From: Arthrobacter citreus
GTDB taxonomy: Bacteria > Actinomycetota > Actinomycetes > Actinomycetales > Micrococcaceae
Assembly (NCBI RefSeq): GCF_038405225.1
Contig: NZ_CP151657.1
Span: forward strand, 3,720,001-3,784,000
Length of the DNA: 64,000 nucleotides
Direction: 5' to 3'
The notes below the pieces were generated by a model. The model ran no database searches. It was not told where the DNA came from and worked only from the letters and a program-made list of their open reading frames with translations. Made by a program: the position numbers and the translations under genes. This document shows positions 1 through 64,000 of the stretch, piece by piece. Within the stretch, counting starts at the first letter, position 1. Every line of letters begins with the position of its first letter.

Positions 1-40
1 GGTCAATCGAAACACGGTTGACCGTTGAGCTGGAGGAAAA

Positions 41-523
41 ATGTTCAGGCCGGGCGCACCAATCGACGAGGTCGAGCAGGACGTTGAAGCAATGATCATA
101 GAGCTGGTCCATGAACTGGGCCGGCTCGCGGAAGCGGACCCCAATCCGGTGGGAGCACAGGACCGGGCGTATATCCAGGCGTTCTCTGATGCCGGATCCA
201 ACAGCAACACTGACCAGGGCGCGCTGCTGGCCACCGCCGTCGGACGGCCGAACCTGGCGGAGTCACTGGTGTACCTGAACCGGCGCCTGGACCGCGACAA
301 CCTGGATCCGCGACAGCCCACCGGGGTTATCGGCGTAATCATCCGGCTGGCCATGGACGGCCTGTGGGTCAGCGACATTTTGGATTCCACCCGCTTTGCG
401 GACAAGGAACGCACACGCATCACCAAGCTGCTCACCGCGCTGACCCGGGTCAGTGATGATCAGCTGGAAACCATGCTCGGCGCGCTTGCCAGTTCCGGCG
501 CCGATGAGCGCCGGCGGGCCTAG
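41..523 (+). CDS. TetR-family C-terminal (ligand-binding) domain protein lacking the HTH
   Basis: 160 residues. The second half (GRPNLAESLVYLNRRL, then IRLAMDGLWVSDIL) resembles the C-terminal effector/dimerisation domain of TetR/AcrR repressors. The roughly 50-residue N-terminal helix-turn-helix that should come first is absent. The ATG follows a GGAGG at 32-36, and an in-frame stop lies at 26-28, so the open frame cannot extend upstream. Only 40 bases precede it in the window; a frameshift joining it to an upstream HTH, or a genuinely HTH-less protein, cannot be told apart. It overlaps the stop of the convergent GyrI-like gene by 4 nt. The family call is from residue patterns only. Confidence 0.5.
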   Translation: MFRPGAPIDEVEQDVEAMIIELVHELGRLAEADPNPVGAQDRAYIQAFSDAGSNSNTDQGALLATAVGRPNLAESLVYLNRRLDRDNLDPRQPTGVIGVIIRLAMDGLWVSDILDSTRFADKERTRITKLLTALTRVSDDQLETMLGALASSGADERRRA

Positions 524-1200
524 GCGGTTGTATCCGGGTCTTCCTGCCCTGACGGCCCTGACGGCCCTGACGGCCCTGACGGCCCGAGCGGGCGGACCGG
601 CTGCCGGAGGACCGTCCGCAGTTTTTCGGTGGCGGTCCGCCGCGGGTCGCTGAGGTACACCTCGTGGTGGTCGCCGTTGAACGTCAGCCGATGGGCCGGC
701 ATCCACTGGTGGTGCAGCCGGTGCAGGACCGGGCCCTCGGCGTCGTAGGCTCCGATGTACAGAATCTGCACGGAGGAGCCCTCCTCGAGGGGCAGCAGCC
801 GGATTCGTTCCAACCCGGACAGGGCCTTTTTCTTCTGCACGGTGGCGACTGCCGCCTGCACCATGTCCTCTGTGATCCAGTCCGGCTGGGCCACCAGCAT
901 GGTCCAGTCCCAGGAATCCTTTTCGCCGCGGGTGAAGGCGTCCATGTCATCGGCCCGCCACAGTCCCTCGAGTGGACCCACGGTGAAGTCCAGGCCGAGC
1001 TCCTTCTTCGAGGCAAATTTCAGCGTATACGCCGCGGGATACAGGCACTCAAGGGCATGGACATATTCGGCTGAGGTGTTGGGATCCCCCTGGCCGTCAT
1101 AGGCCAGATACTGCAGGCGGGGCACCTGGACCATGGAAAAATCACCGGGCTTGGGGGCGTAAAGCTCCGGATAGGCCTTCTTGAACTCGAACTTTTCCAT
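520..1200 (-). CDS. GyrI-like small-molecule-binding domain protein
   Basis: 226 residues. The start MEKFEFKKAYPELYAPKPGDF and the following VQVPRLQYLAYDGQGDPN match the stand-alone GyrI-like/SOUL-type proteins (COG4832-like), thought to bind hydrophobic small molecules. The body runs to about residue 200. A collagen-like tail of four Gly-Pro-Ser triplets and a short acidic end follow, which I do not expect in the family. The ATG at 1198-1200 is preceded by AGGACA; longer same-frame extensions have shadow-like composition. It is divergent from the Nudix gene. No catalytic function is implied; family call from memory of related proteins. Confidence 0.75.
   Translation of the reverse strand: MEKFEFKKAYPELYAPKPGDFSMVQVPRLQYLAYDGQGDPNTSAEYVHALECLYPAAYTLKFASKKELGLDFTVGPLEGLWRADDMDAFTRGEKDSWDWTMLVAQPDWITEDMVQAAVATVQKKKALSGLERIRLLPLEEGSSVQILYIGAYDAEGPVLHRLHHQWMPAHRLTFNGDHHEVYLSDPRRTATEKLRTVLRQPVRPLGPSGPSGPSGPSGQEDPDTTA
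547..585. repeat. 9-bp tandem repeat coding for Gly-Pro-Ser
   Basis: Four perfect copies of CCCTGACGG plus a partial one. They lie inside the 3' end of the GyrI-like gene and encode four Gly-Pro-Ser triplets on the minus strand. The unit is three codons long, so copy-number slippage would keep the reading frame. Confidence 0.85.
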
Positions 1201-1338
1201 TGTCCTGCGCCGCCTTTCCGCTGCCCGTATCAGGGTAGGTCGCCGGGCATGGCGGCTGCTACCGCACACCGGAAAACAGCTACCATCCATGTGGGGCCGG
1301 ATGGTTCCTGAGGTTTCTTCAATTCCCCGGACGAACGG

Positions 1339-2127
1339 ATGCCCATGCTGCACGGTACGGCCGCCACAGTGGTGCTGTTGCGTGATGCCCCGGACGGCCT
1401 GCAGGTGCTGCTGCTTGAACGTCCCGGCCACCGCGGCGCCTTTGCCGGGGCCTGGGTGTTCCCCGGCGGAGTGGTGGACCCGCAGGATGCCGTGGAAGCA
1501 ACAGAGAACGACGACGCCGGGCTGGCGGCCGCGCGCCGGGCCGGCGTGCGGGAAACGGCGGAGGAAACCGGCCTGGTCCTGGACCCGCGGGAACTGGTGC
1601 ATTTGTCCTGCTGGGTTCCGCCGCCCGAAGCGCCGCGCCGCTGGAAAACTCAGTTCTTCATAACCCCGGCCCCGGCGGGCAACATCGTGCTGAGCCCGCA
1701 GGAGCACGTTGACGCGGTGTGGCTGAGGCCTCAGGACGCACTGCGCCGGGGACATGAGGGAACCATGGACCTGGTGCCGCCCACCTGGGTAACTCTGCAC
1801 GGTCTGCAGGAGCACCGGACCGTTGCCGAGGCGCTGGCCGCCGCGGCAGCAGCCGTTCCTGAAACGTATGCCACCCGCCGGCTGCCCGGGCGGGAACCAC
1901 TGGTGATGGTGTGGCAGGGTGACCCCGAGTACCCGGGGAATGACCCCCAGTACCCGGCCGGCCCGGCCGGCCCGGACGGCGCGGCCAGCCCGGACGGCCC
2001 GGCCAGCCCGGACGGCCCTGACGGTTCCGAGGGCCGGGACGGAACCGACGGCCGGGACGGAAACCCGGCCCGCCGGCACCGGCTGGTGCGGCACGGATCC
2101 GGCTGGATCTACCAGCGAATCAAGTAG
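1339..2127 (+). CDS. Nudix hydrolase (NUDT19-like) with collagen-like insertion
   Basis: 262 residues. The Nudix box is split as in NUDT19/acyl-CoA-type members: GG at about residues 35-36, an insertion, then REtaEEtGL at about 71-79 supplying the metal-binding glutamates. Such enzymes cleave nucleoside-diphosphate-linked substrates such as CoA esters; the substrate here is not predictable. Between the domain and a conserved-looking end (RHGSGWIYQRIK) sits a low-complexity stretch of Gly-Pro-Asp-like triplets at about 205-245. The ATG has only a weak ribosome site and a second ATG lies two codons on. Divergent from the GyrI-like gene. Confidence 0.8.
   Translation: MPMLHGTAATVVLLRDAPDGLQVLLLERPGHRGAFAGAWVFPGGVVDPQDAVEATENDDAGLAAARRAGVRETAEETGLVLDPRELVHLSCWVPPPEAPRRWKTQFFITPAPAGNIVLSPQEHVDAVWLRPQDALRRGHEGTMDLVPPTWVTLHGLQEHRTVAEALAAAAAAVPETYATRRLPGREPLVMVWQGDPEYPGNDPQYPAGPAGPDGAASPDGPASPDGPDGSEGRDGTDGRDGNPARRHRLVRHGSGWIYQRIK
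1957..2066. repeat. GC-rich Gly-X-Y coding repeat in the Nudix gene
   Basis: Imperfect 9-bp and 15-bp repeats built on GACGGCCCG and GGCCGGGACGGA. They encode a collagen-like run rich in Gly-Pro, Gly-Arg-Asp and Ser-Pro-Asp triplets. Similar units occur in the neighbouring GyrI-like gene on the other strand. Confidence 0.75.
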
Positions 2128-2175
2128 CGGTGTTCGCCGCGCATGCCCGCAGTCCGCACGGCGGACGCGCGCCCC

Positions 2176-2187
2176 TAGACTGGGCGG
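2176..2187 (+). promoter_or_regulatory. Putative -10 box for a leaderless SRPBCC transcript
   Basis: TAGACT at 2176-2181 ends 6 nt before the ATG at 2188 and no Shine-Dalgarno is visible. Transcription would begin at or next to the start codon. No convincing -35 was assigned. Confidence 0.45.
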
Positions 2188-2628
2188 ATGAACAGTCCCT
2201 ATCTGATTTCCCGTGACCAGCTGGTGCCTGCTGCACCCGACGCCGTCTTTGACCTGCTGGCCCGCCCCGCCATGCACAGCGTGATCGACGGCTCCGGCAC
2301 CGTGCGCGAGGCCCAGCCCGACGGCCCGGCCAGGCTCTCACCGGGAGCCCGCTTCGGCATGGACATGAAGATGGGCATTCCCTACAAAATCAGCAACACG
2401 GTGACCGAATTCGAGGAAGGCCGCCGCATCGCCTGGCGGCACTCCGGCGGGCACGTCTGGAGGTACCTCCTGGAACCTGTCGAGGGCGGCACCCTGGTGA
2501 CGGAGCAGTGGGACGCACGGAAGGTGCGCCACCGCGTGATGTACCGGGTCATCGGAATTACCCGAAGCCACCCGGCCAGCATCGAGCAGACACTCGGGAA
2601 GCTCGCCGCGCATTTCACGGTGAAGTAG
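2188..2628 (+). CDS. SRPBCC (START-like) family protein
   Basis: 146 residues. The opening 'DQLVPAAPDAVFDLLARPAM', 'IDGSGTVREA' and 'GARFGMDMKMGIPYKISNTV' are typical of polyketide-cyclase/START-type helix-grip proteins that bind a hydrophobic ligand in a cavity. The family is too broad to assign a substrate. The ATG is preceded by a -10-like box rather than a ribosome site. It stands alone, about 100 bp before the TRIC gene. Confidence 0.75.
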   Translation: MNSPYLISRDQLVPAAPDAVFDLLARPAMHSVIDGSGTVREAQPDGPARLSPGARFGMDMKMGIPYKISNTVTEFEEGRRIAWRHSGGHVWRYLLEPVEGGTLVTEQWDARKVRHRVMYRVIGITRSHPASIEQTLGKLAAHFTVK

Positions 2629-2730
2629 CGGCACAAGGCCAAGCCGCGGCACGGGGGTCAGCTGCGCAGGCCCCGCCCCGATAGAATGGATGCCTGAAAC
2701 ACGGGCAGGCAAACTAACACCGGGAGCGGC

Positions 2731-3486
2731 GTGGAGAACTTCGATCCGGGGGCCGTCTTCAACTTTGTGGACCTTGCCGGCGTGCTGGCTAACGGCGTGT
2801 TGGGCGGTGCCGTGGCCCGGCAGCTGCGCATGGACCCGGTCGGCTTCCTCGTCCTGGCGCTGACCTCAGCCCTGGGGGGCGGTGTCCTGCGCGACACCCT
2901 GCTGCAGGCCGGAACACCGGTGGCCCTGACCAACCCCGCGTACCTGATGGCAGCCATTGCCGGAGCGCTCATTGCGTACCTGATCGAGCTTAAGGGCAAA
3001 TGGGCCAACCGTTTCCTGATCATCATTGATGCCCTGGCTTTGGGCTGCTGGGCCGCCACCGGAACATCGAAGGCTCTGACCGTGGGCCTGGAGTGGCTCC
3101 CGGCAATCCTGATCGGCGTGGCCACCGCGGTGGGCGGCGGCATGATCCGCGACATTGTGGTGGGCCGGGTACCGGCAATCTTTGGCGGCAACACGCTCTA
3201 CGCCACGGGTGCACTGGTTGCCGCCGTCGAAATGGCCATTCTGTACCGGATGGGAATGCCCAACGTGGGGATGGGTGCCGCCATCGTGACCGCCGCCGTC
3301 CTGTGCACAGTGGCCCGGCGCCGCGGCTGGCGCCTCCCGGGCCCGGGGGAGTGGAGTGTACGCATGACCCGCCGCCCCCGCGCCTCCGGGTCCTCGGCAG
3401 CCGGCCGCAGGAACCCCAAACGCGAGCAGCAGGGCTGGCCCCGTCCGCGCTTTGGCCGCTTCCCGGGGCTGCGCCGAAAAACTTGA
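2731..3486 (+). CDS. TRIC-type cation channel family protein (YadS/UPF0126)
   Basis: 251 residues; about seven membrane segments in residues 10-205, then a basic Arg/Pro-rich cytoplasmic tail. The two internal repeats each carry the signature GGGxxRD (GGGVLRDTLL near residue 50; GGGMIRDIVVG near 133), diagnostic of prokaryotic TRIC channels, which are trimeric K+-permeable pores. GTG start behind GGGAGC; a -10-like TAGAAT lies at 2684-2689. The basic tail (about 205-251) is longer than the minimal family core. Its physiological role in bacteria is unsettled. Confidence 0.85.
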   Translation: MENFDPGAVFNFVDLAGVLANGVLGGAVARQLRMDPVGFLVLALTSALGGGVLRDTLLQAGTPVALTNPAYLMAAIAGALIAYLIELKGKWANRFLIIIDALALGCWAATGTSKALTVGLEWLPAILIGVATAVGGGMIRDIVVGRVPAIFGGNTLYATGALVAAVEMAILYRMGMPNVGMGAAIVTAAVLCTVARRRGWRLPGPGEWSVRMTRRPRASGSSAAGRRNPKREQQGWPRPRFGRFPGLRRKT

Positions 3487-3528
3487 GCCGGCAGCGAACC
3501 GACTTGTCGCCATGCCCACACCCGCCGG

Positions 3529-3534
3529 TAGCGT
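3529..3534 (+). promoter_or_regulatory. Putative -10 box for a leaderless gabD transcript
   Basis: TAGCGT ends 7 nt before the ATG at 3542. TTGTCG at 3504-3509 could serve as -35, with a long 19-nt spacer. No ribosome site is visible. Confidence 0.35.
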
Positions 3535-3541
3535 GGCGCAC

Positions 3542-4915
3542 ATGACTGCTTACAAAACCGTGAACCCCGCAACCGGGGAGACACTCCAGGAATTCGCAGA
3601 AGCGACCGACCGAGAGATCAGTGAAGCCATCAGCGCCGCGCACGGGGCCTTTGCCTCCTGGCGGGCAACGCCGGTTGAATCCAGAAGCAAGATCATGTCC
3701 CGCGTGGCGGAGTTGTACCGCGAACGCAGTGACGACCTGGCAGCACTCATCGCCACCGAAATGGGCAAACCCCTGCGCGAAGCCAAGGGTGAAGTCGCCC
3801 TGTCAGCGAACATCTACGAGTACTACGCCACCGAAGGCCCCGGTTTCATGGCCGACGAGGAACTGACCGTCAAGGGCGGCGGCGGCGCCACCGTGCGCAC
3901 GGAGCCGATCGGCACAATTTTGGGCATCATGCCGTGGAACTACCCGTACTACCAGGTGGCCCGCTTCGCCGGCCCCAACCTGATGCTGGGTAACACCATC
4001 CTCCTCAAGCACGCCAACAACTGCCCGCAGTCCGCACTCGCAATGGAGCAGATCTTCAGCGACGCCGGGCTGCCGCAGGACGCGTACATCAACCTCTTCG
4101 CCACCAATGAACAGGCTGCTGACATCATTGCCGACCCGCGCATCCAGGGCGTTTCCCTGACCGGGTCCGAGCGCGCCGGTTCCGCCGTCGCCGAGGTGGC
4201 CGGCCGGAACCTGAAGAAGTACGTGCTGGAACTGGGCGGCAGCGATCCGTTCATTGTCCTGGACTCCGCGGACCTGGACGCCACCGTCAAGTCCGCCGTT
4301 GCCGGACGCATGGGCAACGCGGGACAGGCCTGCAACGCCGCCAAGCGGTTCATCGTCATGGAGGACCTCTACGAGGACTTCGTGGAAAAGTTCACCGCCA
4401 AGATGGAGAAGATCCAGCCCGGAGACCCGCTGGACGAGGGCACCCGCTTTGGCCCCCTGTCATCGCAGGCCGCCGCCGACGGACTGATCGAACAGATCCG
4501 GGACGCGGTGGACAAGGGGGCTACCCTGCACACCGGCGGCAGCCTGGTTGACGGGCCCGGAGCCTACGTGCAGCCCACCGTCCTGACCGGGGTCACCAGG
4601 GACATGCGCGCCTTTTCCGAGGAGCTCTTTGGTCCGGCAGCGGTGATCTACAAGGTTTCCAGCGCGGATGAAGCCGTGGAGCTGGCCAACAGCTCGCCCT
4701 ACGGCCTGGGCGGCGCCGTCTTCAGCACCGACGAAGACAGGGCCCTGGAGGTGGCGGACCGCCTGGAATCGGGCATGGTCTGGATCAACGGTGTCTCCGG
4801 AACCCAGGAAGACCTGCCGTTCGGCGGCGTCAAGCGCTCCGGCGTCGGCCGCGAGCTGGGCCGGTTCGGCATGGACGAATTCGTCAACAAGAAGCTCATC
4901 CGCACTCCGAAGTAA
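3542..4915 (+). CDS. gabD: NAD(P)+-dependent succinate-semialdehyde dehydrogenase (GabD1 type)
   Basis: 457 residues, the length of actinobacterial GabD1. An aldehyde dehydrogenase with the general-base Glu230 in LELGG and nucleophile Cys264 in GQACN, 34 residues apart as the family requires; the Rossmann loop SLTGSERAG is near residue 200. The predicted reaction is succinic semialdehyde to succinate, feeding GABA breakdown or the 2-oxoglutarate decarboxylase bypass into the TCA cycle. Start chosen at MTAYKTVNPATGE, which matches family N-termini; an upstream same-frame extension is disfavoured. No gabT or gabP is adjacent, so another aldehyde substrate is possible. Confidence 0.85.
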   Translation: MTAYKTVNPATGETLQEFAEATDREISEAISAAHGAFASWRATPVESRSKIMSRVAELYRERSDDLAALIATEMGKPLREAKGEVALSANIYEYYATEGPGFMADEELTVKGGGGATVRTEPIGTILGIMPWNYPYYQVARFAGPNLMLGNTILLKHANNCPQSALAMEQIFSDAGLPQDAYINLFATNEQAADIIADPRIQGVSLTGSERAGSAVAEVAGRNLKKYVLELGGSDPFIVLDSADLDATVKSAVAGRMGNAGQACNAAKRFIVMEDLYEDFVEKFTAKMEKIQPGDPLDEGTRFGPLSSQAAADGLIEQIRDAVDKGATLHTGGSLVDGPGAYVQPTVLTGVTRDMRAFSEELFGPAAVIYKVSSADEAVELANSSPYGLGGAVFSTDEDRALEVADRLESGMVWINGVSGTQEDLPFGGVKRSGVGRELGRFGMDEFVNKKLIRTPK

Positions 4916-4939
4916 CGCGGCGGAAGGATGCACCTCGGG

Positions 4940-4965
4940 AGGAACCCGAACCTAGGCGGGTTCCT
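4940..4965. terminator. Hairpin between convergent gabD and gtrA-like genes
   Basis: AGGAACCCG at 4940-4948 pairs with CGGGTTCCT at 4957-4965 around an 8-nt loop. It overlaps the end of the GtrA gene and could stop transcription from both sides. No long U-tract. Confidence 0.5.
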
Positions 4966-5437
4966 TCTGGGGTGTCTCCTTCAGCCCGGCGCGGGCAGCG
5001 CGCTCTTCCGCCGTGGTGAACACGATGTACCGGTACGCAAAATACCGGAACACGTTGCCGGCAATCACGCCCACCACGTTTCCGGAGATGTTGTCCGCCA
5101 GCTGGCTGTCGAAGCCCAGCAGATAGTGGGAGACATACAGGCACCCCGTGGCGATCAGCAGGCCAACAAAATTGGTGAGGGCAAACAGCAGGGTTTCGCT
5201 GCGGATGCTCCGGCCCCGCGTCCTGCGGAACGTCAGGTAACGGCTGCCAAGCCAGGAAACAGTGGTTGCGACGGCGACGGAAGCCACCTTGGCCGCGATG
5301 GGGCTGTCATCAAGGACTGTCGAGGCCAGCACGTTGTACAGCGAGATGTCCACCAAGAAGGCCACAGTGCCGACGAGGGAAAACGACCCCAGCCTGCGCA
5401 CGACTTTGCGCACCGGCGAAGCTTTGCTGCTGGCCAT
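4952..5437 (-). CDS. GtrA-like membrane protein
   Basis: 161 residues with four predicted membrane helices. FSLVGTVAFLVDISLYNVL at about residues 19-37 and the closing NVFRYFAYRYIVF match the GtrA family, small proteins proposed to flip or help transfer polyprenyl-linked sugars for wall or teichoic-acid glycosylation. Start chosen at MASSKASP, behind AGGGGAACAGG; the upstream frame would add 21 residues with no ribosome site. No glycosyltransferase is adjacent. Confidence 0.85.
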   Translation of the reverse strand: MASSKASPVRKVVRRLGSFSLVGTVAFLVDISLYNVLASTVLDDSPIAAKVASVAVATTVSWLGSRYLTFRRTRGRSIRSETLLFALTNFVGLLIATGCLYVSHYLLGFDSQLADNISGNVVGVIAGNVFRYFAYRYIVFTTAEERAARAGLKETPQKEPA

Positions 5438-5496
5438 CGACCTGTTCCCCTGCTCACTTTCGCCCGGACAAATCCGGGACTCCCTTTGGGATATTT

Positions 5497-7092
5497 TCAC
5501 AAGCGGCCGGAGGCCACAAAATCAGCCGGGGCAGGGGTGACGGGCAGTGTGACAGTGAAGACAGTTCCCCGGCCCGGTTCACTGTGCAGGGTGATGCTGC
5601 CGTGATGTTCTTCGATGATCTTGCGGCTGATCACCAGCCCCAGCCCGACGCCGGGAATGGCGGCTTTGCGTGCGGTGGCTGACCGGAAGAACTTAGTGAA
5701 GACCTCGCCCTGCTCGGCCTCGGTCATGCCGATGCCGGGATCGGCCACCTCGATGCTGGTCTGCCCTCCGGTGCGCCGCGCACGGACGGTGACCGTTCCA
5801 CCGTCGGGGGAGTATTTGACGGCGTTGGACAGCAGGTTATCCAGCACCTGCCCGATGCGCTGGGGATCGACGGTGTCCGGGAGGGTGTCCGGCAGATCCG
5901 TGACAAACTGCACCCCGTTGATCCCGGCCCGGGGCGCAGCGGAGGTCACGGCGGACTGGATCAGCTCGGTGAGGTCGACGGCCTGCAGCGCCAGCGTACT
6001 TCCGCCGGCGGCCGCGGTGAGCAGGTCGGAGACCAGCGCCAGCAGCTTCTCGGAATTGCGCATCGCCACCTTGAGCGACGTCGTCACGTGGCCCGGAAGG
6101 TCATCCGCGTCTTCCAGCAGCAGGTCCAGGTAACCCATGATCGACGTCAGCGGTGTGCGCAGTTCGTGCGAAACGTTGGCTACGAAGTCATCCTTGGCAC
6201 GCACCGCATCCACCAGGCCGGTGACGTCGTTGAAGACAATAACCGACCCCCGAAAGGCTCCCTGGCCGCGCACCGAGCGGGCTGAAACGCTCAGCCCCTG
6301 CTGCCCGTCCCCGGTGCCAAACCACACGAGCTGGTCCGAGTAGGACCCGGCGAGGACCGCGCGCCGGAGCGGGCGCTCATCACTGGGCAGCGGGGTCACC
6401 CGGTCAGGACCGAACATGAGCAGTTCACACTCATCAGCATCCCGGACGCCGGGCGGGACGGCCCGCTGGCGGTTATGCATCTGCCGGTTGTTGGTCAGGA
6501 TGTTGTTTCCCGCCTCGTCGATCACCACCACGCCCACCTCAACGGTGTTCAGGATGGTCTCCAGCAGCGTTCCCTTCCGCCGGCTCTCGGCCAGGCTTTC
6601 CTGCAGCACGAGGTCCTTTTGCCGCAGGGCCTCCTGCTGGGCGAAAACCGACGCTTCGGCGCTGGCCCGTGCTTCCTCGGCTTCTTCCGTCTTGCGCAGC
6701 GTATTGACCAGTTCCTGCTCGTAGAGCCGGCGTTCGTGGGCATTGAAGACTATGACCCGGTCCATGGCCGGCTGGCCGTCGGCCGCCGGGATGCGGCTTG
6801 CCGAAAGCAGCGCCGGCATCCTGGCCCCGTCCGCCTTGAGCAGGTCGACGGCGAGCTCCGCGAAGGCGCCCGCGACGCCCATCTGGGGCGCGGCATGGGT
6901 CGCGTAGAGGATCCGGTCGCCGATGGGCAGCAGCTTGAGGAAGCTGGTTCCCACCAGCTCTGCGCGGGTCATGCCCAGCCATGCCAGCAGGGTGCGGTTG
7001 GCCTCGAGGATGGTCCCGTCAGCGCCGCTGATGAGGTAACCGGCCGGAGCATCGTGAAACAGGGCCTCGAAGTCCAGGGGGACAGCGTCCAC
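5497..7092 (-). CDS. Sensor histidine kinase with N-terminal PAS domain(s), soluble
   Basis: 531 residues, no membrane segment. PAS domain at about 8-120 (APAGYLISGADGTILEAN), a coiled coil at about 125-175 rich in Glu/Ala, a second PAS-like region at about 178-295 (VEVGVVVIDEAGNNIL), HisKA with phospho-acceptor His309 in VSHELRTP, then the ATPase domain with N box (DNLLSNAVKY), G1 DPGIG, F box and GVGLGL. Gene starts 8 nt after the RsbQ-type hydrolase, so the two are almost certainly cotranscribed. In Bacillus the RsbQ partner is a PAS-phosphatase (RsbP); here the output is a histidine kinase. No response regulator is adjacent, so its target is unknown. Confidence 0.9.
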   Translation of the reverse strand: MDAVPLDFEALFHDAPAGYLISGADGTILEANRTLLAWLGMTRAELVGTSFLKLLPIGDRILYATHAAPQMGVAGAFAELAVDLLKADGARMPALLSASRIPAADGQPAMDRVIVFNAHERRLYEQELVNTLRKTEEAEEARASAEASVFAQQEALRQKDLVLQESLAESRRKGTLLETILNTVEVGVVVIDEAGNNILTNNRQMHNRQRAVPPGVRDADECELLMFGPDRVTPLPSDERPLRRAVLAGSYSDQLVWFGTGDGQQGLSVSARSVRGQGAFRGSVIVFNDVTGLVDAVRAKDDFVANVSHELRTPLTSIMGYLDLLLEDADDLPGHVTTSLKVAMRNSEKLLALVSDLLTAAAGGSTLALQAVDLTELIQSAVTSAAPRAGINGVQFVTDLPDTLPDTVDPQRIGQVLDNLLSNAVKYSPDGGTVTVRARRTGGQTSIEVADPGIGMTEAEQGEVFTKFFRSATARKAAIPGVGLGLVISRKIIEEHHGSITLHSEPGRGTVFTVTLPVTPAPADFVASGRL

Positions 7093-7100
7093 CAGAGGGG

Positions 7101-7916
7101 CTACGCCGCCTGGCGGAGGTAACCGAGGATGGTGTCGGCGGTTTCCTCCGGGGCGCTGACATGCGGCAGGTGGCCGGTGGCCTTCATGACCGTCAGTGTT
7201 GCCTGGGGCAGATGCTCCTGCGTGTAGCTGCCAACGTGGACGGGAGCCAGCAGGTCATCGGAGCACTGCATGACGAGGGTGGGAACGCTGACCTGCGGAA
7301 GCAGGTGGCGGACGTCGGAAAGGAACGCCACCCGGGCAAACTCGCGCGCAATGGTCGGGTTGATCCGGCAGAAACTGCCCTCCAGCTCGCTGTGCAGCTG
7401 CGGGGATTCCGGATTTCCCATGATGACCGGGGCCATGTTGGCGGCCCACACCATGTAGTTGCTGTCCAGGGAATCCAGCAGCTCGTGGATGTCATGCTGC
7501 GATGTGCCGCCAACATAGTCATCCTCGGGGTAGTCCATGTAGCTGGGCGAGGAAGCCAGGAACACCAGGGACTTGAACCGCGAAGGATCGGCAGCCGCTG
7601 CGGCCACGCCCATCATGCCCCCGACGCTGTGGCCCACAAACGTCACGTCGTGCAGGTCAAGCTCTTCCATGATGTCCTGCACGTCGGATGTGTAGCCGTC
7701 CAGTGATGAGTACCGGGCGGAGGAATAGGAGTCCACATCCGAGTTGCCGGCGCCCATGTGGTCAAACAGGACAATCGTGAAATCCTGTGAAAACCGGGGG
7801 ACCAGGCGCTGCCACATGCCCTGGTCGCAGCCGAAGCCGTGCGCGAACATGATGACCGGGCCCTCGGGATTCCCCAGGACTTTAACGTTATTGCGGATGC
7901 GGATGTCTTTCCCCAT
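7101..7916 (-). CDS. RsbQ-type alpha/beta hydrolase
   Basis: 271 residues, close to Bacillus subtilis RsbQ along its length: the oxyanion region FAHGFGCDQGMW, nucleophile Ser97 in GHSVGG, Asp220 in CSDD and the His in GHLPH near 248 align with RsbQ Ser96/Asp219/His247. RsbQ and its plant relatives KAI2/D14 hydrolyse or sense small hydrophobic signals; RsbQ activates the PAS domain of RsbP under energy stress. Start chosen at MGKDIRIRNNVKV, which fits the family N-terminus; the open frame extends 15 residues further without a good ribosome site. First gene of a pair with the PAS kinase. The role is inferred from homology plus adjacency. Confidence 0.85.
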   Translation of the reverse strand: MGKDIRIRNNVKVLGNPEGPVIMFAHGFGCDQGMWQRLVPRFSQDFTIVLFDHMGAGNSDVDSYSSARYSSLDGYTSDVQDIMEELDLHDVTFVGHSVGGMMGVAAAAADPSRFKSLVFLASSPSYMDYPEDDYVGGTSQHDIHELLDSLDSNYMVWAANMAPVIMGNPESPQLHSELEGSFCRINPTIAREFARVAFLSDVRHLLPQVSVPTLVMQCSDDLLAPVHVGSYTQEHLPQATLTVMKATGHLPHVSAPEETADTILGYLRQAA

Positions 7917-8055
7917 GAAGATTTGCCACTTTCTGAGACTGGCGAGCTGGCGCGCTGGCATGCTGCGGCCGAAAGAGTCAGGCGGACCCCGCGGCGCACG
8001 AAATCACACTCTATCGGAATCAGGCAAGCGGAGCCGGATGGCCCGGCGCTGCCGG

Positions 8056-8592
8056 CTAGGTGAGGGAAAAGCGGAGCTCCGCGGCTCCGCCGTTGAACGA
8101 CGTCGTGCCCGCCAGCCGCATCGGTGCAGTCGGGGCCGACACCGGGAGCAGCCGCCGTCCGGCTCCCAGGGCAACGGGCATGTAGGTGACCCACATTTCG
8201 TCCAGAAGCCCGGCCTCCGCGAACTGGGCTGCAACGTCGCCGCCGCCCACCACCCAGACGTTGCGTCCGGCGGCGTCACGAACAGCGTCCGCACAGATTT
8301 GCCGGATGTCCCCGGAGGTAAAGCGCACTCCGCTGCCCGGGGGTGCCTGCAGGTTTCTGTGGGTCACCACCTGGCATGGCATGGTGCCGTAGGGCCAGGT
8401 GTCCGGCTCTTCCCGGCCCATCCATTCGAAGGTGGCCGAGCCCATGACCAGGGATCCGACGCCGGCAATGAACTTGTCGTAGTGGTCCTGGAAAGCTTCG
8501 AATCCGAAGGCCAGCAGCCAATCCAAATTGTGGTCCTCAGTGGCGATGAACCCATCCAGTGATGACGCGACGTAATAGAGGACCTTACCCAT
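8056..8592 (-). CDS. Dihydrofolate-reductase-like (RibD C-terminal domain) protein
   Basis: 178 residues. LYYVASSLDGFIATEDHNLDW at the N-terminus and WVVGGGDVAAQF in the middle are hallmarks of the RibD_C/YyaP group, NADPH-binding folds related to dihydrofolate reductase. True folate or riboflavin activity is unlikely without the other pathway genes, and the substrate is unknown. Start taken at MGKVLYYV; an ATG four codons upstream is an alternative. It is divergent from the ThDP enzyme across a 163-bp gap. A second member of the family lies at 54467-55084. Confidence 0.8.
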   Translation of the reverse strand: MGKVLYYVASSLDGFIATEDHNLDWLLAFGFEAFQDHYDKFIAGVGSLVMGSATFEWMGREEPDTWPYGTMPCQVVTHRNLQAPPGSGVRFTSGDIRQICADAVRDAAGRNVWVVGGGDVAAQFAEAGLLDEMWVTYMPVALGAGRRLLPVSAPTAPMRLAGTTSFNGGAAELRFSLT

Positions 8593-8755
8593 GGTGAAGA
8601 GCATATCGGCGGCCCGGCTCCCGCACACCAGCCCGGGCACCGGCAACAGGGGGAAGGGGGCAAAGTTGCCTCCCTTTCCTCCTCCGCCTGCCCGGCCGGA
8701 AGCGGGGATAGAGTGGGGAATACTCAGCACACTGATCATTTCCGGGAGGCATGCG

Positions 8756-10579
8756 ATGGGCGAAACAACGGACGGTTCACAACGGCAGGAGGAGCCGCAG
8801 CTGGTGGCGGACCTGTTGGTCTCCCGCCTCAAGGCCTGGGGCGTGGGCCGGATCTTTGGCTACAGCGGGGACGGCATCAACCCTTTGATGGGTGCGCTCC
8901 GGCGGGCCGGAGGGCCCGAGTTTATCCAGGCCCGGCATGAGGAAAACGCGGCGTTCATGGCCGTAGGCCACGCGAAGTACACCGGGGAAGTGGGCGTGGT
9001 GGTCTCCACCCAGGGACCCGGCGCCATCCACTTGCTCAACGGCCTCTATGACGCCCGCATGGATTCAGTGCCGGTGGTGGCCCTGATTGGACAGCAGAGC
9101 CTGAGCGTCCTGGGGTCCGCGTACATGCAGGAGGTGGACCTGATGCACCTTTTCCGCGACGTCGCCTCCGGGTTCCGGCAGCAGGTCAGCAGCCCGGAGC
9201 AGGCGCCGCTGGTCATTGACCGGGCCTTCAAGGAGGCCCTGGCCACCCGCACGCCATCGGTGGTGATCCTGCCCCATGACGTTCAGCAGGCGCAGGCACC
9301 GGAACTGGACCAGGAACACGGTGTCCTCAGCACATCTCCGGTCTGGCGTCCGGCAATGGTTCTGCCCCGCCCGGATGATGTCCAGGCTGCCGCTGACGTG
9401 CTGAACAAGGGGCGGAAAATTGCGCTGCTTGTGGGCCAGGGAGCACGCGGCGCCCAGGAACAGGTGGTGGCCCTGGCGGAGAAGCTCGGTGCTGCCGTCA
9501 CCACCAGCCTGCTCGGCAAGCCGTATGTGGATGAATCCCATCCCCTGGCCGCAGGGGTCATGGGCCATTTGGGCACCTCTGCCAGCGGTTTTGTGCTGGC
9601 CAACTGCGACACCCTGCTGATTGTCGGCTCCAATGATCCCTGGACGGAGTTCTATCCACCGCCGGGAGCCGCCCGTGCGGTGCAGGTTGACATTGACCCG
9701 GCCGCGATCGGCAACCGGTATCCGGTGGAGGTGGCGCTGCCCGGCGAGGCTGCGGCCACCCTCGACGCGCTGCTGCCGCTGCTTGCTGAACGCGGCGAAT
9801 CCGTCTGGCGAAGCGACGTCGAAGGAGCCGTGCGCGCCTGGCACGATCTGTCCCTTGAACGGGCCTTTACGCCCGCCAACCCGGTGAACCCCGAGCGGGC
9901 GGTCCACGAGATTAGCCTGCGCCTGCCGGAAAACGCGCAAGTGGCTGTGGATGTGGGCAGCAGCGTGTATTGGTATGCGCGCCAGCTGCGCCTGCCCCCG
10001 GGGGTGCCGGCTCACCTGTCCAGCACGCTGGCCAGCATGGGCTGCGCCGTTCCCTACGGGATTGCCGCGAAGCTGGCCCATCCGGACCGCCCGCTGATCG
10101 CACTTGCCGGGGATGGGGCCATGCAGATGGCCGGGCTCACCGAACTCATTACCGTGAGCCGGCTGTGGACGCAGTGGTCCGATCCAACGTTCATCGTCTG
10201 CGTGCTGAACAACCGTGAACTCACTGAAGTGACCTGGGAACAGCGGGAGATGGAGTCCGAACCGCGGTTCGAGGACAGCCAGGCCCTGCCGGAGTTCAGC
10301 TACGCAGGCTACGCGGACCTGCTGGGATTCGAGGGCATCCGGGTGGAGGACCCCGAACTGCTTGGCGCCGCCTGGGACCGGGCGCTCGCCGCCGGCCGGC
10401 CGTGCATTATCGAGGTGGTTTCGGATCCGGACATCCCGCTCCTGCCGCCGTTCCCCGGCGGCAGGGCTCAGGCGGAGTCCATGATGCAGGCGATGGAGAA
10501 AGAGGGTCCGCAGACGCAGCACGCCCGCGACCTGCTGTCCGTTTACGTGCGGCAGGAGGAAGCGCTGGATGAGGGGTGA
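8756..10579 (+). CDS. Thiamine-diphosphate enzyme (PoxB/acetolactate-synthase-like)
   Basis: 607 residues with the three-domain AHAS/POX architecture: Pyr domain carrying the cofactor-activating Glu in ARHEENAAFMAVGHAK (about residue 63), a central FAD/nucleotide-type domain (about 190-340), and the PP domain with the ThDP/Mg motif GDG...NN (LAGDGAMQM to VLNNRE). Closest in style to pyruvate oxidase or pyruvate:quinone dehydrogenase, which decarboxylate pyruvate to acetate, but related enzymes use other 2-oxo acids. GGGAGG sits 8 nt before the ATG, and the adjacent ATG at 8751 is out of frame. The C-terminus lacks the obvious amphipathic membrane helix of E. coli PoxB. Confidence 0.8.
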   Translation: MGETTDGSQRQEEPQLVADLLVSRLKAWGVGRIFGYSGDGINPLMGALRRAGGPEFIQARHEENAAFMAVGHAKYTGEVGVVVSTQGPGAIHLLNGLYDARMDSVPVVALIGQQSLSVLGSAYMQEVDLMHLFRDVASGFRQQVSSPEQAPLVIDRAFKEALATRTPSVVILPHDVQQAQAPELDQEHGVLSTSPVWRPAMVLPRPDDVQAAADVLNKGRKIALLVGQGARGAQEQVVALAEKLGAAVTTSLLGKPYVDESHPLAAGVMGHLGTSASGFVLANCDTLLIVGSNDPWTEFYPPPGAARAVQVDIDPAAIGNRYPVEVALPGEAAATLDALLPLLAERGESVWRSDVEGAVRAWHDLSLERAFTPANPVNPERAVHEISLRLPENAQVAVDVGSSVYWYARQLRLPPGVPAHLSSTLASMGCAVPYGIAAKLAHPDRPLIALAGDGAMQMAGLTELITVSRLWTQWSDPTFIVCVLNNRELTEVTWEQREMESEPRFEDSQALPEFSYAGYADLLGFEGIRVEDPELLGAAWDRALAAGRPCIIEVVSDPDIPLLPPFPGGRAQAESMMQAMEKEGPQTQHARDLLSVYVRQEEALDEG

Positions 10580-10618
10580 AACTGAAAGGCGCAGCGTGCT
10601 AATCGAAATCTAAGTAGT

Positions 10619-10636
10619 TTCGTTTGGTCTTCGTTT
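10619..10636. promoter_or_regulatory. Putative DeoR operator: TTCGTTT direct repeats
   Basis: TTCGTTT occurs at 10619-10625 and 10630-10636, 11 bp apart (one helical turn), immediately upstream of a -35-like TTGACC. An inverted half-copy (CGAAA) lies about 15 bp further upstream. This layout suits autoregulation by the DeoR-family protein encoded next. Confidence 0.45.
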
Positions 10637-10637
10637 A

Positions 10638-10666
10638 TTGACCCTCCGATAGTGCGGGCATAGCTT
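10638..10666 (+). promoter_or_regulatory. Putative promoter of the sugar operon
   Basis: TTGACC at 10638-10643 and TAGCTT at 10661-10666 are 17 nt apart, leaving a leader of about 48 nt before the GTG of the DeoR gene. The TTCGTTT repeats abut the -35. Confidence 0.45.
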
Positions 10667-10720
10667 GAGCGTTGTCGCCACTGTGGCGGCTGCTTTCGCC
10701 AATGCTGTCGGGGGTACTGT

Positions 10721-11527
10721 GTGAAACCGAACCGCGATGAAGCTGCCAGGGAGCACGAAATCCTGGTGGAGCTCGACACCCGGGGTGCCGTGATCGTGCG
10801 TGACCTGGCCGACCGTTTCGGAATTTCCGAGGTTACGGTTCGCAAGGATCTGGCCACGATGGAACGCCGCTCCCTGCTGCGCCGGGTTCGCGGCGGTGCC
10901 GTTCCCTTGGAACTCTCCGATGAGGGCGCGTTCAACATGCGGCTGCGGAGCCAGCGTGAAACCAAGCGTCTGCTGGCCAGGGCCGTGGCTCCCCTTGTGG
11001 ACCACGGCGACACGATCGCGATAGATTCCTCCACCACCTGCTTTTATCTCGCCCATGAACTGGTGGACCGCCGCAATCTGCTGGTGGTCACCAACGGGCT
11101 CCGCGTCGCGACACTGTTCATGGAGCGCTCCAATGCCATGGTGGTGATGCCCGGGGGCACGGTGCGGCGTTCCTCGGGATCCCTGGTGGGCCCGGTGGAA
11201 GACGCACTTTCGGGGCGGGGCCGAATCTCCAAGGGGTTCTTCGGTGTCAAAAGCATCTCCTTGGAGTACGGACTCGCCGAGCTGGCCCTGGAAGAGGCAA
11301 ACGCCAAACGGCACCTTGCCAATGCCTGCACCTCGGTATATGCCCTGTTCAGCTCCGTGAAGGCCGGCCAGCTGGGTTTGCACCCGTTTGTGGCCCCGGC
11401 GCGGATCACCGCCATGTACACGGACGAGCGCATCAGTGGAACGTTCGTCAGCGATTGGGAGCGCCGCAACGTCCCGGTCCATACTGTGGCGACCCAGCAG
11501 CGGCCCGGACTGGAGGCAGCGGGATGA
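10721..11527 (+). CDS. DeoR-family transcriptional regulator of the sugar operon
   Basis: 268 residues. An N-terminal winged HTH (residues 12-65; VRDLADRFGISEVTVRKDLATME, then LLRRVRGGAV) is followed by the sugar-phosphate-sensing DeoR domain (DTIAIDSSTTCFYLA at about 92-106). Such proteins normally repress sugar operons and release DNA when a phosphorylated intermediate binds. First gene of an 11-gene operon; its stop overlaps the kinase start (ATGA). The start is GTG behind a GGGG-rich stretch. In Rhizobium the rhaR gene of the same family heads the rhamnose transport/kinase genes, a similar order. Confidence 0.9.
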   Translation: MKPNRDEAAREHEILVELDTRGAVIVRDLADRFGISEVTVRKDLATMERRSLLRRVRGGAVPLELSDEGAFNMRLRSQRETKRLLARAVAPLVDHGDTIAIDSSTTCFYLAHELVDRRNLLVVTNGLRVATLFMERSNAMVVMPGGTVRRSSGSLVGPVEDALSGRGRISKGFFGVKSISLEYGLAELALEEANAKRHLANACTSVYALFSSVKAGQLGLHPFVAPARITAMYTDERISGTFVSDWERRNVPVHTVATQQRPGLEAAG

Positions 11528-13065
11528 CCGGCCGGACGGTGGTGGCAGTGGATCTGGGCGCGGAAAGCGCGCGTGTGGCAGCCGTGACGCTGACGGACGG
11601 GCGCCTGGAATTCCGGTTGGCCAGCCGCACTCCCAACGTGCCGGAAATTTCCAGTGGCCAGCTGAGCTGGAACATGGACTCCCTCTGGCAGGGGGTTTCT
11701 GACGGGCTTGCGAAGCTAACCGTTGAAAGCGATCCCATAGCGTCGGTGGGCGTGGACAGCTGGGGCGTGGACTACGGGCTGCTGGATGAGGACGGAACTC
11801 CGGTAAGGGATCCTGTCTGCTACCGCGACGGACGCAACGCGGCCCAGCTCACCCGGGCCCTTGCCCGGGTGGGCGCCCGGAATCTTTATCTGGCCACGGG
11901 ATGCCAGATCCATGAAGTGAACAGCGTCTTTGGCTTGATGGATGATGCGGCCAACCATCCACTGCGGCTGGAAAGTGCCCGCAAAATGCTGATGATGGCT
12001 GACCTCTTTGCAAACCGGCTCAGCGGCAGCACGGTCACGGAACGTTCGCTTGCCTCCACCACCGGTTGTTTCGACATGGCCACCGCATCCTGGGCCGTGG
12101 ACCTGCTGGACAAGGTGGGGGTGCCGACCCATATGCTTCCCGACGTCGTCGCCGCCGGCACCGACGCCGGCCCGCTTATCGGGGTACCCCGCACCGGAGC
12201 CCTTCGGCATGCCCGCGTGATCCTCCCCGCAGCACATGACACGGCGAGCGCAGTGCTGGCGGTGCCTTCGGACGCCCCCGGTGAAGGCTACATTTCCTCC
12301 GGAACCTGGTCACTGGTGGGGGTTCTGGCCAGGGAACCCGTCATCACTGAAGAGTCCTTCGCCGCGAACCTGACCAACGAGGGCGGTTACCAGGGCACCA
12401 TCCGTCTGCTGCGCAACATCACCGGGCTGTGGATGCTCCAGGCATGCCGTGCGCAGTGGAGCCGCGAAGGCACTGCCCGGGGCTATGACCAACTGGCCGA
12501 CGCTGCTTCCCGGGAGACCCCGCTGCGAAGCATCATCAACCCCAACGCCGCGGAGTTCCTGGCGCCGGGAGACCTGCCGGCCCGCATCCGCCGGTACTGC
12601 CTGAGGAACGGTGAACCGGTGCCGGAAACCATCGGTCAGACAGCACGCTGCGTAGTGGATTCCCTGGCCCTGGCTTACCGGCTGACCTTCGAGGATATTG
12701 CCCGGGTCACCGGCCACAGCATCAACGCCGTGAACGTTGTGGGTGGAGGGGTGCGCCATACTCTCCTGCAGCAGGCCACGGCCGACGCCGTCGGCGTGCC
12801 GGTTCGATGCGGATCCCCCGAAGCAGCTGCCCTCGGCAACGCGGCCGCCCAGCTTGTCTGCCTCGGAGAACTCACGGCCACGGATATTCCGGCGCTGATG
12901 CGGGCCGGCAGCGAGGTGCACACCTATGAACCGCTGGCGGGAGCCGATTGGGAGGCTGCGGCAGCCCGGCTGCGCCTCCTGATCCGTTGCGACGACGCCG
13001 GCCGCGGCACCGGGGGACCCGGCACCCGGCCTCAAACTCCAGTACCCATCACGCAGCATCCCTAA
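11524..13065 (+). CDS. FGGY carbohydrate kinase, rhamnulokinase-like
   Basis: 513 residues. The FGGY fold shows phosphate-1 motif VAVDLGAESARVAAV, the substrate motif SVGVDSWGVDYGLL, and the ATP-site motifs SSGTWSLVG and VVGGGVRHTLLQQ. SSGTWSLVG and NEGGYQGTIRLLRNITGLW are characteristic of RhaB (L-rhamnulose to L-rhamnulose 1-phosphate). The product would suit the class II aldolase downstream. No L-rhamnose isomerase or L-rhamnulose-1-phosphate aldolase fusion is in the window, so another 6-deoxyketose or ketopentose is possible and I give no symbol. The Pro/Arg-rich last 20 residues look non-conserved. Confidence 0.85.
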   Translation: MTGRTVVAVDLGAESARVAAVTLTDGRLEFRLASRTPNVPEISSGQLSWNMDSLWQGVSDGLAKLTVESDPIASVGVDSWGVDYGLLDEDGTPVRDPVCYRDGRNAAQLTRALARVGARNLYLATGCQIHEVNSVFGLMDDAANHPLRLESARKMLMMADLFANRLSGSTVTERSLASTTGCFDMATASWAVDLLDKVGVPTHMLPDVVAAGTDAGPLIGVPRTGALRHARVILPAAHDTASAVLAVPSDAPGEGYISSGTWSLVGVLAREPVITEESFAANLTNEGGYQGTIRLLRNITGLWMLQACRAQWSREGTARGYDQLADAASRETPLRSIINPNAAEFLAPGDLPARIRRYCLRNGEPVPETIGQTARCVVDSLALAYRLTFEDIARVTGHSINAVNVVGGGVRHTLLQQATADAVGVPVRCGSPEAAALGNAAAQLVCLGELTATDIPALMRAGSEVHTYEPLAGADWEAAAARLRLLIRCDDAGRGTGGPGTRPQTPVPITQHP

Positions 13066-13105
13066 CCCCGCTGTACCCCTACCCGCAGTACCCCTAAGGA
13101 GAAAA

Positions 13106-14140
13106 ATGCGACGTTTATCCAGAACCGGTGTCTTCGGGGCGGCGGCTGCCGCACTTCTGCTGGCCGCGACCGGCTGCACCAACAAAAACGACACCGGCGC
13201 CACCGGAGGAGAGGACGGAGGCGATGAAAGCATCACCGTCGCCTTCGTTCCCAAACTGTCCGGCATTCCCTACTTCGAGGCCATGAACACCGGCGGACAG
13301 AAGGCCGCGGAGGAGCTGGGCAATGTTGAATGGCTCTACCAGGGTCCGACGACGGCGGATGCGGCTGCCCAGGCGGACATTGTGCGCTCCTTTATCCAGC
13401 AGGGCGTTGATGCCCTCATCGTCGCGCCCAATGATCCCGATTCCATGGCTCCGCTGCTTCAGGAGGCACAGGCGGCGGGCATCAAGGTTGCCACATCGGA
13501 CACCGATGCTCCGGGTTCGGTCCGCGAGGTCTTCGTGAACCAGGCCAGCACTGAAGGCATCGGCCAGGCCCTGACGGACCAAATGATGGAGGCGATGGGC
13601 GGGTCCGGGAAGTACGCCATTGTCTCCTGCGGTGAGACGGCCGAAAACCTCAACTCCTGGATCGAGGTCCAGCGGGAGTACACCGCGCAGGAGTATCCGG
13701 ACGCCGAAATCGTGGACGTCGTTTACGCCGGTGAGGACCAGGCCAAGGCCACGGCTATGGCCACTGACCTGATGAACGCCCATCAGGACCTGACCGGGCT
13801 GGTGGGCGAATGCACCTCATCCGCCCCCGGGGTGGCGCAGGCGGTCCGCGATGCCGGCCGCACCGGCGAGGTGTTCACCACAGGGCTGGGCACGCCGCAG
13901 TCGATGGCACCGTACCTGGAGGACGGATCCGCCTCGGCATCGGTCCTGTGGAACGTGGAAAACCTCGGCTACCTGACCGCTTGGACCGGCCAGCAGCTGG
14001 TCGAAGGCAACGAGCTGCAGGCCGAGAACAACGTGGGTGAAGGCATGGAAGCGGTGACTTTCGACAGCGGATCCAAAGTGCTGCTGCTGGGTGACCCCCT
14101 GATCATCACCTCCGAGAACGTTGGGGAATTCGACTACTAA
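13106..14140 (+). CDS. Sugar ABC transporter substrate-binding lipoprotein (RhaS-like)
   Basis: 344 residues. A lipoprotein signal peptide ends in LAATGC with the anchored Cys at about residue 24, followed by an acidic Gly-rich linker. The mature part is a type I periplasmic-binding fold (VAFVPKLSGIPYFEAMNTGG, VDALIVAPNDPDSMAPLLQ) like the rhamnose/autoinducer-2 group (RhaS, LsrB). It would capture the sugar outside the membrane and deliver it to the next three gene products. Spacing is 40 nt after the kinase, with AAGGAGAAAA before the ATG. Confidence 0.85.
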   Translation: MRRLSRTGVFGAAAAALLLAATGCTNKNDTGATGGEDGGDESITVAFVPKLSGIPYFEAMNTGGQKAAEELGNVEWLYQGPTTADAAAQADIVRSFIQQGVDALIVAPNDPDSMAPLLQEAQAAGIKVATSDTDAPGSVREVFVNQASTEGIGQALTDQMMEAMGGSGKYAIVSCGETAENLNSWIEVQREYTAQEYPDAEIVDVVYAGEDQAKATAMATDLMNAHQDLTGLVGECTSSAPGVAQAVRDAGRTGEVFTTGLGTPQSMAPYLEDGSASASVLWNVENLGYLTAWTGQQLVEGNELQAENNVGEGMEAVTFDSGSKVLLLGDPLIITSENVGEFDY

Positions 14141-14183
14141 ACCGCCGTCGTCGTTCGGCGTCCGGTTATGACCAGGAGCAAAC

Positions 14184-15722
14184 GTGGCTGATCCATCCAC
14201 CACCGCGGCACCGCGGCTGGAACTGCAGGGCATCTCCAAACGGTTCGGCGGCGTGCATGCCATCACCCGCGCTGATCTCTCCGTGCGGCCGGGCACCGTG
14301 CACGCGCTGATCGGAGAAAACGGCGCGGGTAAATCCACCCTGATCCGGATCATTTCCGGTGCCGAGGTCCCCGACACCGGCACCATCCACTTCAACGGGG
14401 AACCGGTGAGTGCGGGATCCACCGTGGGTGCCATGAACCTCGGTATCGAAACCGTTTACCAGGAGCCCCAGCTCTTCGATGAACTGACGGTGGTGGAGAA
14501 CGTGTACATCGGCCGGGAGCTCACCACGGGGATCCGCATTGACTGGCGCAAGGCCACCGCAGAGGTGGCTGAACTCCTCGACGTCATCGGGCTTCCGCAA
14601 AAGTACATCCGGGTGCCGGTCGGGGAGCTGTCCATCGCCGAAAAGCAGCAGGTATCGATTGCCAAGGCACTGGCCCGGGACGCAAGCGTGCTGATTCTCG
14701 ACGAGCCTTCGGCCATCCTCACCGACGCCGAAATCGACCGGCTGTTCGGGGTTATCCGCAACCTGGTGCGCAAGGGAGTCAGCGTCATCTACATCTCCCA
14801 CCGGCTGGATGAGCTGGCCCGCATTGCCGACGAAATAACGGTGATGCGGGACGGGCAAACCATCACGACGCGTCCCGCGGCCGAACTCTCGGTCCGCGAG
14901 ATGGCGGAGCTGATGGTGGGTGGAGTGCTAAACCAGGACCGGACCGGGCGCAAGCCACCGGATCCGGAGCCGTTCCTTCGTCTCGAAGGGCTTTCCGCGG
15001 CGGGAAGGTTCGAAGACATCAGCTTTGATGTCCGACCCGGCGAGATCGTGGGGCTCTACGGGCTGGTCGGCTCCGGAGCTGGAGACATTGCCTCGGCACT
15101 CTACGGGGTCCTGGACACATCGGGCGGGAGCATCTTCCTTGGTGGCCGCCGGGTGGATCCGCAGTCTCCGGGCCACGCCCAGCGGCTGGGTGTGGGCCTG
15201 CTGCCGGCCAACCGGAAGGCACAGGGCATGTTCTCCTTTCAATCCATCGCCTTCAACATCTCGGTGGGTCACCTGCGGTCCTTCAGCCGCGGGCACCTGG
15301 TGATGAACCGGCGCCGCGAGACCGGCACAGCTCGGGATCTAATCCGCCGGCTGTCCATCCGGACACCGGATGAGAAGACTCCCATCAGCGCCATGTCCGG
15401 CGGTAACGCGCAGAAGGTGGTACTGGCCCGGCAGCTTGTCGGCCGGCCTCCGGTGCTGGTCCTGGTGGAACCCACCCAAGGCGTGGATGTGGGGGCCAAG
15501 GAGGAAATCCACCGCATTGTTGCCGAACTTGCCGACTCCAAGAGCGCGGTCCTGATCGTGACCTCGGACCTGACCGAGGTCCTGGGGCTGTGCGACAAGA
15601 TCCTGGTGGTGCGGGCCGGAACCGTCGCTGCGGAATTCGGCCCGGACACCAGCCAGGTCAATGTCCTGGCGGCAGCGGCCGGAGACACGTCCCCGCCACC
15701 CCCGCAAGGAGCACATTCATGA
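14184..15722 (+). CDS. Sugar ABC transporter ATPase, two nucleotide-binding domains (RhaT-like)
   Basis: 512 residues, a tandem ATPase of the CUT2 (RbsA/RhaT) type. The N-terminal half has Walker A GENGAGKST, signature LSIAEKQQ and Walker B LILDEPSAIL. The C-terminal half lacks a Walker A lysine (GLVGSGAGD) and its Walker B reads LVLVEPTQG, with Val where Asp is expected, so only the first site should hydrolyse ATP. A degenerate second Walker A is common in this class; the Val substitution is less so. GTG start behind AGGAGC; its stop overlaps the first permease (ATGA). Confidence 0.85.
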   Translation: MADPSTTAAPRLELQGISKRFGGVHAITRADLSVRPGTVHALIGENGAGKSTLIRIISGAEVPDTGTIHFNGEPVSAGSTVGAMNLGIETVYQEPQLFDELTVVENVYIGRELTTGIRIDWRKATAEVAELLDVIGLPQKYIRVPVGELSIAEKQQVSIAKALARDASVLILDEPSAILTDAEIDRLFGVIRNLVRKGVSVIYISHRLDELARIADEITVMRDGQTITTRPAAELSVREMAELMVGGVLNQDRTGRKPPDPEPFLRLEGLSAAGRFEDISFDVRPGEIVGLYGLVGSGAGDIASALYGVLDTSGGSIFLGGRRVDPQSPGHAQRLGVGLLPANRKAQGMFSFQSIAFNISVGHLRSFSRGHLVMNRRRETGTARDLIRRLSIRTPDEKTPISAMSGGNAQKVVLARQLVGRPPVLVLVEPTQGVDVGAKEEIHRIVAELADSKSAVLIVTSDLTEVLGLCDKILVVRAGTVAAEFGPDTSQVNVLAAAAGDTSPPPPQGAHS

Positions 15723-16753
15723 CCACCAGCACGCCGCGTCCGGCCCGGGTGGGAACAGTCGCCGGTGCCGCCGCCCCGCGGACCCGCAGCCGTATCCTTC
15801 CCTTTCCCGTCACCAGCCAGGAACTGGTCCTGATCGGCGTGACCGCCGCACTGTGGGTGACGCTCGGGTTCATGACTTCGTCCTTCCTCACCCCCGGATC
15901 CATCCAGCCGCTGCTCACCTCAGTTGCGCCCATTGCCCTCATCGGCGTTGGCATGACGGTGGTGATTATTACCGGAGGCATCGACATCTCGGTGGCCGCG
16001 GCCTTGATGGTCACCTCAGTGGTTACGGCCAAGCTGCTGGTTGACGGCGGGCTCCCGCTGCTGCCGGCCATGCTGGTCTCCATGGCGCTGGGCGCCGCCC
16101 TTGGCTCCCTTAATGGACTGCTGATTGCCTTTGGCCGGGTGCACGCCATCATCATCACCTTCGGCACCGCGAACCTGTTCCTTTTCCTGGGCCTGCGGAT
16201 TTTCGGCTCAGCCACGGTCAATGGGATTCCGGACACCTTCGCCTTCTTTGGCCGCGGCGAAGCCGGGCGTACCGCGGGCGTTCCGCACAGCTTCCTCATA
16301 ACCCTGCTGGTGGCCGCCGCCGCTTGGTGGTACCTGCGGCATACGCCCGGCGGCAGGCACTTCTACGCCATCGGCGGAGATAAGGAGGCGGCCAGGCTGG
16401 CCGGCATCCGGGTGAAACGGCGGCTGATGATCGCCTATTCGCTGACCGGCCTGCTGGTGGGACTGGCCGCCTGCTTCACCATCGCCCTGGGCACCTCCAC
16501 CCTGGACCAGAGCGTGGGCACGGGCCGGGAACTGGCCGTCATCGCCGCCGTCGTGATTGGCGGAACATCCATCATGGGCGGCCGCGGGTCGGTGCTGGGC
16601 ACCGTGCTCGGCGCGCTGCTGGTGCAGACCGTCGCCTCCGGGGTAACGCAGCTCGGGTGGCCATCCCAGCTGGGGGACCTGTTTGTGGGCCTGTTCATTG
16701 TGATCGCCGTGGGCGCGGATATCCTCCGCGAGCGCGCCAGGAGGAAATTATGA
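15719..16753 (+). CDS. Sugar ABC transporter permease (RhaP-like)
   Basis: 344 residues; 8-10 hydrophobic segments after a 45-residue basic Pro-rich start. ITGGIDISVAAALM and the late GGTSIMGGRGSVLGTVLGALL are the standard BPD_transp_2 motifs of CUT2 permeases. It forms the channel with the following permease gene. The ATG overlaps the ATPase stop, and AAGGAG lies 8 nt upstream. Confidence 0.85.
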   Translation: MTTSTPRPARVGTVAGAAAPRTRSRILPFPVTSQELVLIGVTAALWVTLGFMTSSFLTPGSIQPLLTSVAPIALIGVGMTVVIITGGIDISVAAALMVTSVVTAKLLVDGGLPLLPAMLVSMALGAALGSLNGLLIAFGRVHAIIITFGTANLFLFLGLRIFGSATVNGIPDTFAFFGRGEAGRTAGVPHSFLITLLVAAAAWWYLRHTPGGRHFYAIGGDKEAARLAGIRVKRRLMIAYSLTGLLVGLAACFTIALGTSTLDQSVGTGRELAVIAAVVIGGTSIMGGRGSVLGTVLGALLVQTVASGVTQLGWPSQLGDLFVGLFIVIAVGADILRERARRKL

Positions 16754-17829
16754 GCACCGTCATTGCAGATCCCACCGCCCCCAGCCGGCCCGCGGGGCCC
16801 GGTGCCCGGCTGCTCAAGGCCCTGGCCACCCAGCGGACCGTGCTGCTCGCGGTGCTGCTTGTGCTCGTGGTGGCCATCATGAGCTTCCTCAGCGCGGCCG
16901 GGTACATGTCCGGGGACTACAACCCGGATTACATGTCCGCCGCCCTGATTAACGCGGTGCCGCTGGCCATGCTGGCCCTGGCCGAGCTGGTGGTGATCCT
17001 CTCCGGCCGCGGCGGGATTGACCTTTCGGTTGGCGCCATAGTCTCCCTGACCGGCATGATCTTCGGCTTCACCTACGGTCTGTGGGGATGGTCGCTGCCG
17101 GCCAGCCTGCTCGCCGCGGTCCTCTTTGGAGCACTCTGCGGGGCGGTGAACGGCGCGCTGGTTGCCTACCTTGGTTTTCCGCCGCTGATCGCCACGCTGG
17201 CCACGTTCTATGCGTACAAGTCCATCGCGATCGTCATCAATGACCAGCGTCCCATCAGCACCCCGCCCATCCAGGAGTTCTACTCCACGGCCAAGGCAGT
17301 GGAACTCCCGGTTATCGGGCACAACATCCCCAACATTCCCCTGGGGCTGTTCACGTTCCTGATCCCCACCGCGCTGGCGGTGTGGTTCCTCCTGGCCCGG
17401 ACCCCGTTTGGCCGCCGGATCTTCGCCATTGGCACCAACAACACCGCAGCGCAGTGGGCGGGAATCGATACCCGGCGCACCCGTTTCACGGCCTACCTGC
17501 TCTCCGGCCTGATCTCCGGGCTGGTTGCCGTGGTCACCGTTGCCCAGTTTGCCTCGGCCCGTCCGGACGCCGGCGTATCCGGCAACGGCATGGCGCTGCC
17601 GGCCATCACCATCGCCGTCCTGGGCGGAGTTGCCATCACCGGCGGGATCGGCCGGGTGTCCGGTGTCATCCTGGCCGCCCTGCTGGTGGTGTGGCTTAAC
17701 GCCGGGCTGCTGCTCCTTTTTGCCGGTAACGTCGGCGCGCAGATCCAGCTGTTCGCCCTGGGCACCGTGCTGATCCTGGCCGCGCTGCTCAACGGCATAG
17801 CCACCCGGCGGTACGGAGGCACCGCATGA
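16750..17829 (+). CDS. Sugar ABC transporter permease (RhaQ-like)
   Basis: 359 residues, multi-pass CUT2 permease. LSGRGGIDLSVGAIVSL and LGGVAITGGIGRVSGVILAA are the diagnostic motifs. A heterodimeric permease pair encoded by two overlapping genes is the arrangement of the rhamnose and AI-2 importers, whereas ribose-type importers use a single permease. GAGGAAATT lies before the ATG, which overlaps the previous stop. Confidence 0.85.
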   Translation: MSTVIADPTAPSRPAGPGARLLKALATQRTVLLAVLLVLVVAIMSFLSAAGYMSGDYNPDYMSAALINAVPLAMLALAELVVILSGRGGIDLSVGAIVSLTGMIFGFTYGLWGWSLPASLLAAVLFGALCGAVNGALVAYLGFPPLIATLATFYAYKSIAIVINDQRPISTPPIQEFYSTAKAVELPVIGHNIPNIPLGLFTFLIPTALAVWFLLARTPFGRRIFAIGTNNTAAQWAGIDTRRTRFTAYLLSGLISGLVAVVTVAQFASARPDAGVSGNGMALPAITIAVLGGVAITGGIGRVSGVILAALLVVWLNAGLLLLFAGNVGAQIQLFALGTVLILAALLNGIATRRYGGTA

Positions 17830-18629
17830 GCACCATCTGGGATCCGTCCCGTGTCAGCGGCGAGCTGGTGGAACTGACCAAGGCGCTCGGCGCCGCCCAC
17901 CGCGATCTGGTGATCCTGGCGGAGGGCAACACATCGCAGCGCATGACGGACGGGAGCATCGCCGTCAAAGCGTCGGGAACCTCCATGGCTGCCGCGGGAG
18001 CAGAGGATTTTGTGCTGGCAGACGCGGCGGAACTGGTCCGTCTCCTGGCGGACCCGGAAGCCACCCAAGCCCGGCTCAGCGCTGAACTGGACGCCGGAAC
18101 CCACGGCGGGATCCGCCGCCGCGCCTCCATCGAAGCGCCGCTGCACGCCGTAGTCCAAGTGCTCGGGGAGGCGGCCTTCATTGCGCACACCCATCCCACC
18201 GACGTCGTGTCCGTCCTGGCCAGCGTCCACGGCCCCCAGGCCTACGAGTACTCGGTCTATTCCGACGAGGCCGTGGTCCTGGGCCGCCCGCTGTACGTCC
18301 CCTACGCGCAGCCGGGAATCGAACTTGGCAGGCTCTTCCACCTCCGGCTGCGGGAGTACCTGGACTCGTACGGGGAACTTCCATCGCTGGTGCTGCTGGG
18401 AAACCACGGGATCGTCGCCATCGGCGCAACCCCGCAGGCGGTGGACGGGATAACGGCCATGGCCGTGAAAGGTGCCCGGATCCGGGTCGGCGCCCACTCC
18501 ATGGGCGGGGTGGTCCCGGTACCGGAGGAATCCCTCGCCTTGTTTTTTGACCGCAGCGACATTCTCGATCGCCGGCGCCTGCTGGCGGGGAACCAAGGAA
18601 CGGGTCACCAAACAAAGGAGACAACATGA
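17826..18629 (+). CDS. Class II aldolase/adducin family protein
   Basis: 267 residues. The phosphate-binding GNTS near residue 37 and KASGTSM near 50, the Zn ligands in AHTHPTDVVSV (His-x-His near 120) and the third His in LLGNHGIVA are those of L-fuculose-, L-ribulose- or L-rhamnulose-phosphate aldolases and epimerases. In this operon the likely task is cleavage of the kinase product to dihydroxyacetone phosphate and a small aldehyde such as L-lactaldehyde (inference). It overlaps both neighbours by 4 nt, indicating tight cotranslation. A decarboxylase or epimerase role within the same fold cannot be excluded. Confidence 0.8.
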   Translation: MSTIWDPSRVSGELVELTKALGAAHRDLVILAEGNTSQRMTDGSIAVKASGTSMAAAGAEDFVLADAAELVRLLADPEATQARLSAELDAGTHGGIRRRASIEAPLHAVVQVLGEAAFIAHTHPTDVVSVLASVHGPQAYEYSVYSDEAVVLGRPLYVPYAQPGIELGRLFHLRLREYLDSYGELPSLVLLGNHGIVAIGATPQAVDGITAMAVKGARIRVGAHSMGGVVPVPEESLALFFDRSDILDRRRLLAGNQGTGHQTKETT

Positions 18630-19480
18630 ACACCATCGGTATCCACGGCATGGTCTGGGTGGGAGGCTTCAGCAAACCCGAGGCGGAGCACGCCATCACC
18701 AGTTCCGCGGCAACGGGTTATTCCCTGATCGAGCTGCCCCCGGTTGATCCGGGAACCATCGACGTCGAGTACATCCGCGGTCTGCTCGCGGACAACGGGC
18801 TGGCGATTTCAGCCACCCTCGGGCTGGACGAAGCCACCGATGTCTCCAGCACCGACCAGGCCGTTGTGCAGGCCGGCCGTGAACGGCTGCTGGGTGCCCT
18901 GCACATGGTCACCGAGCTGGGCGGCAACTTCCTGGGTGGAGTCATTTACTCCAAGCTGGGCCGTTATGCGGAGCCCGTCAGTGAAACCGGCCGTGCCAAT
19001 TCGGTGGAGTCCATCACTCAACTGGCGGACGAAGCCGCGAAGTCCGGCATCACCATCGGGCTGGAGGTCGTGAACCGGTACGAAACCAACGTCATGAACA
19101 CGGTCCAGGAGGGGCTGGCCTTCATCAAGGACGTGGGCCGGGACAACGTCACCCTCCATCTGGACACGTACCACATGAACATCGAGGAACGCAGTTTCCG
19201 GGACGCCATCCACGCCGCGCACGATGCCGGAAAGCTGGGGTACTTCCACGTGGGCGAAAGCCACCGCGGCCAGCTGGGCACAGGGTCCGTCCCGTGGGAC
19301 GAGACGTTCAGTTCGCTTGCCGAAGTGGGGTACGACGGCGTCATCACGTTTGAGTCCTTTTCCTCCAAGGTGGTCCACCCCACCCTGTCATCCACCCTGG
19401 CCATATGGCGCAACACCTGGGAGGACAGTTACGAACTCGCATCCGGGGCACGCGGGTTCCTCCGCACCCACATCGCTTGA
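18626..19480 (+). CDS. Sugar-phosphate isomerase/epimerase, ketose 3-epimerase-like TIM barrel
   Basis: 284 residues, AP-endonuclease-2-type TIM barrel. Metal-binding positions of the D-tagatose/L-ribulose 3-epimerase group can be seen: Glu in GLEVVNRYE, Asp in HLDTYHMN, the His in FHVGESHRG and Glu in ITFESFS. These enzymes epimerise free ketoses at C3 with Mn2+ or Mg2+. It is too short for an L-rhamnose isomerase (about 390-430 residues). It probably converts an imported ketose into the form the kinase accepts. AAAGGAG precedes the ATG, which overlaps the aldolase stop. Confidence 0.8.
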   Translation: MNTIGIHGMVWVGGFSKPEAEHAITSSAATGYSLIELPPVDPGTIDVEYIRGLLADNGLAISATLGLDEATDVSSTDQAVVQAGRERLLGALHMVTELGGNFLGGVIYSKLGRYAEPVSETGRANSVESITQLADEAAKSGITIGLEVVNRYETNVMNTVQEGLAFIKDVGRDNVTLHLDTYHMNIEERSFRDAIHAAHDAGKLGYFHVGESHRGQLGTGSVPWDETFSSLAEVGYDGVITFESFSSKVVHPTLSSTLAIWRNTWEDSYELASGARGFLRTHIA

Positions 19481-19498
19481 CACTCAAAGGAGAGCACC

Positions 19499-20461
19499 AT
19501 GCGCATCACCAAAACCCTTATCCGCTGTGCAGCGGCGTCCAGCGCCGCGGCCCTGCTGCTGTCGGCCTGTACCACTGGCGATGAAGCCGCCACGCAAAGC
19601 GGTGAACCGCGTGAAATCGAGACCATTGGGCTGATGGTGCAGGACCTCAGCAACCCCTTTTTCTCCGCCATGCAGACCGGTCTGGAAGCGAAGGCCGAAG
19701 AGATCGGGGCCACCGTTAATACCCAGGACGGACGCCAGGACCTGGCAGCCCAGAATGACCAGATTGATGCCTTTATCCAGCAGCAGGTGGACGTAATCCT
19801 CCTGAACGCCGTGGACTCGGACGGCATCGCATCAGCCGTATCCCGCGCCAAGGCGGCGGGGATCATCGTGGTCGCCGTCGACGTCGGAGCCGAAGGCGCG
19901 GATGCCACCGTCACGACGGACAACGTGGCGGCGGGCAGCCAGGCCTGCCAGTATCTGGTTGATGCGCTGGGGGGAACCGGCAACATCCTCATCGTGGACG
20001 GCACCCCCATCACCTCGGTCCAGGACCGGGTTGCCGGCTGTGAGGAAGTGCTGGCAGACAACCCCGGCATCAAGGTGGTCGGCAAACAAGCGGGTAAGAA
20101 TGACCGGGCCACCTCGCTGACCTTGACCACTGACATGCTCACGGCCAACCCCGTGGTGGACGGCATCTTTGCCATCAACGATCCCACAGCCCTGGGATCG
20201 GCCCTGGCCGCGCAACAGTCCGGACGCGCCGGCATCCAGATTGTTGGAGTGGATGGCTCGCCCGAGGCCGTTGCCGAACTCCAGAAAGCCGAGTCACCCT
20301 TCGTCGCCACCCCGGCCCAGGACCCTGCCGGAATTGTGGTGCGGGGACTGGAAATCGCCCAGGAGATCGCCTCCGGGGAATCCCCCGAGGAAACAGAGGT
20401 GCTGATGCCCACCGAACTCATCACCCGGGAAAACCTGTCCACCTACAAGGGCTGGACGTAG
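19499..20461 (+). CDS. Sugar ABC transporter substrate-binding lipoprotein (RbsB-like)
   Basis: 320 residues. A signal peptide with lipobox LLSAC (Cys near residue 23), then a type I binding fold (IGLMVQDLSNPFFSAMQTGLEAKAEE; VDVILLNAVDSDGI) typical of ribose/allose/galactofuranose receptors. It is clearly different from the first receptor of the operon and heads a second, complete importer. AAAGGAG lies 7 nt before the ATG. Ligand unknown; ketose or pentose is the reasonable range. Confidence 0.85.
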   Translation: MRITKTLIRCAAASSAAALLLSACTTGDEAATQSGEPREIETIGLMVQDLSNPFFSAMQTGLEAKAEEIGATVNTQDGRQDLAAQNDQIDAFIQQQVDVILLNAVDSDGIASAVSRAKAAGIIVVAVDVGAEGADATVTTDNVAAGSQACQYLVDALGGTGNILIVDGTPITSVQDRVAGCEEVLADNPGIKVVGKQAGKNDRATSLTLTTDMLTANPVVDGIFAINDPTALGSALAAQQSGRAGIQIVGVDGSPEAVAELQKAESPFVATPAQDPAGIVVRGLEIAQEIASGESPEETEVLMPTELITRENLSTYKGWT

Positions 20462-20469
20462 GGGCAGGC

Positions 20470-21984
20470 ATGAGCCGGGCCCCCCTGCTCAGCCTGAGCA
20501 ACGTCAGCAAACGCTTTGGTGCAACGCTTGCCCTGGACGACGTGAGCTTTGACCTGATGGCCGGTGAAGTCCATGCCCTGATGGGGGAGAACGGTGCCGG
20601 CAAATCCACGCTGATGAAGATCCTGGCCGGCGTCTATCCGCTGGACTCGGGCTCCATAACACTGGACGGGCAGCCGGTCACCATGGCTTCGCCCCGCGAT
20701 GCCGCCACCCACGGCATCGCGATCATCCATCAGGAACTCAACACGCTCCCGGCCATGACGGTGGCGGAAAACCTGGCCATCGGTAGGGAGCCCACCCGGC
20801 TGGGCGCGCTGAACCGGCGCCGCATGGTCGCGGACGCCAGGGACAAGCTCGCCCGCATCGGGTCCACCTTGGACCCCCGCAGGGAGCTGGGACAGCTGAG
20901 CGTTGGCATGCAGCAGATGGTGGAGATTGCCCGCGCCGTGAGTGAGGACGCCAGGATCCTGGTGCTGGACGAACCCACGGCGTCGCTTTCCCGCACCGAG
21001 TCCAAACGGCTATTTGACCTGATCGCGGATATGAAGGCGCAGGGGATGGGCCTTATCTACATCAGTCACCGGATGGAGGAGGTCTGGCAGCTGGCTGACC
21101 GGGTCACTGTCTTCCGCGACGGCCGGCTGGTGGGTTCCCGGGAGAAAGGCAACATCAGCCCATCCGAAGTGGTCCGCATGATGGTTGGGCGGGACGTGGA
21201 CGACCTTTACACGCGTGGTGGCCGCAGCGCCGCGGAGCCGGTCCTGCAGGTGGAAGATCTGAGTGACGGAAAGGGGATAGGACCGGTCAGCCTGGAGGTG
21301 CGGGCCGGTGAGGTGGTGTGCCTCTCCGGACTGATCGGGGCCGGACGGACTGAGACGGCACGGATGATTTTCGGCGCGGACAAGTACCGCGGCGGCACCG
21401 TCCGGGTTAAGGGTCAACGGATTCCGCCCAACCGGCCCCGTGCGGCAATCCGTGCCGGGATGGGAATGGTGCCCGAAAGCAGGAAGGAACAGGCACTCTT
21501 CCTGGAGCTGAGCGTCAAAGACAATATTGCGATTACCTCCCTGGCGGACAACACCCTTGCCGGTGTCGTCCGGGACGGCCGGGTGACTGCCGCGGTGCGG
21601 ACCCAGATGGAAAGGCTGCGGATCCGTTCCAATGCCCTTCGGCTGCTGGCACGGAGCCTTTCCGGCGGCAACCAGCAGAAGCTGGTCATTGCCCGGTGGC
21701 TGCTGATGGACCCGGTGGTTCTGGTTCTGGATGAACCAACCCGCGGCGTGGACATAGGAGCTAAAAGCGAGATCTACGCCCTGATCCAGGAACTGACCGA
21801 GCGGGGGATCGCCATCCTGGTGATTTCCTCCGACCTGCCCGAAGCGCTGGGCATCAGCGACCGGATTCTGGTGATGCGGGCAGGTCTGGTGGTGAAGGAA
21901 TTGGACGCACGTTCGGCAACGGAGGAGGACGTCATGAAGTACGCAACGGGAATAACGGACCTGGTGGGAGCCGGCGATGAGTGA
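20470..21984 (+). CDS. Sugar ABC transporter ATPase, two nucleotide-binding domains (RbsA-like)
   Basis: 504 residues. The N-terminal domain has Walker A GENGAGKST, signature LSVGMQQ and Walker B LVLDEPTASL. The C-terminal domain keeps a full signature (LSGGNQQKLVIARWLL) and Walker B LVLDEPTRGVDIG, while its Walker A is replaced by GLIGAGRTE, as usual for RbsA. It starts 8 nt after the receptor gene and overlaps the permease start by 8 nt. Confidence 0.9.
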   Translation: MSRAPLLSLSNVSKRFGATLALDDVSFDLMAGEVHALMGENGAGKSTLMKILAGVYPLDSGSITLDGQPVTMASPRDAATHGIAIIHQELNTLPAMTVAENLAIGREPTRLGALNRRRMVADARDKLARIGSTLDPRRELGQLSVGMQQMVEIARAVSEDARILVLDEPTASLSRTESKRLFDLIADMKAQGMGLIYISHRMEEVWQLADRVTVFRDGRLVGSREKGNISPSEVVRMMVGRDVDDLYTRGGRSAAEPVLQVEDLSDGKGIGPVSLEVRAGEVVCLSGLIGAGRTETARMIFGADKYRGGTVRVKGQRIPPNRPRAAIRAGMGMVPESRKEQALFLELSVKDNIAITSLADNTLAGVVRDGRVTAAVRTQMERLRIRSNALRLLARSLSGGNQQKLVIARWLLMDPVVLVLDEPTRGVDIGAKSEIYALIQELTERGIAILVISSDLPEALGISDRILVMRAGLVVKELDARSATEEDVMKYATGITDLVGAGDE

Positions 21985-23005
21985 GCAGGTCAGTGCCACC
22001 CCGCAGCCCTCTGCATCCTCAGCGGACATTGTGACTGTCCAGCGCGCTGCGCCGCGTTCAGGCGTGAACCTGGCCCTGTGGTGGGACCGGGTGGGGATCT
22101 TCCTGGTCCTGCTGCTGTTGATTGCCCTGATGTGCGTTGTGGCACCGAATTTCGCCACGGTGGACAACGCGCTGAACGTGGCCCGTGCCGTTTCGATCAA
22201 CGCGATCCTGGCCGCTGGCATGACCGTGGTGATCCTCACCGGGGGCATAGACCTCTCAGTGGGCTCCATCGTGGCGGTCTCCGGCGTGCTGTCGGTGCTG
22301 CTCTGGGTGAACGGCGTGCCGTCGTTTATCGCCGTGCTGGTGGGGATTGTGGTGGGAGCTTTGGCGGGGCTGGTCAACGGCTTGCTGACCGCCTATCTCG
22401 CGCTTCCGGCTTTCATCGTCACGCTGGGCGCGATGACTTATCTGCGCGGTGCGGCGTATTCGCTGACCGATGGGCAGCCTCTGGTGGCGAACGGCCTCGG
22501 GTTCCGGGGGCTGGGCAACGGCACCGTGGCCGGGCTGCCCACGCCTGTGGTGGTGATGGTCCTGGTCTATGTGGCGGTGTGGTTCCTGCTGGAACGCACC
22601 AAGTACGGCCGCCACATCTACGCGGTGGGAGGAAACAAGGAGGCTGCACGCCTGGCCGGAGTGCGGGTCCGTCCGCTGATTGCCAGCGTTTATCTGATTT
22701 CGGGAGCAACAGCAGGACTCGCGGGCGTCATCTTCTCCGCCCGGGTGCTCAGCGGGCAGCCAACGGCCGGCAGCGGCTACGAGCTGGATGCCATTGCCGC
22801 GGTTGTCCTGGGCGGAACCAGCCTGATGGGTGGCCGCGGACGGATCCTGGGAACCCTGGTGGGAGCGTTGATCATCGGAGTCCTGAGCAACGGACTGGTC
22901 CTGATGAACGTTCCCTTTTTCTATCAGCTGGTGGTCAAGGGCGTGGTTATTGTGGTGGCCGTTGGTTTGGACAGCCTCAAGCGGCTGGGCCGGACAACGG
23001 ATTAG
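21977..23005 (+). CDS. Sugar ABC transporter permease (RbsC-like)
   Basis: 342 residues with about nine membrane segments. ILTGGIDLSVGSIVAVSG and LGGTSLMGGRGRILGTLVGALI are the CUT2 permease signatures. As a single permease it would act as a homodimer, as in ribose importers, unlike the two-permease importer upstream. Last gene of the operon; a long-loop GC hairpin follows. Confidence 0.9.
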   Translation: MSEQVSATPQPSASSADIVTVQRAAPRSGVNLALWWDRVGIFLVLLLLIALMCVVAPNFATVDNALNVARAVSINAILAAGMTVVILTGGIDLSVGSIVAVSGVLSVLLWVNGVPSFIAVLVGIVVGALAGLVNGLLTAYLALPAFIVTLGAMTYLRGAAYSLTDGQPLVANGLGFRGLGNGTVAGLPTPVVVMVLVYVAVWFLLERTKYGRHIYAVGGNKEAARLAGVRVRPLIASVYLISGATAGLAGVIFSARVLSGQPTAGSGYELDAIAAVVLGGTSLMGGRGRILGTLVGALIIGVLSNGLVLMNVPFFYQLVVKGVVIVVAVGLDSLKRLGRTTD

Positions 23006-23007
23006 GA

Positions 23008-23053
23008 CGCCGCCGGAAACCCCCGCCGGTGAGGGCAGGGGCATCCGGCGGCG
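23008..23053 (+). terminator. Possible terminator after the sugar operon
   Basis: CGCCGCCGG at 23008-23016 pairs with CCGGCGGCG at 23045-23053 across a 28-nt GC-rich loop. No U-tract follows, so confidence is low. Confidence 0.35.
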
Positions 23054-23086
23054 GATCAGCAGAGCGGCCGGGAGCGGCGGGCCCGG

Positions 23087-24367
23087 TTAGGGCCGGGCCC
23101 CCAGCTCCACCGGCTCTTCGTCGTTGAGGTATGCGGATTCGGCGTGGGCTGCGATGTCGATGCCCTGCAGCTCGCTTTCCTCGGGAATGCGCAGGCCAAT
23201 GGTGATCGCCAGTACCTTGGCGATCACCCAGGTGACCACGAAGGAGTAGACCAGGACGGCAGCCGCGGCCAGCGCCTGGATGCCCAGCAGCTCGAAACCT
23301 CCGCCGTAGAACAGGCCGCTGACACCGTTGGGTGCTGCGTCGGTGGCAAACAGCCCGATCAGCAGGGTGCCCAGCAGCCCGCCCACCGCGTGGACGCCGA
23401 CGACGTCGAGCGAGTCGTCATACCCGAGCCGGAACTTCCATTCGATGGCCAGCGAGCACACAAGACCGGCCAGCAGGCCAATCGCCAGGGCCCCCAGCGG
23501 GCTGACCGCTCCGCAGGCCGGCGTGATCGCCACCAGCGCCGAGATCAGGCCGGACGCCGCGCCCAGCGAGGAGGATGTTCCCAGCCGCAGCCGGTCCATC
23601 AGCATCCAGCCCAGCAGGCCCGCCGCGGCGGCCACCGCGGTGTTCAGGAAAACGACGGCGGCGGAGTGGCCGGCACTCAGGGCCGAACCGGCGTTGAACC
23701 CGTACCAGCCCACCCACAGCAGCCCTGCTCCCAGCAGCACCAGGGGACGGCTGTGCGGCTTGCCGTGCGCGTGCGGCCAGCCCTTGCTGCGGCCCAGCAC
23801 CAGGGCCAGGGCAAGGGCGGCGACGCCGGCGTTCAGGTGCACTGCGGTTCCGCCGGCAAAGTCGATGGCACCGAGCTGGTTCGCAATCCAGCCGCCGGTG
23901 ACGGACCCGTCCTCACTGCTGAAGGCGAAGACCCAGTGCGCCACGGGAAAGTACACCAGGGTGGCCCATAGCCCGGCAAACAGCATCCAGGCGCCGAATT
24001 TCATGCGCCCGGCGGCGGCTCCGGCCACCAGGGCAGTGGTCACGCAGGCAAACATCAGCTGGAACGCGGCAAAGAGTGCCAGCGGCAGCGCGCCGTCCGG
24101 GTCTTCCACCAGCAGTTCGGACAGTCCAAAGAACTCGGCGGGGTTCCCCAGCAGGCCGGCTCCGGTCAGTGAGTTGCCGAAGGAAGCCGAATATCCATAG
24201 AGCACCCACAGCACTGCGACGAGGCTTGCCCCGCCGAAGCACATCAGCATCATGTTCAGGATCCGGCGTGAGCCCACCATTCCTCCGTAGAAGAAGGCGA
24301 TGCCGGGGATCATCAGACAGACCAGCGCGGAACTGGCCAGCAGCCAAGCGGTGTTTCCAGAATCCAT
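23087..24367 (-). CDS. amt: Ammonium transporter (Amt family)
   Basis: 426 residues, 11 membrane helices predicted. The pore-lining twin histidines are His177 (GTAVHLNAG) and His326 (VGVHAVGGLLGTLL), matching His168/His318 of E. coli AmtB. MIPGIAFFYGGMV near residue 20 and WVGWYGFNAGSAL are further family hallmarks. The C-terminal cytoplasmic tail ends acidic and short. No PII (glnK) or glnD follows, unlike the usual amtB-glnK pairs, so PII control must involve genes elsewhere. It converges on the sugar operon. GGAG precedes the ATG within a palindrome. Confidence 0.95.
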   Translation of the reverse strand: MDSGNTAWLLASSALVCLMIPGIAFFYGGMVGSRRILNMMLMCFGGASLVAVLWVLYGYSASFGNSLTGAGLLGNPAEFFGLSELLVEDPDGALPLALFAAFQLMFACVTTALVAGAAAGRMKFGAWMLFAGLWATLVYFPVAHWVFAFSSEDGSVTGGWIANQLGAIDFAGGTAVHLNAGVAALALALVLGRSKGWPHAHGKPHSRPLVLLGAGLLWVGWYGFNAGSALSAGHSAAVVFLNTAVAAAAGLLGWMLMDRLRLGTSSSLGAASGLISALVAITPACGAVSPLGALAIGLLAGLVCSLAIEWKFRLGYDDSLDVVGVHAVGGLLGTLLIGLFATDAAPNGVSGLFYGGGFELLGIQALAAAAVLVYSFVVTWVIAKVLAITIGLRIPEESELQGIDIAAHAESAYLNDEEPVELGARP

Positions 24368-24380
24368 GGAGTCACTCCAT
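24366..24380. promoter_or_regulatory. Perfect 15-nt palindrome over the amt ribosome site
   Basis: ATGGAGTCACTCCAT has 7-nt arms around one central base. It covers the GGAG and the first two bases of the amt start codon. In RNA it could fold as a 6-bp stem with a 3-nt loop and hide the ribosome site; chance is not excluded. Confidence 0.35.
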
Positions 24381-24456
24381 TTCGGGGATGGCCGGCCACG
24401 CCTGGGGCCGGAGCGCGGGGATGGAAACCGTACTTATCCCAGAGTGAGCGCCCCGT

Positions 24457-24484
24457 ATTACGGTCAGGTTTCCCGCCAGGTTAG
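24457..24484 (-). promoter_or_regulatory. Weak GlnR-box-like sequence upstream of amt
   Basis: Read on the minus strand: CTAAC, 7 nt, GAAAC, 6 nt, GTAAT. The actinobacterial GlnR pattern alternates GTnAC and GAAAC with 6-nt gaps, so the match is partial (one gap off by one, two mismatched bases). It lies about 90-115 nt before the amt start. Confidence 0.25.
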
Positions 24485-24541
24485 CGCTGTGTTAACAGCT
24501 GCTGGACGGTTGCTGGACGCTGGCCACACGGTAGCCGGGCA

Positions 24542-25135
24542 CTACCCGGACAGAGGAATGCCGCGGCCAAAGGCAAACGCCCGCACAACTTCCACAATGC
24601 CCAGCACCACCAGGAAGATCCCGCCAAACACGACGAGGGCAGCCAGCGATCCCACTGGAAGGAACAGCACCACGGCGCCGGCGAGGATGCTGATGACTCC
24701 GTACGTGATGGCATACCAGCGAGAGCCGCCGCTTTCACTTTCGGTCAGGGCCATGACGCCCTCGACAATCCAGGCAATTCCGATGACCATCCCCAGAACG
24801 GCCAATGACGCGAGCGGATTGCGCATGGCCACCACTCCAACAATGAAGATCAGCACCCCGGTGAGGATGTTCAGGACCCGCAGGCCGCCGGACAGGGGCG
24901 TGATGATTCCCGTGACCACGCGCACCGCTCCGGAGATCAGGAAATACAGTCCAAACAGGACGGCGACCACATCCAGCGTTGCACCGGGCCAGAACAGCAC
25001 CAGGGCGCCCAGAATGATGGAAAGAACCCCGGTGAGGGCCAGCCCGCCGCGGATATTCCGGACTGCCTTGCGGGTGAGCTCGTTGATGTCCAGGTTCAAC
25101 CCGCCCAGCCCAAAAACGCTTCCTGACATGGACAT
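24542..25135 (-). CDS. HdeD family (DUF308) membrane protein
   Basis: 197 residues with six hydrophobic segments in three hairpin pairs. GGLALTGVLSIILGALVLFWPG and the repeated GVISILAGAVVLFLP show the internally repeated DUF308 unit of HdeD, an acid-resistance-associated membrane protein of E. coli. In actinobacteria these proteins are common and mostly uncharacterised. ATG start behind GGGAGG; a second ATG two codons downstream is possible. Single gene. Confidence 0.8.
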   Translation of the reverse strand: MSMSGSVFGLGGLNLDINELTRKAVRNIRGGLALTGVLSIILGALVLFWPGATLDVVAVLFGLYFLISGAVRVVTGIITPLSGGLRVLNILTGVLIFIVGVVAMRNPLASLAVLGMVIGIAWIVEGVMALTESESGGSRWYAITYGVISILAGAVVLFLPVGSLAALVVFGGIFLVVLGIVEVVRAFAFGRGIPLSG

Positions 25136-25277
25136 GTGGAACCTCCCGGAGAGTCGGAACAGCGGGCCGCCCGCTGTCTGGAATTATCCGCCGCAGGGGT
25201 TGGTGGCGGTAGGGCAGGCTCCGTTCGGGGCCGTCGGAAGGCGGGACTGGGGCGGCACCGGTTCCGGGGCCGGGGCC

Positions 25278-26108
25278 CTACGCTCCGAGGTGGGTGCGGA
25301 TCATCCGGGCCACGGCCTCGTGGCCGGCCTGGTTGGGGTGGAACGGGAGCGGTCCGCCTTCGGTTGGCAGGAAGGCTCCCACCGTCCAGGGGTCGTCCGA
25401 GCCTGCATAGTGGTCCGCGCTGGCCTTGGCCACCCGGACCACGGAACAGCCGGTGGCGTTTGCGCCGGCTTCCGTGGCCAGCGCGAGATGTACGGCGAGG
25501 CGGCGGCAGGCGGCGGCCTGGGCCGGCTTCATGCCCGGCACCCTGATGCGCGGATCCAGCGGCAGCACGGTCAGATATTCCACGAACAGTACGACGGCGT
25601 TGGGGGAGCGGCGCCGGATCAGCTGCCCGACGGACGCCATATCCGCAGGCAGCAGGCCGATGTTCCGGTTCAGCACCGCCGGCGCGAGGGCCTTAATGAA
25701 CTCCATCGACGGACGGTGCCGCAGATATGCGGCCGGCGATAGTCCTGCCATCATCAGCGAGGCTGCATAGCCGATGTCATTGCCGCCAACCGTGACCGTG
25801 ACCAGATCCGTGTCGGGGGTCAGGGCGTCGGCCTGGGGCGCCTGCCCGTACTGCGGGCGCCACAAAACGTCTGCAGTGGTGGCCCCGGAGCTCGTGGCGT
25901 CAGTGAGGGAAAGCTGCAGTGCTCCCGCGAGGAGGTGGGCGTAGTTGGCATCGGTGCGGCCGGCTTCCGGAGGGCTGTCCGGCACCGGATGCCCCAATCC
26001 GGGAGCCGATGCGTAGGAGCTTCCCAGCGCCACATAGCGGGCCCCGGCCCAACTGCGTGCGCCGCCGTCGTATTCCGGCGCTGCGTTGTTATCAGGCACT
26101 GCGTTCAT
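25278..26108 (-). CDS. SGNH/GDSL-type hydrolase
   Basis: 276 residues. Block I reads YVALGSSYASAPG with the nucleophile Ser in GSS instead of GDS; block III is TVGGNDIGY; block V is PFHPNQAGHEAVA, giving the catalytic Asp/His region. This resembles the secreted actinobacterial esterase group (Streptomyces scabies esterase type), but there is no signal peptide, so it is probably cytoplasmic. Substrate: an ester or lipid, unspecified. GGAGGCAGGAACCC precedes the ATG. The phosphoribosyltransferase gene lies 44 nt upstream, so they may form one unit. Confidence 0.8.
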   Translation of the reverse strand: MNAVPDNNAAPEYDGGARSWAGARYVALGSSYASAPGLGHPVPDSPPEAGRTDANYAHLLAGALQLSLTDATSSGATTADVLWRPQYGQAPQADALTPDTDLVTVTVGGNDIGYAASLMMAGLSPAAYLRHRPSMEFIKALAPAVLNRNIGLLPADMASVGQLIRRRSPNAVVLFVEYLTVLPLDPRIRVPGMKPAQAAACRRLAVHLALATEAGANATGCSVVRVAKASADHYAGSDDPWTVGAFLPTEGGPLPFHPNQAGHEAVARMIRTHLGA

Positions 26109-26152
26109 GGGTTCCTGCCTCCGATAGTGGGCGGTCCGGAGATCCGGGCCGG

Positions 26153-26854
26153 TTAGGGGACGTTGAGGAGCTGCAGTATCTCGTTGTCGGTGGTCTGGTC
26201 AAAGTGCTCATAAGCCTGCCCCACCGCCGTCAGCCCGCCGCTTCGCCAGGGAATGACGACGTCGTCGGCCAGCGCAGCCAGCCAACCCGGATCCCCGCAG
26301 CTGGCAGGAGCGGCGGCCACCAGGCGGGCAGGCTCCTGGCGGCGCAGCGCCAGCAGGGCTGCCCGCATGGTGCTGCCGGTGGCCACCCCGTCGTCAACCA
26401 CGATCACGGTCCGGCCGCCCACGTCCAGGGAGGAGCGGCCCATCCGGTAGAGCTTGTCCCGGCGGATCAGCTCAAGCTGTTCAATGGCAGCTGCCGCGTC
26501 AAAAGCCCGGTCCGCGTCCAGATGACGGGAGGAGGACGACGGATCCCGGTGGCGCAGGGGCGCCAGGGACCGCTGCCATTCGAGAAGCACCGGCTCGTTG
26601 CGCACAGTGGTGACCGTTCCCGCCAGCCATGCCATGGCTCCGGCGGCCAGTTCGGGCTGGGACGGAAACCCCACTTTGCGGACCGCCACTACGTCCAGCG
26701 GTGCGCGCAGCAGGTCGGCCACCGCGGCGGCAACCGGCACTCCGCCGCGCGGCAGCCCGATCACCAACAGCTCACGCGTGCCGAAATACGGTGCGAGTTC
26801 CAGGCCCAGCGTCCGGCCGGCGTCCTGCCTGTCGCGGTACCGCCGTGGTGCCAT
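26153..26854 (-). CDS. Phosphoribosyltransferase-domain protein
   Basis: 233 residues. LLVIGLPRGGVPVAAAVADLL near residue 30 and the PRPP loop VIVVDDGVATGSTM near 150 define a type I phosphoribosyltransferase fold. The residues between (about 85-145) form the usual variable hood. This subgroup of predicted phosphoribosyltransferases often sits with alpha/beta or SGNH hydrolases; its substrate base is unknown, so purine salvage cannot be assumed. GAGGAGG just before the ATG. Divergent from the SDR gene. Confidence 0.8.
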   Translation of the reverse strand: MAPRRYRDRQDAGRTLGLELAPYFGTRELLVIGLPRGGVPVAAAVADLLRAPLDVVAVRKVGFPSQPELAAGAMAWLAGTVTTVRNEPVLLEWQRSLAPLRHRDPSSSSRHLDADRAFDAAAAIEQLELIRRDKLYRMGRSSLDVGGRTVIVVDDGVATGSTMRAALLALRRQEPARLVAAAPASCGDPGWLAALADDVVIPWRSGGLTAVGQAYEHFDQTTDNEILQLLNVP

Positions 26855-26991
26855 GGCTCCTCCTCGACGGGCACGGCTTTCCTGCCACGGTAGGGCTGCC
26901 TGCAGCCGGTGGCAAGGAGCGGCGGCCCCGGGGACATCCTCATTGCCAAAGCCTGCGGGGCATAGCAGGGTTGGCGTGGAAAGGTGGACCC

Positions 26992-27753
26992 ATGACTCCC
27001 ACAGCTTTGATTACCGGCGCCACGTCAGGCATCGGCGCCGAATTTGCCCGCCAGCTGGCTCACCGCGGCTACAACCTGGTCCTGACAGCCCGCAACGAAC
27101 AGCGGCTGAAGGACTCGGCTGCTGCACTGGCCCGGGAATACGCCGTGCAGACTGAATACATAACAGCGGACCTCGCCGACCCCGACGGCGTGGAGCTGGT
27201 CAGCCGCCGGCTGGAAAAACCCGACATCACGCTGCTCGTCAACAACGCAGGCTACGGCCTGAAGAACAACTTTGAACGCAATGAGCTGTCCGCGGAGCTG
27301 GATCACCTCAATGTGCTGGTCGCGGCACCGCTGCAGCTGAGCCACACGGCGCTGAACACCATGCTGTCCCGGATGGAGGGTCCGGGCGGGCACATCATCA
27401 ACGTGGCCTCCGTTGCCGGGTTCATTCCCCGCGGCACCTACAGCGCCGCCAAGTCCTGGGTCATCACGTTCAGCCGCTGGGCCAACATCGCGTACGGCGG
27501 CCGCGGCGTGCACGTGACGGCGCTGTGCCCCGGCTTCGTCCACACCGAGTTCCATCAGCGCATGGACATGGACAAAACCGTTTACCCCAACTGGATGTGG
27601 CTCGACGCCGAACGGGTGGTGCGCGAGGGGCTCGCCGATGCCTTTGCCGGCAAGGGAGTGTCCATTCCGTCCAAGAGGTACAAGGCGCTCGCGTGGTTTG
27701 GCGCCCGCGGTCCGCAGGCCATCGTGGCGCGGATCGCCGGCCGCGGCCGCTAG
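26992..27753 (+). CDS. Short-chain dehydrogenase/reductase (classical SDR)
   Basis: 253 residues. NAD(P) motif TGATSGIG at residues 8-15 with Arg near 33 (LTARNEQRL) favouring NADP; NNAGYG near 83; catalytic Ser/Tyr/Lys with the active-site Tyr in TYSAAKSW. The C-terminal part (HQRMDMDKTVYP) matches the DltE-like/YqjQ group. The substrate is not predictable. AAAGGTGG before the ATG. Nearby gene content gives no pathway. Confidence 0.85.
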   Translation: MTPTALITGATSGIGAEFARQLAHRGYNLVLTARNEQRLKDSAAALAREYAVQTEYITADLADPDGVELVSRRLEKPDITLLVNNAGYGLKNNFERNELSAELDHLNVLVAAPLQLSHTALNTMLSRMEGPGGHIINVASVAGFIPRGTYSAAKSWVITFSRWANIAYGGRGVHVTALCPGFVHTEFHQRMDMDKTVYPNWMWLDAERVVREGLADAFAGKGVSIPSKRYKALAWFGARGPQAIVARIAGRGR

Positions 27754-27816
27754 CCCGGGGGCGCGCCACCATCAACACGGTGCGTCACGTAACTGGCTCA
27801 GGCACCGCCGGGCACT

Positions 27817-27822
27817 TAGTGT
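27817..27822 (+). promoter_or_regulatory. Putative -10 box for the M20-AbgT-ATP-grasp operon
   Basis: TAGTGT ends 8 nt before the ATG at 27831, and the intervening GGTGGCCC is a poor ribosome site. Consistent with a leaderless first gene. Confidence 0.35.
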
Positions 27823-27830
27823 GGTGGCCC

Positions 27831-29159
27831 ATGACCCGCATCACAGCACCGAGTACTGCCTACCTACTCCACCTCGACGCCGAAACCGCACGCCGCATGC
27901 AGACGGCCCAGGCTCCGGACTCGCCCTTTGCGGGAGCTTCCGCCCAGCTGGCCGCTGCACTGGAGGCGCGCGTGGATGCGCTCGCCGCGGATCTGTCCGA
28001 GGTGGTCCACACCCTGCACGGGGATCCCGAAACCGCCTATGAGGAGCACCGCAGCGCGGCGTTCCTCGTGGAACTGCTGAACCGGCACGGAATCAAGGCC
28101 GGGCTGGGTGTGTTTGGGCTTTCCACCGCCGTGCGGGCCGAGATCGGCTCCGGCTCCGGCCCGGCCATCGCCATTCTCAGCGAATACGATGCCCTGCCGG
28201 AAGTGGGCCACGCCTGCGGCCACAATGTCATTGCGGCCACCGGCGTCGGTGCATTCATTGCCCTCGCCAAAACCCTGGACGAGGATCCGGAAGCCTTCCC
28301 CGGCCGGGTGGTGTTCCTGGGAACCCCCGCCGAGGAAGGGCACTCGGGCAAGGAGGTCATGGCCCGCGGGGGTGCTTTTGACGACGTTGACGCGGCGATC
28401 ATGGTCCACCCCTACGCCATGGACCTCGCCGAGCAGGTATGGCTCGGCCGGCGGCTGCTCACGGTCACCTTCTCCGGTGTGGCGGCGCATGCCTCCGCCC
28501 AGCCGTTCATGGGCCGCAACGCACTGGACGCAGCATCCCTGGCCTACACCGGCATTGGCCTGCTCCGCCAGCAGCTGCCGCCGGCGGACCGGGTGCACGC
28601 GATCATCACCGAAGGCGGGCAGCGTCCCAGCGTGATCCCGGAAAAGGCGGTGCTGAAGCTCTACGCGCGGTCCAAGTATCCCGACACCCTGAAAGACCTC
28701 AGCGCCCGGCTCGAGGACATTGCCACCGGCGCGGCCCTCATGACGGGCACCGCGGTGGATATCAGCTGGGACGAGCATCCGCCGTCGCTGCCCGTCCGCA
28801 CCAATTCCGCCCTCACCGGCCGGTGGGTGGCCGCGCAGCAGCGCCGCGGACGCAGCCCGCTGCCCGCCGGCGTCGTATCCGAAACCATTGCCGCGTCCAC
28901 CGACTTCGGCAATGTCAGCTACCGAATCCCCGGAATCCATCCGCTGATCGGCATCGCACCGGCGGACGTGGCACTGCATACCCGGGCCTTTGCGGAGGCC
29001 GCCGGCTCGCCGGCTGCCGAATCCGGGGCGCTCGACGGCGCTGCGGGGCTGGCGCTGACCGCTCTCGATTACCTCTGTGATCCGGAACTGCGCGAAGCGG
29101 TGGCCCGGGAGTTCGCCGAAGCCGGCGGTCCCGTGGACGTTCCCTCCTACTTCGACTAA
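27831..29159 (+). CDS. M20 family metallopeptidase, PM20D2/AbgB-like
   Basis: 442 residues. Zn ligands and catalytic acid can be placed: HACGHNVIAATG, GTPAEEGHSGKE (Glu-Glu) and MVHPYAMD; the dimerisation domain with its AAHASAQPFMGRNALDAA follows at about 215-330. The pattern is close to vertebrate PM20D2, a beta-alanyl-lysine dipeptidase that clears by-products of carnosine synthase, and to AbgB, which splits p-aminobenzoyl-glutamate. First of three same-strand genes with an AbgT transporter and an ATP-grasp ligase. The function in this organism is inferred, the family is clear. Confidence 0.85.
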   Translation: MTRITAPSTAYLLHLDAETARRMQTAQAPDSPFAGASAQLAAALEARVDALAADLSEVVHTLHGDPETAYEEHRSAAFLVELLNRHGIKAGLGVFGLSTAVRAEIGSGSGPAIAILSEYDALPEVGHACGHNVIAATGVGAFIALAKTLDEDPEAFPGRVVFLGTPAEEGHSGKEVMARGGAFDDVDAAIMVHPYAMDLAEQVWLGRRLLTVTFSGVAAHASAQPFMGRNALDAASLAYTGIGLLRQQLPPADRVHAIITEGGQRPSVIPEKAVLKLYARSKYPDTLKDLSARLEDIATGAALMTGTAVDISWDEHPPSLPVRTNSALTGRWVAAQQRRGRSPLPAGVVSETIAASTDFGNVSYRIPGIHPLIGIAPADVALHTRAFAEAAGSPAAESGALDGAAGLALTALDYLCDPELREAVAREFAEAGGPVDVPSYFD

Positions 29160-29197
29160 CCCGCCCGCACACCCTCGACACCAGGAAAGAGACCGGA

Positions 29198-30823
29198 ATG
29201 AGAACTTCGCCCGACTCCCTCGGCACCGGCCGCCCCAGTCTTCCCGACCGTCTCCTTGGCGGGGTGGAGCGGATCGGCAACAAGCTGCCTGACCCGTTCA
29301 TGCTCTTCCTGTTCCTCTTCCTGGCCGTGGCCGTGGTGTCCACCGCCATGGCCTGGGCCAACGTCGTGGTCACGGTGCCGGGCGCGGCCGAGGAGACCGT
29401 CATCAAGGGCTTCTTCACCGCTGAAGGACTGAGCTGGTTCACCACCACCCTCGGTGCCAACTATCTGGGTTTCCCGCCGCTGGCCACCGTGCTGCCGATC
29501 CTGCTGGCCGTGGGTGTTGCGGAGAAGTCGGGGCTGCTGTCAGCCCTGATCCGGAAGGCCTTCGGCTCCGCTCCGCGCTGGGCGCTGCCCTACGCCGTCG
29601 GGTTTGTGGGAGTGACCGGGTCGATCATGTCCGACGCCGCCTTTGTGGTCATTCCTCCGCTCGCGGCGCTCGTTTTCAAGGCCGCTGGCCGGCATCCGGT
29701 GGCCGGCCTGCTGGGTGGTTTTGCCGCTGCCGGTGCCGGCTACTCCACGTCGATGCTGGTCACGAGCCTGGATGCGCTCTTTGCCGGAATCACGACGGCG
29801 GTGACCGAGACCCTGCCCAACCCCGGTGCGCCGGTAAACCCGCTGTCCAACTACTTCTTCAACTTTGCCTCCTCGCTGGTGCTGATCCTGCTGGCCGGCT
29901 TCATCATCGACAAGATCCTGGAGCCCCGCCTGGCCCGGCAGGGCGTACCCACCGAGGAAACCGAAGACGAAACCGAAACGGACGGCGGCGCACCCGCCGC
30001 TGCTCACGCACCCGCCACTCCGCACGCCCCCGCGGCTGCGCTGTCCTCGGTGCTGACCCCGGTGGAACGCCGCGGCGTGCTGTGGGCCGTTGTTGTGGGA
30101 GCCGCCGTCGCGCTCCTGATCCTGGTGGGTGCGGTGCTGCCGGACTCGCCGTGGCGCAACGAGGACGGCGGGTTCCTGCCCAAGTCCCCGCTGCTGAGCT
30201 CCATCGTCTTCATCGTGTTTGTCCTGTTCACCGTCCCGGGACTGGTCTACGGCAAGATCACCGGAACCATCGCCTCCGGGAAAGATGTTCCGCGGGTCAT
30301 GGGTGCTTCGCTCAAGGACATGAGCGGGTTCCTGGTGCTGGCGTTCATCCTGGGCCAGTTCATTGCCCTGTTCAACTGGTCCGGAATCGGCAACTGGATT
30401 GCGGTTGCCGGAGCATCCGGGCTGGAATCCATCGGCCTGACCGGTTATCCGGCGATCCTCGGCTTCATCCTGCTGGCCTCCGTGCTGAACCTGTTCATCA
30501 TTTCCGGCTCTGCCATGTGGACCCTGATGGCATCGGTGTTTGTGCCCATGTTTGCCCTGCTCGGGTTCGAGCCGGCCTTCATCCAGGGCGCGTTCCGGGT
30601 GGGGGACTCCGCAACACAGATCCTCACCCCGCTGAACCCGTACATGATCGTGCTGCTGACCATGCTGCGCAAGTATGAGCCCCAGGCGGGCCTGGGCACC
30701 GTCATCGCCCGGATGCTTCCCTTCACCATCCTCTTTTGGCTGGCATGGGTGGCCGTGCTGACGGTGTTCTTCATCTTTGACCTCCCCATGGGACCGGGCA
30801 ACGGAATATACATCGGCGGCTAG
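29198..30823 (+). CDS. AbgT family transporter
   Basis: 541 residues, 11-13 membrane helices interrupted by a charged/Ala-Pro-rich cytoplasmic loop at about residues 245-285. GSIMSDAAFVVIPPLAALVF and DSATQILTPLNPYMIVLL are the conserved helical-hairpin motifs of AbgT. Members include E. coli AbgT (p-aminobenzoyl-glutamate uptake) and MtrF/YdaH (p-aminobenzoate and sulfonamide efflux). Paired with the M20 peptidase, uptake of an aromatic or other acyl-amino acid is the simplest idea. The ATG follows GAAAGAGACCGGA; 38 nt after the peptidase. Confidence 0.9.
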   Translation: MRTSPDSLGTGRPSLPDRLLGGVERIGNKLPDPFMLFLFLFLAVAVVSTAMAWANVVVTVPGAAEETVIKGFFTAEGLSWFTTTLGANYLGFPPLATVLPILLAVGVAEKSGLLSALIRKAFGSAPRWALPYAVGFVGVTGSIMSDAAFVVIPPLAALVFKAAGRHPVAGLLGGFAAAGAGYSTSMLVTSLDALFAGITTAVTETLPNPGAPVNPLSNYFFNFASSLVLILLAGFIIDKILEPRLARQGVPTEETEDETETDGGAPAAAHAPATPHAPAAALSSVLTPVERRGVLWAVVVGAAVALLILVGAVLPDSPWRNEDGGFLPKSPLLSSIVFIVFVLFTVPGLVYGKITGTIASGKDVPRVMGASLKDMSGFLVLAFILGQFIALFNWSGIGNWIAVAGASGLESIGLTGYPAILGFILLASVLNLFIISGSAMWTLMASVFVPMFALLGFEPAFIQGAFRVGDSATQILTPLNPYMIVLLTMLRKYEPQAGLGTVIARMLPFTILFWLAWVAVLTVFFIFDLPMGPGNGIYIGG

Positions 30824-30888
30824 GCGCTGCATCACATCAACAACGCAGAAACATCCCAGAGACAGCAGCGACCCGAGGAAAGGCACCC

Positions 30889-31851
30889 ATGAGCTCCGCC
30901 ACCCCCACGATCTACGCCCTGCACGAGAACCCGGAATGGTTTCCCCCGTTTGCCCGCGCCTTCGAAGCCGAAGGGCTGCGGGTGGAGGAATGGCTGCTGA
31001 CCGACGGCGTCCTGGACCTGGACTCGGTCCCGCCGGAAGGCATCTTCTGGTCGCGGATCAGCGCCTCATCACACACCCGGGATCACGGGTTGTCCAAGGA
31101 CTATGCGCGGGCGGTGCTGTCCTGGCTCGAAGCCCACGGCCGGCGCACGGTCAACGGCCGCCGGATCCTGGAACTGGAAATGAGCAAGGTGGACCAGCTC
31201 ACCGCGCTCCGGGCCGCCGGGATCGATACCCCGCGCACTGTTGCAGCCGTTGGCAGGGAGCAGATCCTGGCCGCGGCCAAGGAGTTTGCCGCACCGTTCA
31301 TCACCAAGCACAACCAGGGCGGCAAGGGGCTCGGGGTGCGGAAGTTCGAGTCCCACGGCGAGCTGGCCGAGTACGTGGCCGGTGCCGAGTTCGAAGAGCC
31401 GGCGGACGGCATCACCCTGATCCAGGAGTTCATTGTTGCCGCGGAACCCTTCATTACCCGGGTGGAGATCGTCGGCGGGGAGTTCATCTATGCCATTAAG
31501 GCCGACACGGCCCGCGGCGGATTCCAGCTGTGCCCCGCCGATGCCTGCGCCATTGACCCGTCCACCGGCAAGCCGATCATGCCGCCCGGCGCCACCATCG
31601 CGCCGGACTCTGACACCCAGCTCTTCAGCCTGCGGGAGGGGTTTGACCATCCGATCATTGGCCAGTACCTGGACTTCGCCAAGCGCACCGGCCTGGAGGT
31701 GTGCGGCATTGAGTTCATGGAAACCGCCGACGGCCGCATCCTTACCTATGACGTCAACACCAACACCAACTACAACGCAGCAGTTGAAGCGGCGGCGCCC
31801 CGCTCGGCTCCCCGGGCCCTGGCACAGTATCTCAAGGGACTCACGGACTAA
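30889..31851 (+). CDS. ATP-grasp ligase, RimK-like
   Basis: 320 residues. The N-terminal third is a PreATP-grasp domain; FITKHNQGGKGLGVRKF near residue 137 is the nucleotide-binding glycine loop, ITLIQEFI the hinge, and IEFMETADGRILTYDVNTNTNY near 283 the Mg2+-binding Glu...Asp-x-Asn. These enzymes join a carboxylate to an amine through an acyl-phosphate, as in RimK, D-Ala-D-Ala ligase and carnosine synthase. It lies 65 nt after abgT in the same direction. Substrates unknown; the context suggests forming or remodelling an amino-acid conjugate. Confidence 0.8.
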   Translation: MSSATPTIYALHENPEWFPPFARAFEAEGLRVEEWLLTDGVLDLDSVPPEGIFWSRISASSHTRDHGLSKDYARAVLSWLEAHGRRTVNGRRILELEMSKVDQLTALRAAGIDTPRTVAAVGREQILAAAKEFAAPFITKHNQGGKGLGVRKFESHGELAEYVAGAEFEEPADGITLIQEFIVAAEPFITRVEIVGGEFIYAIKADTARGGFQLCPADACAIDPSTGKPIMPPGATIAPDSDTQLFSLREGFDHPIIGQYLDFAKRTGLEVCGIEFMETADGRILTYDVNTNTNYNAAVEAAAPRSAPRALAQYLKGLTD

Positions 31852-31974
31852 ACCGGCAGTGCGGGGAAGGCGGGAGCGGCCACCCCTGCGGGCAGTGGTT
31901 TTGGACAACTTATTTATCCCTCGGCCCGGCCCGTCGCTATAGTCGGGATTAATCGAACTGAAGGAGCTTCCTCA

Positions 31975-33663
31975 ATGACTGCTGCCCAGGAACCGTTGTG
32001 GGTCAAGAACTACCAGCCCGGAGTTCCGGCAACCATTGAGCTGCCCACCGAGTCCCTGACAGCCATGGTGGAGGACGCCGTCACCCGCTTCGGTCCCAAG
32101 GTGGCACTGGAGTTCTTCGGCGCCGAAACCACCTACACCGAGCTGGGCGAGAAGATCGACCGCGCCGCCGAGGGCCTGCGCAGGCTCGGCGTGGGCCGGG
32201 GACACCGGGTGGCCATCGTGCTGCCGAACTGCCCCCAGTACCTCATCGCGTTCTACGCGGTGCTGCGCCTGGGCGCCGTCGTCGTCGGCCACAACCCGCT
32301 GTACACGGAGCGCGAACTGCGCCACCAGTTTGAAAACCACGGCGCCCAGGTGGCCATTGTCTGGGACAAGGCCGTGGAGAAGATCCAGGACTTCCCCGAT
32401 GACATTGCAGTGAAGACCATCATTGCCGTGGACATCACCAAGGCCATGCCGCGCCTGAAGCGGATGGCGCTGCGGCTGCCCGTCCCGAAACTGCGCCGCA
32501 CCCGCGCCGGGCTGACCGCCAAGACCGAAAACACGATGTCGTGGGAGAAACTGCTCAGCTCGCCCCGGATCGACAGCGCCTACCCCCGCCCCTCCGTGAA
32601 GGACCTGGCGGCACTGCAGTACACCTCGGGCACCACCGGCACTCCCAAGGGCGTCATGCTCACCCACTACAACCTGCGCTCCAACGCCCTGCAGGGACAG
32701 GCCTGGATGCACGGCGCCGAAGAGGGCAAGGAAGTCATCTTCGGGGTGCTGCCAATGTTCCACGCCTTCGGCCTGACGCTGTACCTGACCTTCGCCATGC
32801 TGACCGGTTCCCGGCTGGTGCTGTTCCCCAAGTTCGACGTGGACCTGGTCCTGACAGCGGCCAAGAAGTCCCGGCCCACCGTGTTCTGCGCCGTGCCGCC
32901 GATCTATGAGAAGACGGCGCTGGAATCCAAGAAGCGCGGCATTGACCTGTCCACCATCCGTTTCGCCATCTCCGGCGCCATGACGCTGCCGGCCGCAACG
33001 GTGAAGCTGTGGGAAGAAGTCTCGGGCGGGCTGCTGGTGGAAGGCTACGGCCTCACCGAATCCTCGCCCGTGGCCCTGGGCAATCCCTTCGCCGACTCGC
33101 GCCGCAACGGCACCATCGGTGTCCCTTTCCCGAGCACGGAAATGCGGGTGGCCGATCCCGAACACCCGGAGAACAATGTTCCCGCCGGCGAGCGGGGCGA
33201 GCTGCTGATCCGCGGCCCGCAGGTTTTCGCCGGTTACTGGAACAACACCGAGGACACTGAGCAGGTGTTGCTCGAGGGTGGCTGGCTCCGCACCGGAGAC
33301 ATTGTGACGGTCGACGAGGACGGGTTCGTGAAGGTGGTGGACCGCCGCAAGGAACTGATCATCACCGGTGGTTTTAATGTGTCGCCCAGCGAAGTCGAGG
33401 AAGTGCTGCGCAGCAACCAGGCCATTGCCGACGTCGCCGTGGTGGGTCTTCCCCGGGCCGACGGCGGCGAGCAGGTGGTGGCGGCCGTGGTGCTGCAGGC
33501 GGGAACGGAGCTGGATGAAGCCGGCCTGCGCGCCTGGTGCCGCGAGCGGCTGACCCCCTACAAGGTGCCGCGCCGCATCGTGGCCGTGGAAGAGCTGCCC
33601 AAGTCGATGCTGGGCAAGGTCCTCCGCCGCGAGGTGCGCGGACTCCTCACCGACTCGAAGTAG
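31975..33663 (+). CDS. fadD: Long-chain fatty-acid--CoA ligase
   Basis: 562 residues of the adenylate-forming superfamily. A3 motif YTSGTTGTPKGVML near residue 216, A5 EGYGLTESSP, A8 hinge region TGDIVTVDEDGFVKVVDRRKELI and the C-terminal catalytic Lys in LPKSMLGKVLRR are all intact. The reaction is fatty acid + ATP + CoA to acyl-CoA, AMP and PPi, for beta-oxidation or lipid synthesis. Good ribosome site GAAGGAG; a -10-like TATAGT lies at 31938-31943. It is a single gene, so chain-length preference cannot be inferred. Confidence 0.9.
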   Translation: MTAAQEPLWVKNYQPGVPATIELPTESLTAMVEDAVTRFGPKVALEFFGAETTYTELGEKIDRAAEGLRRLGVGRGHRVAIVLPNCPQYLIAFYAVLRLGAVVVGHNPLYTERELRHQFENHGAQVAIVWDKAVEKIQDFPDDIAVKTIIAVDITKAMPRLKRMALRLPVPKLRRTRAGLTAKTENTMSWEKLLSSPRIDSAYPRPSVKDLAALQYTSGTTGTPKGVMLTHYNLRSNALQGQAWMHGAEEGKEVIFGVLPMFHAFGLTLYLTFAMLTGSRLVLFPKFDVDLVLTAAKKSRPTVFCAVPPIYEKTALESKKRGIDLSTIRFAISGAMTLPAATVKLWEEVSGGLLVEGYGLTESSPVALGNPFADSRRNGTIGVPFPSTEMRVADPEHPENNVPAGERGELLIRGPQVFAGYWNNTEDTEQVLLEGGWLRTGDIVTVDEDGFVKVVDRRKELIITGGFNVSPSEVEEVLRSNQAIADVAVVGLPRADGGEQVVAAVVLQAGTELDEAGLRAWCRERLTPYKVPRRIVAVEELPKSMLGKVLRREVRGLLTDSK

Positions 33664-33912
33664 GGCTTCGAAACACTACCTATTGACGCTCCGAAGCTGG
33701 TGGGTTGGAATAGTAAGCAGGCTTGGGATTCCAGGCCGGGCCGCCATCTGGGCCCTCACAAGGCTCAACCGGGGTTTGGCGTGCGTATCCGTCAAAGGCC
33801 GTTCGGCTCTGCTTTTCCTCTGCCGTTCGTCCCTCGACGGATCCGGCATACTCCGGCCCAACGTGAATAAGCACCGGACAACGGTGAAGGTTCGCAGCTG
33901 AAGGAGAACAAC

Positions 33913-34839
33913 ATGATCAGCAATCAGCAAGTCGAAGGCCTCATGGCCGGATCAGGCAACGTGCTGGGCCCCAACGGAGACAAGATTGGCTCGGTGGGGA
34001 CGTTCTACCTGGACGATCAGACCAACGAGCCCGCATGGGTAACCGTCAATACGGGTCTCTTCGGCACCAATGAGTCTTTCGTCCCGCTCAGCGAGGCAAC
34101 CGTCGAGGGCGTGGACGTACTGGTGCCCTACTCCAAGGATGAGGTGAAGAACTCTCCGCAGGTGGAGTCCGACGGATCCATCTCCCCGGAAGAGGAAGTG
34201 ACCCTCTACCGCTACTACGGATTCACATACGACGACGGTTCCGCTGACACGAGCACCATGGACGCCGGTTCGGGCACGATGACCGACAGCGGCACCAGGA
34301 CGGACCGCACCACGGGCGTGGACCGCGATTTCGGGGACGACAGCGACATTACCCGTTCCGGCGTCGGGACCTCCTCGGGCAACGCCTCCGGCACCGTGGG
34401 ACACGACACCTCCGGTCCCACCACCGACGATGCGATGACCCGGTCCGAAGAACAGCTTGATGTGGGAACCCAGACCCGGCAGACCGGTAAGGCACGCCTG
34501 CGCAAGTATGTTGTCACGGAAAACGTCACCACCCAGGTTCCGGTCAGCCATGAAGAGGTCCGGGTGGAGCGGGAGCCCATCACCGATGCCAACGTCGATT
34601 CCGCCATGTCCGGTCCCGAGCTCAGCGAAGAGGAGCACGAGGTAACGCTTCACGCCGAGGAGCCTGTGGTGGAGAAGAAGACCGTTCCGGTGGAGCGGGT
34701 CAGGCTCGACACCGAAACGGTCACCGACACTGAGAGCGTGACCGAGGAAGTCAGCAAGGAGCAGATCGATACGGACGTGGACGGCACTACCCGCCGTTCC
34801 GGACATGACGGCTCCGGCGGGTCCAGCTCCGGACGGTAA
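33913..34839 (+). CDS. PRC-barrel and DUF2382 (YsnF/AvaK-like) protein
   Basis: 308 residues. A PRC-barrel at about 10-70 (GPNGDKIGSVGTFYLDD...EPAWVTVNTGLFG), a low-complexity Thr/Ser/Gly/Asp linker at about 110-190, then DUF2382 at about 195-290 (LRKYVVTENVTTQVPVSHEEVRVE), a domain of stress-induced proteins such as YsnF. Very acidic overall, soluble. Its role is unknown, but homologues rise under general stress and are frequent in desiccation-tolerant soil bacteria. GGAGAACAAC precedes the ATG. The 249 bp upstream hold no other gene. Confidence 0.85.
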   Translation: MISNQQVEGLMAGSGNVLGPNGDKIGSVGTFYLDDQTNEPAWVTVNTGLFGTNESFVPLSEATVEGVDVLVPYSKDEVKNSPQVESDGSISPEEEVTLYRYYGFTYDDGSADTSTMDAGSGTMTDSGTRTDRTTGVDRDFGDDSDITRSGVGTSSGNASGTVGHDTSGPTTDDAMTRSEEQLDVGTQTRQTGKARLRKYVVTENVTTQVPVSHEEVRVEREPITDANVDSAMSGPELSEEEHEVTLHAEEPVVEKKTVPVERVRLDTETVTDTESVTEEVSKEQIDTDVDGTTRRSGHDGSGGSSSGR

Positions 34840-34888
34840 CCCCGCCGCGGCTGGCCCTGCATGGGTGCGCCAACTAAAGATCCAATCG

Positions 34889-34923
34889 ACTGCGGTCCCG
34901 GCTCCGGCCGGGGCCGCAGTTCC
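34889..34923. terminator. Bidirectional hairpin between the DUF2382 and LysR genes
   Basis: ACTGCGGTCCCGG (34889-34901) pairs with CCGGGGCCGCAGT (34908-34920) with one G-U-type mismatch and a 6-nt loop, followed by TCC. It lies exactly between two convergent genes. Confidence 0.65.
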
Positions 34924-35838
34924 TTATGAGGCCGGCGGCGGCTGGGCCGCCACCGTCCGTGCCGTCCGCTCCAGCACCTCCCGGCAGGCCAGGACGGCGG
35001 GCCGCCGGCTGCCGGCCCGCCGCACCGAGGTAAAGATGCTCCGCCGTGGCCTGCCGTTCAGTTCCAGCAGCCGGACGCTGGGCTCCCGTCCGGTCCAGAC
35101 CAGGTCCGGCATCAGGGCGACGGCGTTGCCGGATTCGATGAGGCGGATCTGTGCCTGCAGGTCCGCCGTTTCGTAGCGAACGTCCGGTTCAAAGCCGGCC
35201 CGCCGGCAGGCCTGTTCCGCCCAGTGGCGTGACGCGGCCCCCCGCGGCTCCATGACCCAGGGCAGGTCTGCCGTGTCCGCCAGTGAGTGCACCGGCGTCA
35301 GCCCCTCGTGGGGCACAGCCAGCCGGATGGCGTCGGAGGTCAAGTGCACGCGGTCCAATTCCGGGTGCCGCACGGCGGCGTGCCCCGGGTACTGCTCGGC
35401 TATCACCACGTCGAAGTCGCGCGCCCAGGTTTCGTACAGTGCTGTTTCCGGTTCCCGCTGCACCATTTCCACCCGCAGGTCGGGATGCTCGCGGCGCAGC
35501 AGCGACAGGGCGCCGGGGAGCAGGGCCAGGGCTGCCGACTGAAACACCGCCACCCGGATCCTTCCGGTAACCGTGGTCAATGACGAGGCCAGGTCCGCTT
35601 CGGCGCGTTCCAGCGATTCCAGGATGTCGGAGGTATGCGCCACCAGAATCTCGGCCTGCGGGGTCAGCTGCACTCCGCGTCCGGTTTTCCGCAGCAGTTC
35701 CACGCCAACATCCTTCTCCAGCAGGGCCAGCTGCTGGGAGACGGCGGACGGGCTGAGGCCCAGCGTTTCGGCAACGGCTGCCAGCGTTCCACGCACCTTC
35801 ACCTCGCGTAAAAGGTTCATTCTGCGTACGTCCAGCAC
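34924..35838 (-). CDS. LysR-family regulator, probable regulator of putA
   Basis: 304 residues. An N-terminal winged HTH (residues 5-62; LAAVAETLGLSPSAVSQQLALLEKDVG) and a periplasmic-binding-like effector domain (about 92-290). GTG start at 35836-35838 behind GGAGGA. It is transcribed divergently from putA, whose product has no DNA-binding domain of its own, so this protein is the obvious candidate for proline-responsive control. Inference from divergence; ArgP/IciA-type amino-acid regulators have similar architecture. Confidence 0.85.
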   Translation of the reverse strand: MLDVRRMNLLREVKVRGTLAAVAETLGLSPSAVSQQLALLEKDVGVELLRKTGRGVQLTPQAEILVAHTSDILESLERAEADLASSLTTVTGRIRVAVFQSAALALLPGALSLLRREHPDLRVEMVQREPETALYETWARDFDVVIAEQYPGHAAVRHPELDRVHLTSDAIRLAVPHEGLTPVHSLADTADLPWVMEPRGAASRHWAEQACRRAGFEPDVRYETADLQAQIRLIESGNAVALMPDLVWTGREPSVRLLELNGRPRRSIFTSVRRAGSRRPAVLACREVLERTARTVAAQPPPAS

Positions 35839-35879
35839 GGGCTTCCTCCGATGTTTTCCTGCATGCTCAATTCATTAGT

Positions 35880-35922
35880 AAAACTAACCTATATGCGTAA
35901 GAAAACTAACCTTTGTCTTACG
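35880..35922. promoter_or_regulatory. Direct and inverted repeats between the LysR gene and putA
   Basis: AAAACTAACCT occurs at 35880-35890 and 35902-35912, exactly 22 bp (two helical turns) apart. Around the second copy, CGTAAGA (35896-35902) and TCTTACG (35916-35922) form a perfect inverted repeat with a 13-nt centre. This AT-rich island in a GC-rich genome is a good candidate operator for the LysR-type regulator. Confidence 0.55.
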
Positions 35923-35984
35923 GGACTTTGCGCGGATACTTAGAGGAAGCATCAATCAGTCGCACGTCGAAAAGAGCTGGCCGC

Positions 35985-38900
35985 ATGAGTAACACCGTCA
36001 TCGAACCAACCGCGGGACCGGGCGTACCCCAGGACCTGTCCGGCGAAGCAGTGGCCCTCGTCCGCCGCTGGCTGGCCGAAGCCGCATCAGTACCCGTTGA
36101 CGCCTCAGCGGCCCAGCTTGCCGGCGTCCTGAAGGACCCCTCCGGACTGGATTTCACCGTCGGATTTGTCGACGGCGTCATCCGCCCCGAGGACCTGCGC
36201 GTTGCCGGCCGGAACCTCGCCGCACTGGCTCCGCAGGTTCCCGGCTTCCTGCCCTGGTACATGCGCTCCGCAGTCCGCCTTGGCGGCATCATGGCTCCCG
36301 TGCTTCCCCAGGTGGTTATTCCCGTGGCCCGCAAGGTGCTGCGCCAGATGGTGGGACACCTGATTGTCGACGCCACGGATGCCCGGCTGGGCAAGGCCAT
36401 CAGCAGCATCCGCAAGGACGACGTCCGGCTGAACATGAACCTCCTCGGTGAGGCAGTCCTGGGTGAGCGTGAAGCCAACCGCCGCCTGCAGGGCACCCAT
36501 GATCTCCTGGCGCGGGACGACGTCGAATACGTTTCCATCAAGGTTTCCTCCACCGTGGCGCCGCACTCGCACTGGGCCTTCGACGAAGCCGTCGAGCACG
36601 TAGTGGAGAAGCTGGCCCCGCTGTACCGGCAGGCGGCATCCTTCAGCCCCAAGAAGTTCATCAACCTGGACATGGAGGAGTACAAGGACCTGGAGATGAC
36701 CATGGCGGTCTTCACCAAGCTCCTCTCCATGCCGGAGTTCAAGGACCTGGAAGCCGGCATCGTCCTGCAGGCCTACCTCCCTGACGCCCTCTCCGCCATG
36801 ATGCGCCTGCAGGAATTTGCCGCCGCACGCCGGGCCGGCGGCGGCGCACCCATCAAGGTGCGCGTCGTCAAGGGTGCCAACCTGCCAATGGAACAGGTGG
36901 AAGCGTCCCTGCACGGCTGGCCGCTGGCCACCTGCGGCACCAAGGCGGAGACGGACACCAACTACAAGCGCGTCATCAACTACGCACTGCGCCCCGAACA
37001 CGTTGCCAACGTCCGCATTGGCGTGGCCGGCCACAACCTCTTCGACGTGGCCTTCGCCTGGCTGCTGGCCAAGCAGCGCGGCGTCACCGACGGCATTGAG
37101 TTCGAGATGCTGCTGGGCATGGCAACGGGCCAGGCCGAAGTGGTCAAGCGCGACGTGGGATCGCTGCTGCTGTACACCCCGGTGGTGCACCCGGCCGAGT
37201 TCGACGTCGCCATCGCCTACCTGATCCGCCGCCTGGAAGAAGGGGCGAGCTCCGAAAACTTCATGTCCGCCGTCTTCGAGCTCAGCGAAAACGAGACGCT
37301 GTTCGAGCGTGAGAAGCTGCGCTTCCTCACGTCGCTGGCGGACCTCGATGACACGGTACCCGCATCAAACCGGCTCCAGGACCGCAGCCAGCCCCGCCCC
37401 GCGGATACCGCCGGAGCCGACGCCGCCAACCAGGGCTTCGAGAACACGCCGGACACCGATCCGTCCCTGCCCGCCAACCAGGCCTGGGGCCGGGCCATCC
37501 TGACGCGCGTCGAGGAGTCCGTCCTCGGCGATGCCGCCGTCGCGGAAGCCCGGATCGCTGATGAGGCCGCCCTGGACGCGGTCATCCGCACGGGCGTGGA
37601 GGCGGCCAAGGGCTGGGCATCGCTCAGCGGCGCCGAACGCGCCGAGGTCCTGCACCGCGCCGGCGTCGTGCTGGAGCAGAAGCGTGCGGACCTGATGGAG
37701 GTCATGGCGTCCGAGACCGGCAAGACGCTGGACCAGTCGGATCCCGAGGTGTCCGAGGCCGTGGACTTTGCGCATTACTACGCAGAGCGCGCCAAGGACC
37801 TGGAAACGGTCGACGGCGCCCGGTTCGTTCCGGCCCGCCTCACCGTGGTCACGCCGCCGTGGAACTTCCCGGTTGCCATTCCGGCCGGTTCCACGCTGGC
37901 CGCCCTGGCCGCCGGATCATCAGTGATCATCAAGCCCGCCCGCCAGTCCGCACGCAGCGGCGCCGTCATGGTTGAGGCCCTCTGGGAAGCCGGCGTTCCC
38001 CGCGACGTGCTGCAGATGGTGCAGCTCGGTGAAAAGGAGCTGGGCCGCCAGCTGGTGGCGCATCCGTCAGTGGACCGCGTCATCCTCACCGGCGGGTACG
38101 AGACGGCCGAGCTGTTCCGTTCCTTCCGTGCCGATCTGCCGCTGCTGGCCGAGACCTCCGGCAAGAACGCCATCATCGTGACGCCCAGCGCCGACTTTGA
38201 CCTGGCTGCCCGCGACGTCGTTGCCTCCGCCTTCGGCCACGCCGGCCAGAAGTGCTCCGCGGCATCCCTGGTGATCCTCGTGGGCTCGGTGGCCAAGTCG
38301 CCGCGCTTCCGCAACCAGCTCGTTGACGCCGTGCAGTCCCTCAAGGTGGGCTACCCGGTGGATGCCGTGACGCAGATGGGTCCGATCATCGAACCGGCCG
38401 CAGGCAAGCTGCTGCGCGGCCTCACCGTCCTGGGCGAGGGCGAATCCTGGCTGATTGAACCGAAGCAGCTGGATGAGTCCGGCCGGCTGTGGAGCCCGGG
38501 CGTGCGCACCGGTGTCCGCCGCGGTTCCGAGTTCCACCTCACCGAGTACTTCGGCCCGATCCTTGGCGTCATGACCGCCGACACGCTTGAGGAAGCCATC
38601 GAGCTGCAGAACCAGATCGACTACGGGCTGACCTCGGGCCTGCACTCCTTGGATCCCGCGGAGATGGATGTGTGGCTGGAGAACATCTCGGCCGGCAACC
38701 TTTACATCAACCGCGGCATCACCGGAGCCATCGTCCAGCGCCAGCCCTTCGGCGGCTGGAAGAAGTCGGCAGTTGGTGCAGGCACCAAGGCCGGCGGCCC
38801 GAACTACCTGATGGGCCTGGGCCAGTGGGAGCCGGCGGTTTCCACCGGCGCCGGAGCGCCTGTAACCCACCAGGGCGCAGCGAAAATCCTGGCCTCCGCA

Positions 38901-39461
38901 TCGGCCGGAAGCTACGCCGCTGACACCGATTTCCTGCACCGGGCACTGAGCAGCGACGCCGCGGCATGGGCTGAGGAATTCGGCACCGCCAAGGATGTTT
39001 CAGCACTGTCCGCCGAGCGCAACGTGTTCCGGTACCGGCCGCTGCCGGTCACTGTCCGGCTGGCCGAGAACCAGCCGCTGGACGCCCTGGTACGCGTTGT
39101 GGCCGCCGGCCTGCTGGCCGGATCCGCGCTGCGGGTATCCACCGGCGTCGAACTGCCGGTAGCGCTGCTGGCGCTGCTGACCGAATACGGGATTCCCGTC
39201 ACCCAGGAGGACGACGCCGCGTGGCTGGCGTCCGCTTCCAGTTACGATCCCGCAGTCCACGGCCCGCGGATCCGCCTCATTGGGACCGGCGCATCGGCGC
39301 TGGCTGAGGCTCTGGGCGGCCGGCCGGACGTAGCCGTCTACGCCAATCCGGTCACCGAGGCCGGACGCGTGGAACTGCTGCCGTTCCTGCACGAGCAGGC
39401 CGTCAGTATCACCGCTCACCGGTTCGGAACGCCGAACCACCTCTCCGACGCCCTGATCTAG
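35985..39461 (+). CDS. putA: Bifunctional proline dehydrogenase / L-glutamate-gamma-semialdehyde dehydrogenase
   Basis: 1158 residues. Proline dehydrogenase barrel at about 60-450 (FAD enzyme; YLIRRLEEGASSENFM is its signature end), then the aldehyde dehydrogenase at about 530-1000 with Glu723 (AETSGKN) and nucleophile Cys757 (GQKCSAA), 34 residues apart. A C-terminal domain of about 150 residues follows, as in long PutAs, where it helps seal the substrate channel. The N-terminal ribbon-helix-helix repressor domain of E. coli PutA is absent. It converts proline to glutamate. Start chosen at MSNTVIEPTAG, behind AAAGAGCTGG; an upstream in-frame start would be inside the operator. Confidence 0.95.
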   Translation: MSNTVIEPTAGPGVPQDLSGEAVALVRRWLAEAASVPVDASAAQLAGVLKDPSGLDFTVGFVDGVIRPEDLRVAGRNLAALAPQVPGFLPWYMRSAVRLGGIMAPVLPQVVIPVARKVLRQMVGHLIVDATDARLGKAISSIRKDDVRLNMNLLGEAVLGEREANRRLQGTHDLLARDDVEYVSIKVSSTVAPHSHWAFDEAVEHVVEKLAPLYRQAASFSPKKFINLDMEEYKDLEMTMAVFTKLLSMPEFKDLEAGIVLQAYLPDALSAMMRLQEFAAARRAGGGAPIKVRVVKGANLPMEQVEASLHGWPLATCGTKAETDTNYKRVINYALRPEHVANVRIGVAGHNLFDVAFAWLLAKQRGVTDGIEFEMLLGMATGQAEVVKRDVGSLLLYTPVVHPAEFDVAIAYLIRRLEEGASSENFMSAVFELSENETLFEREKLRFLTSLADLDDTVPASNRLQDRSQPRPADTAGADAANQGFENTPDTDPSLPANQAWGRAILTRVEESVLGDAAVAEARIADEAALDAVIRTGVEAAKGWASLSGAERAEVLHRAGVVLEQKRADLMEVMASETGKTLDQSDPEVSEAVDFAHYYAERAKDLETVDGARFVPARLTVVTPPWNFPVAIPAGSTLAALAAGSSVIIKPARQSARSGAVMVEALWEAGVPRDVLQMVQLGEKELGRQLVAHPSVDRVILTGGYETAELFRSFRADLPLLAETSGKNAIIVTPSADFDLAARDVVASAFGHAGQKCSAASLVILVGSVAKSPRFRNQLVDAVQSLKVGYPVDAVTQMGPIIEPAAGKLLRGLTVLGEGESWLIEPKQLDESGRLWSPGVRTGVRRGSEFHLTEYFGPILGVMTADTLEEAIELQNQIDYGLTSGLHSLDPAEMDVWLENISAGNLYINRGITGAIVQRQPFGGWKKSAVGAGTKAGGPNYLMGLGQWEPAVSTGAGAPVTHQGAAKILASASAGSYAADTDFLHRALSSDAAAWAEEFGTAKDVSALSAERNVFRYRPLPVTVRLAENQPLDALVRVVAAGLLAGSALRVSTGVELPVALLALLTEYGIPVTQEDDAAWLASASSYDPAVHGPRIRLIGTGASALAEALGGRPDVAVYANPVTEAGRVELLPFLHEQAVSITAHRFGTPNHLSDALI

Positions 39462-39507
39462 CGGACGTCTCGATCTAGCGGAACGAGCCTTTCCAGGCAG
39501 GACATCG

Positions 39508-39566
39508 GCCGGTTAAAAACCGGCAAGGACGGCACCGGGTCTATCCCGGTGCCGTCCTTTGTTGTT
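39508..39566 (+). terminator. Double-hairpin terminator of putA
   Basis: A perfect small hairpin GCCGGTT/AACCGGC (39508-39524) is followed at once by a perfect 15-bp stem, AAGGACGGCACCGGG (39525-39539) with its complement at 39545-39559, then TGTTGTTA. The strongest intrinsic terminator in the window. Confidence 0.9.
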
Positions 39567-39890
39567 ACGGTAGGCCGCATGGAACTCATTTACGAGTAGG
39601 GCCGTGCCCTGGCCGGGCGCCGCGGATCCGCCTCCCTCGTGGCTGGTGCTGATCCCTCCCGGCCGCACGCACCCTCTTTTTCGCAGACAATATCCACCCA
39701 CTGCCGGGTGAGCTTGTCGATGGTGCGTGTTGCTGACCGTGCTCCCCTCCCGAACCATTACCCTCCTGAACGCCTCTGCTCTCCGGAGCAGATGGGCGGC
39801 GGCAGGTGTTGCAGTTCGGATGTTCCCGGAGTCCCGTCCGCACCATACCCAGCGAAGCTCCCGGCCCGAAGCAGATGTCCGGAGATCACC
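39567..39890. other. 324 bp without a supported gene
   Basis: Between the putA terminator and the small ORF at 39891. Open frames here are short or shadow-like in composition, and I see no tRNA-like fold, promoter pair or repeat I can defend. Confidence 0.5.
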
Positions 39891-40166
39891 ATGACGCAAA
39901 ACAAGAAAAACCACGCGAAACCCCTGTCCGCAATCCCGTTGTCCGTGCCGGTACCGTCCCCGGTTCCCGGCCCGTCACTGCCGGAAGCAACCGTTAGCCT
40001 GGCCCCCGCCGCAGCCGCGAAGCTAAGCGCCGATGCTTCCGAAAAGGCGGCAGCGGCGATGGCGGCGGAGAACGCATTGCCCGGATGGCAAAGCCTGGGC
40101 AAGGACCACAAGCCCACCCATGCCAACGGCAAGCAGGGAAGGCGGGAGAAAAAGGTGCGCTGGTAA
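39891..40166 (+). CDS. Small basic Ala/Pro-rich hypothetical protein
   Basis: 91 residues. A Lys/Asn start, a Pro/Val/Ser-rich stretch (about 12-35), an Ala-rich helix (about 38-60) and a strongly basic end (KQGRREKKVRW). GGAG lies 8 nt before the ATG. No family recognised. Codon third positions are GC-rich, which supports but does not prove coding. The basic tail could bind nucleic acid. Confidence 0.45.
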   Translation: MTQNKKNHAKPLSAIPLSVPVPSPVPGPSLPEATVSLAPAAAAKLSADASEKAAAAMAAENALPGWQSLGKDHKPTHANGKQGRREKKVRW

Positions 40167-40291
40167 GGCAACCTGCGCGGGAATATGCCCTGCACAGGGC
40201 CCGGGCCAGTGCCGGTTCCCTGTGCAGGGCGGCCCGGCAGTGCCATCATGGACAGCCACGGCCACAGCCACAGCGGACCAAAGAGGCTCAC

Positions 40292-41050
40292 ATGCTGCTC
40301 AACGGAAAAACAGCCGTCATCTATGGCGGCGGAGGGTCAATTGGGGGAGCGGTGGCCCGGGCCTTCGCCCGCGAGGGGGCCCGCGTCTACCTGGCCGGCC
40401 GCAGCCCGGAAAACCTGGGAGCTGTGGCCAGGGACATCCGCGCTGCTGGCGGACTCGTCGAGACAGCACTGCTGGACGCCACCAACGAGCAGGCGGTGGA
40501 CGAGCACGCTGATGATGTGGCTGCCGCCGCCGGGAGTCTGGATATCTCGATGAACGTCATCCAGCACGGCGATGTCCAGGGCTCGCCCATGGTGGACATG
40601 CAGGTGGAAGATTACCTCCGCCCGGTGTCCACTGCCGTACAGACGTTCTTCCTGACATCCCGGGCGGCGGCCAGACAGATGATGCGGCAGAAATCCGGGG
40701 TCATCCTGGTCTTCGGCGGATCCGGAAATCCAAGCCCGGGTACCTACCTCGGCGGGCTCATCACCGCGTTCGAAGCCATGGAGGCCATGCGGCGTCAGCT
40801 TTCGGTCGAACTTGGCGAACACGGTATCCGCGTGCTCACCCTGCGCAGCGGCGGCATTCCCGAATCCCTGCCGGCAGGGATGGACGGCCGCGAGGACATC
40901 GCCAACAGCATTGTTGACGCCACCCTGCTGAAGCGGGCGGCGACCCTGGAAGAAGTGGGAAACGCGGCGGCCTTCGCGGCATCGGACAAAGCGGCAAGCA
41001 TGACCGCAGCCACCCTGAACATCAGCGCCGGGTCCCTCATGGACCGCTAG
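40292..41050 (+). CDS. SDR-fold protein with a degenerate active site
   Basis: 252 residues. The nucleotide motif YGGGGSIGGAVARAF at residues 10-24 and an Arg-containing second strand (YLAGRSPENL) show a Rossmann SDR. The usual NNAG is NVIQHG, and after the candidate Tyr in SPGTYLGGL the Lys expected four residues later is Leu. It may have altered chemistry or be non-catalytic. Start chosen at MLLNGKTAVIYG with AAAGAGG upstream. Its stop overlaps the convergent 90-residue gene. I have seen similar proteins in streptomycetes; no function known to me. Confidence 0.7.
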   Translation: MLLNGKTAVIYGGGGSIGGAVARAFAREGARVYLAGRSPENLGAVARDIRAAGGLVETALLDATNEQAVDEHADDVAAAAGSLDISMNVIQHGDVQGSPMVDMQVEDYLRPVSTAVQTFFLTSRAAARQMMRQKSGVILVFGGSGNPSPGTYLGGLITAFEAMEAMRRQLSVELGEHGIRVLTLRSGGIPESLPAGMDGREDIANSIVDATLLKRAATLEEVGNAAAFAASDKAASMTAATLNISAGSLMDR

Positions 41051-41319
41051 GCGTGGCTCGCAGGTGCGCCGGGCTGGGCCGGAACCTTCCAGAGGGTGAA
41101 GTCCTCGACGCTGACGGCGATGCGGAGTCCGTCATCACCGCGGATCCAGAGCGTGCCCAGACCGGGCGCAGTGTCACGGACTTCTCCGCGGTAATAAACC
41201 TCGCTGCCGCTTCGGACTTCGATGTGGTCGCCGCGGCGGATGGAACGGATATTTCGTACCCGCTTGGCGCGGGCGGCCTTCGAACGGGTGGGCGTACTGG
41301 GCATGCTTGGAGCTGGCAC
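41047..41319 (-). CDS. Small conserved-looking basic protein
   Basis: 90 residues from a GTG start behind AAAGAGAG; an ATG five codons in is an alternative. A basic N-terminus (SKAARAKRVRNIRSIRRGD) precedes what looks like a small beta-barrel (HIEVRSGSEVYYRGEVRDT, LGTLWIRGDDG). The composition is coding-like; I recognise no named family. Convergent with and overlapping the SDR gene by 4 nt. Confidence 0.55.
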   Translation of the reverse strand: MPAPSMPSTPTRSKAARAKRVRNIRSIRRGDHIEVRSGSEVYYRGEVRDTAPGLGTLWIRGDDGLRIAVSVEDFTLWKVPAQPGAPASHA

Positions 41320-41429
41320 AGACTCTCTTTCTCTCGACTAGTTATGTCAACTAACAGCTCCCGGAAGTTATTCCCGTGCTCAGCACACGGTTTTGGGGAT
41401 GTGTCCCTGACGCCCGGAAGTGCCCGGCG

Positions 41430-41435
41430 TACGAT
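41430..41435 (+). promoter_or_regulatory. Putative -10 box before the DUF6221 gene
   Basis: TACGAT ends 7 nt before the ATG at 41443. The intervening CAGGAAC could also act as a ribosome site if transcription starts further upstream. Confidence 0.3.
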
Positions 41436-41442
41436 CAGGAAC

Positions 41443-41772
41443 ATGGATATCGTGGACTTCCTGTTGACCCGCTTCCAGGACGATGCCGCGGAGTCCCGCA
41501 AGCTCCTGACGGCCCGGGGTGTATCCCCTTCCGACCGCTGGTACGAGGAACGGCTGCTCCGTGAATGCGAATCCAAGCTGATGCTCATCGAAATCATCGG
41601 CGGCGCCAGGCGCAACGCACTGGCCCGGATGGTGATGGATCCCGACGGCGAGGGCAAGCAGTCCGCTGACGAGTTGGAGTGGACCACCCTGGCCCTGGCA
41701 GCCATGGCGGCCGCCTACGAGGACCACCCGGATTATCAGGACGTTTGGCGGCTGACGGAAAAGCGCAGCTAG
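41443..41772 (+). CDS. DUF6221-like protein
   Basis: 109 residues. MDIVDFLLTRFQDDA at the start, a central RLLRECESKLMLIE, and AMAAAYEDHPDYQDVWR at the end match the small actinobacterial DUF6221 proteins. Acidic, soluble, function unknown; homologues often lie near phage or mobile genes, but nothing here indicates that. Assignment rests on memory of the family pattern. Confidence 0.7.
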   Translation: MDIVDFLLTRFQDDAAESRKLLTARGVSPSDRWYEERLLRECESKLMLIEIIGGARRNALARMVMDPDGEGKQSADELEWTTLALAAMAAAYEDHPDYQDVWRLTEKRS

Positions 41773-41814
41773 GCCTGCGGACACCGGGGCTGGGCGACGG
41801 GGCTCGGCAACCCT

Positions 41815-41820
41815 TAGATT
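41815..41820 (+). promoter_or_regulatory. Putative -10 box for a leaderless malQ transcript
   Basis: TAGATT ends 7 nt before the ATG at 41828; AGCTGTC between them is not a ribosome site. Confidence 0.45.
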
Positions 41821-41827
41821 AGCTGTC

Positions 41828-43981
41828 ATGACTGTAGCGAATTCTCCTGGCCAGGCGACGGACAGCAGCACCCTTTTGCGCGAGCTCGCCGCACACCACC
41901 ACGTAGTCACCACCTTCAAGGGCTGGGACGGCACACCCCGCGAAGTATCGGATGAAACGCTGCGCCGCGTCCTCTCCGCGCTGGGAGTCGCGGTGGACAC
42001 CGAAGATGAAATGGCCGCATCCCTGGCTGAAGGGCGCCTCTCCGAGTGGCGGCGGACTCTGCCCGGTGCCGTCGTCGTCCGCGAAGGCGGCAGCCATTCA
42101 GTCGCCGTCCACACCCCGGCGGGGGAGGACGCCACAGTGTTCATCACGCTGGAGGACGGCGGTCAACGCGAACTCGACTGGCCGCGGGTTCCCGCCGAAG
42201 AGCTGGACCTTGACGGGACGCTGACCGCCCGCACCCTCGTGCGGCTTCCCCTGGACCTGCCGCTGGGATGGCACCGCCTCGAGGTCAAGTGCGGCGGAAA
42301 GCAGGCGGATACCGTCCTGGTGGTCACTCCGGCACGGCTGACGACGGCGGCGGAACTCGCCCAACGCCGCGCCTGGGGACTGATGGCGCAGCTGTATTCG
42401 GTGCGGTCCTCCCGTTCCTGGGGCATCGGTGACCTGAACGACTTGGCGGACCTGGCGGCTCTTTCCGGCGCTGACCACGGGGCCGGGTTCATTCTGATTA
42501 ATCCCCTTCACGCTGCCGAACCGGTTCCGCCGCTGGAACCATCCCCGTACCTGCCCACCACCCGGCGCTTCTTCAATCCGCTCTACATCCGGGTCGAGGA
42601 CGTCCCGGAGTATGCGTACCTTCCCGCGGCAGCCACGGCGCAGGTCGAGGAATCGGCACGGGCGCTCAGCGCAGCCAACCGCTCCACCGATCTGCTGGAC
42701 CGCGATGCAACCTATGCGGCCAAGCTTGCCGCACTGGAGCAGGTTTTCTCGGTCCCGCGGAGCATCGCGAGGGAACAGCAGTTTCAGCGGTTCTGTGACT
42801 TGGAAGGGCCCGGCTTGGAGAGCTTTGCCCTGTGGAGCGCGCTGGCTGAGAAACTTCCCGCCGGAGCCCCCGAGTGGGAGCAGATTACAGGGCCTGACAG
42901 CTCCTACGTGCGCGGTAACGAGCAGGACCTCGCCCCGCGCGTGCAGTTCTTCAAGTGGCTGCAGTGGATCTGCGACCAGCAGCTGGAAAACGTCCAGGCC
43001 GCGGCCCGGAGCGCCGGGATGTCCATCGGCGTGGTCCATGACCTGGCCGTGGGCGTACATCCGGCGGGCGCGGATGCGTGGATGCTGCGGCCGGTGCTTG
43101 CTCCCGGCGTTTCAGTGGGCGCGCCGCCGGACATGTTCAACCAGCAGGGCCAGGACTGGAGCCAGCCGCCCTGGCACCCGCAGCGGCTGGCCGACGCCGG
43201 CTACCTGCCCTACCGGGACATGCTGCGGACCGTGCTGCGGCACGCCGGCGGCATCCGGGTCGATCACATTCTGGGCCTGTTCCGGCAGTGGTGGATTCCG
43301 GCCGGATCAGCTCCGGGCGAGGGCGCCTATGTGCACTTCGACCATGAGGCGCTGATTGGGATTCTGGCGCTGGAGGCAGAGCGCACCGGTGCCGTCGTCG
43401 TCGGTGAAGACCTGGGAGTGTTTGAGCCCTGGGTGCAGGAGTACCTCGGAGAGCGGGGCGTGCTGGGCACGTCCATCCTGTGGTTCGAAGAGGCCGAAAC
43501 CGGCCCGCGGCTGCCCGAGGAATACCGTCAGGGCGCCCTGACCACCGTCAACACCCACGACCTGCCGCCCGCGGCCGGATACCTCGCCGGCGAACATGTG
43601 GACCTTCGTGCGTCCCTGGGCCTGCTGAGCCGCCCGGTGGAGGAAGAGCGGGAAGCCGACGCCGCCGCCAGGGAGGCCGTCCTGTCGCTGGTCCGCAGCC
43701 GCGGACTGCTGCCCGAATCCGGCACCGGCAGCGATTCGGTCCAGCAGACCGTTGAGGCGCTGCATTCCTTCATCCTGCAGACACCGTCGGTGCTCCTCGG
43801 GGTGTCACTGACTGATGCGGTGGGGGAGCGGCAGACCCAAAACCAGCCGGGCACCGGAGATGAATATCCCAACTGGCGGATTCCCCTGAGCGGGCCGGAC
43901 GGGCAGGCCATCCTGATCGATGACCTGCCCTCCAACCACCGCTTCAACTCCCTGGCCAATCTGATGCGGGACTCGATCTAG
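41828..43981 (+). CDS. malQ: 4-alpha-glucanotransferase (amylomaltase, GH77)
   Basis: 717 residues, the longer actinobacterial form with an N-terminal beta-rich extension of about 160 residues. In the GH77 barrel the nucleophile Asp is in GGIRVDHILGLFRQWW, the acid/base Glu in VVGEDLGVFEPWV, and the third carboxylate in TVNTHDLPP; RSWGIGDLNDLADLA and PSPYLPTTRRFFNPLYI are family signatures. It disproportionates maltodextrins in glycogen/maltose turnover. Alone here, no malP or glycogen genes adjacent. Convergent with the ABC permease, 12 bp apart. Confidence 0.95.
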   Translation: MTVANSPGQATDSSTLLRELAAHHHVVTTFKGWDGTPREVSDETLRRVLSALGVAVDTEDEMAASLAEGRLSEWRRTLPGAVVVREGGSHSVAVHTPAGEDATVFITLEDGGQRELDWPRVPAEELDLDGTLTARTLVRLPLDLPLGWHRLEVKCGGKQADTVLVVTPARLTTAAELAQRRAWGLMAQLYSVRSSRSWGIGDLNDLADLAALSGADHGAGFILINPLHAAEPVPPLEPSPYLPTTRRFFNPLYIRVEDVPEYAYLPAAATAQVEESARALSAANRSTDLLDRDATYAAKLAALEQVFSVPRSIAREQQFQRFCDLEGPGLESFALWSALAEKLPAGAPEWEQITGPDSSYVRGNEQDLAPRVQFFKWLQWICDQQLENVQAAARSAGMSIGVVHDLAVGVHPAGADAWMLRPVLAPGVSVGAPPDMFNQQGQDWSQPPWHPQRLADAGYLPYRDMLRTVLRHAGGIRVDHILGLFRQWWIPAGSAPGEGAYVHFDHEALIGILALEAERTGAVVVGEDLGVFEPWVQEYLGERGVLGTSILWFEEAETGPRLPEEYRQGALTTVNTHDLPPAAGYLAGEHVDLRASLGLLSRPVEEEREADAAAREAVLSLVRSRGLLPESGTGSDSVQQTVEALHSFILQTPSVLLGVSLTDAVGERQTQNQPGTGDEYPNWRIPLSGPDGQAILIDDLPSNHRFNSLANLMRDSI

Positions 43982-43993
43982 GATTCCAGTTTC

Positions 43994-45226
43994 CTAGGAC
44001 TCCAGCTTCATGGCCTTGCGGAGGGTCAGCGCGCCTCCGCTCTGCATCACGGCGCGGCGGTAGATGTTCTCGCTGAAGCGCAGCAGGGCGTAGGCCGCGG
44101 CCAGGGCGATAGCCAGGGACAGGAACGTTTCCCACAGCGGAACCTCGGTGTTGAGCATCCGGATGGGCATTGCCACCGAGGACACCACCGGGATGTAGGA
44201 CGCGATCACCAGCAGCTGTCCCTTGGCGAACAGGCCGGCAAACAGTGCGGCGAAGACAACGGCGAGCACCGGGGTGGAGCTGTTGCTCAGGTCCTCGTTG
44301 CGGCTGGCCATGGCGCCGAGCATGGCCCAGGCCGAGGCCAGGATCAGGAACCCGGCGAGGAAGAACACCAGGAACCAGCCGGAGGCCGGAATGATCATTC
44401 CCACCATGTCCGCCGTGTCCGTCATGTTCAGCGCCAGCAAGGCTGCACCGCCGTACAGGGCCAGCTGGATCATTGCCAGGACGGTGTTGCCGGCCACCTT
44501 GCCGTAGAGCAGCTGCCGGATGGGAATGGCCGTGGCCAGGATTTCCACCACCCGGTTCTGCTTCTCCTCCAGCACCGAGGTGGCGATGGCCATGCCGAAG
44601 ATGATGGCGGACATGTAGAACAGGAAGCTGAAGGCAAAACCCACCACGGTGGCCAGCAGGGCGTTTTCGGCATTACCCTCGAGCAGCTCTTCCTGCAGCT
44701 CGCTGCCGGCCAACAGCTCCGTGCCGGTGGTTCCGGCCGCTTCGGCGTTGTCATTAAGGACGGTCAGCCGCAGTGCTTCAGTAAGCGCGGAGCGCAGCCC
44801 GCCGTCAACTTCCTCGTTCCCCACCAGGGTCCAGACGCCGTCGGAATCCTGCAGCAGGGCGGCATCGGCGTCTCCGTTGCGGACCAGTTCCCGTGCTGCG
44901 TCGGGGGAGTCGGCGTTAACCGCTTCGAAAGTGGTGTTGTCATCGGTGCCGGCAGTTTCGCCGGCGGTTTCCACCACGGCCGCACCGGAGGTTCCCGTCA
45001 CGGCCACGGCGTAGTCGTCGCCGCGGTTGGCCATGTAGGCGTTGAACACCACGGCGCCGACAATCAGCACCAGGGTGACCAGAGTGGAGATCAGGTAACT
45101 GCGGTCGCGGGCCTTCACCATGACCTCGCGCAGGGTGACGATGGCCCACGGCGGAGTGTTCTTGGCTGCCGGTTCCGGACGCTGGGAGGCGGAGGATTCA
45201 GGACGGCGGGTCTCGGTGGTGCTCAT
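43994..45226 (-). CDS. ABC-2 type exporter permease (NatB-like)
   Basis: 410 residues. One membrane helix near residue 45 (LISTLVTLVLIVGAVVFNAYMA), a large extracellular domain (about 65-185) and five or six helices in the C-terminal half, the architecture of NatB/YhaP permeases. It overlaps the ATPase stop by 4 nt. Together they would form an exporter controlled by the two-component system upstream. Substrate unknown; in Bacillus NatAB exports sodium and related systems expel peptides or membrane-active compounds. Confidence 0.85.
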   Translation of the reverse strand: MSTTETRRPESSASQRPEPAAKNTPPWAIVTLREVMVKARDRSYLISTLVTLVLIVGAVVFNAYMANRGDDYAVAVTGTSGAAVVETAGETAGTDDNTTFEAVNADSPDAARELVRNGDADAALLQDSDGVWTLVGNEEVDGGLRSALTEALRLTVLNDNAEAAGTTGTELLAGSELQEELLEGNAENALLATVVGFAFSFLFYMSAIIFGMAIATSVLEEKQNRVVEILATAIPIRQLLYGKVAGNTVLAMIQLALYGGAALLALNMTDTADMVGMIIPASGWFLVFFLAGFLILASAWAMLGAMASRNEDLSNSSTPVLAVVFAALFAGLFAKGQLLVIASYIPVVSSVAMPIRMLNTEVPLWETFLSLAIALAAAYALLRFSENIYRRAVMQSGGALTLRKAMKLES

Positions 45227-46104
45227 GCTGATACCTCCCGGTAAATTTCGCTGAGGGACGGCCGCAGCGGGGTGAATTCTTCGACGGTGCCCCGCGACAT
45301 GGCGGTGCTGAGCACGCGCTGGGCGGCGGCATCGCCGTCGAACTCCAACACTGCCGTGGGTCCGGCCACGTCAATGACGTGCAGGCCCGGCTCATCGCGG
45401 AGCCAGCCCGCGTCAGGGGAGACGGTGAGGCGGTGGCGGCGCGGAGCGCTGGCCCGCAGCTGGTCGCTGGATCCGGCGGCCATGACCTTGCCGGCCTTGA
45501 GGACCACGAGGTTGTCGCAGAGCCGGTCCACGAGGTCCAGCTGATGGCTGGAGAACAGGACGGGAACACCTTCGCGGGTGCGCTCGCGCAGCAGTTCCAC
45601 CATGGAATCGACGGCGGCGGGGTCCAGTCCGGAGAACGGCTCGTCCAGGATCAGCACGTTGGGCTGGTGCAGCAGCGACGCGGCGATCTGCACCCGCTGC
45701 TGGTTGCCCAGCGACAGCGACTCCAGTTTGTCCTTGAACCGGTCCGCGAGCGTGAACCGCTCCAGCAGGTCCATGGCCTCGCGCCGGGCGGCTGCGGAAC
45801 TCATCCGGTGCAGCTGCCCCAGATAGATGAGCTGGTCCAGGATGGGCTGCTTGGGGTAGAGGCCGCGTTCCTCGGGCATATACCCGAACTGTGCCCGGTC
45901 AGCTGCGGTCACGGGCGAACCGTTGAGGATAACCTCGCCGCCGGTGGCCGTCAGCACCCCCATGATCATGCGCATGGTGGTGGTTTTGCCGGCGCCGTTG
46001 CCGCCCACAAAACCCGTCATTTGTCCGGCGGGGACGTCAAAGCTGACGTGGTCCACCGCCGTTTTGTCCCCGAATTTTCGGGTGAGGTTGGAGACCTGCA
46101 GCAT
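45223..46104 (-). CDS. ABC exporter ATPase (NatA-like)
   Basis: 293 residues. Walker A GGNGAGKTTT near residue 36, Q-loop FGYMPEERGLYP (the MPEERG motif is typical of NatA/YhaQ), signature LSLGNQQRVQ, Walker B LILDEPFSGLDP and the switch His in SSHQLDLVD. The last 80 residues form an extra beta-domain seen in this group. GAAAGGAGCAG precedes the ATG. Lies 111 nt after the response-regulator gene. Confidence 0.9.
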   Translation of the reverse strand: MLQVSNLTRKFGDKTAVDHVSFDVPAGQMTGFVGGNGAGKTTTMRMIMGVLTATGGEVILNGSPVTAADRAQFGYMPEERGLYPKQPILDQLIYLGQLHRMSSAAARREAMDLLERFTLADRFKDKLESLSLGNQQRVQIAASLLHQPNVLILDEPFSGLDPAAVDSMVELLRERTREGVPVLFSSHQLDLVDRLCDNLVVLKAGKVMAAGSSDQLRASAPRRHRLTVSPDAGWLRDEPGLHVIDVAGPTAVLEFDGDAAAQRVLSTAMSRGTVEEFTPLRPSLSEIYREVSA

Positions 46105-46215
46105 GGTGGCTGCTCCTTTCCCGGGATCCCGGGTGTTGTCAGGGGAAAACTTCTCCCTCGACTTTACGGGCGGCTGCCCGAAAGGGGATCGGCCGGGCGG
46201 GTGAATCCTCCCGGG

Positions 46216-46989
46216 CTAGGGCCGCCGCTCCCCGGCCGCCTCGGCCGCGCTCTCCCCCGGAAGGATGAGGCCGGATTCATAGGCAAACACCACGGCCTGG
46301 ACGCGGTCCCGGACCTGGATCTTGGCCAGGAGATTGGAAACGTGCGTCTTGACCGTCGCCTCGGCGACAAACATGCGCGCGGCGATCTCGGCGTTGCTGC
46401 ATCCGGCCGCCACATTCACCAGGACTTCCCGTTCCCGTGAGGTCAGGGATGCCAGCAGTTTCTGCTGTTCGGGTGAAACCGGACGTGCCGCGGCCTGGCC
46501 TGCGGGAGCGGCTCCGTCCCCGGAGGAATTGGCGCCGGAGGCGTCCTGCGCGGACTCGGCCCCCAGCTGGCGTGCGAAGCGCTCGATGACGCGGACGGTG
46601 ACTTCCGGTGCGAGCAGGGCGTGACCGCCGGCGACGGCGTGGACGGCGGCCACCAGGTCATCCGGATCGGCATTCTTGAGCAGGAAGCCGCTGGCCCCGG
46701 AGCGGATGGCGTCAAAGAGGTAGTCGTCGCGTTCAAAGGTGGTCAGGATGATCACCTTGGCTGTGCCTGCCTGCACCACGGCTTCGGTGGCCCTGATGCC
46801 GTCCAGCACCGGCATTTGCACATCCATCAGGATGACGTCCACCGGATGGGCAGCGGCGAAGTCCACAGCCTCCCGGCCATTGGCCACCTGACCCACAACC
46901 GTGATCTCGTCCTCCACGGACAGCATCATGGCGAAGCCCGCCCGGACCAGCGCCTGGTCATCCGCCAACAGGACCCGGATCGGTTCCAT
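46216..46989 (-). CDS. NarL/LuxR-family response regulator
   Basis: 257 residues. Receiver domain at 1-125 with acidic pair near residue 10 (LADDQ), phospho-acceptor Asp56 (ILMDVQMP), Thr (ILTTFERD) and Lys (GFLLKN). A long disordered linker of about 45 residues (Ser/Ala/Gly, 135-180) precedes the GerE HTH (LTSREREVLVNVAAGCSNAEIAARMFVAEATVKTH...). Linkers in this family are usually shorter. Cognate kinase is the next gene upstream, 106 nt away. Confidence 0.9.
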   Translation of the reverse strand: MEPIRVLLADDQALVRAGFAMMLSVEDEITVVGQVANGREAVDFAAAHPVDVILMDVQMPVLDGIRATEAVVQAGTAKVIILTTFERDDYLFDAIRSGASGFLLKNADPDDLVAAVHAVAGGHALLAPEVTVRVIERFARQLGAESAQDASGANSSGDGAAPAGQAAARPVSPEQQKLLASLTSREREVLVNVAAGCSNAEIAARMFVAEATVKTHVSNLLAKIQVRDRVQAVVFAYESGLILPGESAAEAAGERRP

Positions 46990-47095
46990 CGCGTGTCTTC
47001 ACACCCTTTCGTGTAAGGAAAGCCCCCTACCACCGGCAGGGCCGGCCGGCCCCTCAAATACCGTACCGGCTAAAGCCGCGGGATGGGCGGACGGC

Positions 47096-48496
47096 TCAGC
47101 GCACGGGGAAACGAACGCGCACCCGCCAGCCTCCGCCCGCCCGGGGGCCAATCTCGGTGGTGCCACCGTGCAGCGCCGCCCGTTCGCGGATGCCCTGCAG
47201 GCCAAAACCCGAGCCGGCGGTGCTTCCCGTCCGCGGCCGGCCGTCGTCGACAATCTCGGCTTCCACCCAGTCGGCGTCGTCCGACCTTCCCGTCCGCAGT
47301 GCCACCACCGCTGAACCCGCCGTGGAATGCCGCCGCACATTGGCGAGGGACTCCTGCACCGTCCGGTAAATGGACAGGCCCAGCGGTGCGGGGATGCGGT
47401 TCAACACCGACTCGGGATCCGAGGCCTGATGGAAGGACACCCGCAGCCCCATGGCATCATGCTCGGCGATTAGCGTGGGCAGGTCCGGCAGCCCGGGCTC
47501 CGGATGCCGCTGCGCTCCGCCGTCGGAATCTGTGGCCGGTTCCTGCCCGCCGCGCAGCACGCCAAGCAGCGAACGCATCTGCCCCACGGCTTCCCGGGAC
47601 GAGGCTTCAATTGTCTGCAGGGCGCCGGCGGTGGCGGCAGGCTTTTTCTCCAGAACCCGCCGGGCGGCTCCGGCCTGGATGCCAATCACCGCAATGTGGT
47701 GGGCGACGACGTCGTGCAGCTCGCGGGCGATGCGCAGGCGTTCATCGATCACCGCCTGCCGTGCCAGCTCGGTGGCCTGTGCCTCCAACTGGGCCGACTG
47801 TTCGGCGAGCTGCTCCCGCTGATGGGCACTGCGCCAGGAGGTAATGCCAAAGAGGATCGCTCCACCAAAGTAGGCGGCATTAATGAGGAACGTGTAAATC
47901 GCATAGGAAGCCAGTGGCGGCAGGAAGCTGCGGGAGGGGTTCTCCTGTTCCTCCACCTGCTGCAGGAAGGACTCGTACGCGTTGCTCACGGTGAAGGACA
48001 GCAGCAGCCACAGGGCCATTGCCGCTATCACCAGCACCAGGGCCAGCCGCAGCAAGCGGCGGTTCCGCGCCCAGGCCACCGCGGAATAGATGGCGGCAAA
48101 GTACGCGCCCTGGAAGGCGATCTGCATGGAGAGGATGGGCATGTACATGCCCAAAACCAGGAAGAACACCGATGATACGAGCAGGACGGTGACCGGAAAC
48201 CGGCGCCGCACTGCCAACGGCAGCACCATCAACGCCATCACCAGATGCTGAAGCCAGAACGGTTTCCCATCCCCGCCCATGGTCCCGAAGCCGCGGACGC
48301 TCTCGAGCGCGACGGCGCTGAGCAGCAGGACGATGCCCGTGCCGATCACGTCCCGGCGCAGCTGCTCCGGCGTGGGTCCGGGGCGCTCCCAGTCGTCGCC
48401 GTTTTGCCATGGACGGACGGGGAAAAAGCGCTGTGCAAACCGGTTGCGGGGCCCGGCGTCCCGGGTGTCGGCGTCGGAGGCGGGCGTATCGATCAT
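47096..48496 (-). CDS. Membrane sensor histidine kinase (HisKA_3, DesK/LiaS-like)
   Basis: 466 residues. Five or six membrane helices at about 50-225, then HisKA_3 with the phospho-acceptor His261 in IARELHDVVAHH, and the ATPase domain ending GSGFGLQGIRERAALHGG. Little extracellular sequence, so it probably senses in or at the membrane (lipid state or a membrane-active compound). Heads a four-gene operon: kinase, regulator, ATPase, permease. A -10-like TAGACT 7 nt before the ATG suggests a leaderless start. Confidence 0.9.
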   Translation of the reverse strand: MIDTPASDADTRDAGPRNRFAQRFFPVRPWQNGDDWERPGPTPEQLRRDVIGTGIVLLLSAVALESVRGFGTMGGDGKPFWLQHLVMALMVLPLAVRRRFPVTVLLVSSVFFLVLGMYMPILSMQIAFQGAYFAAIYSAVAWARNRRLLRLALVLVIAAMALWLLLSFTVSNAYESFLQQVEEQENPSRSFLPPLASYAIYTFLINAAYFGGAILFGITSWRSAHQREQLAEQSAQLEAQATELARQAVIDERLRIARELHDVVAHHIAVIGIQAGAARRVLEKKPAATAGALQTIEASSREAVGQMRSLLGVLRGGQEPATDSDGGAQRHPEPGLPDLPTLIAEHDAMGLRVSFHQASDPESVLNRIPAPLGLSIYRTVQESLANVRRHSTAGSAVVALRTGRSDDADWVEAEIVDDGRPRTGSTAGSGFGLQGIRERAALHGGTTEIGPRAGGGWRVRVRFPVR

Positions 48497-48503
48497 GCCC
48501 CCC

Positions 48504-48509
48504 AGTCTA
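48504..48509 (-). promoter_or_regulatory. Putative -10 box of the kinase-regulator-ABC operon
   Basis: On the minus strand TAGACT is followed by GGGGGGC and the ATG at 48496. Leaderless arrangement, although the G-run could double as a weak ribosome site. Confidence 0.4.
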
Positions 48510-48634
48510 AAAGCCGGCGCTTGGCATCGGCTCCGCCGGAGGGATGATCGTGCAGGAGGGGAAGGAATGATTTACTTCAAGGTACTGATACGGCAGCCTG
48601 GCGGCGGCCGACCGCGTTGACGACAGGATTTTGC

Positions 48635-49810
48635 ATGTTTGTTGAAGAGGCCCAGACCATCCTGCCGGAACTGGTGGCGCTGCGGCGGGCGCTGCACGCC
48701 GATCCGGAGACCGGCAACAATCTGCCGCGAACCCAGGAGAAAGTCCTTGCAGCGCTGGAGGGGCTAAACCTGGAGATCACGCTGGGGGTGAAATCGACGT
48801 CGGTGGTGGCCGTGCTGCGGGGTGCCGAGCCGGGACCGGCAGTGCTGCTGCGCGGCGACATGGATGCCTTGCCGGTCACTGAACTGACAGACCTGGACTA
48901 TGCCTCCACCAACGGGAACATGCATGCCTGCGGACATGACCTGCACGTGGCGGGCCTGGTGGGTGCGGCCAAACTGCTCTGCGCCCAGCAGGAAGATCTC
49001 TCCGGCAGCGTCATCTTCATGTTTCAGCCCGGGGAAGAGGGGCACGACGGCGCCAGCCTCATGCTCGACGAAGGAGTGCTCGACGCCGCGGGGGAGCGTC
49101 CCGTAGCCGCCTACGGTATCCATGTGCGTCCCGGTCCGCTGGGTGTTTTCCGGACAAAGCCGGGCACGCTGATGGCCGGCGCCAACGAACTCCGGATCAC
49201 CGTCAAGGGATCCGGCGGCCACAGCTCACAGCCGCAAACCGCCGTCGACCCCGTTCCGGCGCTCACTGAAATTGCCACGGCGCTGCAGACCATGGCCACC
49301 CGCCGGTTCTCGGCCTTCGATCCGATCGTGCTCACCGTGACGCAGCTCAGTGCGGGCGAAGCCATCAACGTCATCCCTGACACCGCCAGCCTGGGCGCCT
49401 CGGTCCGCACCCTCTCCGAAGAGTCCCTGGACCGGGTGGTGGTGGAATCCAAGACGCTTGCCGAGGGCATTGCCGCAGCCCACGGGTGCAGCGTGGACGT
49501 GGACTTCACCGTGCGGTACCCGGTAACCCGCAACGACGCCGGTCGCACCCAGGAAGCCATCACCGGGCTGCGGGAAATCTTCGGTGAGGACCGCGTACTG
49601 GAATCCCGGGATCCGTTGATGGGGTCGGAGGACTTCTCCCTCGTCCTCAACGAGGTTCCCGGCACCTTCATCTTCCTGGGAGCGACGCCGCCGGCGCTGG
49701 ATCCGGAAACCGTCGCGTGGAACCATTCTCCGCGGGTGCTGTTTGACGATTCGGTGCTGGGTGACCAAGCCGCCGCCCTTGCCCAGCTGGCGTACAACCG
49801 GCTGACGTAG
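48635..49810 (+). CDS. M20 family amidohydrolase (hippurate hydrolase/AmhX-like)
   Basis: 391 residues. HACGHDLHVAGLVGAAKLL near residue 90 and FMFQPGEEGHDGASLM near 125 supply the metal ligands and catalytic Glu; the small dimerisation domain (GSGGHSSQPQTAVDP) is at about 175-290. This is the M20D group acting on N-acyl amino acids (indole-acetyl-amino acids, hippurate, N-acetyl-diaminopimelate). Start taken at ATG 48635 with ACAGGA upstream; a TTG six codons earlier is possible. Single gene, divergent from the kinase operon. Different subgroup from the M20 at 27.8 kb. Confidence 0.85.
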   Translation: MFVEEAQTILPELVALRRALHADPETGNNLPRTQEKVLAALEGLNLEITLGVKSTSVVAVLRGAEPGPAVLLRGDMDALPVTELTDLDYASTNGNMHACGHDLHVAGLVGAAKLLCAQQEDLSGSVIFMFQPGEEGHDGASLMLDEGVLDAAGERPVAAYGIHVRPGPLGVFRTKPGTLMAGANELRITVKGSGGHSSQPQTAVDPVPALTEIATALQTMATRRFSAFDPIVLTVTQLSAGEAINVIPDTASLGASVRTLSEESLDRVVVESKTLAEGIAAAHGCSVDVDFTVRYPVTRNDAGRTQEAITGLREIFGEDRVLESRDPLMGSEDFSLVLNEVPGTFIFLGATPPALDPETVAWNHSPRVLFDDSVLGDQAAALAQLAYNRLT

Positions 49811-49813
49811 TCT
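49808..49813 (+). promoter_or_regulatory. Putative -10 box before the DoxX-like gene
   Basis: TAGTCT, formed across the stop codon of the amidohydrolase gene, ends 6 nt before the ATG at 49820. This favours that ATG over the in-frame GTG at 49814. Confidence 0.35.
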
Positions 49814-49819
49814 GTGCCC

Positions 49820-50275
49820 ATGCCTCTCTCGAACCTGATCACCGCGGCTGCCCGGCCCGCTCCACCCACCTCCAAACGCCGCCGGATTGGCGCCATTGTG
49901 CTGGGTTCGTTCCTGGCCTTTGCCGGCACTTCCCACCTGACCTTTGCCCGCTCTGAATTCCAGGCCCAGGTGCCGGAATGGGTGCCGGTGGATGACGACG
50001 TCGTGGTGCTGCTTTCGGGCATCGCCGAGCTGGGTTTCGGTGCGGCGCTGATCCTGCTGCGCAAGCGACGGGTCCCGGTGGGACTGGCTGTGGCGGCATT
50101 TTTTGTCGCCATCTTCCCCGGCAACATTTCCCAATACGTCACCCATACCGATGCTTTCGGGCTCGATACCGACCGCGCCCGGCTGGTGAGGCTGTTCTTC
50201 CAGCCGCTGCTGGTGATCTGGGCGCTCTGGTCCACCGGTGCCTGGAAAGCGATGCGGGCTGCGCTGAAGAAGTAG
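49820..50275 (+). CDS. DoxX-like small membrane protein
   Basis: 151 residues, four hydrophobic segments at about 23-42, 58-78, 84-105 and 125-145. IGAIVLGSFLAFAGTSHLTFARSEFQAQVPEWVP is typical of the DoxX-like membrane proteins, in which the 'GxxHF' region ends helix 1 (quoted from residues 24-57; key residues are Gly-Thr-Ser-His and Pro-Glu-Trp-Val-Pro). Function unknown. It follows the amidohydrolase by 9 nt but has its own -10-like box. Confidence 0.6.
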   Translation: MPLSNLITAAARPAPPTSKRRRIGAIVLGSFLAFAGTSHLTFARSEFQAQVPEWVPVDDDVVVLLSGIAELGFGAALILLRKRRVPVGLAVAAFFVAIFPGNISQYVTHTDAFGLDTDRARLVRLFFQPLLVIWALWSTGAWKAMRAALKK

Positions 50276-50387
50276 TGCACACTCGCTGCGCACAACAGTG
50301 TCACCGTGGTCTGCCCTAGGGTGCATTTGCGGAATCGGTTACGAGGCCGCCGTGGGGGTCTGCCGCAGCAGATAATCCGGGGCGTTG

Positions 50388-50410
50388 AATCAGAATTCCT
50401 CTTTCTGATT
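50388..50410. repeat. Perfect inverted repeat upstream of the HNH gene
   Basis: AATCAGAA and TTCTGATT, 8-bp arms separated by 7 nt, in a locally AT-rich stretch about 105 nt before the start. It could be an operator or a remnant of a mobile-element end. No second copy was found in the window. Confidence 0.5.
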
Positions 50411-50503
50411 GGCCTCGGATACTCAAGTAATTGGCGATATAAGTCCGGTGACTGTGTTCTTCCCCAAGACGGGTTTTCCCTATTCTTTGCTCTTGGTGCC
50501 GGA

Positions 50504-50509
50504 TAAAAT
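50504..50509 (+). promoter_or_regulatory. Putative -10 box for the HNH protein
   Basis: TAAAAT ends 7 nt before the ATG at 50517, and no ribosome site is present. Confidence 0.45.
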
Positions 50510-50516
50510 AGAACAC

Positions 50517-52070
50517 ATGTACGGGCCCAAGAAATGTGAAGACTCAGTTCGGGTAAGCAAGACGGCTAACTCGGACCATAAGGCGCCCAATTCAACTCTG
50601 GCTTTAGCCCGAAGCTGCACGGGACTCTTGTCCAGCGGATGTGAGAGCACAATTCCTGAAGCTGGATATGACCCAGAGCATCTGGCTGGGTTGATTGACC
50701 AGATTCGTGCGCTGGAGGAACTCAAAGCAGCCGCGTCAGCAGCCCAGGCCCGGGCCACAGCAATCTTTGACGCGATGACCCGGCGCTCCCAGGCCGCAGC
50801 AGGGTTGAAAGCGGATCAGCTCGGCAAAGGCGTCGGAGCGCAAATCGGGTTTGCCCGCCGCGAGTCCCCTCACCGCGGAACCCGGATGCTGGGCCTGGCC
50901 CGGATCCTGACCCGCGAAATGCCCCACACCCTGCACGCCCTCACCCTCGGAGTGATTAGTGAATGGCGGGCCACACTGCTGGTCCGCGAGACCGCCTGCC
51001 TGTCCCTGGCGGACCGGCAGCGCATCGACGAGCAGATCGCCGGGAACCTGACCGAGCTCGAACAGCTCGGAGACCGGGCCCTGATCGCCAAAATCAAGAC
51101 CCTTTCCTACGCCATGGATCCGCATGCCGTGGTCAACCGTGCCGCGCACGCCGTGTCCGAGCGGTTTGTGTCCTGCCGTCCGGCCCCGGACACCATGACC
51201 TACGTGACCGCGCTGCTGCCGGTGGCCCATGGCGTGGGCGTGTACGCGGCACTGACCCGCGAAGCGGACCGCCTGCGCGGGGCCGGGGATCCGCGCACCA
51301 AGGGTCAGATCATGGCCGACACCTTCGTGGAACGCACCACTGGGCAGGTCAGGGCTGAGGATGTGCGGATCGAGGTGCAGCTGATCATGACGGACCGGGC
51401 CCTGCTGGCCGGATCCGCGGAACCGGCGGTGTTGCCCGGATACGGGATCCTGCCCGCGCAGACAGCCCGGGACCTGATCCGGCGGAACTCAACCGCCCAG
51501 AACCGAACCTCCGGCGACGCCACCCGGGACGGGATTCCCCGGAAGCCCACGGGCCGGGACTCAACTACCAAGGACCCCGTGGACCCGGATAAGTCAGCAC
51601 GCACCTGGCTCCGGCGGCTTTACACGGCGCCGTCCACCGGCCAGCTGGTGGGCATGGACTCACGGGCCCGGCTGGTGCCCGAGGGTTTGGCCCGGTTCAT
51701 AGCGGCAAGGGATCAGGTATGCCGGATGCCGTGGTGCGGTGCGCCCATCCGGCACTATGACCACATCCGCCCGGTCCGCGACGGCGGAACCACCAGCGCA
51801 GAGAACATCCAGGGCTTATGCGAGGCCTGCAACCAGGCCAAGGAAGCCCCGGACTGGACCACCCGCACCATGGGCGTGGTTGGTTCCCTGCCCGCCCCGC
51901 CCACCGAACCTCTGGCACCCAATGCTGTTTACCCGAACGTTCGTCATGCCATCCATACGGTGGAAACTCTCACTCCCACCGGTCAAGTTTATCGTTCCTC
52001 CGCACCACCCTTGCATGGATCCAGGCCAGCCCCTCCTGGCAGTCCGGGCAGCAGCGCTAGGTCAGGATAG
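50517..52070 (+). CDS. HNH endonuclease domain protein with DUF222 (13E12 family)
   Basis: 517 residues. DUF222 covers about 60-340 (mostly helical; LADRQRIDEQIAGNLTELEQLG), then a Thr/Arg/Asp-rich linker (about 320-360), then an HNH domain with two CxxC knuckles (CRMPWC... and CEAC) around HYDHIRPVRDGG, at about 402-440. These multi-copy actinobacterial proteins resemble the mycobacterial 13E12 repeats and are suspected selfish nucleases; their targets are unknown. The first 35 codons and the upstream DNA are less GC-rich than the neighbours, compatible with transfer. Confidence 0.85.
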   Translation: MYGPKKCEDSVRVSKTANSDHKAPNSTLALARSCTGLLSSGCESTIPEAGYDPEHLAGLIDQIRALEELKAAASAAQARATAIFDAMTRRSQAAAGLKADQLGKGVGAQIGFARRESPHRGTRMLGLARILTREMPHTLHALTLGVISEWRATLLVRETACLSLADRQRIDEQIAGNLTELEQLGDRALIAKIKTLSYAMDPHAVVNRAAHAVSERFVSCRPAPDTMTYVTALLPVAHGVGVYAALTREADRLRGAGDPRTKGQIMADTFVERTTGQVRAEDVRIEVQLIMTDRALLAGSAEPAVLPGYGILPAQTARDLIRRNSTAQNRTSGDATRDGIPRKPTGRDSTTKDPVDPDKSARTWLRRLYTAPSTGQLVGMDSRARLVPEGLARFIAARDQVCRMPWCGAPIRHYDHIRPVRDGGTTSAENIQGLCEACNQAKEAPDWTTRTMGVVGSLPAPPTEPLAPNAVYPNVRHAIHTVETLTPTGQVYRSSAPPLHGSRPAPPGSPGSSARSG

Positions 52071-52257
52071 GGAATCCTCCGAACCGTTCCCTGTGCGCCA
52101 CATAATTTCGGAAGACAAGTGATTCCCGTGCTCCACCGATAAGTGCCCACACGGCGTCGGTCTCAAAACCGTAAGCCGCCACCACATAGGTGCCCCGGTA
52201 ATCTTTGTCCCATTTTTTGGCCAGCGACGTATAAGGGCCAGCGACGTATGACTGCAT
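52057..52257 (-). CDS. Small hypothetical protein, possibly a remnant
   Basis: 66 residues from an ATG; a TTG six codons upstream would give 72. The sequence (YRGTYVVAAYGFETDAVWALIGG...) looks protein-like and third positions are GC-rich, but no family is recognised. It overlaps the 3' end of the HNH gene by 14 nt, tail to tail. Near its 5' end a 14-bp direct repeat with a 17-bp period changes frame between copies, hinting at a duplicated or damaged beginning. Confidence 0.4.
   Translation of the reverse strand: MQSYVAGPYTSLAKKWDKDYRGTYVVAAYGFETDAVWALIGGARESLVFRNYVAHRERFGGFPILT
52219..52249. repeat. 14-bp direct repeat, 17-bp period
   Basis: GGCCAGCGACGTAT at 52219-52232 and again at 52236-52249, separated by AAG. 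The period is not a multiple of three, so the two copies are read in different frames in the small minus-strand ORF. Confidence 0.85.
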
Positions 52258-52383
52258 TGCACCGGGCTTCTTCAAAACTGTTCAATGTTCACGTCTTTTC
52301 CTAAGCCCAGTTGCAGCTATACCCTGTCCCCAAATCGCGCCGCCACAGAGCACGGAGAGTTTTCAACGGAAAGAGGTCTCGCC

Positions 52384-53814
52384 ATGACCGCCACGCAGCC
52401 GGGAACGGAACCATCACTCAAGAAAGTGCTGGGCAGGCTGGACGTCCTGGCCATCGGCTTCGGTGCAATGATCGGCTTCGGCTGGGTGGTCCTGACCGGA
52501 GGATGGCTGGAATCAGCAGGAACCATGGGCGCGGCATCCGCGATGGTGGCCGGCGGGATCATCATGTCCGTCGTTGGCCTGACGTATGCGGAACTGTGTG
52601 CCGCCATGCCAAAGGCGGGCGGGGAACACAACTACATCATGCGAGCGATGGGTCCGCGGACTTCATTTATTGGGTCCTGGGCCATCATTGGCGGGTACGT
52701 CACCATCGTGGCCTTTGAAGCCGTGGCCCTGCCGCGGACGGCGGAATACATCTTTCCCAACCTGAGCCAGATCCCACTCTGGGAGGTTGCCGGCTTTGAG
52801 GTGCACCTGACCTGGGCGCTGGTCGGCGCCCTTGCCGCGGTCCTGATCACCTGGATCAATATCCGCGGCGTGAAGGAAGCCGGGATTGTGCAGAACTTCG
52901 TTGTCCTGTTCCTTCTGGTTATTGGGGTGGTCATGATTGCCGGCTCGTTCACCGGCGGCTCCGTAACCAATATGGAACCGTGGTTCAACGGCGGCATCAA
53001 CGGTTTCTTCGCAGTTCTCGTTGTTGTCCCGTTCCTGTTTATCGGCTTTGACGTCATCCCGCAGTCGGCCGAGGAGGTGAATATCCCCGCCAAGCAGATC
53101 GGGAAGCTGGTGGTGATATCGGTAATTCTCGCCACGATTTGGTACGTGATGGTAGTGATCACGACTTCCTCGGCAATGCCGGCGTCAGAACTGGCCGGAG
53201 CGGACATCGCCACGGCAGACGCCGTCGGCACCATGTTCGGAACCGATGTCATGGCCAAGATCCTGATCGCCGGAGGCATCGCCGGCATTCTTACCTCGTG
53301 GAACTCGCTGCTCATGGGTGCATCACGCCTGATGTATTCGCTGGCGCGGTCGGGAATGCTCCCCGCATGGTTCGGCAAACTCCATCCCAAGTACCACACC
53401 CCGCACAACGCCCTGCTCTTTATTGGCGCGCTTAGCTTCTTGGCGCCATTCGGTGGAGCGGAGATGCTCGGCTGGCTGGTGGATTCGGGTGCTCCGAGCA
53501 TTGTCCTGGCCTACACCCTCGTGGCGATAGCCTTTCTGCTGCTGCGCCGCCGTGAACCGGACATGGAGCGCCCCCTGCGGATAGGCGGGCGTGGAAAAGG
53601 CGGACTGATGATCGGCGTGCTTGCCGCAGTTTTCGGTATTGCGCTGTTCAGCCTCTACATGCCGGGCATGCCCGCCCAGCTCGGAGTTGAACCGTGGATT
53701 CTGTTCGGTCTCTGGTGGGTAGTTGGCATGGTCTTCTTCTTCCGTATTCCCGGGGGAGTCAAAGCCGGGCCGGACGCGGAAGATGACCTGCTCGATAAAT
53801 TGCGGACAAACTAA
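52384..53814 (+). CDS. APC family amino-acid/amine permease
   Basis: 476 residues, 12 membrane helices. LAIGFGAMIGFGWVVLTGGWL at about 20-40 is the unwound helix-1 substrate motif (GxGxxxG-like), and PFLFIGFDVIPQSAEE is the helix-6 region. It resembles the ethanolamine/putrescine and glutamate:GABA side of the APC superfamily. Start taken at ATG 52384 with AAAGAGG upstream; the longer frame extends 33 codons without support. Single gene; substrate not assigned. Confidence 0.85.
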   Translation: MTATQPGTEPSLKKVLGRLDVLAIGFGAMIGFGWVVLTGGWLESAGTMGAASAMVAGGIIMSVVGLTYAELCAAMPKAGGEHNYIMRAMGPRTSFIGSWAIIGGYVTIVAFEAVALPRTAEYIFPNLSQIPLWEVAGFEVHLTWALVGALAAVLITWINIRGVKEAGIVQNFVVLFLLVIGVVMIAGSFTGGSVTNMEPWFNGGINGFFAVLVVVPFLFIGFDVIPQSAEEVNIPAKQIGKLVVISVILATIWYVMVVITTSSAMPASELAGADIATADAVGTMFGTDVMAKILIAGGIAGILTSWNSLLMGASRLMYSLARSGMLPAWFGKLHPKYHTPHNALLFIGALSFLAPFGGAEMLGWLVDSGAPSIVLAYTLVAIAFLLLRRREPDMERPLRIGGRGKGGLMIGVLAAVFGIALFSLYMPGMPAQLGVEPWILFGLWWVVGMVFFFRIPGGVKAGPDAEDDLLDKLRTN

Positions 53815-53815
53815 G

Positions 53816-53829
53816 TTACTGACCAGTAA
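53816..53829. promoter_or_regulatory. Perfect TetR-type palindrome over the thioesterase promoter
   Basis: TTACTG-AC-CAGTAA: 6-bp perfect arms around a 2-nt centre. It overlaps the first three bases of the -10-like TAATAT, so a bound protein would block transcription. A 12-of-14 match occurs at 58169-58182. Confidence 0.65.
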
Positions 53830-53832
53830 TAT
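53827..53832 (+). promoter_or_regulatory. Putative -10 box for the thioesterase
   Basis: TAATAT ends 7 nt before the ATG at 53840. It shares bases with the palindromic operator. Confidence 0.5.
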
Positions 53833-53839
53833 AGCGTCT

Positions 53840-54388
53840 ATGCACCTTCTCCTCCGCACGCTCCTGGTCCTCTTCCGCTCCCGTCGCCGCCCCAAGATGG
53901 GCTTTTTTGACACGTCGTCCCTGCCCATGCGGGTGCTCCCGACGGATATCGACATCGCCATGCATCTGAATAACGGGATGTACCTGTCGCTGATGGATCT
54001 GGGCCGGTTTGACCTGATGGTGCGAAGCGGCTTTTGGGCGGCAATGCGCCGCAACGGCTGGAATCCCGTGGTGGGCAATGAAACCATCAGCTTCCGTAAA
54101 TCCCTTGAATTGGGCCAGCGCTACACGATTGAAACCAAGGTTATTGGGTTCGATGAGCGTGCCAGCTACATTGAGCAGCGGATGGTGGCCGACGGCGAAA
54201 TTTACGCCCGCGCCTACATTGCCGCGCGCTTCGTGTCCAAGAAGGGGCCGGTAAGCAACGAGGAAATCTTCAAGGCCGCAGGCGTCCGTCCGCCGGCAGA
54301 CCTGGAGCTGCCCGAGTGGATCCGGCAGTGGCGCGAGGACGGCGCCCTGCCGAGCACCCGCCGTCCGGCGCCCTCCATCTGGGGCTGA
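53840..54388 (+). CDS. Acyl-CoA thioesterase-like (hotdog, THEM6-type)
   Basis: 182 residues. RVLPTDIDIAMHLNNGMYLSLMD at about 31-53 is the hotdog active-site region: the Asp and the HLNNG turn are those of 4-hydroxybenzoyl-CoA-type thioesterases and of THEM6. FRKSLELGQRYTIETKV follows. It would hydrolyse an acyl-CoA. The N-terminal 20 residues are basic and hydrophobic (HLLLRTLLVLFRSRRR), a possible membrane association. No ribosome site; leaderless start proposed. Confidence 0.8.
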   Translation: MHLLLRTLLVLFRSRRRPKMGFFDTSSLPMRVLPTDIDIAMHLNNGMYLSLMDLGRFDLMVRSGFWAAMRRNGWNPVVGNETISFRKSLELGQRYTIETKVIGFDERASYIEQRMVADGEIYARAYIAARFVSKKGPVSNEEIFKAAGVRPPADLELPEWIRQWREDGALPSTRRPAPSIWG

Positions 54389-54454
54389 TTCCCGCTCCGA
54401 AGTATCTGGGGTCCAAAACCGGGCGCCTGCGTATCGCCGGTCTGCCGGGCGGCG

Positions 54455-54460
54455 TAAATT
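54455..54460 (+). promoter_or_regulatory. Putative -10 box before the second DHFR-like gene
   Basis: TAAATT ends 6 nt before the ATG at 54467, with GGCGCC between. Confidence 0.45.
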
Positions 54461-54466
54461 GGCGCC

Positions 54467-55084
54467 ATGACTCTATCCCTGAACATGTTTCTGAGCCTGG
54501 ATGGTGTGATGCAGAGCCCGGGTGCCGTCGATGAGGACCGGTCCGGCGGGTTCGAAAACGGCGGATGGCTCGCGCCGCACATGACCACGGGTGTGAGTCG
54601 AACGGTCACCGGCTGGTTTGCCAAGGCTGACTCGCTGCTTCTGGGCCGGGGCACCTATGACATGCTGCAGCCATTTTGGGAACCTGTGACGGACCCGGAA
54701 GACCAAGTGGCCTACGCCTTCAACCAATTGCCGAAGCACCTGGTTACCTCGACCATGGAGAATCCGACCTGGCACAACACCAAGGTTCTCAAAGGAGACC
54801 TGTTGCCGGCCGTTGCGGCGCTCAGGGAGCGGCGCGGGGAGGTGCAGGTCCATGGCAGCCACCGGTTGGCCCGGGCCCTGCATGATGCGGGACTGGTGGA
54901 TGAGTATCGGCTGCTCGTCTTTCCTGTCGTGGTCGGAGGCGGGAAGCGCCTCTTTGAAACGGGGGCGGCGTCGTCCGGCTTCCGCCTTTTGGAAACCGAG
55001 ACCCTCGACGGCGGTGCCCTGCACCTGCGGCTGCGACCCATCCCTTTTGGAACTGCGGACTTTGAGCACGGATGGGACCACTGA
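54467..55084 (+). CDS. Dihydrofolate-reductase-like (RibD C-terminal domain) protein
   Basis: 205 residues. LNMFLSLDGVMQSPGAVDED at the start, DSLLLGRGTYDML near 62 and EYRLLVFPVVVGGGKRLFE near 145 are typical of the YyaP/RibD_C group with its NADPH-binding loop. Same family as the 178-residue protein at 8.1 kb but a distinct subgroup (this one has the longer insertion after the first strand). Substrate unknown. A strong terminator follows. Confidence 0.85.
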   Translation: MTLSLNMFLSLDGVMQSPGAVDEDRSGGFENGGWLAPHMTTGVSRTVTGWFAKADSLLLGRGTYDMLQPFWEPVTDPEDQVAYAFNQLPKHLVTSTMENPTWHNTKVLKGDLLPAVAALRERRGEVQVHGSHRLARALHDAGLVDEYRLLVFPVVVGGGKRLFETGAASSGFRLLETETLDGGALHLRLRPIPFGTADFEHGWDH

Positions 55085-55092
55085 AAACACTG

Positions 55093-55124
55093 AAGGGCGG
55101 AACCGCTGCTGCGGTTCCGCCCTT
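55093..55124. terminator. Bidirectional terminator between convergent genes
   Basis: AAGGGCGGAACCGC (55093-55106), TGCT loop, GCGGTTCCGCCCTT (55111-55124), then CTTCTTA. Perfect 14-bp stem between the DHFR-like gene and the heptad-repeat gene. Confidence 0.9.
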
Positions 55125-55150
55125 CTTCTTACTGGTCTTGCCGCTGGTGG

Positions 55151-58018
55151 CTAGTGCTGCTGCCGACGGGAGCGCCCGCTGATCAGCATGACCAGGGGAA
55201 CCATCAGCAGGAGCAGCGGAATCAGTAGTGCCAGGACCTTGGGAGAGGTGACAATCTCGCCGGGCGTCATGGCTGTGGTGCTGGCCCGCATGGTGTCGGC
55301 GCCCGCGGAGATTTCCCCGTTGCCGCCGTCGAGGGTCTCGGTGCCTTCGGCCAGCTTCTTATTGCCGTCGGCCAGTTCAGCCGCACCCTCCTTCAGATCG
55401 CTTGTCCCGGTGGTGAGCGTCTTGCCGCCGTCGTCGAGCTTTACGACGCCCTCGGCAAGGCTGCCACTGCCGGTGACCAACTTGCTGGTGCCGTCCGCCA
55501 GAGTGGTGGCGCCGGTCGCCAGCTGGTCATTTCCGTCAGCCAGCGTTGCTGCTCCGGCTTCCAGAGTGCCGAGGCCCGTGGAAAGAGTTTGGGCGCCGGT
55601 AGCCAGTTTTTCTGCACCGGTCACCAGGTCCGGAGTCTTGGCAGCCAGCTCTGAGGCGCCCGCATTTAGCTTGCCGGCGCCTTCCGCGATGGCGGTATTA
55701 CCCGCAGCCAAGGTTCCCGCACCGGCACGCAGCGTTCCCAGACCGGTGGAGAGCTCTCCGGCTCCCGCCGAGAGGGACACGGCACCGTTGTTGAGCGTTC
55801 CCGCGCCGGTTGCCAGCTGTCCGGCACCAACCTCCAGTGCCTTGGTGCCCGTGGCCAGTTCAGCGGCTCCGGCGTTGAGCTGTCCGGCACCTTCGGCGAT
55901 GGCCCCGTTGCCCTTGGCCAGATCCCCGGCGCCGGCACGCAGCGCCGTCAGGCCGGTTGACAGGTTTGAGGCGCCGGCGGAGAGATCCCCGGCTCCGGTG
56001 TTGAGCTGGCTTGCACCAGCGGCGATCTGATTGGCACCGGCCGTCAATGCCGGAGTTCCTGCGGCCAGAGCTGTGGCACCGGTGTTCAGTTCATCAGCAC
56101 CGGCGGCGAGCAGTTCATTGCCGGCGGCCAGATCGCTGGAGCCGGCTTCCAAAGCACCGGTTCCGGTGGCCAGTTCGCCAATGCCCTTCTCCAGGCTGCC
56201 CGTTCCCTCCAGAACCTGCTGGGCTCCGCCCTGGAGGAGCAGTGCGCCGTCGGCAAGCGCTGCGGCACCCTTGGCTACTCCTGCCGCACCGTTACGCAGA
56301 CCGGGTTCTTCAGCAGTTCCCTGGCCATCAAAACCGGCCTTGATCGTTTGAACTCCAACGTTGAGTGCTTCGGCTCCGGCGGCAACCTGCTGGCCGCCGT
56401 CCTGCACCGCGGCAAGCCCCAGGACTCCTGGGCCAACGGCTTCTGCACCGGCACGAACCCGCTCCAGTCCGTCCTTAAGCTGGGTGTTGTAGGCGTTGCT
56501 GAACTTGGTTCCCCCCTCGGCGACCTTAACCACGCCGTCCTTGGTGGCCTGCGCCTGAGCTGTGACTGCAGCCAGACGTTCAGCAAGCTGAGCCTCGGTC
56601 AGGGAGGGGGCATCCTGCTGCAGTTTCTGCAGTTGGGCCATCATGTTTTCGGCGGCCGCTGATGCGCCCGCCGCGCCGGCTGCCACCTCATCGGCACTGG
56701 TTGTCAGGACGGCTGCACCACCATTGACCAGAGGAATACCAGCGACGAGAGATGCTGCACCCGTTTGCAGTGCACTTCCGTTGGGTATCAAGAAATTGAT
56801 GCCGTTGGAGAGGTTCCGTGCACCAGTGGCGAGTTCAGCTGAGCCGACGGCCGCTTTATCCACGCCATCGCCGAGCTCCTTGGCACCTGCATTGACGCGG
56901 TTGGCGCCGGCCACGAGGTCCGTGGTGCCCTGGACTGCAGCTCCGGTTCCCTCATGAAGGGCGGCGGCGCCGTCGCCAAGGTCTCCGGCACCCTTGGCCA
57001 GCTTGGAGACGCCGGCATTTACGCCGGCGGCACCTACGGCTACCTGTGCGGCACCCTCCTTGGCAGAGACCGCGCCGGTCTTCAGCTCGCCGGTTCCTGC
57101 GGCAATCTGCTGGGCACCGGCGTCAGCATTCTTGGCACCTGCTGCCAGCTCCGTGCTTCCGGTATTGAGCGCATCCGCACCCGCAGCAAGCGTGCCTGCC
57201 CCGGTGGAAATCTGCTCGGCGCCGTTTTTGGCATCCCCTGCTCCGGCCTCCAGTTTGCCGGCACCGGCTTTTGCATCATTGGCACCGGATCGCAGCACTC
57301 CGGCACCCGCGGCGAGCTGTCCGGCACCGGCGTTGGCGGCCTTCGAACCGTCCCGCAGCTTGAGGCCGCCGTTGTTCAGCTCCTTCGCTCCGCCGGCAAT
57401 CTGATCTGCGCCGTTCCGAAGGGCCACGCCGCCGTCGTCAAGCTGTCCCGCACCGGCGTTCAGCGTCTTGGCGCCTTCAGCGGCGTTGAGGGCTCCCGTA
57501 TTCAAGTCTCCGGAACCGACAGCAAGCAGGCTGGCACCGTCAGAGGCCCGCACAGCTCCGTCGCGGAGCTGGATTCCGCCGCTTGCAAGCTGACCGGCAC
57601 CGGCGTTGGCCGTCCCCGCGCCGGTGGCAAGTTTGAGGGCACCCTCGGAGGCAGATACGGCGCCGGTCTGCAGTTTCAGGGCACCTTCGTCCAGGGAAAC
57701 TGCACCGGCCTTCAGGGAAGTCGCTCCGGTCTTGGCGGAAGCGATGCCCTTGGCCAGGGTGTTGGCCCCGGTGTCCACCTTTTCGCTGCCGGCGGCAACC
57801 TTGTCCGCACCATCGCGGGCCTTGGCTGCGCCGTCCTTCAGGTCACCGGCACCGGTGGACGCCTTGGCGGCACCGTCGCTGAGCTGGGTGGCTCCGGCCG
57901 CAACACGGCTGGTGAACAGGACGAAGAAGGCGAGAAGGAGTATCAGGAATAAAGCTAATAGAGCTGTCAGGAGTGTATGCGGCCTGGAACTGGCCCGCCC
58001 GGACGGAGAACTCGTCAT
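55151..58018 (-). CDS. Giant xxxLxxG heptad-repeat protein anchored at both ends
   Basis: 955 residues. One membrane helix at about 16-36, 52 uninterrupted heptads at 42-405 (consensus G-A-x-x-L-x-x), an irregular insert at 406-576 including a Gln/Leu-rich coiled-coil-like part (MMAQLQKLQQDAPSL), 48 more heptads at 577-912, then a second helix at about 928-946 and a basic end. The repeat is that of the N-terminal part of YhgE/Pip proteins, but the multi-helix ABC-2-like domain of YhgE is missing. Topology predicts a wall-zone rod with both ends in the membrane. Start at MTSSPSG behind AAAGGA; 11 extra upstream residues are possible. Function unknown. Confidence 0.85.
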   Translation of the reverse strand: MTSSPSGRASSRPHTLLTALLALFLILLLAFFVLFTSRVAAGATQLSDGAAKASTGAGDLKDGAAKARDGADKVAAGSEKVDTGANTLAKGIASAKTGATSLKAGAVSLDEGALKLQTGAVSASEGALKLATGAGTANAGAGQLASGGIQLRDGAVRASDGASLLAVGSGDLNTGALNAAEGAKTLNAGAGQLDDGGVALRNGADQIAGGAKELNNGGLKLRDGSKAANAGAGQLAAGAGVLRSGANDAKAGAGKLEAGAGDAKNGAEQISTGAGTLAAGADALNTGSTELAAGAKNADAGAQQIAAGTGELKTGAVSAKEGAAQVAVGAAGVNAGVSKLAKGAGDLGDGAAALHEGTGAAVQGTTDLVAGANRVNAGAKELGDGVDKAAVGSAELATGARNLSNGINFLIPNGSALQTGAASLVAGIPLVNGGAAVLTTSADEVAAGAAGASAAAENMMAQLQKLQQDAPSLTEAQLAERLAAVTAQAQATKDGVVKVAEGGTKFSNAYNTQLKDGLERVRAGAEAVGPGVLGLAAVQDGGQQVAAGAEALNVGVQTIKAGFDGQGTAEEPGLRNGAAGVAKGAAALADGALLLQGGAQQVLEGTGSLEKGIGELATGTGALEAGSSDLAAGNELLAAGADELNTGATALAAGTPALTAGANQIAAGASQLNTGAGDLSAGASNLSTGLTALRAGAGDLAKGNGAIAEGAGQLNAGAAELATGTKALEVGAGQLATGAGTLNNGAVSLSAGAGELSTGLGTLRAGAGTLAAGNTAIAEGAGKLNAGASELAAKTPDLVTGAEKLATGAQTLSTGLGTLEAGAATLADGNDQLATGATTLADGTSKLVTGSGSLAEGVVKLDDGGKTLTTGTSDLKEGAAELADGNKKLAEGTETLDGGNGEISAGADTMRASTTAMTPGEIVTSPKVLALLIPLLLLMVPLVMLISGRSRRQQH

Positions 58019-58167
58019 TGAAATTCCTTTTGTGGTCATATCCGGTCCCATGACCGGGTGGGCGCGAAGCGGCGCCGAAGGCTTCCGCTGTCAGTGCTGC
58101 CGGACCGAAAGCGCCTCTACTCTGATGACGAATTCCCCCGACAAAGTGTGATGTCTGTTACATCTAA

Positions 58168-58183
58168 CCTACTGACCGGTAAC
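58168..58183. promoter_or_regulatory. TetR-type operator-like site in the divergent region
   Basis: CCTACTGACCGGTAAC; its core (58169-58182) matches the thioesterase palindrome at 12 of 14 positions. It lies about 150 nt upstream of the heptad-repeat gene. Confidence 0.55.
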
Positions 58184-58207
58184 AAGGCAAGGATTTTGGA
58201 AATTTAA

Positions 58208-58223
58208 GTTACCGAAGAGTAGG
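58208..58223. promoter_or_regulatory. Second, inverted copy of the operator-like site
   Basis: GTTACCGAAGAGTAGG equals the reverse complement of the site at 58168-58183 in 13 of 16 positions. The differences fall in the centre, so it is a weaker palindrome. Confidence 0.4.
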
Positions 58224-58348
58224 TTGTGGCCCGCGCCACATTTTGCTGGTCGTGCCGCGGCGTGTCAGGACCAAGCCTGCGGGCGTCATGGGGAATGCTG
58301 GCGGAAATGGCAGTTGCAGGCGCTTCACCATCGACAAGGGAGTTATGG

Positions 58349-59755
58349 ATGAGCTGGCTCGACCGTGAAAACACCATTGCACCACCGGGATTTAACCGAT
58401 GGCTGATTCCGCCGGCCGCGTTGGCGGTCCACCTCTGCATTGGACAGGCCTATGCGACAAGCGTGTACAAAAACGCACTGGTGGAACACTTCGACGCCAG
58501 CCTGACCCAGATTGGCGTCATCTTCTCGGTCGCCATCGTGATGCTGGGGCTGTCAGCCGCAGTGATGGGTACCTGGGTGGACCGGAACGGCCCGCGGAAG
58601 GCGATGTTTGTTTCCGCGGTGTTCTGGACCGGTGGTTTCCTGGTGGGGGCCGTCGGAATCTTCACCGACCAGCTGTGGCTCCTTTACCTGGGCTACGGAG
58701 TGATTGGCGGAATAGGTCTGGGTATCGGTTACATTTCCCCGGTTTCAACCCTGATCAAGTGGTTCCCTGACCGGCCCGGGTTGGCCACGGGAATGGCCAT
58801 CATGGGCTTCGGCGGCGGCGCGCTGATCGCCAGCCCGCTGTCCTCGGCCCTGCTGAGCTTTTACGACCCTGAGTTTGGCACTCCGGGCGCCGACGCCGGA
58901 GAAGCGGTGGGCAAGCTCTTCCTCACCCTCGCCGCCGTGTATCTCGTGTATATGCTCTACGGGGCATGGACCATTAAAGTCCCTGCCGACGGCTGGCGGC
59001 CCGAAGGGTTCGACCCGTCGAAAGTCGCCAGCAAGGCACTGGTCACCACCAACAACGTATCCGCCGCAAACGCCATCAAGACCCGCCAATTCTGGCTGGT
59101 ATGGATTGTCCTGTTCTGCAACGTCACGGCGGGGATCGGCATCCTGGAGCAGGCAGCCCCAATGATTCAGGACTTCTTCCGCCAGCCCGACGGCGTTTCC
59201 CTGGTCAGCGCTGCGGTGGCCGGAGGCTTCGTGGGACTGCTGTCGATCGGCAACATGGGTGGACGGTTTGTCTGGTCCGCGACCTCCGACGTGATCGGAC
59301 GCAAACGCATTTACATGGTCTATCTGGGTGCGGGGGCGGTGCTCTATCTGATGCTCTCCCTGTTCGGCAGCACATCCACCATCCTGTACGTCCTGCTGGC
59401 CTTCGTGATCCTGTCCTTCTACGGTGGAGGATTTGCCACCGTCCCCGCCTATCTGCGGGACCTGTTTGGGACCTACCAGGTGGGCGCCATCCACGGCCGT
59501 CTGCTGACGGCCTGGTCCGCAGCGGGCATTGCCGGGCCGCTGATCGTGAACTCCTTCCTTGACGCCCAGGGCACCCCCGGCGAACTGGACGCGGGCGCAT
59601 ATCAGCCGGCGCTGCTGACGATGGTTGGGCTGCTGGTCATCGGTTTCCTGGCCAATCTGCTGGTACGCCCGGTGGACGCAAAACATCATGAGCCGCAGAG
59701 CACAGTCCCGGCCGCGGCGGCCGACGCAAGCGAGTTGGAGGATGAGCGCAAATGA
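58349..59755 (+). CDS. OFA family MFS transporter (oxalate/formate antiporter-like)
   Basis: 468 residues, 12 membrane helices. YATSVYKNALVEHF in helix 1, the MFS loop motif GTWVDRNGPRKA after helix 2, and GGIGLGIGYISPVSTLIKWFPDRPG in helices 4-5 are typical of the OFA group that exchanges small carboxylates. Start chosen at MSWLDREN, behind AAGGGAG; 41 upstream codons in frame lack support. The final residues (ELEDERK) overlap a 37-residue gene through ATGA. Substrate not assigned. Confidence 0.9.
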   Translation: MSWLDRENTIAPPGFNRWLIPPAALAVHLCIGQAYATSVYKNALVEHFDASLTQIGVIFSVAIVMLGLSAAVMGTWVDRNGPRKAMFVSAVFWTGGFLVGAVGIFTDQLWLLYLGYGVIGGIGLGIGYISPVSTLIKWFPDRPGLATGMAIMGFGGGALIASPLSSALLSFYDPEFGTPGADAGEAVGKLFLTLAAVYLVYMLYGAWTIKVPADGWRPEGFDPSKVASKALVTTNNVSAANAIKTRQFWLVWIVLFCNVTAGIGILEQAAPMIQDFFRQPDGVSLVSAAVAGGFVGLLSIGNMGGRFVWSATSDVIGRKRIYMVYLGAGAVLYLMLSLFGSTSTILYVLLAFVILSFYGGGFATVPAYLRDLFGTYQVGAIHGRLLTAWSAAGIAGPLIVNSFLDAQGTPGELDAGAYQPALLTMVGLLVIGFLANLLVRPVDAKHHEPQSTVPAAAADASELEDERK

Positions 59756-59865
59756 AAAAGACCTCGAATGCCCGGGTCGTGCTGAGCTGGCTGCTGGTGG
59801 GAGTGCCCCTGGCGTACGGAGTGTTCCAGACCCTGACCCGCGCGTCTGCCCTGTTTGGCGGCTGA
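59752..59865 (+). CDS. MFS (OFA) transporter small subunit
   Basis: 37 residues with a single hydrophobic helix (VVLSWLLVGVPLAYGVFQTL at about 9-28) after a Lys-Lys start and before a short LFGG end. Its ATG overlaps the stop of the OFA carrier, implying translational coupling. Tiny single-pass proteins in this position accompany many OFA carriers and are annotated as their small subunit; whether they are needed for transport is not known to me. Too short for most gene finders. Confidence 0.75.
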   Translation: MKKTSNARVVLSWLLVGVPLAYGVFQTLTRASALFGG

Positions 59866-59873
59866 CGGCGTTA

Positions 59874-59901
59874 ACCCCGCCGCCGGGTCCGGTGGCGGGG
59901 T
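59874..59901 (+). terminator. GC-rich hairpin after the OFA small subunit
   Basis: ACCCCGCCGCC (59874-59884) pairs with GGTGGCGGGGT (59891-59901) with one G-U pair and a 6-nt loop. No U-tract; probable partial terminator. Confidence 0.5.
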
Positions 59902-60006
59902 GAGGGGCTGTGTATTGAAGTGATGGGTGCAACGATTAAAGCGCCCGAATCCACCAGCCGCGACCGGCCGACCACGCGTCCGGGGCACGGAGATCAGGAG
60001 TTTCCC

Positions 60007-61041
60007 ATGAAGGCTCTTCAATACCGCACCATTGGTTCCCCGCCCGAAGTAGTGGAGATAGAAACTCCCGAGCCCGGGCCCGGCCAGGTCCGCATCAAGG
60101 TGAGCGCCGCAGGCGTGTGCCATTCGGATGAGTTCATCATGAGCCTGCCGGATGACCAGTATGTGTACGGCCGGCCGCAAACGCTGGGACATGAGGGCGC
60201 CGGAGTGGTGGACAAGCTGGGCGACGGCGTGAAGTACCTGGAGCTGGGAACGTCCGTTGCGGTCTATGGTCCCTGGGGCTGCGGGCGCTGCTACGAGTGT
60301 TCCAAGGGCAGCGAGAACTACTGCACGAATGCCGCCAAATACGGCATTATGCCGCCTGGCCTGGGCGCCCCCGGAGCCATGGCCGAGTACATGATTGTGG
60401 ACGACCCCAGGCACCTGGTTCCGCTGGGGGACCTTGATCCGGTGAAGAATGTATCCCTGACCGACGCCGGCCTGACCCCGTACCACGGGATTAAGGGGTC
60501 ACTGGATAAGCTGCATGCCGGTGCCACCTGCGTGGTGATTGGCGTTGGCGGGCTGGGTCACGTTGCCGTCCAGCTCCTGCGGGCTATGACCCCGGCCACT
60601 GTGGTGGCGCTGGACATCAGCGAGGACAAGCTGAATCTGGCCTCGGACGTTGGCGCTCAGTACACCTTCCCGTCAGAATCCGGAACAGTGGATCTGGTGA
60701 GGGACCTGACCCACGGCGAGGGCGTGAACGCGGTCTTCGACTTCGTCGCCAACCAGGCCACGATGGATCTGGGCAAGGCCATGATCCGGACCCAGGGGGA
60801 CCAGGTCCTGCTCGGTGTGGGCGCCGGCGTGCTTCCCGTCGGCTTCATGTCGGGAGCACTCGAAGCCACCATCCGCTCTCCGTACTGGGGGAGCAGGCCG
60901 GAACTGATCGAAGTTTTTGACCTGGCCCGCTCCAGCGGCATCAACGTGCACACCGAGGTGTATTCCCTGGACGATGCGCCCAAGGCCTACGAAAAGCTGA
61001 AGAACAACGAGATCATTGGCCGGGCGGTCATCGTGCCTTAA
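60007..61041 (+). CDS. Zinc-dependent alcohol dehydrogenase (MDR family)
   Basis: 344 residues. Catalytic zinc ligands lie in AGVCHSDEF (Cys near 38), GHEGAG (His near 61) and later; the structural zinc site is CGRCYECSKGSENYC near 92-106. The NAD motif GVGGLGHVAVQLL is near 178, with Asp at the end of the second strand (VVALDISEDKL) favouring NAD+. Substrate: primary or secondary alcohol/aldehyde, not predictable. Start at MKALQYRTIG with AGGAG upstream; the longer frame adds 29 unlikely residues. Confidence 0.9.
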   Translation: MKALQYRTIGSPPEVVEIETPEPGPGQVRIKVSAAGVCHSDEFIMSLPDDQYVYGRPQTLGHEGAGVVDKLGDGVKYLELGTSVAVYGPWGCGRCYECSKGSENYCTNAAKYGIMPPGLGAPGAMAEYMIVDDPRHLVPLGDLDPVKNVSLTDAGLTPYHGIKGSLDKLHAGATCVVIGVGGLGHVAVQLLRAMTPATVVALDISEDKLNLASDVGAQYTFPSESGTVDLVRDLTHGEGVNAVFDFVANQATMDLGKAMIRTQGDQVLLGVGAGVLPVGFMSGALEATIRSPYWGSRPELIEVFDLARSSGINVHTEVYSLDDAPKAYEKLKNNEIIGRAVIVP

Positions 61042-61053
61042 TCCACGGCGGCC

Positions 61054-62175
61054 TTAGTCCACGGCGGCAGGGGACAGCCCGGCGAAAACACGCGCCTGCG
61101 CGAGCAGCTGCGGAACACCGGCCGCCATGGACGGGGCAAATTGTGTGTCGTTGGGCCGTTCTCCCTTGAGCCAGCGGGTGTAGATGGCCTCGCAGAAAAT
61201 CGACGCCTTCCAAAGGGCCAGCGCCTGGTACCAGGGAAGGGCATCAAGCGATAGACCGGTTTGCGCCTGATAGCGCTTAATCACGTCGCCGCGCCGCAGA
61301 TATCCCGGATTCCGGGTGACGGCGGTCAGTTCCAGGGGGCTGGGCGGGCTGCCCGGCTCGGCATAAGTTGCCGTGAGATAGCCCAGGTCCGCGAGCGGAT
61401 CGCCGACGGCGGCCATTTCCCAGTCCAGGACGGCGGCCACCCGCGCGGGCGCGCTGCGGTGGAACATCAGGTTCCCCGGACGGTAGTCACCGTGCAGGAC
61501 GGCGGCCTGCTGGCTGTCGGGAAGATTGTCAGCCAGCCACCCGCCGAGCAGGCCCACATCCGGAAGCGAGCGGGTGGTATTGATGTCCCACAGGGCGGAA
61601 AACCGCTCCACCTGGCGGCGCAGGTATCCGTCGGGGCGGCCGAAGGAGGCCAAATCGCCTTCCGCCACGTCCACGCTGTGCAGCTTCACCAGGGTGTCGA
61701 CGACGGCGTTGCTGGTCGCCAGCCGCTGCTCCGCGGAGTCCAGGGCCGCCGGGATGGTGTTGGTGATGACGAGGCCGTCCAAATAGGACATGACATAGAA
61801 CGGCACGCCGAGGATCGACTCGTCCCCGCAGACCGCCAGGATTTCCGGAACCGGAACACCGCGGCTTTTCAGGAGCTGCTGGATTCGTGCTTCCCGCACC
61901 ATGTCGTGGGTGGACGGCGGCAGCGGAGGTCGGGGCCCGCGCCGAAGGACAAAGACATCACTGCCGCGCTGGATGCGGTAGGTGACGTTGGATTGCCCGT
62001 CCCCGATCTGGGCCCAGGACAGGGGGCCTGAGCCAAGGTTGTGCTCGTCCAGGAACGCGGTAACTGCGTCGAGAATGAGCAGGGGAGGCGAAGCCAGTTT
62101 GTCGGCCTCGGCCCGGGTTGCCACCACTTCGGTTCCATCCGGGACGGAAAGCAGCGATGCCGCGCCCGTTGCCAT
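61054..62175 (-). CDS. APH-fold phosphotransferase (ACAD10/11 kinase-domain-like)
   Basis: 373 residues. IGDGQSNVTYRI is the nucleotide loop, VLRRGP carries the ATP lysine/arginine region, HGDYRPGNLMF the catalytic loop and VLDWEMAAVGDPLADLG the metal Asp. It belongs to the aminoglycoside-phosphotransferase fold group fused to or beside acyl-CoA dehydrogenases in ACAD10/ACAD11, which phosphorylate 4-hydroxyacyl-CoAs so they can enter beta-oxidation. Antibiotic resistance is not implied. It starts 3 nt after the acyl-CoA dehydrogenase stop. Confidence 0.85.
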   Translation of the reverse strand: MATGAASLLSVPDGTEVVATRAEADKLASPPLLILDAVTAFLDEHNLGSGPLSWAQIGDGQSNVTYRIQRGSDVFVLRRGPRPPLPPSTHDMVREARIQQLLKSRGVPVPEILAVCGDESILGVPFYVMSYLDGLVITNTIPAALDSAEQRLATSNAVVDTLVKLHSVDVAEGDLASFGRPDGYLRRQVERFSALWDINTTRSLPDVGLLGGWLADNLPDSQQAAVLHGDYRPGNLMFHRSAPARVAAVLDWEMAAVGDPLADLGYLTATYAEPGSPPSPLELTAVTRNPGYLRRGDVIKRYQAQTGLSLDALPWYQALALWKASIFCEAIYTRWLKGERPNDTQFAPSMAAGVPQLLAQARVFAGLSPAAVD

Positions 62176-62178
62176 CTC

Positions 62179-63438
62179 CTACGCCTCCGCGGAGCTGTAG
62201 GAGGGCGTTCCGTCGACGCCTGCCTGGAAGGGTGCGCCTTGTTCGACCTCACGGCGCCGCGTGGCTGAAGCCCGCCGTGCAATGGCCCACTTATGCGTTT
62301 CATTCGAGCCGTCATAAATGCGGAACGCCCGCACTTCATTAAGGTAGGACGCCAGCGGCAGGCGGTCGGAGACGCCGTCGCCGCCGCACAGCTGAAGGGA
62401 CCGGTCGATCACCCGGTACACGGCTTCGGAGGTATGTGTTTTCGCCACTGAGGACAGTGCGGAACCGGCTCTGGCATCGGTGTCCAGCAGCATGGCGGTT
62501 TTGGTGATGATGGCATCGGACGTTTCCAGGTCCAGCACGTTCAGCGCCAGCATGTCCTGGGCGATGCCCAATTCATGCATGGCGGAGCCGAAAATCTCCC
62601 TGGTGTTGGTCCGGTCCAGGGCAATGTCCATCGCCCGCCGGGCAAGCCCGAGCCAGCGCATGCAGTGCGTCAGCCGGGCCGGGCCCAGCCGGACCTGGGC
62701 GTAGCGGAATCCCTCGCCCGGCGCCCCCAGAACGGCATTGTCGGGTACAAAGACGTCCTCAAAGTGCAGGTGCGGATGGCCGCCGCCAATGGCGCGGTCC
62801 ATGGTGGAGATCTGCTGGCCGATCCGGACCCCCGGCGTGTCCATATCCACCAGGAGCATGGTGGCGCCGGCGGGGGCAGCGCCTCCCGGCAACGAGCCGT
62901 CCAGTGCCGGCGTGCGGACCATCGCGATGCAGAAAGCGGCATTGTTGGCACCGCTGGTGAAACGCTTGTGGCCGTTGACAACCCAGCCGCCGTCCACCTT
63001 GACCGCCGAGGACTGCAGGGCGGCCGGGTCCGATCCGGCACCGGGATGGGGTTCAGTCATTCCGAAGCAGGACCGGGCTTCCCCGGAGACCAGCGGACGC
63101 AGATACTGCTCCTTTTGTGCCTGCGTTCCGATCAATTCCAACATGTGCATGTTGCCTTCATCCGGTGCCTGGCAATTCAGGACGGTCGGCCCAATCAACG
63201 AGTAACCGGCCTCCTGAAAGATCGGCGACCAGAATTTCAGCGGCAGCCCCTGGCCACCGTATTCCCTGGGGGCATGCGGGGCGTAGACCCCGGCGTCCTT
63301 GGCCGAGGCGCGCAGCCGGCCGAGGGTGTCCTCGTCCAGCCGTTCACCGGGTGAAGGCTCCGCGGGAATCACCACGGATCGGATAAAGTCCCGGGTGCGC
63401 AGACGCAGGTCCTCGACGTCGGAGGGCAGGGTATTCAT
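62179..63438 (-). CDS. Acyl-CoA dehydrogenase (ACAD11-like)
   Basis: 419 residues. FGMTEPHPGAGSDPAALQSSA near 133 is the FAD/substrate signature, VNGHKRFTSGANNAAFCI follows, and LQLCGGDGVSDRLPLASYLNEVRAFRIYDGSNETH near 345-380 is the C-terminal active-site/FAD region (key residues Gly-Gly-Asp-Gly and Arg-Ile-Tyr-Asp-Gly). Oxidises an acyl-CoA to the enoyl-CoA. Start chosen at MNTLPSDVEDLR, behind AAAGGACACC; the longer frame is a shadow. Operon with the APH-fold protein downstream and the SDR upstream; this pairing fits 4-hydroxyacyl-CoA breakdown. Confidence 0.9.
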   Translation of the reverse strand: MNTLPSDVEDLRLRTRDFIRSVVIPAEPSPGERLDEDTLGRLRASAKDAGVYAPHAPREYGGQGLPLKFWSPIFQEAGYSLIGPTVLNCQAPDEGNMHMLELIGTQAQKEQYLRPLVSGEARSCFGMTEPHPGAGSDPAALQSSAVKVDGGWVVNGHKRFTSGANNAAFCIAMVRTPALDGSLPGGAAPAGATMLLVDMDTPGVRIGQQISTMDRAIGGGHPHLHFEDVFVPDNAVLGAPGEGFRYAQVRLGPARLTHCMRWLGLARRAMDIALDRTNTREIFGSAMHELGIAQDMLALNVLDLETSDAIITKTAMLLDTDARAGSALSSVAKTHTSEAVYRVIDRSLQLCGGDGVSDRLPLASYLNEVRAFRIYDGSNETHKWAIARRASATRRREVEQGAPFQAGVDGTPSYSSAEA

Positions 63439-63457
63439 GCGTGGTGTCCTTTGCTGC

Positions 63458-64000
63458 TCAGGCGTTGCCGCCGGCAGCCAGCAGGCCGCCGTCGAGGTTG
63501 AGGATTTGGCCGGTAATCCAGGCCGCGTCGTCGGACGCCAGGAAGGCCGCGGCGGCAGCCACATCTTCGGGCGTGCCAAGCCGGCCGAGGGGGTAGGCGG
63601 CGGCCACCTGCTCTTCCCGGCCTTCATACAGGGCGCGGGCAAACTGCGTCTTGACGACGGCGGGAGCGAGGGCATTGACCCGGATGGCCGGGCCCAGTTC
63701 AACCGCCAGGGAACGGGTGAGCTGCTCGATGGCGGCCTTGCTGACACCGTAAAAGCTTATTCCGGGGGATGGCGTCTGTGCGCTGACCGAAGACAAGTTA
63801 ATGACGGACCCGCCGCGGCCGGCAAAATCGAGCTTTTCGTGATGATAGGCGTCCTGCACCCAGCCGAGCGTGCCGTAAAGATTCACCTCGATGATCTTCC
63901 GGGCGGCTTCGGCATCCAGATCCATCAGCGGACCGTACACCGGGTTGATGCCGGCGTTGTTGACCAGGATGTCCAACCGGCCAAAGACGCCCGCAACGGT
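63458..64000 (-). CDS. SDR oxidoreductase, N-terminus beyond the window
   Basis: At least 180 residues; the frame is open to base 64000, so the Gly-rich cofactor motif lies outside. GRLDILVNNAG is the strand-4 motif, SFYGVSKAA holds the catalytic Tyr/Lys, and the end ASDDAAWITGQILNLDGG is the classical SDR (FabG-like) C-terminus. First visible gene of an operon with the acyl-CoA dehydrogenase (19 nt downstream). In such a setting it is probably a hydroxyacyl-CoA or related alcohol dehydrogenase. Confidence 0.9.
   Translation of the reverse strand, partial: TVAGVFGRLDILVNNAGINPVYGPLMDLDAEAARKIIEVNLYGTLGWVQDAYHHEKLDFAGRGGSVINLSSVSAQTPSPGISFYGVSKAAIEQLTRSLAVELGPAIRVNALAPAVVKTQFARALYEGREEQVAAAYPLGRLGTPEDVAAAAAFLASDDAAWITGQILNLDGGLLAAGGNA

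Follow-up and report, generated by a model that had tools for sequence, protein, structure and literature searches.

A two-membrane-helix heptad-repeat protein of Arthrobacter with matched arm lengths and a variable head: a probable hairpin display stalk

INTRODUCTION

Rods composed of xxxLxxG heptads are present in phage receptors and in MMPL-type proteins. YjaE, Pip and YueB, described as phage receptors of lactococci and Bacillus, belong to the YhgE/Pip family. YjaE, a relative of Pip, is reported to possess an ectodomain with TIGR03057 heptads (PMC4155822) and has been predicted to form a 360 Å (36 nm) rod, in which the monomers fold back on themselves and the tip is exposed (PMC12474359). 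At 36 nm, YjaE is held to reach the cell surface, the walls of Gram-positive bacteria being quoted in the same report at 30–100 nm (PMC12474359), and YueB is said to span the wall (PMC9863714). PIP_EF of Enterococcus faecalis is described as having conserved ends and a central variable region of ~160 residues, which sets phage tropism (PMC4999554). The TM1–TM2 ectodomain of EsaA, a type VIIb secretion protein reported to form ~20 nm dimers, is also thought to span the wall (PMC13059805).

The protein described here is encoded within a window of 64,000 nucleotides (the whole stretch of DNA that was analysed) from the chromosome of the soil bacterium Arthrobacter citreus. In common with YjaE, Pip and YueB, it possesses a long ectodomain, composed of TIGR03057 heptads as in YjaE. 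Its probable hairpin would make a rod of nearly twice the length predicted for YjaE. Unlike YjaE and YueB, for which an arrangement of one plus five membrane helices is described (PMC12474359, PMC4155822, PMC9863714), it has one helix at either end and no pip_yhgE domain. The fold-back rod is already a published prediction for a TIGR03057 protein, namely YjaE (PMC12474359, PMC4155822), and the hairpin itself is not new. New, as far as searched, are a two-helix family with N-terminal matches in 15 of 32 genera, the lockstep of the two arm lengths, a rule that places the tip at the midpoint and a variable head at a fixed locus.

RESULTS AND DISCUSSION

Architecture of the protein

The features of the gene are collected in Table 1, in which the arm ends were set by a hydropathy window and could move by a few residues. 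The 955-residue frame opens with an ATG at 58018, which is preceded by AAAGGAATTTCA. As a similar purine-rich stretch stands at equal spacing before the start in all 10 of the listed orthologues that begin with MTSS, an alternative start at 58051, giving 966 residues, appears less likely. Basic residues ahead of the first helix would place the N-terminus in the cytoplasm and, similarly, the RSRR that follows the last helix would place the C-terminus there.

Table 1. Positions in the window of the rod gene and its parts
Feature	Position	Strand	Basis
Rod gene, 955 residues: xxxLxxG heptads, two membrane helices, probable hairpin	55151..58018	-	Reading frame, TIGR03057, same-locus orthologues
AAAGGA, likely ribosome binding site for the 955-residue start	58025..58030	-	Similar stretch at equal spacing in 10/10 listed MTSS-start orthologues
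N-terminal membrane helix, residues 16–34	57917..57973	-	Hydropathy
N arm, 52 gap-free heptads, residues 42–405	56804..57895	-	Count; helical in model
Head, residues 406–576, degenerate heptads	56291..56803	-	Lower identity to the nearest relative than in the arms
Predicted hairpin turn DAPSLT, residues 469–474	56597..56614	-	Helix break in model; mid-protein position
C arm, 48 heptads, residues 577–912	55283..56290	-	Heptad count and model
C-arm tandem duplication, lag of 10 heptads, residues 654–807	55598..56059	-	Best five-heptad blocks 63–77% identical
KTPDL landmark, residues 794–798	55625..55639	-	16 heptads ahead of the last G heptad
C-terminal membrane helix, residues 928–946, then RSRR	55181..55237	-	Hydropathy

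An earlier note on this DNA had counted 52 and 48 gap-free heptads, flanked by one membrane helix on each side, and both the recount (residues 42–405 and 577–912) and the hydropathy profile agree with it. All 52 consecutive 7-mers of the N arm begin with G, as do 47 of the 48 in the C arm, the exception being K794. The consensus heptad is G-A-x-x-L-x-x, with Leu at the fifth position in 30 of 52 heptads of the N arm and 41 of 48 of the C arm. The figure of exactly 100 heptads holds under the gap-free count and shifts with the counting rule, the first register extending to residue 454 with two misses and five further heptads lying at 534–568, inside the stretch that the note had called a non-repeat insert.

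Searched with the NCBIfam profiles (in the 966-residue frame), the protein matches TIGR03057 far beyond chance, with 210.4 bits against a cut-off of 18.6, an E-value of 3e-64 and 40 matching stretches; of three NCBIfam matches, only that to TIGR03057 exceeds its cut-off. The single Pfam match, to the ice-binding beta-roll LbR_Ice_bind (PF21300), falls below the gathering cut-off (17.6 versus 30 bits). The N-terminal pip_yhgE domain (TIGR03061) gave no NCBIfam match at E-values up to 10; the same model does pick up two genes elsewhere in the genome, of which one scores over and the other under its cut-off. Neither NCBIfam nor Pfam finds the multi-helix, ABC-2-like C-terminal domain of YhgE/Pip proteins, a single helix following the rod, and the MMPL domain PF03176 is absent in Pfam at E-values up to 1. 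The relation to the YhgE/Pip ectodomain (xxxLxxG) proposed in the note, with the multi-helix domain missing, is borne out by the profile search that it had suggested. The protein is not a fragment of YhgE/Pip: the two-helix form occupies one syntenic position in all 17 loci examined from the genus, and the YhgE/Pip-type genes lie elsewhere.

Growth by block duplication, also proposed in the note, is upheld for the C arm, where the G of LSTG is found at 689, 759 and 815 (10, then 8 heptads on) and the blocks at a lag of 10 heptads are those of Table 1. In the N arm the signal is faint, with a lag-10 self-identity of 28% against a median of 23%. The C-arm duplication is considered old.

Coordinated lengths of the two arms

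The comparison of heptad numbers suggested in the earlier note was made across homologues, and the N and C counts covary. In three anchor groups, which cover 49 of 59 proteins, the lengths of the N and C arms are correlated with r = 0.999 (10 proteins), 1.000 (15) and 0.914 (24), and in each group none of 20000 permutations reached the observed r; an earlier measure of the arms had given no correlation outside the genus (r 0.12). Edge-disjoint pairs were taken within an anchor group from a quick tree of the membrane-near ends (the trees being built from the rod gene itself), provided that their N arms differed by 5 residues or more. Of 17 such pairs, 16 lengthen or shorten both arms together, and in 13 the two changes agree to within 4 residues. 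Looser matches by this measure are L172/L170 (+27/+58), L037/L163 (+28/+37) and L165/L145 (+151/+162).

A comparison of 14 hand-chosen pairs gives the size of the indels between anchors, which the repeats leave intact whilst blurring the exact site. Four close pairs carry equal changes in the N and C arms, located at similar distances from the turn: L146/L147 (-42/-42, 89% identity), L027/L029 (-35/-35, 87%), L169/L171 (-7/-7, 84%) and L156/L161 (-21/-21, 74%). More distant pairs match exactly or nearly, including L146/L149 (-42/-42), L037/L163 (+28/+27) and L037/L151 (-42/-44); in L037/L149 the indels, inside the rod, are -98/-105. No change inside the rod is found in L033/L035, L148/L152 or L148/L160, and L030/window and L033/L034 show a difference of 4–5 residues confined to one side. 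The clear departure from matched arms is L153/L155, with -84 residues (12 heptads) in the N arm and 0 in the C arm. These comparisons suggest that the arms mostly lengthen and shorten together, by whole heptads. L150, L153 and L155 (genus g32) are two-helix rods in which three-residue spacers (KTK, KSK, PAT etc.) separate the heptad runs of the C arm.

Landmarks within the arms follow the same arithmetic. An N-arm landmark, K/E-M-x-P-L, and a C-arm landmark, A-P-x-L, occur together in 14 of 17 proteins scanned from the genus, and in these 14 the heptads on the membrane side number 19/21, 20/22, 25/27, 28/30 or 32/34 (N/C), the C arm always having two more. For L135 the second listed landmark match is the correct one (34.0) and the first is wrong; the N landmark is absent from L132 and L133, and the C landmark of L142, missed by the pattern, shows 21 on another scan. 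L128 and L135, the two proteins with 32 heptads, fall apart on the tree of the genus. In the wider family, 13 proteins contain AAxKL; counted from the start of the N arm, it stands at 16 heptads in 12 of them and at 14 in L159. Of the 13, 11 also possess K(T/A)PxL in the C arm, which stands 15.0 (seven proteins), 15.86 (three) or 13.0 heptads (L159) ahead of the last G heptad.

A predicted turn at the middle

A chain anchored by both ends in one membrane has to run outwards and back, with its turn at the centre. The AlphaFold model of the whole protein is all-helical, one helix ending at residue 472 and the next beginning at 475, and a fragment comprising residues 370–610 breaks at the same place (H2-103, H106-156), that is, at 473–474. 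The confidence of these models is low to moderate, with a mean pLDDT of 59.6 and pTM of 0.29 for the whole protein and 63.8 and 0.59 for the fragment. A further helix break in the whole-protein model, at 792–802, coincides with the KTPDL landmark. No solved structure matched the rod sequence (phmmer, E ≤ 0.01).

Outside the genus, eleven proteins (L037, L146–L149, L151, L152, L154, L160, L163 and L175, of which L148 and L175 look identical) have ectodomains that consist mostly of heptads, with irregular heptads scattered among them and the widest break, of 21–29 residues, at the middle. Several share a central motif, xNPAVPVGxL...K(I/L)xxL. A tip-motif matrix, built from nine seed stretches chosen near the middle and scored leave-one-out, reaches a score of at least 8 in 24 of 59 proteins, at a mean position of 0.485 ± 0.022 of the ectodomain; 23 of these 24 best matches fall within 0.45–0.55, and one seed, L168, was not recovered. 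Of the non-seed matches, some of which nearly duplicate one another or a seed, 15 of 16 are central. The 35 proteins below the threshold comprise 27 of the same genus, which has other tips, together with L064, L150, L151, L159, L160, L168, L173 and L174.

Divergence of the head

Among the type II orthologues, head identity lies below that of both stalk parts in all 15 pairs compared (of 120 possible). In six pairs whose N stalks share 93% identity or more, the stalk parts are 89–97% and the heads 34–58% identical. In the comparison with L030, the nearest relative of the window, the head is 67% and the arms 90% identical, the membrane-near half of both arms being 96% and the head-near half 84–85% identical. 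The synonymous distance of this pair is also unequal, with a head dS of 1.64 versus 0.40–0.50 in the arms, as would be expected if one of the two heads stems from another lineage. In L146/L147, the 40-residue tip has a dS of 1.94 versus 0.46–0.82. Such a raised head or tip dS was found in two of the four pairs tested, L027/L028 and L033/L035 being without it, and heads seem to have been exchanged between species. Part of the genus carries heads of another type. The head dN/dS is low in all four pairs (0.05–0.24; 0.16 in window/L030) and gives no sign of positive selection on the head in these pairs, whilst the arms of window/L030, with dN/dS of 0.13–0.17, are under purifying selection.

The variable middle is similar in size to that described for PIP_EF (PMC4999554), comprising 171 residues in the window and 138–168, landmarks included, in 16 type II orthologues. 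PIP_EF differs in its six predicted membrane spans, and its phage dependence is proven.

Genomic context and distribution

The genome consists of one contig of 3.88 Mb, in which the rod gene, at 3.775 Mb, is solitary. Its neighbours, metabolic or transport genes, are a RibD_C-like gene and a thioesterase to one side and genes for an MFS transporter and for an alcohol dehydrogenase to the other. No phage, ligand or partner gene hints at its function. The earlier note had considered that a YhgE C-terminal domain might be encoded in an adjacent fragment, or that a frameshift might have shortened the frame. None of the adjacent genes is such a fragment, and a frameshift is contradicted by the recurrence of a hydrophobic helix near each end in 59 of 62 collected sequences. 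The other three (L031, L144 and L158) lack one or both helices through an incomplete or broken frame or through trimming. In L031 (G013), the orthologous frame is without the N-terminal membrane helix, which points to a broken gene or to an error in the sequence.

The thioesterase and MFS genes flank the rod gene in 17 of 19 related loci examined, all 17 from the same genus; L037 and L064, from outside the genus, lack these flanks. Within the genus, 28 of 29 genomes contain a match to the C-terminal 51 residues. A match to the N-terminal 59 residues occurs in 51 of 197 genomes, representing 15 of 32 genera of the family, and one to the head in 14 of 59 genomes. Two YhgE/Pip-type genes are found on the same chromosome, L040 (G000:C1, ~2.143 Mb) and L041 (G000:C1, ~1.625 Mb), both more than 1.6 Mb from the rod gene; one has heptads of its own and a score over the cut-off, and the other scores below it. 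The strain also appears to possess a type VII secretion ATPase, judged from an EccC gene scoring 539 bits, over the cut-off (G000:C1:2199898-2201583). The rod gene is not inside a type VII secretion locus, EccC lying at 2.20 Mb, ~1.58 Mb away, and its neighbours being unrelated. EsaA differs from the rod protein in this respect, as it is described as part of a secretion system, and in its six membrane helices (PMC13059805).

A hairpin display stalk and its alternatives

The protein is probably a display stalk, that is, a hairpin rod which crosses the wall and holds a variable tip outside for a role in recognition. The central turn, the matched arm lengths, the paired indels and the all-helical models with a turn at 473–474 together make a hairpin with both ends in a single membrane a strong inference, and arm matching and the central turn strongly suggest a fold-back ectodomain with an exposed tip. 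Both membrane helices would sit in one cell membrane, the N arm leaving it as a long helix that reverses near residue 473 and the C arm returning beside it to form an antiparallel coiled coil, the pair being held by the Leu/Gly/Ala heptads. A small Gly or Ala at each seventh place resembles the close-packed antiparallel helices of the ‘Alacoil’. The insert of the earlier note is probably the head that this hairpin carries at its distal end, rather than a central spacer.

At a rise of 0.15 nm per residue, arm lengths of 438 and 454 residues compute to 65.7 and 68.1 nm. A rod of ~65 nm, set against the quoted wall of 30–100 nm and the surface-reaching 36 nm of YjaE, would cross the wall and present the head outside, so that the head should come to lie at or beyond the surface, provided that the wall has the usual thickness. 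The stalk is constrained and the head is the part that varies. The likeliest use would be surface recognition, by or of something outside, with phages as one possible partner, as for Pip and YueB; the variability of the tip favours a role for it in recognition, whether similar to that of a phage receptor or of another kind. An exposed, variable head borne on a constrained stalk would also follow the plan of PIP_EF. The note had raised wall tethering and phage reception as conceivable roles, and both are conjectural.

The same hairpin could instead serve as a structural strut or as a ruler of wall thickness, for which length would matter and the head would be loosely constrained. A conserved, length-matched stalk would suit this, as would a C-terminal end present in 28 of 29 genomes and a single locus in 17 loci of the genus. 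We nevertheless hold this reading somewhat doubtful, since lengths vary about two-fold within the genus (502 to 959 residues), which is odd for a wall ruler, and the raised head or tip dS in two of four pairs suggests exchange over drift. It is also conceivable that the rod acts in trans with a membrane transporter, of the ABC-2/YhgE or MMPL type, supplying the extracellular stalk that such proteins carry in cis. The xxxLxxG repeat does occur within YhgE/Pip- and MMPL-type proteins and the genome has two YhgE/Pip-type genes; these, however, are distant and one already has its own heptads, and no ABC-2/YhgE or MMPL transporter is found among the ten neighbouring genes scanned, making such a partnership unlikely.

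The remaining alternatives fare worse. The earlier note had envisaged a rod held at both ends, and the anchor at each end stands. Two separate pin sites are improbable, as the arms are matched and the turn is central: a parallel or single-stranded rod pinned at two places, e.g. bridging two membranes or wall positions, would have a membrane helix at either end and yet predicts neither observation, and it is given very little credence. That the protein is the relic of a decaying YhgE/Pip transporter, which has lost its C-terminal helices, would account for the shared repeat and the missing domain; with the two-helix form in 59 of 62 sequences and purifying selection on the arms of window/L030, this reading is largely refuted and highly improbable. 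A beta-roll of the ice-binding kind, with half-turns of 7 residues, would have the sub-threshold LbR_Ice_bind match (E 0.004) in its favour; the match spans 52 residues, the repeats are Ala/Leu-rich and the models are all helix, and a beta-roll is scarcely credible.

Implications and related proteins

If the display stalk is taken further, these proteins may tentatively be viewed as minimal, length-locked, two-helix hairpins in which paired changes of whole heptads let a lineage reset the projection of the tip (~30 to 67 nm) and head cassettes are swapped through recombination under attack by phages or other biotic agents, making up a stand-alone, tunable display device that could be derived from, or ancestral to, the stalk of Pip and YueB. 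Should this be true, the pairing rule ought to extend to xxxLxxG rods generally, including those of phage receptors and MMPL exporters. Even where no structure is at hand, matched gain and loss of whole heptads is evolutionary evidence that the arms pair antiparallel, and counting heptads on either side of the turn is a simple way to predict the exposed tip of such proteins. The two-helix form parts the stalk from the transporter-like domain, such that stalk function could be tested alone, and the variable head indicates where phage or other binding partners may be sought.

A first hint of the midpoint rule in YhgE/Pip-type proteins comes from cysteine pairs, which lie within the heptad region in 11 of 122 proteins scanned. 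In P0066, P0069 and P0105 the motif is CxxSGAAPxxC, possibly a disulfide loop, at 0.491–0.493 of the heptad region; the other eight have other motifs, at 0.46–0.665. The heptad repeat proteins P0038, P0044 and P0065 of Kribbella resemble the rod protein in having hydrophobic segments close to both ends, of which the first may be a signal peptide, and heptads around a non-repeat middle, but differ in some 250 extra residues before the heptads and are 34–35% identical. The top 36 matches (P0001–P0036), two of which bear a Lactobacillus name, are proteins of 1449–1490 residues that carry the MMPL domain PF03176; in P0001, the one inspected, the transporter contains two long runs of 35 and 33 heptads.
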